Made by a program: the position numbers and the translations under genes. Below, in pieces: positions 1 to 28,908 of a stretch of 28,908 nt of DNA (within the stretch, counting starts at the first letter, position 1; each line of letters opens with the position of its first letter). Source of the DNA: a virus; the IMG/VR virus record IMGVR_UViG_3300025168_000454, positions 1 through 28,908 of that record; one strand, 5' to 3'. The notes beneath the pieces were generated by a model. The model saw nothing but the letters and a program-made list of their open reading frames with translations, did not search any database and was not told where the DNA came from.

Positions 1-282
1 TGGTTAAATCATCCTGCAGTTCTAATGTGGGATGGCTATGTAGATGCGTTACTGCTCTACAAAAACAAGATGATAGAAGAGTGGCTTAATAGAGGATATA
101 GGAATACTATGGAATGGGTAATACTACCTACATCTATAGAGATGCCACATTGGTTAGGTGATAATAGAATACATGCTTCTCATAGAAGTAATCTACTTAG
201 AAAAGACATAGACTTTTATAGTAGGTATGATTGGAAAGAGCCTATAGATATGGAGTACTACTGGGCTGTAGATAATGACTAA
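1..282 (+). CDS. MSMEG_6728 / pyrimidine dimer DNA glycosylase-like protein (3' part)
   Basis: The reading frame is open from base 1, so the gene starts outside the window and only the last 93 codons are seen. The visible part has HPAVLMWDGYVDAL, a basic WLNRGYRN segment, then HASHRSNLLRKD and an aromatic end YYWAV. This order (HPA, Arg-Gly-Tyr, SHRSNLLRK, Tyr-x-Trp) is characteristic of the MSMEG_6728 family, usually annotated as related to pyrimidine-dimer DNA glycosylase / T4 endonuclease V. In that family the protein would excise UV dimers or other damaged bases. The N-terminal residues needed for catalysis are outside the window, so activity cannot be judged. The next small gene overlaps its end by 8 bases. 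Confidence 0.7.
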   Translation, partial: WLNHPAVLMWDGYVDALLLYKNKMIEEWLNRGYRNTMEWVILPTSIEMPHWLGDNRIHASHRSNLLRKDIDFYSRYDWKEPIDMEYYWAVDND

Positions 283-424
283 AAGTATAACTTTAAGTCC
301 TACAAAAAAGTTTCGTAGATATGTGCTATCTACTAAAAAAGACTTGACTCGTATTATATTTTATCAGTATAATACAGGGTTAAAATTCAGAGATATTCTT
401 GCATCTTGTATAGATGTAAGTTAA
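275..424 (+). CDS. small basic hypothetical protein, 49 aa
   Basis: ATG at 275 overlaps the end of the previous gene by 8 bases, which suggests translational coupling. The product starts MTKSITLSPTKKF, is rich in Lys/Arg in its first half and ends DILASCIDVS. I do not recognise it. No transmembrane segment or Cys motif is present. Support is the tight junction with the upstream gene and the lack of any other coding use for these bases. Confidence 0.45.
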   Translation: MTKSITLSPTKKFRRYVLSTKKDLTRIIFYQYNTGLKFRDILASCIDVS

Positions 425-450
425 TAGATAACAATAAGATAGGAGACAGT

Positions 451-597
451 ATGCGAGAGATACTTTATCACCTCTTAGGTTTTTGTGGAGAAGGTCATAT
501 TAGTATAATGACATTGTTCTACACAGGAGTTATTGTAGTTTATAGAGATTTTCTACTAACTATATTTAGAGGAGTAAAAAATGTACTATTCAAATGA
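451..597 (+). CDS. small hydrophobic hypothetical protein, 48 aa
   Basis: The frame is open from a TTG at 406, but the ATG at 451 is preceded by aggaga five bases upstream, so I take 451 as the start. The product (MREILYHLLGFCGEG...) has a hydrophobic run, roughly residues 18-40, which may be a single membrane segment, and a basic C-terminus. It overlaps the start of the first amidoligase gene by 17 bases, so it may be translated with it. No family is recognised. Confidence 0.5.
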   Translation: MREILYHLLGFCGEGHISIMTLFYTGVIVVYRDFLLTIFRGVKNVLFK

Positions 598-2419
598 GGT
601 GTTCTTACATAATACTTCTTATGCTAGGTACATAGATTCAGATGTAGAGTCTTTTAATGAACTAGACCTAAGAGGAGTAGCTACGGGGTATGGTATTGAT
701 GATTATCAAGATAGGTATAAGGTTAGAAGAGAAGACCTAGTCTCTGTAAATAGTAGAGTATTTAAGATAGTTAATGTATTAAAAGTAGATGAAAAATACT
801 TAGAAAAACATCCTTACCCACTTGGAGTTATAATACAAAAAGGTTCTACTAAGATAATATGTAGAGCAGTAGATTTGCTATATAATCATCATAATTTAGT
901 AAGTCTAGTAGGCTCTTCAATAAAGAGGAACAGTTCTAGAATATTTCTTCCTCCTACAGATACTTATACTCAGCATTTTAGAGACCTGTCTAGTCTAGGT
1001 GACTTTCTTAATGAGATAGGCAATAGAAGAAGAGCAGATACAGTAGAGATACATGCAAGGCTACAAGAAGGCACTCTATTAAATGATTCAGATTATAGAG
1101 TTCGTTCTAGAAAAGATTATAATAGAATGATTCTCAACTCTAGCTATACGCTTAGAGAAGTGATATCTCACTCTAGAAGTAGAATGGCTAGGTATAAAAT
1201 ATGTTCTCATTGTAATCAAGTAGATACTCAACTTGTACACATACAAGAAAATACTGAAGTATGTATCTACTGTTATAGACATGGAGAAGCTAAATGCGAG
1301 ATATGCGAATGTAGTAAAAGTCTCGATACATTAAAGTATATACAATTAGATGTAAATAGTATATCAAATAATATAATAGAAGGTATGGGTGTAGAAGTAT
1401 GTTGCTCTAATTGTTATTCTAGTAGTTATAATTATTGTAGTAGGTGTAAAAAAGTAGAAGTAATTAACTTAGATAAACTTAGAAGCCTTAATTCTTTAGA
1501 AGAAAAAACACAGTACTTGAGATATAATAGAACAGAATCTATTACATTCTTTGATATACGTGGAAGTAACTACTGTACTCCTTGCGGTACTCAAGTTATA
1601 TCAGATGTATTAAGTAATCCAATTAGAGGTATATCATTACCTAATAGAGTATCTATAAATAGCCTATTTAATAGGTTTGTAGGTATAGAAAGTGAAGTAA
1701 TGACTTATTATGATGATACAGATAGTTATATAGAAGATGGAATGATTCCTAGATATTTTGAAGCAGTACATGATGGCTCTCTAAGTGATGCAGGAGTAGA
1801 GCTTAGAACTATAAATCCAATTATAGGTAAACAAGTAGATACTGCTTTAGAGTCTCTACAACAATGTAACGATGCAGAAGATAATTTTATAGATGATAGT
1901 TGTGGTCTACATATACACTTAAACGCAGTAGATTTTGGGTTTATAGAATTAAAATCTCTACTACTTATAATGTCTAGAATACAAGATTTAATATATGATA
2001 GTATACCAAATAATAGGATAGATAGTACTTATGCAAGACCTATAAGTTTATCTACTAAGGAAATATCTAAAATAGAATCTCTACCTATGTTATTAAGTAA
2101 GTATTATAATATGGTAGGAGGTGATTTTGATGGAGAAAAATATAATGAAGGTAGATATATAGGTACTAATTTACACGCTAGATTTTACTTAGGTACTGTA
2201 GAATTTAGATACCATGAGGGTACTATAGATTCAGAGTCTATAAAAAAATGGATTATGTTTCTTAATAGTATTATGAGTTCATCTACTACATTAGTAAAGA
2301 ACCCTAAATTATATAACAAGATTTTATCTAATAAGTCCTCTACTATTGATGTAGTTAGAGATGTAGTAGGACTACGTAATACGGAGTACTTAGAAAGTAA
2401 AATACAAACAAACGAATAA
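581..2419 (+). CDS. putative amidoligase (glutamine-synthetase-like fold) with internal zinc-ribbon region, 612 aa
   Basis: The C-terminal half carries the marks of the Amidoligase_2 family of ATP-dependent COOH-NH2 ligases: G368-I-E370-S-E372, then a DGSL...GVELRT segment, C441-G-L-H444-I-H446, and E541-F-R543 followed by a Gly-Thr pair. These match the metal/ATP-binding acidic and His positions of that family. Residues 208-244 have paired cysteines (208/211, 228/231, 239/242/244), and more CxxC pairs follow to about residue 340, forming several treble-clef or LIM-like ribbons. The first 200 residues match nothing I know. The start is set by agaggag ahead of ATG 581. The next gene is a class II glutamine amidotransferase, a plausible ammonia donor. 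The substrate is unknown: a peptide, protein tag, nucleotide or cell-wall precursor are all possible. Confidence 0.8.
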   Translation: MYYSNEVFLHNTSYARYIDSDVESFNELDLRGVATGYGIDDYQDRYKVRREDLVSVNSRVFKIVNVLKVDEKYLEKHPYPLGVIIQKGSTKIICRAVDLLYNHHNLVSLVGSSIKRNSSRIFLPPTDTYTQHFRDLSSLGDFLNEIGNRRRADTVEIHARLQEGTLLNDSDYRVRSRKDYNRMILNSSYTLREVISHSRSRMARYKICSHCNQVDTQLVHIQENTEVCIYCYRHGEAKCEICECSKSLDTLKYIQLDVNSISNNIIEGMGVEVCCSNCYSSSYNYCSRCKKVEVINLDKLRSLNSLEEKTQYLRYNRTESITFFDIRGSNYCTPCGTQVISDVLSNPIRGISLPNRVSINSLFNRFVGIESEVMTYYDDTDSYIEDGMIPRYFEAVHDGSLSDAGVELRTINPIIGKQVDTALESLQQCNDAEDNFIDDSCGLHIHLNAVDFGFIELKSLLLIMSRIQDLIYDSIPNNRIDSTYARPISLSTKEISKIESLPMLLSKYYNMVGGDFDGEKYNEGRYIGTNLHARFYLGTVEFRYHEGTIDSESIKKWIMFLNSIMSSSTTLVKNPKLYNKILSNKSSTIDVVRDVVGLRNTEYLESKIQTNE

Positions 2420-2436
2420 CAAAAGGAGAATAATAG

Positions 2437-3453
2437 ATGTGTGGTATATTTGGATTCGCTAAGAAAAGCGGACATCAAACAGATAATCAATTAGAGGTAC
2501 TCAAAAGAGTATTCACAGAACTAACTGATGAATCATCTATAAGAGGTATGGATAGTACAGGATTTTCTGTTATAAATCCATACAGTAGAAAAACAATAAA
2601 GACTCTAGTAGACTCTTCTTCATTAGTAGAGAGCACAGAGTGGGATAAAGTACTAGATGAGATAGACTCAACTACTACCATTGTCATGGGACACGTTAGA
2701 CTAGCTACTCACGGAGTAGTTAAGGTTACTAACGCTCACCCATTTGATATAGGTAAGGTAACTCTAGCTCATAATGGTATAATACATAACTACAATGAAG
2801 TAGCTAAATCACTAGGTAAGTCTGTTCCAGAAGTAGACTCCCAAGTTCTACTACAATGTCTTAATAAAAAAGATATGAGTAAGGCTTTCGAGGATATAGA
2901 TGGGGACTTTGCTATAACGTGGGTAAAAGAAGATAATAATTCTATTCACCTTGCTAGAGAGTCTGGTCGACCTATGGTTGTAGCTTATTGGAAGAAGGCT
3001 CGTGTTCTACTATGGGCATCTACTAAGGAGATTATGCAAGATGCTATGACTAGAGCTGGTATAATATTACCTATAAAAACTGTTCCTCAAGACTTTATCT
3101 TTACATACAATACAGAGAGGTTCGACAGTAGAGATAATAAGGACAAGACTCCGTTTCATACTATGAGTCAATGGAATAAGGTTAATGATTACTACGGATA
3201 TGGAGGTTCTTATGGAAACTATAGTAGAAGTTATTATGGTAAGAAGTATAATGCCTACAACCCTAGCCCCGCTAGTCAGAGCTTACTAGAAGAACCTAAG
3301 AAAGATATGTGTAATTACTGCTACGAGTATGTGCCTGTAGAAGAATTATATATAGATGCTTATAATAAAAGCCTGTGTTTAGATTGTGATTATATAGATA
3401 TAAGCTTTAAAGAACAAGGAGGTAAGAATGAAAGAGAAGAAGCTCCCTTCTAA
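2437..3453 (+). CDS. class II glutamine amidotransferase (Ntn hydrolase) with C-terminal zinc ribbon, 338 aa
   Basis: The protein starts Met-Cys2-Gly-Ile-Phe-Gly, so removal of Met exposes the Ntn nucleophile Cys2. Family motifs follow in order: RGMDSTG at 36-42, MGHVRLATHG at 84-93 (Arg that binds glutamine), NAHPF at 99-103, HNG at 112-114, and a later DSQVL and GDFA. This is the GlmS/PurF-type glutaminase domain that releases ammonia from glutamine. There is no sugar-isomerase or phosphoribosyltransferase domain; instead a Tyr/Gly-rich linker (about 240-265) leads to Cys292/295 and Cys314/317, a zinc ribbon like those in the two neighbouring amidoligases. ATG 2437 has aaaggag upstream. I infer that it feeds ammonia to one or both ligases. 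Confidence 0.88.
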   Translation: MCGIFGFAKKSGHQTDNQLEVLKRVFTELTDESSIRGMDSTGFSVINPYSRKTIKTLVDSSSLVESTEWDKVLDEIDSTTTIVMGHVRLATHGVVKVTNAHPFDIGKVTLAHNGIIHNYNEVAKSLGKSVPEVDSQVLLQCLNKKDMSKAFEDIDGDFAITWVKEDNNSIHLARESGRPMVVAYWKKARVLLWASTKEIMQDAMTRAGIILPIKTVPQDFIFTYNTERFDSRDNKDKTPFHTMSQWNKVNDYYGYGGSYGNYSRSYYGKKYNAYNPSPASQSLLEEPKKDMCNYCYEYVPVEELYIDAYNKSLCLDCDYIDISFKEQGGKNEREEAPF

Positions 3454-3742
3454 GAAGGTAATCTTAGTAGGTTTTGCTAATCCTATAAGATTAAAGTCTA
3501 AGAAATTTGTAATAGAGACTCTTTATAAAAGGGCTAAGAAAAATCCCTTCTTAAAAGATAAGTCCTATAGTGAATATGTAGATTTTTTATTAGAGCAGAT
3601 TGAATCATTAGGTTCAGAATCTGTAGATAAAAATTCTGATAACTTAGAGTCGGCTATATATGATAAGTTAAAAGAGATGAATTGGCTTAGAGTTATAAAT
3701 GCTTTTATAGTAGCGGTTATAACTACTGACATAGGAGTCTGA
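3428..3742 (+). CDS. hypothetical protein between amidotransferase and second amidoligase, 104 aa
   Basis: ATG 3428 lies inside the end of the amidotransferase gene (26-base overlap) behind the strong site aaggaggtaag. The product has a basic N-terminus (MKEKKLPSKKVILVGFANPI), an acidic/amphipathic middle and a hydrophobic C-terminus (INAFIVAVITTDIGV). I do not recognise it. The strong ribosome site and the position inside the ligase island suggest a small partner protein. Confidence 0.6.
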   Translation: MKEKKLPSKKVILVGFANPIRLKSKKFVIETLYKRAKKNPFLKDKSYSEYVDFLLEQIESLGSESVDKNSDNLESAIYDKLKEMNWLRVINAFIVAVITTDIGV

Positions 3743-3743
3743 T

Positions 3744-4889
3744 ATGTATACACAAACCCAAAGTACAGCAGTAGAAGTAGAGGTAAAAAAACATAAGTGT
3801 AATCTATGTGATGAGGTTATAGTAGGTAACTTAAAAGAATATGAAGGAGATAAGTTCTGTGAAGATTGTTATATAGAGAACTTCTTTTCATGTGATGCTT
3901 GTCACAATGTAAATGATAACGACTATCTTCATTATGCAGATGATAATTCATACTGCGAGGAGTGTTTCTGCGAGCATTATAGTACTTGTAATGATTGTGG
4001 AGAAGCTGTACATAATGATTGGGTTCATTGGCAAGATGATACACCATATTGCGAGTCTTGCTTACCAGATAATGACCTAGAGGAAGAATTTAGGTGTAAG
4101 AATATACCTAGTTCATCTATGAAGTCAGAGCATTTTGATTTACTAGATGTCAGAACACTAGTAGGTATAGAGATAGAATGTATGTATGAGAGCTATAGAG
4201 ATGTTTATACACCTTCTAATTGGAGTAGACAAAGTGATGGTTCTATAGATAGGGAAGATGAATATGATTCTGTAGAGCTTGTATCATATCCCGCTGATGG
4301 TAACTATTTATGGGAAACCATAAACAGTGCTATGAGATGGAGAGATAGGATGGGTGCCGTTGTTAATAGAAGTTGTGGTCTACATGTACATTTTAACTCC
4401 CTAGAGTTTAACGCTAGACAGGTAGCTATGATAGCCTTAGTATATAAAAAGTTTGAAAAGATGCTAAAGGGTATGATGCCTAAGTCTAGACAAGATTCTA
4501 ATTGGTGTCGTGATATGTCTCTAGATTACAGTGAGTTATTATCAATAAGAGAAGAGCAAGACTTAATAGATAGATATTATGAAATGATGGGCTCATATCC
4601 TAATACAGATAAGTATAATGATGCTAGGTATTGCGGTATTAATATACACTCTAGATATTTTCATGGTACAATAGAGTTTAGACTACATTCTGGAACTATA
4701 AATAGAGAGAAGATAACTAATTGGATTAAGATACTAAATAAAATAGTAGTTCTTGGACTAGAGATAAACACTTGGAGTAAAGATGAGGTAAGAAAGTGGA
4801 TAGATAAACCAGCAAATACCTTAATAGATTCAGTATTTGGTAGTGAATTATGTCACTACATAACCAAAAGAACAAGGAAGTTCTTTTAA
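3744..4889 (+). CDS. second putative amidoligase with three N-terminal zinc ribbons, 381 aa
   Basis: Residues 19-106 form three consecutive ribbons: Cys19/22-39/42, Cys50/53-71/74 and Cys82/85-103/106, each CxxC-x16 or x17-CxxC, LIM-like. The rest is an Amidoligase_2 core: G141-I-E143-I-E145, DGSI...VELVSYP, C211-G-L-H214-V-H216, and E311-F-R313 followed by HSGT. Every conserved motif of the family that I can locate is kept, so it looks catalytically competent. It resembles the C-terminal half of the 581-2419 product but is clearly diverged, and it lacks that protein's long N-terminus. ATG 3744 is preceded by ataggagtc. The pair around a glutaminase suggests two successive or alternative ligations. 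Substrate unknown. Confidence 0.82.
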   Translation: MYTQTQSTAVEVEVKKHKCNLCDEVIVGNLKEYEGDKFCEDCYIENFFSCDACHNVNDNDYLHYADDNSYCEECFCEHYSTCNDCGEAVHNDWVHWQDDTPYCESCLPDNDLEEEFRCKNIPSSSMKSEHFDLLDVRTLVGIEIECMYESYRDVYTPSNWSRQSDGSIDREDEYDSVELVSYPADGNYLWETINSAMRWRDRMGAVVNRSCGLHVHFNSLEFNARQVAMIALVYKKFEKMLKGMMPKSRQDSNWCRDMSLDYSELLSIREEQDLIDRYYEMMGSYPNTDKYNDARYCGINIHSRYFHGTIEFRLHSGTINREKITNWIKILNKIVVLGLEINTWSKDEVRKWIDKPANTLIDSVFGSELCHYITKRTRKFF

Positions 4890-4902
4890 AAGGAGAGAAA
4901 CA

Positions 4903-5100
4903 ATGATAGATAAGTACAAAATAATAACAGTTAAACTAGCAGTATATAACGACCAAACTAGAAAAGATTGGCTCAATAGAAAGCTAGATATAAAAGAACA
5001 CGTAGAAAAAGAGATGGGATATTTAGAGGATAGTGGAATATACTTGGATGAGATAGTTAGTGTAGATAAAGAAGAGGAACTAGATTATGGGAAGAGTTAA
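4903..5100 (+). CDS. small hypothetical protein, 65 aa
   Basis: It starts 13 bases after the second amidoligase with aaaaggagag upstream of ATG 4903, so it belongs to the same operon. The product starts MIDKYKIITVKLAVYND and is acidic toward the C-terminus. No motif is recognised. Confidence 0.6.
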   Translation: MIDKYKIITVKLAVYNDQTRKDWLNRKLDIKEHVEKEMGYLEDSGIYLDEIVSVDKEEELDYGKS

Positions 5101-5257
5101 ATCATTAGTAACTGAGCTTGGCGTAGAAGGTGCGAGATTATTTTTACATAGCATGAAACATAAGTTAATTAAAAAAACCCCTTGTGCCATTAATCACAGC
5201 CTTTCTAAGTTAGAGGTACGTCAAAAGGAGAAAAACGATGCCATTAAGAGGTTTTAG
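5087..5257 (+). CDS. small basic hypothetical protein, 56 aa
   Basis: ATG 5087 overlaps the previous gene by 14 bases, with gaggaac upstream; the frame runs to TAG at 5255-5257 and overlaps the exonuclease gene by 20 bases. The product (MGRVKSLVTELGVEGARLFL...) is basic and probably helical. It fills the only stretch (5101-5237) that would otherwise be empty between two tightly packed genes. Not recognised. Confidence 0.45.
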   Translation: MGRVKSLVTELGVEGARLFLHSMKHKLIKKTPCAINHSLSKLEVRQKEKNDAIKRF

Positions 5258-6113
5258 GTATCAAGATAAAAGCATAGTATCTATTGAGGATATTAGTAGA
5301 GGTAAAGTAGATGTAGAAAAGATGGGTGTATCTTTACCCACTCTACTACACATGTCAAATACTAGACCTAGTGATAGGAAGCCATCTACTACTGAGTTAC
5401 TAAATGGAACGTGCCAATCATATCTAGAGAGAACTGAGGACTACTACATATACCCAGAAGATAATGCTTTCGCACTAGCTGGAACTCTACATCACCTTAA
5501 ATTAGAAGAATCATCTGAAGGTGTTGATAGACTAGAGTCAGAGCTAACCCTAGAGAGTTTAGGTATTACAGGGACTGTAGACTTATATGATAAAGAAGCT
5601 AAGATGCTTGTAGATTACAAGTTTTCTGGCTCCTATAAGATAGCTAAATGTTTAGGTATTAAATCTAAGTACGCTCACCATCCTACTGAAGTTTACAAGA
5701 GAAGTGGTAGGTGGGGAAAGGCGGGCACTCCAAGAAGAGTAAAAGAGTTTTACATGGATAAGGAGACAGCAGACTTAGAAGATTGGGGATGGCAGTTAAA
5801 TTTCTATAGATACCTATTAGAACAAAATGGCTACCCAGTAGATAAGATGTTTATACAAGCTACAGTTAGGGATGCTGGATTGCAGATAGCTAGAGAGCGT
5901 GGTATAGAGAGGAATATATATATGGTAGAAGTACCATACATACATGATGAACATCTAGTATCTAGGTATATAAGTAAGAGAGATAAACTACTAATAGCTT
6001 TAGAAGAAAAAAAGTTACCAGAGGTATGTACTAAAGAAGAAACGTGGGGAGGTGTGAAGTGTAAATCATACTGCCCTGTAAGAGAGACATGCCCCTATAA
6101 CAAAGGAGAGTAG
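5238..6113 (+). CDS. RecB/Cas4-like PD-(D/E)XK exonuclease with probable Fe-S cluster, 291 aa
   Basis: Nuclease motifs appear in family order: GTLHH (His86), GTVD (Asp115), D126-Y-K128 and Q186-xxx-Y190. Cysteines are placed as in Cas4/AddB-type Fe-S nucleases: Cys59 near the N-terminus (TCQSYLER) and Cys275/279/285 at the C-terminus (C-x3-C-x5-C), with Cys264 as a spare. Such proteins resect DNA ends to give single strands. The Rad52-like annealing protein and SSB-like protein downstream make a complete phage recombination set, analogous to lambda exo/beta. ATG 5238 is preceded by aaaaggag. There is no cas1 or cas2 nearby, so a CRISPR role is not suggested. Confidence 0.85.
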   Translation: MPLRGFRYQDKSIVSIEDISRGKVDVEKMGVSLPTLLHMSNTRPSDRKPSTTELLNGTCQSYLERTEDYYIYPEDNAFALAGTLHHLKLEESSEGVDRLESELTLESLGITGTVDLYDKEAKMLVDYKFSGSYKIAKCLGIKSKYAHHPTEVYKRSGRWGKAGTPRRVKEFYMDKETADLEDWGWQLNFYRYLLEQNGYPVDKMFIQATVRDAGLQIARERGIERNIYMVEVPYIHDEHLVSRYISKRDKLLIALEEKKLPEVCTKEETWGGVKCKSYCPVRETCPYNKGE

Positions 6114-6114
6114 A

Positions 6115-6327
6115 ATGATAACCGAACAAGATATTATATTTGATGAAATAAGTAACGAAGTGTATCTATATTTAGAAGAGTTTCGTGAATATATAGAAAT
6201 AAATATTGAAGATACTTTTCAAGTAAATAAAAGTTTAGCAAAGAAACTTCTAGATACTTGGATAGAAAACCATGATACACGAAATGATAAAAACGTAAAG
6301 GAGTGGAAACAAAATGATAAAAAATAG
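6115..6327 (+). CDS. small acidic hypothetical protein, 70 aa
   Basis: It starts one base after the exonuclease stop with aaaggaga upstream. The N-terminal half is strongly acidic (MITEQDIIFDEISNEVYLYL...) and the C-terminus is mixed charge. It overlaps the next gene by 14 bases. Not recognised. Confidence 0.6.
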   Translation: MITEQDIIFDEISNEVYLYLEEFREYIEINIEDTFQVNKSLAKKLLDTWIENHDTRNDKNVKEWKQNDKK

Positions 6328-6535
6328 TAGATGGACAATAAGAGAGGAAAAGAATGGAGTCATGTGGTGGATGATAAGAGGTGGTGCCTTTTCCAATAAG
6401 ACAAATGATAGATATCCGCATAGATTCTTTGAGACTAAAGAAGATGCAGAGATGTACTCTAATAGTATAAATAGAGTATCTGATAGAAAAAGTGAAATCA
6501 TAGAGGTTATTTATAAATATGCTAAAAGCAAATAA
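6314..6535 (+). CDS. small hypothetical protein, 73 aa
   Basis: ATG 6314 has aaaggag about nine bases upstream. The product (MIKNSRWTIREEKNGVMWWM...) has an aromatic N-terminal strand pattern followed by FETKEDAEMYSNSI, an arrangement seen in small phage domains of the 'beta strands plus KEEA helix' type. No specific family can be named. It overlaps both neighbours. Confidence 0.6.
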   Translation: MIKNSRWTIREEKNGVMWWMIRGGAFSNKTNDRYPHRFFETKEDAEMYSNSINRVSDRKSEIIEVIYKYAKSK

Positions 6536-6734
6536 GCCACCTAGGAGAATAGAGACATTAGAGTTTAGAGTAGAGCAAGTAGAAATGGCTTTAATGAATT
6601 TAATGATTGTTGTAGCTAACCAGAAAAAAGAGCTTCCAGATTTCAAGAAAAGTATGGATAGAGCAGAGAACATGGCTAAGGAAGATAGTAATATACTATC
6701 TATTCTTATGAATCAAGAAGGAGGTGATGCTTGA
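6519..6734 (+). CDS. small helical hypothetical protein, 71 aa
   Basis: It starts inside the end of the previous gene. The sequence is mostly helix-forming, with a heptad-like stretch (IETLEFRVEQVEMALMNLMI) that may be a short coiled coil. The last codons contain the ribosome site of the next gene. Not recognised. Confidence 0.55.
   Translation: MLKANKPPRRIETLEFRVEQVEMALMNLMIVVANQKKELPDFKKSMDRAENMAKEDSNILSILMNQEGGDA
6718..6728 (+). promoter_or_regulatory. near-perfect Shine-Dalgarno that sets a TTG start
   Basis: The bases aaggaggtgat are complementary to the 16S rRNA tail over their full length. They lie two bases before TTG 6731, or about five if measured from ggagg, which makes TTG the likely start for the next gene, as no ATG is available nearby. 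Confidence 0.65.
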
Positions 6735-6928
6735 AGAAAGGAAACAATAAAGAAATAATATCCTTAATAGAAAGTAGACTAGAAAAGGGTAAGAGAGAAT
6801 ATAACCAAGAAGTAGATGTTCATGATGGTAGAGAGTGGATGAACGAAGCACTAGAAGAGTTACTAGATGCTTGTGTGTACCTATCAGCACAGATACTTTT
6901 ATTAAAAAAGAGAGGTGTTAATGAGTGA
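6731..6928 (+). CDS. small MazG-like (all-alpha NTP pyrophosphatase-like) protein, 65 aa
   Basis: The TTG start is chosen because of the very strong ribosome site just upstream. The pattern RLEKGKREYNQEVDVHDGRE then EALEELLDACVYLSAQI resembles short phage MazG-like proteins, in which an ExxE...D helix binds Mg and nucleotide. It is shorter than classical MazG (about 100 residues), with only one such helix visible, so it may act as a multimer or may not be a hydrolase. It overlaps the annealing-protein gene by 8 bases. Confidence 0.5.
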   Translation: MKKGNNKEIISLIESRLEKGKREYNQEVDVHDGREWMNEALEELLDACVYLSAQILLLKKRGVNE

Positions 6929-7535
6929 TAAAGTGTTAAAAGTAGAAGACTCTATTGTAGAGTCATCTGGTTTTGATGTAATAAGAGACCTACATATAAC
7001 TGTATCTAATGAAGATACACCTAAATCCTTTGTTAAGAATAAGATGGGTACTGACTACGTAGAGTATTCTTATATGAGGAAGATAGCAGATAAACATTTT
7101 CCGGGCTGGTCTTGGACTATAATGAAAACAGAGATGCTAGGAAGTGAAGCGTTTATGGTTCATGGTAGACTAAGGTGGTTTGATGGTGGTTTGTGGAGAG
7201 AAGGAGACTCTACTGCGGCTCATAGGATAATGCAAAAGAGAGATGGAAGTGGGTTTGTAGATGTAGGTAATGACATAAAGTCAGCAAATACAGATTGCAT
7301 AAAGAAAGCTTTCAATATGTATCTGAATATAGCAGATGATGTGTATAGAAATAGAGTTCCAGACACAGAACTTACCCAAGAAGATATAGATTATCTATAT
7401 AAAGAAATGGAAGGGTTAGATGATGAATGGAAAGAAAAGATATCGCTCTCTATAGAAGGTGGGAGTGTTGAGAAGAGTGATATGAGTAAAGTAGTAACTA
7501 GAATAAATCAAATAAAGGAAGAAATGAATGAGTAA
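6921..7535 (+). CDS. Rad52-like single-strand annealing protein, 204 aa
   Basis: I use ATG 6921 (agagaggtg upstream) rather than GTG 6915. Residues about 45-145 read like the Rad52/Rad22 annealing domain: YVEYSYMRKIADKHFPG, a beta-rich middle (GSEAFMVHGRLRWF), and DIKSANTDCIKKAFNMY near 118-134, matching the family's Ser-x-x-Thr-Asp-x-x-Lys-Lys-Ala helix. The C-terminus is acidic/basic and probably flexible. Such proteins anneal complementary strands. It follows the exonuclease and precedes the SSB-like gene. A Sak/Erf-type assignment is the main alternative. Confidence 0.72.
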   Translation: MSDKVLKVEDSIVESSGFDVIRDLHITVSNEDTPKSFVKNKMGTDYVEYSYMRKIADKHFPGWSWTIMKTEMLGSEAFMVHGRLRWFDGGLWREGDSTAAHRIMQKRDGSGFVDVGNDIKSANTDCIKKAFNMYLNIADDVYRNRVPDTELTQEDIDYLYKEMEGLDDEWKEKISLSIEGGSVEKSDMSKVVTRINQIKEEMNE

Positions 7536-8100
7536 TTCTATTGATAGTGTATTAGGTAATGTTATGGGTGGAGAGTCTTATTATGACCCATCACAAGATA
7601 AGCCTAATGTAATAGTACCAGAGGGTGAGTTCTATGCTCACGTAAAAGACTACACAGTTAAGGAAGATGTAGTTATAAGAGGTAAGTACCTAGCTGACAT
7701 ATATAACCTAAACTTTAAACTAGCTGAGGAAAATTCAGATAAAACGTTTGGAGATATGAGCGGTTCTGTATTTGTAGGTAAGATGGTTAGGTCTAAGGGT
7801 TTGTTTAGGTTTAAGACTCCAGATAGTAAAAACCTAGAGCCAAACTCTGGTGGAAATAGGGAGTTTAAAGAAGTCCTTGAATCTATTGGTATAAAACCAG
7901 AAGAGAAAGAAGTTGATGGAAATGTAGTCTATGCACTACCAATATTAACTCCATCTAACTGTGAAGGAGCTCCAGCTATTATACGTATCAAGCATGAGAC
8001 TTGGACTAATAGAGATGGAGAAGAAGTAGTATCTCCTAAGGCTAATGGTATATTTTCTTGGAGTAATGGCAAGAAAGATGTATCGGATATGCCATTCTAG
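7528..8100 (+). CDS. SSB-like single-stranded DNA-binding protein, 190 aa
   Basis: The first residues are disordered and acidic/polar; a beta-rich core follows (EGEFYAHVKDYTVKEDVVI..., AIIRIKHETWTNRDGEEVV), consistent with an OB-like fold. The protein ends DVSDMPF, the acidic-Phe tail used by SSBs to recruit partners. It sits directly after the annealing protein, where phages often place an SSB. No individual DNA-contact motif can be proven by eye. It overlaps the previous gene by 8 bases. Confidence 0.65.
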   Translation: MSNSIDSVLGNVMGGESYYDPSQDKPNVIVPEGEFYAHVKDYTVKEDVVIRGKYLADIYNLNFKLAEENSDKTFGDMSGSVFVGKMVRSKGLFRFKTPDSKNLEPNSGGNREFKEVLESIGIKPEEKEVDGNVVYALPILTPSNCEGAPAIIRIKHETWTNRDGEEVVSPKANGIFSWSNGKKDVSDMPF

Positions 8101-8346
8101 ATGAAGATAACCAATAGTGAATATTGTCTTATTATAAAGTCTCTTAGGAGAGAGAAAGAAAGTAAGACAATATTTGCAGATGTATTAGAAATAAGGAACT
8201 TAATCAGTAGGTTAAAGAAGGAGTATGACGACATAGCAGAGCGTAATATATCTGAAGGTATGACGGCAGACGAAGAGGAAATTTACCCTAGTAGATTACA
8301 TACTGAATACGGAGGTGAGCCTATTGGAGATAAAGAAGTGGAATGA
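8101..8346 (+). CDS. small helical hypothetical protein, 81 aa
   Basis: ATG 8101 follows the SSB-like stop codon directly and has no clear ribosome site, so it probably relies on re-initiation. The N-terminal EYCLIIKSLRREKE resembles a segment of the next gene (EDYLIIKQLRTKYDKE), suggesting a shared small helical motif. The C-terminus is acidic. Function unknown. Confidence 0.5.
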   Translation: MKITNSEYCLIIKSLRREKESKTIFADVLEIRNLISRLKKEYDDIAERNISEGMTADEEEIYPSRLHTEYGGEPIGDKEVE

Positions 8347-8539
8347 GATAGAGCGTTCTTTTACTACAAAGTTTGGATGGTATGATGGAATAAGACACAT
8401 GACAGATATTAGTAGAGATATACTAAAAGAAAAAAGCGTCTACGAACTTAATGAAAGAGAAGACTATCTAATAATAAAGCAACTAAGAACAAAATACGAT
8501 AAGGAGACATCATGGCAAGAAAAAGAAAAACACAAGTAG
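8324..8539 (+). CDS. small hypothetical protein, 71 aa
   Basis: The frame is open from GTG 8315, but ggagg at 8311-8315 lies eight bases before TTG 8324, so TTG is the better start. It overlaps both neighbours. The C-terminal EDYLIIKQLRTKYDKE matches the N-terminal motif of the preceding protein in pattern. Not recognised. Confidence 0.5.
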   Translation: MEIKKWNEIERSFTTKFGWYDGIRHMTDISRDILKEKSVYELNEREDYLIIKQLRTKYDKETSWQEKEKHK

Positions 8540-8715
8540 AGAAAGTAAGGGATTTCCTATTTACAGGTAAGAAACTTACAGCTAGGACAGCGATTAATCG
8601 CTTTGGTATATATAGATTAGCGGCTGTAGTATGGACGTTACGTAATACCTTAAGTATGAAGATAAATACAGATAATAGTAAGGGATATGCTGTATACTCG
8701 TTAACTAATAGCTAA
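8512..8715 (+). CDS. small winged-helix/HTH DNA-binding protein, 67 aa
   Basis: The basic N-terminus (MARKRKTQ) is followed by VRDFLFTGKKLTARTAINRF, then GIYRLAAVVWTLRN and a short beta wing. This is the pattern of the phage helix-turn-helix family in which 'LT..eAi..fGi.rLaa.i..LR' holds the recognition helix. It is the last gene before a GC-rich hairpin, so it may regulate its own operon or the arm switch. ATG 8512 has aaggagac upstream. Confidence 0.65.
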   Translation: MARKRKTQVEKVRDFLFTGKKLTARTAINRFGIYRLAAVVWTLRNTLSMKINTDNSKGYAVYSLTNS

Positions 8716-8735
8716 TTAGCGTAGCTAAACGGTCT

Positions 8736-8757
8736 GGGGCGTACCGCATAACGCCCC
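8736..8757 (+). terminator. GC-rich hairpin, possible terminator
   Basis: ggggcgt (8736-8742) pairs perfectly with acgcccc (8751-8757) around an 8-base loop. It stands out as the most GC-rich spot in an AT-rich region, 20 bases after the last gene of the recombination block. The downstream stretch is T-rich but broken (tttgtttgttt), so it is an imperfect intrinsic terminator; a processing site or attenuator is possible. Confidence 0.45.
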
Positions 8758-8792
8758 TAAAGATTTGTTTGTTTCGTGTTATCAAAGGTTTT

Positions 8793-8847
8793 TGGGTGTA
8801 CCTTAGGTTGTTGTTACCCTCCTTTTGTTTCAGCCTTTAAACACCCA
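8793..8847 (+). repeat. inverted repeat in the 145-base non-coding gap
   Basis: tgggtgt (8793-8799) is complementary to acaccca (8841-8847) across 41 bases. The second arm ends just ahead of the ribosome site (taggag) of the tiny zinc-motif gene, so pairing could expose or hide that site. The gap 8716-8860 holds otherwise only the GC-rich hairpin; I found no convincing promoter. Confidence 0.3.
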
Positions 8848-8860
8848 CTTAGGAGTAAAT

Positions 8861-8983
8861 ATGCCAATGTTATTTCATTGTCACGAATGTGATAAGCCAA
8901 CAGGAAATAAAGATATGATATGTGATAATTGTATAGAGAAAACTAAAGTAAAGAAACATAAAGAAGACAAGGAGAAAAAATGA
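8861..8983 (+). CDS. tiny zinc-ribbon protein, 40 aa
   Basis: ATG 8861 has taggag six bases upstream. The product has Cys7-xx-Cys10 and Cys21-xx-Cys24 (HCHEC...CDNC), a minimal zinc ribbon, then a Lys-rich tail (KVKKHKEDKEKK). It shares an ATGA overlap with the next gene. Probably a nucleic-acid or protein-binding ribbon; the exact role is unknown. Confidence 0.6.
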   Translation: MPMLFHCHECDKPTGNKDMICDNCIEKTKVKKHKEDKEKK

Positions 8984-9108
8984 TTATGTACTACATAATA
9001 GAAATCTTACAGACCCAAGCGTTTGATGTTATTATACAAACGTTATATGGAGTAGCTCTATGGGCTTTCATAACTGTAAGACTTAATAGAATAGAAAATA
9101 AACTTTAA
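8980..9108 (+). CDS. tiny single-span membrane protein, 42 aa
   Basis: ATG 8980 overlaps the preceding stop (ATGA) with aaggag upstream. Residues about 18-34 (VIIQTLYGVALWAFITV) form one membrane span followed by a basic tail RLNRIENKL. Not recognised; small membrane proteins of this sort are common in phage early regions. Confidence 0.55.
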   Translation: MIMYYIIEILQTQAFDVIIQTLYGVALWAFITVRLNRIENKL

Positions 9109-9128
9109 CAATATTAGATATACAGAGG

Positions 9129-9201
9129 GCAAACTAATAAACTTTTATAATAATAAAGCCTATTGGGGAATACATAAACCGATAGGATTTCTGTAGTTTG
9201 T
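9129..9201 (+). ncRNA. candidate three-way-junction structured RNA
   Basis: Three nested helices can be drawn: outer gcaaacta (9129-9136) with tagtttgt (9194-9201, seven Watson-Crick pairs and one wobble); inner cttt (9142-9145) with aaag (9155-9158); and cctattgg (9159-9166) with ccgatagg (9179-9186, seven Watson-Crick pairs and one wobble). The two inner helices abut without spacer, allowing coaxial stacking. It lies in the 130-base gap between two genes. It matches no riboswitch or ribozyme I know. An AT-rich background makes chance pairing possible. Confidence 0.3.
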
Positions 9202-9270
9202 TATACGTTATAGTAAAACGTCTAATTAGCTTTATAAAGATGAGTTTTGAAAGTTGGGTTTGGCGACTTT

Positions 9271-9564
9271 ATGCCCTCTTATATCTATAATAATATGAAA
9301 AGAAAAAAAGAACAAGTAACAAATAGAGCTATCAAGAGCTATCTAGATGATGCAGTGAAGATAATTCTATCTAATAAATCATCAATAACCGTACTAAGTG
9401 ACTTCTTATTCAACTATCTAGAAATGAAGGGAGAAACGGAAATGTACACTAAGTTTATGGAGGATAAAATCAATGGACTTATGGAACAAAGTAGCAAAAG
9501 GGATGGAGAAATTCTTGGAGAGCCCATTCAAGAAGATAAAAAAGAAGCGGAAGAGGAAGAGTAG
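9271..9564 (+). CDS. hypothetical protein with acidic tail, about 97 aa
   Basis: The frame opens at TTG 9247 with in-frame ATGs at 9271 and 9295; none has a good ribosome site, and I list 9271 as a compromise. The conserved-looking body is MKRKKEQVTNRAIKSYLDDA and a helical FLFNYLEMKG, ending in a Glu-rich tail. Another frame holds a 16-codon ORF (9240-9290) that stops four bases before ATG 9295, so re-initiation there is possible. Function unknown. Confidence 0.55.
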   Translation: MPSYIYNNMKRKKEQVTNRAIKSYLDDAVKIILSNKSSITVLSDFLFNYLEMKGETEMYTKFMEDKINGLMEQSSKRDGEILGEPIQEDKKEAEEEE

Positions 9565-9566
9565 AC

Positions 9567-9902
9567 GTGCCATCAAAAAGTAAAGCAAAGGGCAACAGGT
9601 TTGAAGTAGAATGTGTTAAAAAAGCACAGGAGTTTGGACTTGAAGCGAAGAGAGCATGGGGTTCTGATGGTAGGTCGTTAGGGCTTCACGCTGAAGTAGA
9701 TATGGTGATAGAAGATTTCACCGTTCAATGTAAAGTAAGAAAAAGGATAGCAGAATGGATAAAACCATCGGATACAGTGGGGGAATTACACCTTCAATTA
9801 GTAAAAGAGTCAAGAGGGGATATATACGCTATAATCTCGATGACTCACCTACTTCGTATGTTAAAAAAGCTGAAAGAGAGCACGGGAACTACGAAGATAT
9901 AG
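9567..9902 (+). CDS. Hjc-like Holliday-junction resolvase / PD-(D/E)XK nuclease, 111 aa
   Basis: Starts at GTG 9567 (gaagagg upstream). KGNRFEVECVKKAQEFG gives the catalytic Glu13; a Gly/Ser loop (WGSDGRSLGLHAE) leads to Asp45 and QCK (Gln54, Lys56), the pattern E-D-(E/Q)xK of Hjc-type nucleases. The C-terminal DIYAIISMTHLLRMLKKL fits the last strand and helix of the fold. At 111 residues it is close to the normal size. It probably cuts branched DNA from replication and annealing. Its last 148 bases are shared with the next gene in another frame. Confidence 0.75.
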   Translation: MPSKSKAKGNRFEVECVKKAQEFGLEAKRAWGSDGRSLGLHAEVDMVIEDFTVQCKVRKRIAEWIKPSDTVGELHLQLVKESRGDIYAIISMTHLLRMLKKLKESTGTTKI

Positions 9903-10189
9903 CTAGGGCTAAACTTGCAGATATAGAACATTACTTAGGAGACGATTGGATAGATTGGGATTGTGTATATATACCAACTACATCAGTAGAGAACTATAGA
10001 AAAAATAGAATGGTAAGCACAGTTAAAGAAAGGAGCACGTCTGAGGTTCTTAGATGTAATGATTGTGGAGAGGCTTACCAAACTAAAACTATGGACTATA
10101 GTAATAGGATTACTGGTAATTCAAAACTCCCAACTAGTATATATAAAAGAATACCTCTTCATAGAGGAGAGTGCGGTCTTTGTGGCTAA
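9755..10189 (+). CDS. hypothetical zinc-ribbon protein overlapping the resolvase, 144 aa
   Basis: ATG 9755 has aaaaagga upstream and lies deep inside the resolvase gene in another frame. The N-terminal part (SKRVKRGYIRYNLDDSPTSY) is protein-like rather than random, so the long overlap looks real. The C-terminus has Cys101/104 and Cys140/143 (C-x2-C-x35-C-x2-C), a zinc ribbon with a long insert. I cannot name a family. The next good in-frame ATG is at 10010, which would leave only the zinc part. Confidence 0.6.
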   Translation: MDKTIGYSGGITPSISKRVKRGYIRYNLDDSPTSYVKKAEREHGNYEDIARAKLADIEHYLGDDWIDWDCVYIPTTSVENYRKNRMVSTVKERSTSEVLRCNDCGEAYQTKTMDYSNRITGNSKLPTSIYKRIPLHRGECGLCG

Positions 10190-10547
10190 GTGCCCTTTAT
10201 GTAGTGGGTCTATATCTAAGAAAGATGTTTCATTAACCTTAGGGAGATTAAGATTAGCTAGGAGTCCTAGAATACTAGAGATATTAGATGCTGTAATGGT
10301 TAGCCTATCTAGACATTGGGCTATACATGACGTTGATATAGCTGGATTCCTAGCTGATATAGAGGGTATAGATGATAGTGTAATTACTGAATCTGTACAT
10401 AAGTTTAAGAAAAAAGGTGGGATAGAACAAGGTTTTAATATAAGATACCTTGCCGGTATTATAAAAAACGAGAGCAAGAGAGTAAAACTTAGGCAAGAGT
10501 ACGAGAAGAGAGCTTTGGATAGAATCCCACCTAAATTAGAGGACTAG
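10182..10547 (+). CDS. hypothetical protein upstream of the helicase, possible loader, 121 aa
   Basis: The frame opens at 10059, but GTG 10182 overlaps the previous stop by 8 bases with agaggaga upstream, and the protein then starts MAKCPLCSGSISKKD. The rest is helical, with AGFLADIEGIDDSVITESVH and FNIRYLAGIIKNESKRV. The C-terminal pattern is reminiscent of helicase-loader or DnaD-type domains, and it ends directly ahead of the DnaB-like gene. The loader role is inferred from position and weak resemblance only. Confidence 0.55.
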   Translation: MAKCPLCSGSISKKDVSLTLGRLRLARSPRILEILDAVMVSLSRHWAIHDVDIAGFLADIEGIDDSVITESVHKFKKKGGIEQGFNIRYLAGIIKNESKRVKLRQEYEKRALDRIPPKLED

Positions 10548-11879
10548 ATGAAAAGTGTAGAATTAGAAAAAGCCTTACTAGGTTGCTTAATACAAGACAG
10601 TAGCTATGTGGATTCAGTTAAGCAATTTATACCAAATAAAGAGTTCTTTTACTCATCTTTTAACCAAAAAGTTTGGAACGCTATAGATAAGTTATATAAA
10701 AGGCAAGGGAGTATAGAACTAAATACAGTATGTGAAGAGGTTGGGAATGACTCTGATGGCCATAGTTCAACATATGAAATTAGTGGATTCCTAGATAAAG
10801 TAGTGTCCCCATCTAGTTCTGTAGAATATGCAAAAAGGTTACATGCATATTACCTACGCAGAATTCTTAGTAATCAGATGAGTGATATATCTAAGAATAT
10901 AAACGACTCATCTCTTGAGACAAATAGTTTACTTGAGGATGCCCATACCACTATAGGTAATATAATAAAACTGCAACCAAATAAAACGTTTGATATAAAC
11001 TCACTATTAGAGTCTACGAAGGACTCTATATTTAACTCTACTAGTTTAATACAAACTGGAGTAGGTACGTTAGATAGAGTTATAACTGGAATGACTAGAG
11101 GTGAGATTACTATAATAGCTGGTAGACCCGGAAATGCCAAGACCACAGTAGCAGCTAACATAGCAAGAAACTTAGTACATCAAGGCATGAAGGTAGCTAT
11201 GTTTAATAGAGAGATGCCTAATACCGAGATGATGAAGAAGTTCTTAGCTATGGAGTCTAAGTCTATACAATATAGAAACCTAAGAAATAGCATAGGAATA
11301 GATAGTAATGAGGTTAATGAGACAGCGGCTAAGATATCGGAGATATACAATGATAAGCTATTTATGTTTGATGATATTAGAGATATGGAAGGTACGTTTC
11401 GTGAGATAAAGGCTATTAAGCCAGATGTAGTTATTGATGACCATATAGGGTTAATAGAACACCCTGCTCATGATAGACGTGACCTTAGGCTTAAGATAGG
11501 AGATGTTAGTCGTAACTATAAATGGCTAGCTAAGTCTCAAGACATGTCTGTTATAATGGTTTCTCAGATGAATAGGAATATGGAGCATAGGAATGACAGG
11601 GTTCCTAGGTTGTCTGACCTAGCAGAGTCTGGTAATCTAGAGCAAGATGCAGAGTTAGTTGTATTCTCTCATTATCCTTGGGTATCTAGGTATGGTGATG
11701 ATGGCAATAGTGATTGCTACTTAGAACTTATAGTTGCTAAGAATAGATATGGGCAAACTAATTCTTGTGAGGTTGGCTATCATGGTAATAGTTGCTTAGT
11801 AACTGATAGTGAAGCTGAAGCTGTGTCAATAGCTAATAAAAGAGGGGATGGAGTAAGAGGTAATCCTAAGCCTTTCTAA
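10548..11879 (+). CDS. dnaB: DnaB-like replicative DNA helicase, 443 aa
   Basis: An N-terminal helical domain (EKALLGCLIQD, near 7-17) and linker precede a RecA-fold core: Walker A GRPGNAKTT at 192-200, catalytic Glu222 in NREMP, Walker B VVIDD at 294-298, SQMNR at 339-343, LAESGNLEQDAE at 358-369, and AKNRYGQT, the arginine-finger region. Every DnaB motif is present and length is normal. It would unwind the phage replication fork, probably loaded with help from the preceding small protein. The start has agagga upstream. Its stop overlaps the stop of the convergent late arm by 4 bases. Confidence 0.93.
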   Translation: MKSVELEKALLGCLIQDSSYVDSVKQFIPNKEFFYSSFNQKVWNAIDKLYKRQGSIELNTVCEEVGNDSDGHSSTYEISGFLDKVVSPSSSVEYAKRLHAYYLRRILSNQMSDISKNINDSSLETNSLLEDAHTTIGNIIKLQPNKTFDINSLLESTKDSIFNSTSLIQTGVGTLDRVITGMTRGEITIIAGRPGNAKTTVAANIARNLVHQGMKVAMFNREMPNTEMMKKFLAMESKSIQYRNLRNSIGIDSNEVNETAAKISEIYNDKLFMFDDIRDMEGTFREIKAIKPDVVIDDHIGLIEHPAHDRRDLRLKIGDVSRNYKWLAKSQDMSVIMVSQMNRNMEHRNDRVPRLSDLAESGNLEQDAELVVFSHYPWVSRYGDDGNSDCYLELIVAKNRYGQTNSCEVGYHGNSCLVTDSEAEAVSIANKRGDGVRGNPKPF

Positions 11880-12790
11880 AATGTGTAATAATCAGATACC
11901 TTAAATGGTTCAGATTTATAAGTAGGTGCTTTAACCTGTATCAACTCCGATAAACCAGACTTAGGTATTTTCTCAAAGGCTCTTTCTGCTTGAGGGCTTT
12001 TTATCATTGGTATATCTGTTTTAGACAAGCCTCTTAAAAAACTCATTAATCGCTCATTGTAAATATCAGAATATTTTCCAAATAAATCTGGAGTAGGAAC
12101 ATTTAAGATGTCTATTAATTTAATGTTTTCAGTAGGTATATTACCTCTTATTCTTTCTTCAAATTCAAATCTAGGATTCATTTTCCCTAAATTGTCCAAA
12201 GAGTAACTATCAAGAGCGTCTAAAGTTTTTCTATACCCACCAACTTCTACATAAGGTTGCATTTTTAAACCTTTTTTAATCATGTTATCTCTGTCCATAA
12301 CTAATCTAATATCAGTGCCTATATAGTCATGAGGTCTATTAGAAAACATAGGGTCTCTAGTAACTGAAACTGCTGGTGATTTTTCTGGAGGAGCGCCTTC
12401 TCCATATAATTTTCTTATTTTCTTACTACTTGCATCTTCTCTAAAAGGCTTACCCGGGAAAGCTTGCTCTTTACCCCTAATTGCACCTTGTTTTAGTATC
12501 TTACCTAACCTATCTGTAGTAGTAAAATGATATACTGGATTACGTAGACCTGTTTTCTCTAGAATTTTTTTACCTACACTGCCAAGACTCTTTAATGTAA
12601 GTAATGGCCCCATTGCTATATTCTCTACAACAGGGTCTACACCGCCTATGTACTCAGGACTAGTATCTGCACGTATACTACCAGTTTGTGCAAACTTATC
12701 TAGCTCTGTCTGAAGTATTAAATCATCTATATTATTATGCACACCTGTAGATGAAGGGCCAAAGTATTCGCTTATAGTTTTAGGAGGCAT
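11876..12790 (-). CDS. putative virion-associated ADP-ribosyltransferase-like protein, 304 aa
   Basis: This is the last gene of the late operon. A hydrophobic segment at about 51-75 precedes a core starting VYHFTTTDRLGKILKQGAI (His88), then SVTRDPMF (142-149), IRLVMDRDNM, and FEFEERI (Glu209, 211, 212). The order His, Ser-x-Thr, Glu-x-Glu on a roughly 140-residue domain is the layout of ADP-ribosyltransferase folds, including those in phage polyvalent proteins. It follows the giant ejection-type protein with a TAATG junction, so it may be packaged and enter the host. Binding to NAD and activity are inference; a non-catalytic structural role is the alternative. Confidence 0.5.
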   Translation of the reverse strand: MPPKTISEYFGPSSTGVHNNIDDLILQTELDKFAQTGSIRADTSPEYIGGVDPVVENIAMGPLLTLKSLGSVGKKILEKTGLRNPVYHFTTTDRLGKILKQGAIRGKEQAFPGKPFREDASSKKIRKLYGEGAPPEKSPAVSVTRDPMFSNRPHDYIGTDIRLVMDRDNMIKKGLKMQPYVEVGGYRKTLDALDSYSLDNLGKMNPRFEFEERIRGNIPTENIKLIDILNVPTPDLFGKYSDIYNERLMSFLRGLSKTDIPMIKSPQAERAFEKIPKSGLSELIQVKAPTYKSEPFKVSDYYTF

Positions 12791-15700
12791 TAAACTGCTT
12801 GTCTTTTCTTAAGCTTATTTAATTTTCTCTTAATAATTGCTTTATAATTTATATCAGTTATATTAATTGGAAACATTTTATAAGCCCTATTCCAGTCTTT
12901 TATATCTTCTATAGCCTTCTGATAGTCTTCTTTTGTACTAGATTTTATTAAACTATCTACAATAGCTGACTTTCTCCTACCTCTTAAAAACTCTATTCTC
13001 TCTTTAGTTTGATTATTGGTCTCTAATCTTTTTGAAAAGTCTTTTAATAGAGGGCTACCAGTCATTTTAAAAATTCTAGATGGAACTCTCTTTATAAAAT
13101 CTCCTTGGTAATTTTTATAGTCTCTTTCCATAGCTTCAATAAACCCATGAAAGTTACTTACATCAGATAGAAAAGCTGGTTGAGCCATAAACTTAAGAGC
13201 TTGGCTAAATGTTCTCCCCTCCTCTAACGCTGCAGTCATAAAGTCTCCTAAGAATCCAAAAGCACCTACAGCAGCTACGTTTTCTATTATATCCTCAACG
13301 TCTGCGTTTGTACCAAAAGTAGATGGGTCGTAAGACATTTCCCCAGAAGCTAAGTACTTCATAAGCTCTTTTGCCTTTAGGGATATTGCTCCTGTAGCAA
13401 ACCCAGCACCAGCCAGTCTTAGTAATGGCATATAGTTATGGTGTATTACATCATGCTTAAGAGTGTCTTTTATAAAGTTATATTGCCTATACCCAAATGA
13501 TTTAAACTGTAGGAACGGTTTTAGAATTGGTCTATTTAAAACTAAGGGGTCATTTAAAAGGTTTTTTTGAAGTTGAGAATCAATAGCAAATTTACCAATA
13601 GCATCTATCATAGATGTTTCAGATATTTTATTTCCCTTTATAGTCTTAGGGTCTATCCCCATTTTTCTAAGTGTTCCTATAGCCCATTTCTTTCTACCCG
13701 GGAATTTAGATAGTTTAGCCTTACCAGATACTATGGCTACTAGGTCATCTACTAATACTCTAGCAGATGCAGCTGCCAATACATTATTAATAGCGTTTAT
13801 TCTATTGAATTGAGAAACATCAGTTATCTTAGTTACTAGTTTTCTAGATATTGAATCTTGAGGAGATAGCTCCATCAGTTCATTAACGTATTTATATAAG
13901 TTTGCAGGAGATGCATCTACCTGAGCTTTAAATTTTTTATCTGTATGGTATTTATAAGCACCTTTAGTAAACCTCCAGTATCCAGCAGCAAAAGCAGAAG
14001 AGATAGTAAACTGAGATAAGTTCATTGCTGACGCAGTACCTAGCCCAATCTTAGTAGCTGTTTCCCATTCCATAACTTTTGCCATAAAGTTTTTTACAGA
14101 TGGGTTAAAATTATACGCTCTATTGTGGGATATAGTTCCAAGAACATGGCTATGTAGTTCGTTTATAATTTCAGCATCTCTTGTTTTAGCATTCCTTACT
14201 AAGGCTGTTTTTATTTCCCCTTCTCTTCCAAAGTGCTTTACTTCGGAGGCTCTTCTAGCAACATTAGATGAGTATATTCCCTGCAGTGCCCTTATGTCTC
14301 TTTCGTATAATTCTTTTGGAAGCTTAAATTCCCTTGCTTTTTCTAGGTTTCCATCAAGCCTAAACACGTCTCCATATGTCATTCTACCCATTAAAGCCAT
14401 AGCTTTATAATGACTTAGTTCTCCTAACTTAGAACCAGATTCCAATATAGACTTTAAAGCCAAGTTAGTTTCCCCTTCTAATGATGGCATCATTCTCTTA
14501 ACCATCTTATTTAAAAACCTAGCTTTGGCTGAGTTATCCTTTGCAAATCCTTCAGGGTTATTCATCGCTTGGATAATATCATCTATTATTTCTTGCTTTG
14601 CATTATAAACCCTATTAACCTCTATATCTCTACTTCTTTTTGAACCTTCGAATATCCTACCAGACATTTTATTAATGTCCCCAAATATTTTTTCTGCTAC
14701 ACCTTGTTTAAGTATTTGAGGTGCGTAGTTATCTATATATCCAGATGCGTCAACTCCAGACTCCTTACCCTTATTAAATAAATAATTCATAAATTGCTTA
14801 TGAGCCATTGTTTCTGGTGTATTTATTCCATTTTCTACAGCATCGGTTAATAGCTCCCAATAATTTTTAGAGACATCTGCCTTATCTAATCCAAGAGCCT
14901 TAGATAAACTAGCTACTTGTTCTTTAGTTGGTTTTATAGCTGTAAACCCACCTCTTTGCATTATATCATGGCTTTCCGCCATAACTCTTCTATTGTCTGT
15001 TAAGAATGAATCAAATTTTCCAATATAAGCTCTTCTAATTGGGTCTACAGTACCTTGATTTTTTGCTGGTCTTAGGATGTCTAGTAATTTTGATACTCTT
15101 TCTGGTAGTATATTAGCAGTTAAAAGACTTTGCCTAGGCTTTATCATCCTTACACCAGTTCTTTCTATTTTTTCTAGTGCTTTTTTTACATCAAGTTCTA
15201 GTAGTAAATCCTCTCTTATTTTTCTAAGACCTTTATTGTCTACGTTTTTAAGCAATGGTTTTTTTGGTACTTCTGTTTTTTCTATCAACATTGCACGTCT
15301 ATTTTCTTTTACTTTTTTCTCATGACCTAGTTCTTTTTCAAGCTTCCTTATCTCTTTACTCCTAGTGTCTCTAAGTTCTTTTGGAGTGAGTGCTATTTGT
15401 TGCTTTAATCTATATTCATTTGTAAAAATATCTTTTGGTATTTGAGATAATTCATTAGTATCTAAAAACCTTGCCTGTATTTCTTTATCTCCCTCTTTTT
15501 TAATTTCTATTTCCCTACCTTTTCTATCGGTATATATTTCTCCAGCTCTCCTTTTAGCCTGAGATTTTAATCCTTGTAATTCTGATTCAGTTTTATATAT
15601 CTCAGCTCTACCCGGTTGGCCTTCTGGCATCTTCTCTATTGTAAACTCTGGCTTTCTAGCTTCCTTTACATAGCTCTGCAATCTCTTTATTCCTTCTCCG

Positions 15701-16515
15701 CCTAATTTATTAACTCCCTTTATACCGAGTATCATTCCACCAGCATGTACATAATCTTGAGGAGTCGGTATCTCTCCTTCTAATAACGGAGCTACTGTTC
15801 CAAATTCCCCAACCTCAGCGGCAACCTTAGTTAATACGTTAGCCCCTTTTTGAGTTAAAAATGCATTAGTATAACCAGTCATTCCCCCTAGCAGTACCCC
15901 TTCAGCACTTTTTCTAACTACTTTTCCCGGACTTATTGTACCATCTACAATCTTCTCATTAAGGGCTTCTCCAGCACCAGAGTATAAACCAAGAGCACCA
16001 GCTCCACTTCCAGATTTAGAGGCAAATGTAGATGCTTTTATAGCAGCCCTACCAGCAGTAGTTTTTAATGCTCCATTTCTAACTAGTTTTTTAAAAACAT
16101 ACTTTTTAACTAGAGACTTTGTAACTGCTCCACCAAATCCACCACCAGCTACTGTAGTTGCAAAGTCTAAGGGTGCAAAAAAAGACGCTATACCAGCCCC
16201 TAGGTCTTCTATTACTCCGGGGTCATACCCACTTAAGTCAAATCTTTTATTTCCAGTTGCTATTTCTTGAGACATTCCTTGAAGAGACCTATTGTATCCT
16301 TCTTTTAACCAGTCTGGCATAGAGTCAAATAAGTTTTTATCCTTAGGATTAGCTGGCTTATACTCCACTTCCTCTTGATTTAATTTATATTGAGGGTACT
16401 TTCTAACTATATGCCTATAAGCTTTATCGTCTGACATATTACTAAAAGCAGGAGTCGTTGACCTAAACTGATTGACTAGTTCTTCCCTAGTCATAGATGG
16501 AGAAAATTGAGCCAT
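12790..16515 (-). CDS. large internal virion / DNA ejection-type protein, 1241 aa
   Basis: Its size and position after tail genes resemble T7 gp16-like or other podoviral ejection proteins. Residues about 105-230 hold Gly/Ala-rich hydrophobic stretches (GIASFFAPLDFATTVAGGG and others), a central region is highly charged and coiled-coil-like (about 270-440), and the C-terminal third has more hydrophobic helices (LLRLAGAGFATGAISLKAKE; AAVGAFGFLGDFMTAA). That C-terminal region recalls the large polyvalent protein-associated (LPD) domains. No lysozyme or transglycosylase motif was found. A tape measure role is less likely because no tail tube genes are seen. Confidence 0.65.
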   Translation of the reverse strand: MAQFSPSMTREELVNQFRSTTPAFSNMSDDKAYRHIVRKYPQYKLNQEEVEYKPANPKDKNLFDSMPDWLKEGYNRSLQGMSQEIATGNKRFDLSGYDPGVIEDLGAGIASFFAPLDFATTVAGGGFGGAVTKSLVKKYVFKKLVRNGALKTTAGRAAIKASTFASKSGSGAGALGLYSGAGEALNEKIVDGTISPGKVVRKSAEGVLLGGMTGYTNAFLTQKGANVLTKVAAEVGEFGTVAPLLEGEIPTPQDYVHAGGMILGIKGVNKLGGEGIKRLQSYVKEARKPEFTIEKMPEGQPGRAEIYKTESELQGLKSQAKRRAGEIYTDRKGREIEIKKEGDKEIQARFLDTNELSQIPKDIFTNEYRLKQQIALTPKELRDTRSKEIRKLEKELGHEKKVKENRRAMLIEKTEVPKKPLLKNVDNKGLRKIREDLLLELDVKKALEKIERTGVRMIKPRQSLLTANILPERVSKLLDILRPAKNQGTVDPIRRAYIGKFDSFLTDNRRVMAESHDIMQRGGFTAIKPTKEQVASLSKALGLDKADVSKNYWELLTDAVENGINTPETMAHKQFMNYLFNKGKESGVDASGYIDNYAPQILKQGVAEKIFGDINKMSGRIFEGSKRSRDIEVNRVYNAKQEIIDDIIQAMNNPEGFAKDNSAKARFLNKMVKRMMPSLEGETNLALKSILESGSKLGELSHYKAMALMGRMTYGDVFRLDGNLEKAREFKLPKELYERDIRALQGIYSSNVARRASEVKHFGREGEIKTALVRNAKTRDAEIINELHSHVLGTISHNRAYNFNPSVKNFMAKVMEWETATKIGLGTASAMNLSQFTISSAFAAGYWRFTKGAYKYHTDKKFKAQVDASPANLYKYVNELMELSPQDSISRKLVTKITDVSQFNRINAINNVLAAASARVLVDDLVAIVSGKAKLSKFPGRKKWAIGTLRKMGIDPKTIKGNKISETSMIDAIGKFAIDSQLQKNLLNDPLVLNRPILKPFLQFKSFGYRQYNFIKDTLKHDVIHHNYMPLLRLAGAGFATGAISLKAKELMKYLASGEMSYDPSTFGTNADVEDIIENVAAVGAFGFLGDFMTAALEEGRTFSQALKFMAQPAFLSDVSNFHGFIEAMERDYKNYQGDFIKRVPSRIFKMTGSPLLKDFSKRLETNNQTKERIEFLRGRRKSAIVDSLIKSSTKEDYQKAIEDIKDWNRAYKMFPINITDINYKAIIKRKLNKLKKRQAV

Positions 16516-18035
16516 TATAGAGATTTAAGGAAGTTTATTTCTTCTGCGGTTAAAAACTCTCTATACTTTAATGGCTTATCATTTAAGAATGGTTTATCAA
16601 TTCTTAATTTTTCAATCCTTTTGGATTCATCATCAAAAAAAGAATCACTATCAATATTATATATCATTTTAAACATAATTTTTAATTCTTTCTTTTTCGT
16701 TCCTAGTTTTTTAGAAATGTTTTTCCTAGTCTGTAGACTTGGTGCAGACTTAGATAGAACTTCGTCTTTTTTAATCTGTTTAATTTGTTTTTTTATATCT
16801 TTAGCTCCATACCTAGCTTCTTTTAACTTATTAGGTATTTTCTTTTTTTCGTCACTAGGTATATCCTCTGCAAATAACTCAGTATCATCTTCTTCTTTAT
16901 TCGCTGCAGGGCTACCAGCAATTGAGGTACTTAAACCTTCAATAAGTCTATTCTTCTTTTTATCTGTAGGTTGCCCACCTTCAGTTATTGGTTCGAACAT
17001 CCAATCGGGAACATCTTCAGGTGCGTCTTCTGGTCTATCTACGGAAACACTATCTACATCTGAGCCAGTAGCGTTATTCCTAGCTAAATCTAAAGCTGTT
17101 GCTAGTATTATCTCATCATCACTATCATCGCTAAATGCTAAGTCATAGTCGTTTGTTTCTCCATCAAAAGATGAAGAAAATTCTTTAGCTCCGGGAGTAT
17201 CTTCAGCAAATGCGTCTTCAAATTCAACTGTTTCTTGGGGGTTAATAGACCTCTCAATAGTGTCCATTAAATCATTTTTCTTGCCTGTTAATTCTTCTAG
17301 CCCTTGAGTAGTATAACCTTCAGTCTCAAGCTTTAATGCACCTGCATAACTCTCTATCTGAACATCATACAACGAAATTAGTTTCATTTGATTATCTATC
17401 ACCATACGAGTTTTCTGGTCTACTTCACCAGCGTCTTTAAATATCTCAGAAGAAATAAAGTCAGTATAGTCCGAACTCATAAATAAATCAGCATTAGTAT
17501 CTGGATTTAAATTCTTTTTAAAAGCAGTATTAAAAGATTCAACCCTTTTCTTTCCTAAATCAAGCCTAGACTGAGCTTTCCTTTTAATTGTTTCTAGATA
17601 CTTTTCTCCTTTGTTTAGATTAACTGGGTCTGTAAGATATGCACTTGTGGGAAATTTTAAATTCGCTATAGACGATAAAGGTAATCCTTCAATAGAGGTT
17701 CCAAGTTCTTGCTTGAATGTTAAAAAGTTATTACTTAATGTAGTTTTTCTTTCTTTTTTTACGCCTAATTCATAGCTATCTTTACGAAGTTGGTAATCCC
17801 TACGTTTAGCATTTTTTAAATCATTATACCTAGACTGTTCTTTTTCCCTATCTTGCTCTTCTAGCTCAAGCCTAGCATTATATCTAGATTGCTCTGTTTC
17901 TATTTGTTGTTTTTTTAATTGATATTCTGGACTAGCATATTTAGAGATTTCCTCAAAAAACATATCCATTCCACTCTTAGGAGTTTCTAAAACTATAGGT
18001 CTTAGTCCTCTAGTGTTTAATGATTGTCTTGCCAT
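16515..18035 (-). CDS. coiled-coil internal virion protein, 506 aa
   Basis: Residues 35-100 are a dense Gln/Glu/Arg/Lys coiled coil (KKQQIETEQSRYNARLELEE). An acidic, low-complexity part follows at about 270-400 and a basic C-terminus. It sits between the Gly-Gly motif proteins and the 1241-residue ejection-type protein. I infer a structural or ejection role, similar in position to T7 gp15. Ribosome site aaggaatt precedes ATG. No domain named. Confidence 0.55.
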   Translation of the reverse strand: MARQSLNTRGLRPIVLETPKSGMDMFFEEISKYASPEYQLKKQQIETEQSRYNARLELEEQDREKEQSRYNDLKNAKRRDYQLRKDSYELGVKKERKTTLSNNFLTFKQELGTSIEGLPLSSIANLKFPTSAYLTDPVNLNKGEKYLETIKRKAQSRLDLGKKRVESFNTAFKKNLNPDTNADLFMSSDYTDFISSEIFKDAGEVDQKTRMVIDNQMKLISLYDVQIESYAGALKLETEGYTTQGLEELTGKKNDLMDTIERSINPQETVEFEDAFAEDTPGAKEFSSSFDGETNDYDLAFSDDSDDEIILATALDLARNNATGSDVDSVSVDRPEDAPEDVPDWMFEPITEGGQPTDKKKNRLIEGLSTSIAGSPAANKEEDDTELFAEDIPSDEKKKIPNKLKEARYGAKDIKKQIKQIKKDEVLSKSAPSLQTRKNISKKLGTKKKELKIMFKMIYNIDSDSFFDDESKRIEKLRIDKPFLNDKPLKYREFLTAEEINFLKSL

Positions 18036-18047
18036 ATTAATTCCTTT

Positions 18048-19589
18048 TTATGTTTGCTCTTGCCACATACCACCAACACCGGGAATATCTACAAAATTCC
18101 AAGAGACTCCATTGGTATCTGTAAAATTAGTACCAGTAGTAGGCGTACCACCAGTCCACCCTTCTGGGTTACTATCTCCCTGACCAGTTAAAAAATTTGG
18201 TGCTTCTGTAGGCTCCTCATAAACATCAGTTCCTCCAAGCCCTTCAATTCTACCTAGTTCACCCATTGCATCAGTCATCCAAGATTCTCTTTGTCCTCTT
18301 ATTGACTCAAATCTATCTTGTTGAGCCTGTCCCAATCCAGAACTATATTCACTTCTAGCAGCGGAACCAGCTACGTCCTTCATTTCTTCTCTTTTACCAA
18401 ACCCACCAAATCCTGCTCCTGCAGCTCTGGACTTTACTCCAGCACTTCTAAGGGTACCTTGACCGGTCTCTTGTAAGTTTTCAACTCCTCTCATATAGTC
18501 AGCTATAGTTCCCTCTTCCCTAGATGGGTCATATCTAAAGTTTCCTTCAAACTTAGCTCTTTGTTCTGGACTAGGCTCAATACCAGCATAGGAATACAGG
18601 TCTTCAAATGTAGGAGAGGTCGACACTTGACTCCCATACCCATATGTACTTCCTCCACTTTGCATACCACTAGCACCCATTCCTAAAGTTCCTTGTTGGT
18701 GTCTTTCAGCGAGGTAATTTAACGCCTTATTTATTTCTTCCTTATTCATTATAAACCCTTCGTCTTGGGCTGTTCTACCAGCCCTTCTAAACTCAGGTCT
18801 ACCAAACTTTTCTAATATACCAGCTTCTTCTTCATCGTATCCCATAAAATTTCTATCTTGATTAAACTTATTCATATACATAGATAATGAATCAACCGCA
18901 CCTATGCTTTCATCAGTAACTGGGAAGTCTACATCACCGCCTTCTTGGTATTCTTTTTTATATACATCTTTAGCTTCTTTAACTAATTTTTTAGCATACT
19001 TATCTGCAAGCTCTTCATTTCCTCCTCTATACCAATTTCTCATAAAATCGCTAATAGCTGGACTTTGCTTTTGTAATTGACTAAGCATACTCCCCTCTCC
19101 GCCTTGATTAAACTTACTAGACATTAATAATTTTTTTATTTTAGATAATGAAACATCCCCAGAACCAAAAATTCCAGCATAGCCCTTGTTTAATATACCA
19201 GCGGCTGGTATAAAATTGCCTTCAGATATTCCAAGAATGTCTTCTTCTGAAAGAAGACCGCCACGAGAATCAGCATCAAACATAGAATACTTAGGAGCCT
19301 CCTCAGCTATAGAACGTGATATAATTGAATCCATTGTATTAGTTCTTGTTTTATCTTGAACAGCTCCACCTTCTTGCATACCAGTTAATGTGTTTAATGC
19401 TATAGCCTCATCTATAGACGAGTGAGCCATTTCCTTATTATCATACCTAGGCTCATCTACAAAGTTTATATAATCCAATAAGTCCCTATGTTTTCTAGCA
19501 GCATTTCTATTAACAACGTATTCATCTTTTTCTACTTTTATGGGATGCTCTTGATTATCCCCCGGTCTTGGGTCATTTCCGTAAAACAT
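18048..19589 (-). CDS. Gly-Gly motif virion protein, 513 aa
   Basis: The N-terminus has HPIKVEKDEYVVNRNAARKH, resembling the 'GEFVVNR.A' peptides of phage internal proteins. Short hydrophobic/Gly-Gly turns recur: MQEGGAVQD, YQEGGDVDFP, MQSGGSTYG. Such motifs are frequent in marine phage virion proteins and are shared with the next gene, but their role is unknown. The middle is Gly/Arg-rich (AGAGFGGFGKREEM) and the C-terminus ends in a Gly/Thr-rich region. Assignment as a virion protein is from motif and position. Confidence 0.55.
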   Translation of the reverse strand: MFYGNDPRPGDNQEHPIKVEKDEYVVNRNAARKHRDLLDYINFVDEPRYDNKEMAHSSIDEAIALNTLTGMQEGGAVQDKTRTNTMDSIISRSIAEEAPKYSMFDADSRGGLLSEEDILGISEGNFIPAAGILNKGYAGIFGSGDVSLSKIKKLLMSSKFNQGGEGSMLSQLQKQSPAISDFMRNWYRGGNEELADKYAKKLVKEAKDVYKKEYQEGGDVDFPVTDESIGAVDSLSMYMNKFNQDRNFMGYDEEEAGILEKFGRPEFRRAGRTAQDEGFIMNKEEINKALNYLAERHQQGTLGMGASGMQSGGSTYGYGSQVSTSPTFEDLYSYAGIEPSPEQRAKFEGNFRYDPSREEGTIADYMRGVENLQETGQGTLRSAGVKSRAAGAGFGGFGKREEMKDVAGSAARSEYSSGLGQAQQDRFESIRGQRESWMTDAMGELGRIEGLGGTDVYEEPTEAPNFLTGQGDSNPEGWTGGTPTTGTNFTDTNGVSWNFVDIPGVGGMWQEQT

Positions 19590-20857
19590 TATAGTATCCT
19601 TCTTGAGTATGGCATCATTGATAATAGTCCTTTAACATTACCACCTTTATTGTAATCGTATGGGTTTTTCTTTACCTTACCACCCATATTATAGCCTCTT
19701 AATCTTTTTTGATAAGCTTGATTAAAGTCTAAGTCGCTACTATCTCCAGTTAATTCACTTCTATCTGTATAAGTTTCTAGGTATTTATCCAAAGCCATCA
19801 ACGCATTTTCACTACTAGGATTAGCCATGTTTTCTAGTGATTTTAAAAATGCACCTTCTGTGTCTTGGACTCCACCAGAGTCTTGTAATGATAGTAAGCT
19901 AGACATATTGTCTGGCTTCATATCTCCCATCATTAAACTATCCCAATGCTGTTCATCTCTATCTCTATCTTCAAACATCTTATCCTGTACAGACCTTTCG
20001 TAGTCAAGTGCTCTAGTACCAAGTTGTTCATCAAATGAGCTTCTTTCCTCTGGAGTGTAGTTATAATCTCTTCTTAATTCTCCTGCAAAATCCGATAAGG
20101 CACCAGCTTGACTCATCATCATAGGGTTATTTTGGGTTGAATTATCTATATTTACTCCGCCAGATTCATACGGTATTGTTAAACCACCTTGCTGAAACCC
20201 ATACTGCTCTAAGTCTGATAACTCAAAGGCATTAGCCTTGTCTAAACCAGCTTGTAACCCAATAGTCCTCGGGTCTGTTTTTGAAAAGCTTGGAGATATT
20301 GTGTCTAGGAGTGGTTGAATTTTATCCATTCCAAAAATATTACCAGCTCCTTTTATAGCTGAAGACTTTAAACTATCCATTCCTCCAGTAGCATCAAAGT
20401 AGGTTGTTGCTCCAGTCATAGCTGCTTTTTTAAAAACCGCATCTTCTTCCGCTCTAGCTCTTTTATTTAAATCTCCAAATTGGTCTCTAAGTAAACCAGT
20501 AGAAGACTTGGCTGTTCCGGCATCAAAAACCTTACCAGCACCAAAATCTCCAAGACCTTTACCTAAGCCTGCACCTATTGCTTTTCCAGCCGCTAAGGAG
20601 ACTCCTCCAGTCATAGGAGCTAATGCTACTCCAGCCGCCATTCCAAGACCTTTACCAATCATACCAAGTCGACCTCTCCACTTTGATTCTTTTTCTGATG
20701 CTTTAGCAAATTTTTGCATCTCTTCCTCGGCAGTTCTTATATCTCTTCTTAATCCCAAAGATTGCTTTATGTTAGATAGTCTGGGGATATAACCACCAGA
20801 CTGATAGTTTATCCTTCCGCCCTGTAAGTAATTTCTTAATGTCTTATAATTTTCCAT
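19589..20857 (-). CDS. Gly-Gly motif virion protein with hydrophobic centre, 422 aa
   Basis: Gly-Gly motifs open the protein (LQGGRINYQSGGYIPR), recur in the middle (FQQGGLTIPYESGGVNI) and close it (MGGKVKK, NKGGNVKG). Residues about 60-110 are Gly/Ala-rich and membrane-like (LGMIGKGLGMAAGVALAPMT), consistent with a protein that inserts in a membrane during ejection. TAATG links it to the following gene, with aagga upstream of that start. The plus-strand frames across this gene are shadows. Confidence 0.55.
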   Translation of the reverse strand: MENYKTLRNYLQGGRINYQSGGYIPRLSNIKQSLGLRRDIRTAEEEMQKFAKASEKESKWRGRLGMIGKGLGMAAGVALAPMTGGVSLAAGKAIGAGLGKGLGDFGAGKVFDAGTAKSSTGLLRDQFGDLNKRARAEEDAVFKKAAMTGATTYFDATGGMDSLKSSAIKGAGNIFGMDKIQPLLDTISPSFSKTDPRTIGLQAGLDKANAFELSDLEQYGFQQGGLTIPYESGGVNIDNSTQNNPMMMSQAGALSDFAGELRRDYNYTPEERSSFDEQLGTRALDYERSVQDKMFEDRDRDEQHWDSLMMGDMKPDNMSSLLSLQDSGGVQDTEGAFLKSLENMANPSSENALMALDKYLETYTDRSELTGDSSDLDFNQAYQKRLRGYNMGGKVKKNPYDYNKGGNVKGLLSMMPYSRRIL

Positions 20858-20867
20858 AGATAAACCT

Positions 20868-21551
20868 TTATATTACTACTTTTGTTTCCCATACTGATGT
20901 TATGTAAAAATTCTTAGAACTGGTTACTATTCCCGCATCAGATGCCGTAACGCTTATCGCAACTACGTCACCAGCTTTTACAGCAGGGTCAGCACTCCAG
21001 TCTTTTCTATTAATAGTTATAGATGTATGGTCTACAAAAGTTGTTGTATATGAGTATGTGCATACTGAGTCTGTAGTATCATCTCCATCGTCTATTTTCT
21101 TTATCGCAAATGTTATATTATCTGCATTGTCGTCTAAATTTGGTGGCTTAAATATTAGCTTATGGCACGCCATATCAAAAGGAGCTAAATATCCAACATC
21201 TGGCCTAAGAGAAGTCAATTCACTTAAGCTCCCCCAAGGTAAGAAATGTTCATTTGCATCTAGGTCATCTACAAAGTTGTGAGAAAATGAACGGTAATCA
21301 GTAAAATTGCTTGTGTATTTTAACGCATGAGTAGACAATGTTTTATCAACATATTGGTTACCATCAGCTGACATATACATCTTCCACAGCTTACCATATT
21401 TTTTTCTATATAAAGCTATCTGACTATTTGATTTCTTTTCAATAGCTACCTGACCATCAACCATTCCATTTAGAGATGGCTTACCTTGAAACTCCACAGA
21501 GCTTTGCTTTGTGTTAATTAATTTTCTAATATCTCTATCTAGTAAAGCCAT
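20868..21551 (-). CDS. probable tail fibre / appendage structural protein, 227 aa
   Basis: The N-terminal 60 residues (GMVDGQVAIEKKSNSQIALY then KKYGKLWKMYMSADGNQYVD) form the beta-rich adaptor often at the start of marine phage fibre-like proteins. The rest is beta-strand-rich (FTDYRSFSHNFVDDLDANEH, FLPWGSLSE, SITINRKDW, VVAISVTASD). It starts with TAATG at the end of the nozzle gene. It may be a receptor-binding or nozzle-attached protein; sequence alone does not tell which. Confidence 0.5.
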   Translation of the reverse strand: MALLDRDIRKLINTKQSSVEFQGKPSLNGMVDGQVAIEKKSNSQIALYRKKYGKLWKMYMSADGNQYVDKTLSTHALKYTSNFTDYRSFSHNFVDDLDANEHFLPWGSLSELTSLRPDVGYLAPFDMACHKLIFKPPNLDDNADNITFAIKKIDDGDDTTDSVCTYSYTTTFVDHTSITINRKDWSADPAVKAGDVVAISVTASDAGIVTSSKNFYITSVWETKVVI

Positions 21552-24535
21552 TAGACAGCTTCTTTATTACTTATAACTCTATACTGAATAGACATATCGT
21601 TTATTTCAAATATACCAGCACTAGGTGCATCAAATTTAATTTGCATACTTTGGCATGACACAGGAGAAGATGGAGTTAAAGTTAATACATCCCACTTATC
21701 AGATGTGTCTGCGAAGTTACCAGTAAAAGTTCCCCCACCATCTGATGAAAAACTTTGCTTACCATCTATAGCGTATTTAAATGGAGTTGTCTCAGCTCCA
21801 TCTGATTTATAAGTTACCACAACCTTATATACTTTTTTAATAGATGATGGAAATCCAAAGTCTATATCCTTGGTGTAAAATTCTTGGTCTGATTGAGATA
21901 AACTAATAGGTAAAAACTTTTTAAATTCAATGGCTGTGCTTCCATCAAAAACACCTAAGCTTAAGTTATTATTAAAGTCTGTTATAAAATTAGTATAATA
22001 AGAGCTATCTGTAAATATACCAGTATTATAAGTCCATCCATTACTATCAAAATCATATACAAAAGCTTTATTTGAGTTAGTTGAAGAGTCATTTGGGCTT
22101 CTCATCATAATTAATGAGTTACTAATTGGGTCGTATCCAAGCATTATATCTTTCTTTAACGCAGAGCCACGATACCAACTATTCCAATTTATATCGCTAT
22201 CAGTAAACGATGCTTTACTTACTGCAATTTTTCTATCTATTAAATTCCTTACTGAACTTCCGTCATATAAATAACACCCATCATCAGATACCCACGCTAT
22301 TCCATTTTTAGTTTTAGTTACGCTGAATTGGTGGTTGACACCAAGGTGCCTTGTGGTTTCTTCTAAGTACCAATTTGAAACACTAGGACTAGATATATTT
22401 ATAATATGTAATAAGTTATGTTTAAAGGCTAGTATTCTGTCTGCATAAGATTCTAGGGCAATGTACTCTCCAAAGTCACCCTTAGATACATCTATAAAAT
22501 TATGCTCTAAGAACGTATCAAATTTACCTATCTCACTAAACATTATTCTATCACCAAACTTTTCTAATTCTCCAGAGCTTGCTTTCAATTTAACATTAGC
22601 AACAAACGTTCTCCTGTTAGAAACTACAGATGCTTTATATATTTCATTAGCTCCACCAATTCCTAAAAACTTTAAATCTGGACTAAAGCCATTTATAGTT
22701 GTATACGTATCTAAGTTAGGTTCAATTGAATTTCCATAAGCTCCACTAACTACATGATATCCTTTTCCGTCTTGATAGCTCCATGCTTTATGGTCTCCAT
22801 CTAAGTTAGTTCTAACTCCTTTTACTATATCTATATCAGATAACAATATTAAATCATCATCGCTATTTTCTAACCTAGTATAAATTCTTCCACCGCTTAT
22901 TCTACCATTATAAGCTAAGTCTGCGTAGATAGAAACTTTTAATGTTTCTCCACTAGATACTGCATGTGTAAAGGTTGCAATATCACTAGCTCCATTCCCT
23001 ATTCTTACTGGAAGAGATTCTTGACTTCCATCATAAATAAAAGTCTCATAAAATTCATAAGTCCCCTCATCCCATTTTCCTTTTCCAGAACCGGCAGATA
23101 TTGCTACGTTCCAACCAGCTCCTCTTTCAATAATAGGTGTTTCATTATCAGCAAAGTTAAAGGGTGCAGTACCAGTTAAAACACCGCCATAAGCTCTTGA
23201 ATATGTTGAATTTCCAGTGGCTGAACTATATCCCTGCTTACAAAATAAAAACTCATTAGGGTATTCACCAAGGTCTCCATTATCAGTTCCATTTTTAATA
23301 GATATAACTTCTCCAACAATAGCCCTACCGCTTTTATCTGCAGATGATTGATTTTCAAATTTTAACCCAGTTGAAGCAGTGGTGATATTTAATCCCATTT
23401 GCAGTTGGTCTAAGCCTGCTTTTTTTATAACGGCTACTCCCCTATTGGCAAAGAAAGTTAACGTAACGTTAGTCCCATCTGCTGTTGCATTTGCAGATAA
23501 TTCAAAAGTGTCACTGTCTGTTACTGAAGCTACTGTAGTTCCAGCTGGGATACCAGTTCCCGTAACTGACATTCCAGCCACAATAGTAGATGTCCCATCA
23601 TGTTCTACAGTTGCATCCGCATTTGAGGTGTCCATAGTTGCATCAGTAAAGCTTTTATAATAATTTCCAGCGTCAGTTCCATCATGACTAGTTGTGCCAA
23701 AGGCATATGAATAAGATGTTGCTATTTTAGGAGGGCTTAAAGAATTTGGATGCTCTTGCCACTCTGCAAATACTAAACCAGCCCCTTTATTAAATTGATT
23801 TTTTTGTATGTAGCCATACCACTTTATAACTGTTGAGTTATCTTCATTTATATCACATACCCTAACTGCTCCATCTGCTATATGGTATATATATTTAGCA
23901 TCGTCACCAGATATAGTTGGAGTTATTTCTGAAGCTGACCATCCATTATTTGCAGAATCATACGTAGACGTAGCCGCATTAGACCATATATCTACTCCGC
24001 CTTGGCTATCAACATCTCCTAAGGCAAGCATTTTATCACCAGTTACGACTACCGATTTTACTTGTAACTCGGGGTCTGTTGAGCCCGTACTTGACTCATC
24101 TGCTATAGTCCTTCCCTTTAAGGCGTAATATATATCCATGTCTCCAAAGGTTAAGGTTACATTAGTTCCATTTGCGGTAGCTGTCTTACTTAATTCAAAA
24201 TGTGTTGAATCTGTTATAGAGGCAATATGACTTCCATCTCGAACACCAGTTCCAGAAACAGATAACCCAGCTATTATTTGTGCATTAGCATCGTGAGTTA
24301 CAGTAGCGTCACCACTTGCAGTATCGCAGGTAGCGTCAGTAAATGTTGTACCAGCAGCATCCGCTGTATTTAAAGTAGTTATAACATCAATTACTGTAAA
24401 CACTCCATTAGTAGTTGCAGAACCAGTTATTTTTACTATATCCCCACGCTTAAGAAGACTAGATGTATATATAGTACTATTTGCTGAGTTAGCTCCACCC
24501 ACTAATTGTAAATGCTGTGTTGTTGGTTGAGGCAT
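21551..24535 (-). CDS. P22 gp10-like tail nozzle / stabilisation protein, main part, 994 aa
   Basis: The central and C-terminal regions carry the recurring pattern of this family: RIMFSEIGKFDTF (about 665), GEYIALESYADRILAFKHN, W-L-E-E-T-T-R-H-L-G, GIAWVSDDGCYLYDG (about 748) and DFDSNGWTYNTG, i.e. beta-propeller-like blades of a podovirus nozzle. Residues 65-130 and 296-361 are two copies of a 66-residue module common in marine phage virion proteins. The usual N-terminus of the family (GG.N....p..i..ne......N) is missing here but is present in the preceding 138-aa gene. It would close the tail and contact fibres. Confidence 0.72.
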   Translation of the reverse strand: MPQPTTQHLQLVGGANSANSTIYTSSLLKRGDIVKITGSATTNGVFTVIDVITTLNTADAAGTTFTDATCDTASGDATVTHDANAQIIAGLSVSGTGVRDGSHIASITDSTHFELSKTATANGTNVTLTFGDMDIYYALKGRTIADESSTGSTDPELQVKSVVVTGDKMLALGDVDSQGGVDIWSNAATSTYDSANNGWSASEITPTISGDDAKYIYHIADGAVRVCDINEDNSTVIKWYGYIQKNQFNKGAGLVFAEWQEHPNSLSPPKIATSYSYAFGTTSHDGTDAGNYYKSFTDATMDTSNADATVEHDGTSTIVAGMSVTGTGIPAGTTVASVTDSDTFELSANATADGTNVTLTFFANRGVAVIKKAGLDQLQMGLNITTASTGLKFENQSSADKSGRAIVGEVISIKNGTDNGDLGEYPNEFLFCKQGYSSATGNSTYSRAYGGVLTGTAPFNFADNETPIIERGAGWNVAISAGSGKGKWDEGTYEFYETFIYDGSQESLPVRIGNGASDIATFTHAVSSGETLKVSIYADLAYNGRISGGRIYTRLENSDDDLILLSDIDIVKGVRTNLDGDHKAWSYQDGKGYHVVSGAYGNSIEPNLDTYTTINGFSPDLKFLGIGGANEIYKASVVSNRRTFVANVKLKASSGELEKFGDRIMFSEIGKFDTFLEHNFIDVSKGDFGEYIALESYADRILAFKHNLLHIINISSPSVSNWYLEETTRHLGVNHQFSVTKTKNGIAWVSDDGCYLYDGSSVRNLIDRKIAVSKASFTDSDINWNSWYRGSALKKDIMLGYDPISNSLIMMRSPNDSSTNSNKAFVYDFDSNGWTYNTGIFTDSSYYTNFITDFNNNLSLGVFDGSTAIEFKKFLPISLSQSDQEFYTKDIDFGFPSSIKKVYKVVVTYKSDGAETTPFKYAIDGKQSFSSDGGGTFTGNFADTSDKWDVLTLTPSSPVSCQSMQIKFDAPSAGIFEINDMSIQYRVISNKEAV
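23453..23650 (-). repeat. 66-codon module, copy B, in the nozzle gene
   Basis: Encodes FTDATMDTSNADATVEHDGT and then IVAGMSVTGTG, ASVTDSDTFELS and NGTNVTLTF (sequence parts quoted in order). It has exactly the same length as copy A and the same order of motifs. The two copies differ at many positions, so duplication is old or they were acquired separately. Confidence 0.8.
24146..24343 (-). repeat. 66-codon module, copy A, in the nozzle gene
   Basis: Encodes FTDATCDTASGDATVTHDAN and then IIAGLSVSGTG, ASITDSTHFELS and NGTNVTLTF. It lies at residues 65-130, near the N-terminus, while copy B begins at residue 296. The insertion of these beta-rich modules may lengthen or decorate the nozzle. Confidence 0.8.
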
Positions 24536-24538
24536 TAA

Positions 24539-24955
24539 TTATTCACCACTTAATTCTGGTGGTGTTGTTTGGGTATCTCCACCAACCTGTTTAGCTACAA
24601 ATTTTATATTACCAACAGCACTACCAATAACTAAGTCATTACTCGTTCCGGGATGCTTAGTGTCTGTTATTACGTAATCACTATCTCTACTTTGGTCAGA
24701 CTCAAAGTAAAACAATCCGTAACCACCTGAGCCCGTTATATTTGCAGTTCTATTTACTAAGTACTCAGCTAAATCAGTTGAACCATCAGAGCCCTCAACG
24801 TGATTATATAACCCACCGGCAGTCTTAATTTTACCAAGAGAATCTATTGACATGTTTTGGATAAGAGAAAACTCATTATCATTTATATCCCGTGGGTCTT
24901 TTCTATTATTAGAACCACCAGACCAATCCCTAATTATATAAAAACGTTTTGGCAT
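24539..24955 (-). CDS. N-terminal part of the split tail nozzle protein, 138 aa
   Basis: It opens with RDWSGGSNNRKDPRDINDNE then FSLIQNMSIDSLGKIKTAGG, the classical N-terminus of P22 gp10-like proteins, followed by a piece equivalent to the first blade (GYGLFYFESDQ). The stop is followed three bases later by the ATG of the 994-residue protein. I read the two as one functional unit divided in two genes. TAATG links it to the endolysin gene upstream. Confidence 0.65.
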   Translation of the reverse strand: MPKRFYIIRDWSGGSNNRKDPRDINDNEFSLIQNMSIDSLGKIKTAGGLYNHVEGSDGSTDLAEYLVNRTANITGSGGYGLFYFESDQSRDSDYVITDTKHPGTSNDLVIGSAVGNIKFVAKQVGGDTQTTPPELSGE

Positions 24956-25335
24956 TAGTCACGTATCTCTATATGAACTAGGTCATCAAACCCATTATCT
25001 TTTACATCGCCATCTGAGTCCCAGTCTCCACCCCATCTTACTTTAACTCCAAGCTGTTTAGCGATACCACGAATCATTCCACCCATATAGTGAAATCCAT
25101 CTCTGTTTTCCCAATCTATTGGGTAGGGAGCTAGGTCTACAGCCTTTCCTTCCATATGCTTAGAGTACTTAACCTTTGTAGCCCCCTTAGCCAACAGCGA
25201 CTTCTGTCTTTCTTCACTACGCAATCCTTCGATTATAGTAACATCCATAATCTTGATAAGTTCATTTAAGACATTAACTAGTTTAGTGTCAACACCCTTT
25301 AATCTTTCTTTACTTTTTCTGCCGAATCTGGGCAT
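24955..25335 (-). CDS. M15-family peptidase endolysin (L-Ala-D-Glu / VanY-like), 126 aa
   Basis: Zinc ligands and catalytic residues are in place: SKHMEGKAVDLAP (His60, Asp67) and DDLVHIEI (Asp118 as base, His121), with the aromatic GGDWDSDGD before it. This is the layout of the phage T5 endolysin and the VanY/M15C group. It would cut peptide stems of peptidoglycan to lyse the host. There is no cell-wall-binding domain or signal peptide, so it likely needs a holin; candidates lie just upstream at 26190-26656. Confidence 0.9.
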   Translation of the reverse strand: MPRFGRKSKERLKGVDTKLVNVLNELIKIMDVTIIEGLRSEERQKSLLAKGATKVKYSKHMEGKAVDLAPYPIDWENRDGFHYMGGMIRGIAKQLGVKVRWGGDWDSDGDVKDNGFDDLVHIEIRD

Positions 25336-25336
25336 A

Positions 25337-25486
25337 TTATTTCCTTTTCTTTTTACGCTTTGATTTAGGAAACCCCTTCTTCATTTCACCATAAGACTTC
25401 TTACTTATCGTTGATTTCTTTTTAGTGCGACTAGTACCAGCTTTTTTACGCTTATTTATATTATGATACAATCCCTTCTTGGTCAT
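25337..25486 (-). CDS. KKGLY-type small basic protein, 49 aa
   Basis: The product MTKKGLYHNINKRKKAGTSR and the following KKKSTISKKSYGEMKKGF match a short family found in many cyanophage and marine phage genomes (KKGLYxNIxxKRK). It is about one-third Lys/Arg. The ATG 25486 overlaps the preceding stop (TAATG), and its stop lies one base before the endolysin ATG. Function is unknown; nucleic acid binding is possible from the charge. Confidence 0.75.
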   Translation of the reverse strand: MTKKGLYHNINKRKKAGTSRTKKKSTISKKSYGEMKKGFPKSKRKKKRK

Positions 25487-25668
25487 TATTTACCTACCTT
25501 TTTCATTGCTATTTTATGAGACTGAGTAAATGTTTTACCATTCTTTATAGCAGTAACCATAGACCTTAAATGTTTTGCAGTATGATGTTTCGAGTGTCTC
25601 TTCATAGAGGTTGCTTGCCTAGCAGTTATACCAGCCATAGAAACGCCTTTTATCTTTTTAATAGCCAT
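25486..25668 (-). CDS. small basic hypothetical protein, about 60 aa
   Basis: A GTG at 25677 is possible, but I choose ATG 25668, giving MAIKKIKGVSMAGITARQAT then SMKRHSKHHTAKHLRSMVTA and HKIAMKKVGK. The Lys/His-rich helix 'KRHSKHHT.KHL..M' recurs in small marine phage proteins. It lies between two other basic proteins. Function unknown. Confidence 0.65.
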   Translation of the reverse strand: MAIKKIKGVSMAGITARQATSMKRHSKHHTAKHLRSMVTAIKNGKTFTQSHKIAMKKVGK

Positions 25669-25670
25669 GA

Positions 25671-25961
25671 CTACCACTTCACCTTATCAGCCCAATAAGC
25701 CGCAGACATTGGCCCCCTAGCTATGTTTTTACCATGCCTTGCCTTAAAGGATTTACGCCTATTCTTTTGCTTTTGAGACTCACCAGCTTTAGGTTTACCA
25801 GCGGTCTTAACTCCTTGTTGACCAAAACGTATAGTCTTTACTTTTGCTCCAACCTTAGCCACAACAACGTGTGACTTCTTTGGATGACTAGGAGTTCTTT
25901 TAGGCTTGTTGAATCCAGAAACACCAGCTCGTGCAAGCCTTGAGTCTTTTTTCTTAGACAT
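25671..25961 (-). CDS. DUF5872-like basic protein, 96 aa
   Basis: The body KTIRFGQQGVKTAGKPKAGE then KNRRKSFKARHGKNIARG and MSAAYWADKVKW is the recognisable DUF5872-type pattern of phage and giant-virus proteins. The N-terminal part is Pro/Lys-rich (KPKRTPSHPKKSHVVVAK). It is highly basic, with no known activity. The upstream gene's stop and this ATG are linked by TAATATG. Confidence 0.75.
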   Translation of the reverse strand: MSKKKDSRLARAGVSGFNKPKRTPSHPKKSHVVVAKVGAKVKTIRFGQQGVKTAGKPKAGESQKQKNRRKSFKARHGKNIARGPMSAAYWADKVKW

Positions 25962-25962
25962 A

Positions 25963-26190
25963 TTATTTACCTTTAAATACGCCTGCTAATAAATCAGTAA
26001 CTATGTCCATCATTTCTTCAAAAAAGACCTGTTCTTTTTCTTCCTTAACAAATGGAATGTTGATTTTATTATTCATTTTTGTAGCTAACATATCAGAAAA
26101 CTCATCAGATTCAATATGACCCATTGCCTCTGCTTTCATTTTATCTGCTTGCTCTTCAGCTAGTTTAACTAGCATACCTTTTATATCCAT
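25963..26190 (-). CDS. small hypothetical protein, 75 aa
   Basis: The product MDIKGMLVKLAEEQADKMKA is helical and amphipathic, ending MDIVTDLLAGVFKGK, which may touch a membrane. ATG 26190 overlaps the stop of the membrane protein upstream (TAATG) and follows aagga. Not recognised. Its place suggests it is part of the lysis or membrane group. Confidence 0.6.
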   Translation of the reverse strand: MDIKGMLVKLAEEQADKMKAEAMGHIESDEFSDMLATKMNNKINIPFVKEEKEQVFFEEMMDIVTDLLAGVFKGK

Positions 26191-26336
26191 TATGATTCCT
26201 TTTTTATTTTTATTATTTTATAACTAAGATATACAATACTCATTGTAGCTACAACGCATTGTAAGAATAAATTTACCTCTGCTAAGTATATACCATAGTT
26301 AGTAAAAGATATTCCAGCTACTCTTATACTATCCAT
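26190..26336 (-). CDS. small membrane protein, holin candidate, 48 aa
   Basis: This ORF is shorter than usual thresholds but shares one-base stop-start overlaps with both neighbours (TAATG at each end). The product MDSIRVAGISFTNYGIYLAE then VNLFLQCVVATMSIVYLSYK has one long hydrophobic span (about 19-42) and a basic tail KIIKIKKES. The location just ahead of the endolysin block fits a holin or antiholin. Confidence 0.65.
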   Translation of the reverse strand: MDSIRVAGISFTNYGIYLAEVNLFLQCVVATMSIVYLSYKIIKIKKES

Positions 26337-26656
26337 TATTTACCATTCCCATTCATTCGGCTCATGATACCATCCATCCTTGATAATTGTTTTTCTAAAT
26401 CTGACATAGCTTCTATTTGAGCTTCATATCTTCTATCTCTTACAGAGTCTGAATCATTCCATCTTGCAATAAGTTTAATAATCATACCTTCCATATTTTC
26501 AATTGTTTCACTCTGTCCTCTATTCTCTATTTCAAGATTCCTTAATGACTCTTGTTGTGATTCAGATTTCTTAGATAAGGAAACTACTAGGTAAACAAAC
26601 ATAACACCCACTACCCCTATCATTCCAGCTTCCCCGTATACTGCCATAAAATCCAT
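26336..26656 (-). CDS. membrane plus coiled-coil protein, BhlA/holin-like, 106 aa
   Basis: An N-terminal span (GEAGMIGVVGVMFVYLVVSL, about 8-27) is followed by KK and a long coiled coil (SESQQESLRNLEIENRGQSE...), ending with a Met/Arg helix. This is the layout of BhlA/UviB-type holin-like proteins. It is followed by the 48-residue membrane protein. Holin function is an inference from shape and context. Confidence 0.55.
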   Translation of the reverse strand: MDFMAVYGEAGMIGVVGVMFVYLVVSLSKKSESQQESLRNLEIENRGQSETIENMEGMIIKLIARWNDSDSVRDRRYEAQIEAMSDLEKQLSRMDGIMSRMNGNGK

Positions 26657-26690
26657 TATTTACCCCCAAATGTAGTATATTTCGCACATT

Positions 26691-27008
26691 TTACTTCTTT
26701 TTCCTTTTACCCCAACTCAATGGATTTAAATTTAATTCTTTTTCGTAAAACTTTACTTTCTCTGCCAGCTCTTCTCGTTCAACCCTTTCTTCCACGATAT
26801 GTTTACCAAGTAAATCCCCAATGTTCTCATCTGCAATAACAATTTGGTTTTCAAGGTCTCGTATCCTTGTTTCAATTTGCCAGTAACCATATACCAACGC
26901 TCCAACCAATGCACAGATTTGTAATGCCCATTTAAAGTTAATAGTGATAGCCATGGAATCTCCAATGACTTCTCCTTTGTAACTTCTTGCTCCTTGATTT
27001 TCACTCAT
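26691..27008 (-). CDS. membrane-anchored coiled-coil protein, possible inner-membrane spanin, 105 aa
   Basis: Three starts are possible: TTG 27029; ATG 27008, which forms an ATGA overlap with the lipoprotein stop; and ATG 26954, with ggag five bases upstream. I list 27008; the family-like part begins at 26954 (MAITINFKWALQICALVGAL). One membrane span is followed by a coiled coil (IETRIRDLENQI ... ELAEKVKFYEKEL) and a conserved-looking end NPLSWGKRKKK. The N-in, C-out layout and the adjacent lipoprotein suggest a spanin pair, though the order is the reverse of lambda Rz/Rz1. Confidence 0.55.
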   Translation of the reverse strand: MSENQGARSYKGEVIGDSMAITINFKWALQICALVGALVYGYWQIETRIRDLENQIVIADENIGDLLGKHIVEERVEREELAEKVKFYEKELNLNPLSWGKRKKK

Positions 27009-27250
27009 TTCCTCGAAACTTCTTCCCAATCATCATGTCTATAGCACCAATTTGAGCCATCATATACTCTTCCAGAGTACCAATGAACAACAGAATCACT
27101 ACTAGTTATCTCCATAAACACTGTATTTACAGTAGTGTCTTGAGGAGTAAGCTCATAATTGGCAACGCTCCATCCTGAGGAGCAACTAGTCATGGTAAGT
27201 GTAAACAATAGGAATATTATAGCTCGTACTAACAACTTCAAAGTCTCCAT
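27005..27250 (-). CDS. small lipoprotein, possible outer-membrane spanin, 81 aa
   Basis: The N-terminus METLKLLVRAIIFLLFTLTM ends in TSC: a basic start, hydrophobic core and a lipobox (Met-Thr-Ser-Cys), so signal peptidase II should cut before the Cys near residue 23. The mature part is small and Trp/Tyr-rich (GWSVANYEL; WYSGRVYDGSNWCYRHDDW). It overlaps the TM/coiled-coil gene by ATGA. A spanin role is inferred; superinfection exclusion lipoproteins look similar. Confidence 0.55.
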   Translation of the reverse strand: METLKLLVRAIIFLLFTLTMTSCSSGWSVANYELTPQDTTVNTVFMEITSSDSVVHWYSGRVYDGSNWCYRHDDWEEVSRK

Positions 27251-27278
27251 TTTTTAATTTTTTAATTGTAAAATCCAT
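27186..27278 (-). CDS. possible nested short ORF overlapping the lipoprotein start, 30 aa
   Basis: ATG 27278 opens a frame MDFTIKKLKNGDFEVVSTSY then NIPIVYTYHD, ending inside the lipoprotein gene. The sequence has the alternating strand pattern of a real small beta domain rather than random AT-rich translation, so it may be a truncated remnant or a leader peptide. There is no ribosome site. The stretch 27279-27369 shows nothing else. Confidence 0.25.
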   Translation of the reverse strand: MDFTIKKLKNGDFEVVSTSYNIPIVYTYHD

Positions 27279-27369
27279 TTTAACACTTTTGTTTTTATAA
27301 GGTTTAATGTTCTTTTAAAAAGACCTACCTCTACTTTGCTAATTTTTCTTCTAAGCCTAGTGGTTCTCC

Positions 27370-27684
27370 TTACCCTCTGTAAGCTATGCATACCGCTGTT
27401 GAGTCTGTGTGGTTTATTATTCCGTTAAAATTGCCATATATTATTTCTCCGGGAATCAAACTAAAAAACGAACCTATATCATCCCCTATGTTTGAAGTGA
27501 CTTTTAATTTTAAAAATTCAGTAGTCCCCTCAGTGTCTTTGCCTAGTGCTTGTATAGCAATCCAAGAACCTGTATCTGGAGTAACTGTATTTGTATTATG
27601 TTCAGCTATTAAGTCAAACCCATTTTGACCAATTAAAAGATTGGCAGCTTCCTTTTCGGAATACTTATATAAACCAGTACTCAT
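27370..27684 (-). CDS. small probable structural protein, 104 aa
   Basis: The sequence is beta-rich: GSWIAIQALGKD, FLKLKVTSNIGDDIGSFFSL, IPGEIIYGNFNGI. Proteins of this size and pattern sit near head and tail genes in marine phages and may be head-decoration or adaptor proteins. It starts with TAATG on the preceding Lys-rich gene. No named family. Confidence 0.55.
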   Translation of the reverse strand: MSTGLYKYSEKEAANLLIGQNGFDLIAEHNTNTVTPDTGSWIAIQALGKDTEGTTEFLKLKVTSNIGDDIGSFFSLIPGEIIYGNFNGIINHTDSTAVCIAYRG

Positions 27685-27875
27685 TACTTAGAACCAAATA
27701 CCTTTGAGAAGAAACCTTTCTTCTTTTTGCTTCCTTTCTTAACAATCTTTTTACCTTTCTTTTTCTTCTTCTTAACTTCTTCACTACAAGCTAATTGTTC
27801 AAAATCCTTTGGATAATCTGGAGTTGCACTAGCAAATGAAAAAGCCATTATTACTGCCATTAGTTTTTTAATCAT
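27684..27875 (-). CDS. Lys-rich protein with signal-peptide-like start, 63 aa
   Basis: MIKKLMAVIMAFSFASATPD has the n-, h- and c-regions of a signal peptide with Ala-x-Ala near residues 15-17 (ASA). The remainder is dominated by Lys (KKKKKKGKKIVKKGSKKKKG). Export of a polycation would be odd in a phage; it may be periplasmic and membrane-active. The start follows aaggt. Confidence 0.55.
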   Translation of the reverse strand: MIKKLMAVIMAFSFASATPDYPKDFEQLACSEEVKKKKKKGKKIVKKGSKKKKGFFSKVFGSK

Positions 27876-27877
27876 GT

Positions 27878-28327
27878 TTATACCTTTAAGTGTTTAGATA
27901 CTTCTGTATCGCCACTCATTTGTGGAACTATCCTTGATAATAATTCCGATTTAGTTTCATCATTACCATAAACAATTCCTCGTTTATCATAGAAATCTTT
28001 TATTTCTGCTTTAGTATTTGCATCAGTAGGGTAATCTGCTTGTGTAGTAGCGACACCATTTATTATATGATGTTTACCTATTAACATTCTACCATGCCCA
28101 TCACCATGTTTTTTTGCACACTCATCAACATAGTATTCTTCAGCAACTTTAAAGCTATTTGTTTTCTTTACTACTTTACCATCTACGTCTACAAAGTATG
28201 TATATGCAGAAGGATAAGCCAAGGTTTCCGTTGTACCATCAGCATATGTCTTTACACGGGTTACACCCGGTGTTGTATTTCTATGGACTCTTACTCGATG
28301 ACCCTGACTACACCTTCTTACAATCAT
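27878..28327 (-). CDS. hypothetical protein with C-terminal HeH/LEM-like motif, 149 aa
   Basis: The N-terminal half is basic and beta-rich with MIVRRCSQGHRVRVHRN and a Tyr-rich middle. The C-terminus NTKAEIKDFYDKRGIVYGND then ETKSELLSRI has the helix-extension-helix pattern (TKAEIKdfLd.kGI.y....KaELL) found at the end of many phage head-tail adaptor and accessory proteins. Its start overlaps the upstream stop (ATGA). Function unknown. Confidence 0.6.
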   Translation of the reverse strand: MIVRRCSQGHRVRVHRNTTPGVTRVKTYADGTTETLAYPSAYTYFVDVDGKVVKKTNSFKVAEEYYVDECAKKHGDGHGRMLIGKHHIINGVATTQADYPTDANTKAEIKDFYDKRGIVYGNDETKSELLSRIVPQMSGDTEVSKHLKV

Positions 28328-28605
28328 TCTACTATTTCACCCTCTAATGTTTCTACTTCAGGCTCTAAAGCCTTCTTGAGTTCCATTACTCCTTTCTGAT
28401 GTTTTTCTACAAACACCTTTTCGCACTCTACTAATTGCTGTCTCATAAAAGCATTTGTAGCCAGTTTGTTTTGTACGTCATTAACGTGATTTTGGTACAT
28501 AGCGACTTCTCCTGCTAGTTCCCTTTGTGCATCAGTCATATCTTCGATTACATATTCTTTATTATCGAGATTCAAGACTGGCTTTTCTTTTTTGTTTTTA
28601 GCCAT
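28324..28605 (-). CDS. DUF6447-like small helical protein, 93 aa
   Basis: KPVLNLDNKEYVIEDMTDAQ then a long helical stretch (VAMYQNHVNDVQNKLATNAF) matches the marine phage family with 'pvLnf.gkeY...dLt.e...l...v..L'. Here the C-terminus is longer and acidic (ALEPEVETLEGEIVE). aaggagtc precedes ATG 28605. Function unknown. Confidence 0.65.
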   Translation of the reverse strand: MAKNKKEKPVLNLDNKEYVIEDMTDAQRELAGEVAMYQNHVNDVQNKLATNAFMRQQLVECEKVFVEKHQKGVMELKKALEPEVETLEGEIVE

Positions 28606-28630
28606 TATTGACTCCTTGTTTGTTAGTTAA

Positions 28631-28908
28631 TTAAGCATCTTCTAATGCTTTCACTTTTTTCATCAAATCTGCTATTAATGCGGTTTGGTCAACTGGTGGT
28701 TCAATATCCACCCATGCTTTCTTAGCAATAGTCTCTTCAGCCTTGATAGTGATTTCTACACCATCTGCATCTGTACCTTTGACTTCAGCGTTCTTTGCTC
28801 CAGCAGATACCCATGCTTCAAATGATTCTAAAGCAGACTTACCATCAAGTTGCGGTACTACTGCCTCGCTGTATTGTTTACGGAGTATCTCCGCTTTTAA
28901 TGTATCAG
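28631..28908 (-). CDS. acidic protein, 5' end outside the window (last 92 codons)
   Basis: The minus-strand frame is open from the window edge to TAA at 28631. The visible part has KAEILRKQYSEAVVPQLDGK, SALESFEAWVSAGAKN, a beta segment (DADGVEITIKAEE) and ends LIADLMKKVKALEDA, a helix that may be a coiled coil. Regular codon use and reading-frame length support a real gene. Not recognised. Confidence 0.6.
   Translation of the reverse strand, partial: DTLKAEILRKQYSEAVVPQLDGKSALESFEAWVSAGAKNAEVKGTDADGVEITIKAEETIAKKAWVDIEPPVDQTALIADLMKKVKALEDA

Follow-up and report, generated by a model that had tools for sequence, protein, structure and literature searches.

The window, the whole stretch of 28,908 nucleotides analysed here, is a 28.9-kb piece of an uncultured tailed-phage genome (an IMG/VR-type virus record). 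Near its start, four closely packed plus-strand genes occupy positions 581-4889 in the order LIG1-GAT-S3428-LIG2. LIG1 (581-2419, 612 aa) and LIG2 (3744-4889, 381 aa) encode ligases of the Amidoligase_2 family, GAT (2437-3453, 338 aa) encodes a glutaminase, and S3428 (3428-3742, 104 aa) encodes a small protein whose fold has no assigned family. GAT starts 17 bases past the end of LIG1 and has the SD sequence AGGAG upstream, the start of S3428, preceded by a strong SD (AGGAGG), lies within the 3' end of GAT, and a single base separates the S3428 stop codon from LIG2. Each of GAT, S3428, and LIG2 has its own SD, and the GAT/S3428 and S3428/LIG2 junctions overlap or abut. A scan for promoter and terminator consensus sequences gave no signal above shuffles. 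Outside this core, a 65-aa gene follows at 4903-5100 on the plus strand, and then a PD-(D/E)XK exonuclease gene at 5238-6113, also on the plus strand (PF12705, E 2.5e-5), with four invariant cysteines.

Both ligases match PF12224 (Amidoligase_2), for which the curated cut-off is 22 bits, LIG1 at 76.5 bits (E 4e-21) and LIG2 at 102.4 bits (E 5e-29). The catalytic motifs are GIESE, CGLHIH, and EFRYHEGT in LIG1, and GIEIE, CGLHVH, and EFRLHSGT in LIG2. The pattern common to both, GIE-x-E, CG-x-H-x-H, and E-[FY]-R-x-H..G, is near-invariant in alignments of 18-19 homologues, and the Amidoligase_2 residues E-x-E, HxH, and R/E...R are invariant or nearly so among the relatives of each ligase. The sequence-only reading had named two Amidoligase_2 ligases with every motif in place, and the profile scores and alignments bear this out. 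ATP-dependent amide bond formation is the activity predicted from sequence for LIG1 and LIG2.

In LIG2, LIM-like zinc fingers (aa ~18-110), which match LIM-domain structures by profile, precede the catalytic domain. LIG1 is composed of a variable N-terminal domain of ~200 aa, a cysteine-rich region of zinc fingers that are LIM-like here too (aa ~205-340), and the catalytic domain (aa ~365-565). The two proteins can be aligned across the zinc fingers and the catalytic domain with 24% identity (hhalign E 2e-75), and the fast-changing N-terminal domain of LIG1 is extra relative to LIG2. Judged by this alignment, LIG1 is a full-length paralogue of LIG2 that arose by duplication and carries an added N-terminal domain. 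In a tree of the catalytic domains, the LIG1 sequences form one group (support 84/94), which is consistent with a single origin of LIG1, and at least one apparent secondary loss is seen (L106). For the AF2 model of LIG1 (pLDDT 80.6), the eight best PDB matches all belong to the glutamine synthetase (GS) superfamily: GshF, human and yeast glutamine synthetase, and the gamma-glutamylmethylamide synthetase GmaS. The matches are individually modest (E 0.003-0.12, with low TM across the whole chain), and the GS-like fold expected of LIG1 is thus supported rather than proven.

GAT matches the class II glutaminase families GATase_6/7/4 in Pfam (GATase_6, E 2e-18), and its relatives in the PDB are GlmS/PurF/AsnB. 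The N-terminal nucleophile Cys2 is invariant in the alignment. The class II (Ntn) domain stands alone, followed only by a C-terminal CxxC...CxxC ribbon that is invariant within the close lineage, and there is no synthase domain. With a Cys2 nucleophile and a GATase_6/7 domain, GAT is assigned to the class II glutamine amidotransferases, and the free-standing glutaminase of the first description stands. The zinc-finger cysteines of LIG1, LIG2, and GAT had gone unremarked in that description.

A scan seeded with GAT yielded 56 viral loci. The order LIG1-GAT-S3428-LIG2 is present in all 43 close relatives with enough flanking sequence, to ~39% GAT identity; the two other loci with enough flank (L057 and L058) are remote GAT matches only. 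Viral relatives were found by GAT and by profile queries, but none by single-sequence pattern scans with LIG1 or LIG2 alone. An independent test of co-occurrence was anchored on the downstream exonuclease, and in all 55 loci whose upstream sequence exceeds 5 kb, GAT is accompanied by at least one ligase: 35 loci carry full sets, two carry GAT-S3428-LIG2, and 18 distant loci carry GAT and one long ligase. Based on the distributions of the exonuclease loci and of the loci found with the S3428 profile, GAT and LIG2 are the minimal unit, S3428 goes with LIG2, and LIG1 is a later addition. The proposal that ligases and glutaminase form one unit has held, and its neighbourhood is kept in relatives; neither observation named beforehand as refuting it, a missing GS-like fold or a neighbourhood lost in close relatives, was made. 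The 'phage island' of the sequence-only reading, however, is a lineage-wide core operon of the replication module. Purifying selection acts on all four cassette genes. All genes have a pairwise dN/dS below 1. The exonuclease and S3428 have the lowest values and LIG1 the highest, and GAT and the exonuclease change more slowly than the ligases; since dS is near saturation, only this ranking is meaningful.

No isolate of this lineage was found, and the phage collection contained no homologue of the exonuclease or S3428 and only remote matches of TerL. A known anti-phage defence system was rejected, since PADLOC profiles gave no defence-system match at E 0.1. GGACT (gamma-glutamyl cyclotransferase) is encoded in 24 of 24 related phage contigs; its gene is on the other strand, ~6-8 kb upstream of LIG1 in the contigs measured and ahead of where the window starts, and in the regions read it sits beside TerL in the packaging operon, outside the cassette. 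An M15 D-Ala-D-Ala-type peptidase, possibly a lysin, is encoded by the same phages. Its correlation with LIG1 (17/18 versus 0/6) reflects one deep lineage split and was given no statistical weight.

S3428 (~100 aa) always lies between GAT and LIG2, and every locus found with its profile adjoins LIG2. It is an obligatory member of the cassette and goes with LIG2. No significant match to it was obtained in Pfam, PHROGs, NCBIfam, PDB, BFVD, or the phage collection, and its AF2 model (pLDDT 72) gave nothing convincing in PDB or BFVD. The C-terminal residues IGV are conserved; in near relatives, the LIG2 SD lies in the IGV-stop codons ATAGGAGTC, whereas it has shifted in distant ones to the S3428 stop codon and just beyond, and the S3428 tail is altered. 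With the ribosome-binding site of LIG2 lying in its codons, the conserved C-terminus is not evidence for a tag, and a Pup- or ubiquitin-like carrier or tag was rejected. Pup-type tagging would need a Pup_ligase enzyme, for which Pfam gave no hit, and a small tag with a conserved C-terminus, a feature that the LIG2 SD accounts for in S3428. The small genes had been suggested as partners or carriers of the modified residue. As a partner, S3428 belongs to the unit (43/43 loci), but the carrier role has no support, and the genes at 4903 and ~451 occur in some relatives only.

Relatives of the ligases are also found outside phages. When bacterial and archaeal genomes were scanned with the LIG2 profile, 80 loci were obtained. 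In bacterial genomes, GAT directly adjoins 30 of 36 amidoligases with N-terminal fingers versus 1 of 45 fingerless ones (Fisher p 4e-15, for related sequences that are not independent). The neighbours of the bacterial relatives are mobile-element genes, such as serine resolvases, integrases, and relaxases, with T4SS proteins and RadC in Omnitrophica. It appears as if the fingers serve docking, either between ligase and glutaminase or to a shared substrate. Since zinc fingers and GAT go together in phages as well as in mobile elements of bacteria, these ligases appear to be a distinct subfamily that has one function in common in the conflicts of mobile elements with their hosts. The mobile-element setting of the bacterial relatives fits exclusion, as well as other conflict functions.

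Class II glutaminases yield ammonia, and GS-like ligases form acyl phosphates, to which ammonia or an amine is then joined. A possible scheme for the cassette can be described as follows. GAT would hydrolyse glutamine and free ammonia, and LIG2 and LIG1 would activate a carboxylate with ATP and join to it ammonia or an ammonia-derived amine, so that the products would be either two unlike amide bonds or one kind of bond made on two substrates. Since GAT has no fused synthase domain and has an obligatory ligase partner, the simplest reading is that its ammonia is delivered to LIG2 (and LIG1). Glutaminase, ligase, and substrate would be held together in a complex by the zinc fingers and probably also by S3428, and the set would be expressed with the replication genes. 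The cassette probably encodes a glutamine-fed, amide-forming enzyme set.

The most likely target would be a host cell-envelope precursor peptide, namely the carboxylates of the peptidoglycan stem peptide, and with this alteration the infected cell may be shielded against rival phages or lysins. The wall is favoured because of GGACT, the proposal published for known cassettes, and, weakly, the M15 peptidase of the same phages; no wall-biosynthesis genes adjoin the cassette. Both substrate and benefit are guesses, and even with the enzyme set granted, the arguments for and against the wall are about evenly balanced. The reading as a whole, a glutamine-dependent amide-forming set most likely acting on a wall precursor and expressed with the replication genes, is tentative and falls somewhat short of that balance. 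A wider proposal would be that phages and conjugative elements share a family of zinc-finger amidoligases in physical association with a glutaminase, and that this family has been doubled here into a four-protein machine (LIG1-GAT-S3428-LIG2) whose product, on a host or phage molecule, is a novel amide modification absent from characterised pathways; in this full form the proposal is doubtful. The cassette is compact and strictly conserved: its ligase is duplicated, a new protein is its obligatory partner, and a minimal form with GAT and one ligase occurs naturally, which makes reconstitution practical.

Instead of a wall precursor, the ligases may act on a host or phage protein (e.g. transcription or translation factors), amidating its carboxylates or conjugating glutamine-derived amines to them and thereby redirecting the host, with the zinc fingers recognising the protein. 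PafA is a GS-like ligase that modifies proteins, LIM-like fingers typically bind proteins, and the faster evolution of the ligases relative to GAT and the exonuclease is compatible with an arms race. However, a Pup-like tail is lacking now that the S3428 C-terminus is explained by the LIG2 SD, and no cassette protein matched the Pup_ligase family in Pfam; overall, protein modification appears unlikely, although it deserves consideration. A small molecule is a further candidate: the cassette may make a gamma-glutamyl or amidated metabolite that is trimmed by GGACT, as in butirosin-type gamma-glutamyl protection. The presence of GGACT in 24/24 related contigs agrees with this, and Iyer et al. 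2009, as cited in a later paper, proposed metabolite synthesis for the superfamily. The GGACT gene nevertheless lies outside the operon, neither biosynthetic partners nor a transporter were seen in the relative G012, and such a product seems quite unlikely.

The replication and recombination context of the cassette, together with the conjugation and recombinase genes near its relatives, would also suit a role in DNA, in which restriction would be evaded through amidation of a carboxylated base or nucleotide. G012 encodes a DUF1599 'nucleotide modification associated' gene and a cytosine methylase, but no base carboxylase or hydroxylase, thymidylate synthase, or similar partner was seen there, which leaves base modification improbable. 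A set of auxiliary genes that moves glutamine nitrogen into amino acids during infection was proposed for phage ZRK32, which has a related gene set (PMC10945688). Such a role requires neither two ligases, zinc fingers, nor S3428, and by sequence neither LIG1 nor LIG2 is closely related to the glutamine or asparagine synthetases; nitrogen metabolism is thus a highly improbable function for the cassette.

The LtsA/AsnB-type peptidoglycan amidases combine a glutaminase with an ATP-dependent ligase for carboxylate amidation. MurT-GatD is likewise a peptidoglycan amidase (PMC3267633) in which a glutaminase and an ATP-dependent ligase amidate a carboxylate. Both differ from the present cassette in ligase fold, and GAT has no fused synthase and is of class II, in contrast to the class I of GatD. 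The pairs on mobile elements of Omnitrophica (L201-L203) and Clostridia share the LIG2 architecture of fingers and PF12224, and GAT is directly adjacent. Unlike the phage cassette, they have the order LIG then GAT, lack LIG1 and S3428, and are set among T4SS/RadC or resolvase/relaxase genes. In the Arthrobacter phages Shrooms and Laroye and the marine phages MEP401 and MEP402, PF12224 adjoins GAT or occurs in the same genome. Shrooms also has GGACT beside its amidoligase and GAT pair, but its one ligase is fingerless, and nothing like S3428 was seen.

The sequence-only reading knew of no characterised phage pathway with two ligases around a glutaminase. A lack of precedent is not borne out, since phage cassettes of GAT, Amidoligase_2, a second GS-like ligase, ATP-grasp, and GGACT were, according to citing papers, already predicted by Iyer et al. 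2009, and such cassettes, scattered across many phages, are annotated in RIO-1, LUZ24, tf, and others. GAT, PF12224, a PF14395-type ligase, and an ATP-grasp enzyme are found in RIO-1, tf, KZY1, QDWS535, and PSA-HP1, with GGACT annotated nearby in most. Peptidoglycan modification that blocks superinfection is suggested for these cassettes in papers citing Iyer et al. 2009, and in these papers it is a hypothesis for the known members too; the literature searched contained no report of measured chemistry for any phage amidoligase-glutaminase cassette.

The cassettes of phiEco32, LUZ24, tf, RIO-1, and PSA-HP1 resemble the present one in having a class II GAT, an Amidoligase_2, and a second GS-like ligase among early or replication genes, and a genome-encoded GGACT. 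The second ligase, however, is a duplicate zinc-finger PF12224 here and PF14395 in the phiEco32/LUZ24-type cassettes, which also contain an ATP-grasp enzyme, and GGACT lies outside the operon here, next to TerL. Hidden copies of the missing enzymes in the same phages were rejected. PF14395 was found in 0/24 related contigs by a search that recovered the tf and KZY1 copies but missed the annotated one of RIO-1. The LUZ24-type (tf_24-type) ATP-grasp was found in 0/24 by a search that recovered tf, KZY1, and RIO-1, and G012 contained none of the ATP-grasp families. S3428 is new here; homology to the protein between the ligases of LUZ24/RIO-1-type cassettes was rejected, as there was no profile match. 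As neither PF14395 nor the LUZ24-type ATP-grasp turned up, the product must differ from the one predicted for phiEco32/LUZ24. With GAT, PF12224, and GGACT in common, the operon is, by its gene content, a new version of the kind of cassette predicted in 2009.

The cassette of the two Amidoligase_2 ligases (LIG1 and LIG2), the class II glutaminase (GAT) and the 104-aa protein S3428 is followed by a PD-(D/E)XK exonuclease and two further genes (window 5238-8100), which by position alone are taken as a recombination mediator and an SSB-like protein; this order of exonuclease, then mediator- and SSB-like genes, is kept behind the cassette. Four cysteines are invariant in the exonuclease and may form an Fe-S site like that of Cas4/AddB. 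At the other end, a partial gene at 25-282 matches 'pyrimidine dimer DNA glycosylase' (PF03013), and a gene of this type is frequently found 5' of LIG1 in relatives.

Within the cassette, the Shine-Dalgarno (SD) sequence of LIG2 sits in the final codons of S3428 (IGV stop; window 3734-3744). When the homologous junctions of about 30 loci were compared, the SD of distant relatives was displaced to the S3428 stop codon and just 3' of it, and the tail of the S3428 protein was altered together with this displacement. In the related contig G017 (39565-40123), LIG2 is seemingly broken into two reading frames with LIG1 intact, which appears to be a frameshift or a sequencing error. The 64-kb contig IMGVR_UViG_3300030101_002855 carries two differing cassette copies (L015 and L033); therefore, it is probably an assembly of two phages.

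Away from the cassette, the window encodes an M15_4 peptidase (24955-25335, minus strand), a possible endolysin. Among phages with two ligases, 17 of 18 have this peptidase, as against 0 of 6 with a single ligase, a difference that represents one deep split only. Gamma-glutamyl cyclotransferase (GGACT) is encoded in all 24 related contigs (G012, at L281:7471-7854, and 23 others), and in the regions read (L281 and L284) its gene directly adjoins that of the terminase large subunit, distant from the ligase operon. G012 also has a C5-cytosine methylase (L288:7092-8348) and a PAPS-reductase-like protein (L288:4813-5607) 3' of its replication genes, both absent from the window.

Zinc-finger amidoligase-GAT pairs occur in bacteria as well. 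In Clostridia (L233, L254, L272, L275, and L280), a serine resolvase of ~185-190 aa lies ~130-215 bases 3' of the pair, and this proximity suggests that they form a compact mobile module. Omnitrophica loci L201 and L203 also carry the pair; since it is flanked in L201 by RadC and T4SS genes, its surroundings there resemble an integrative conjugative element.
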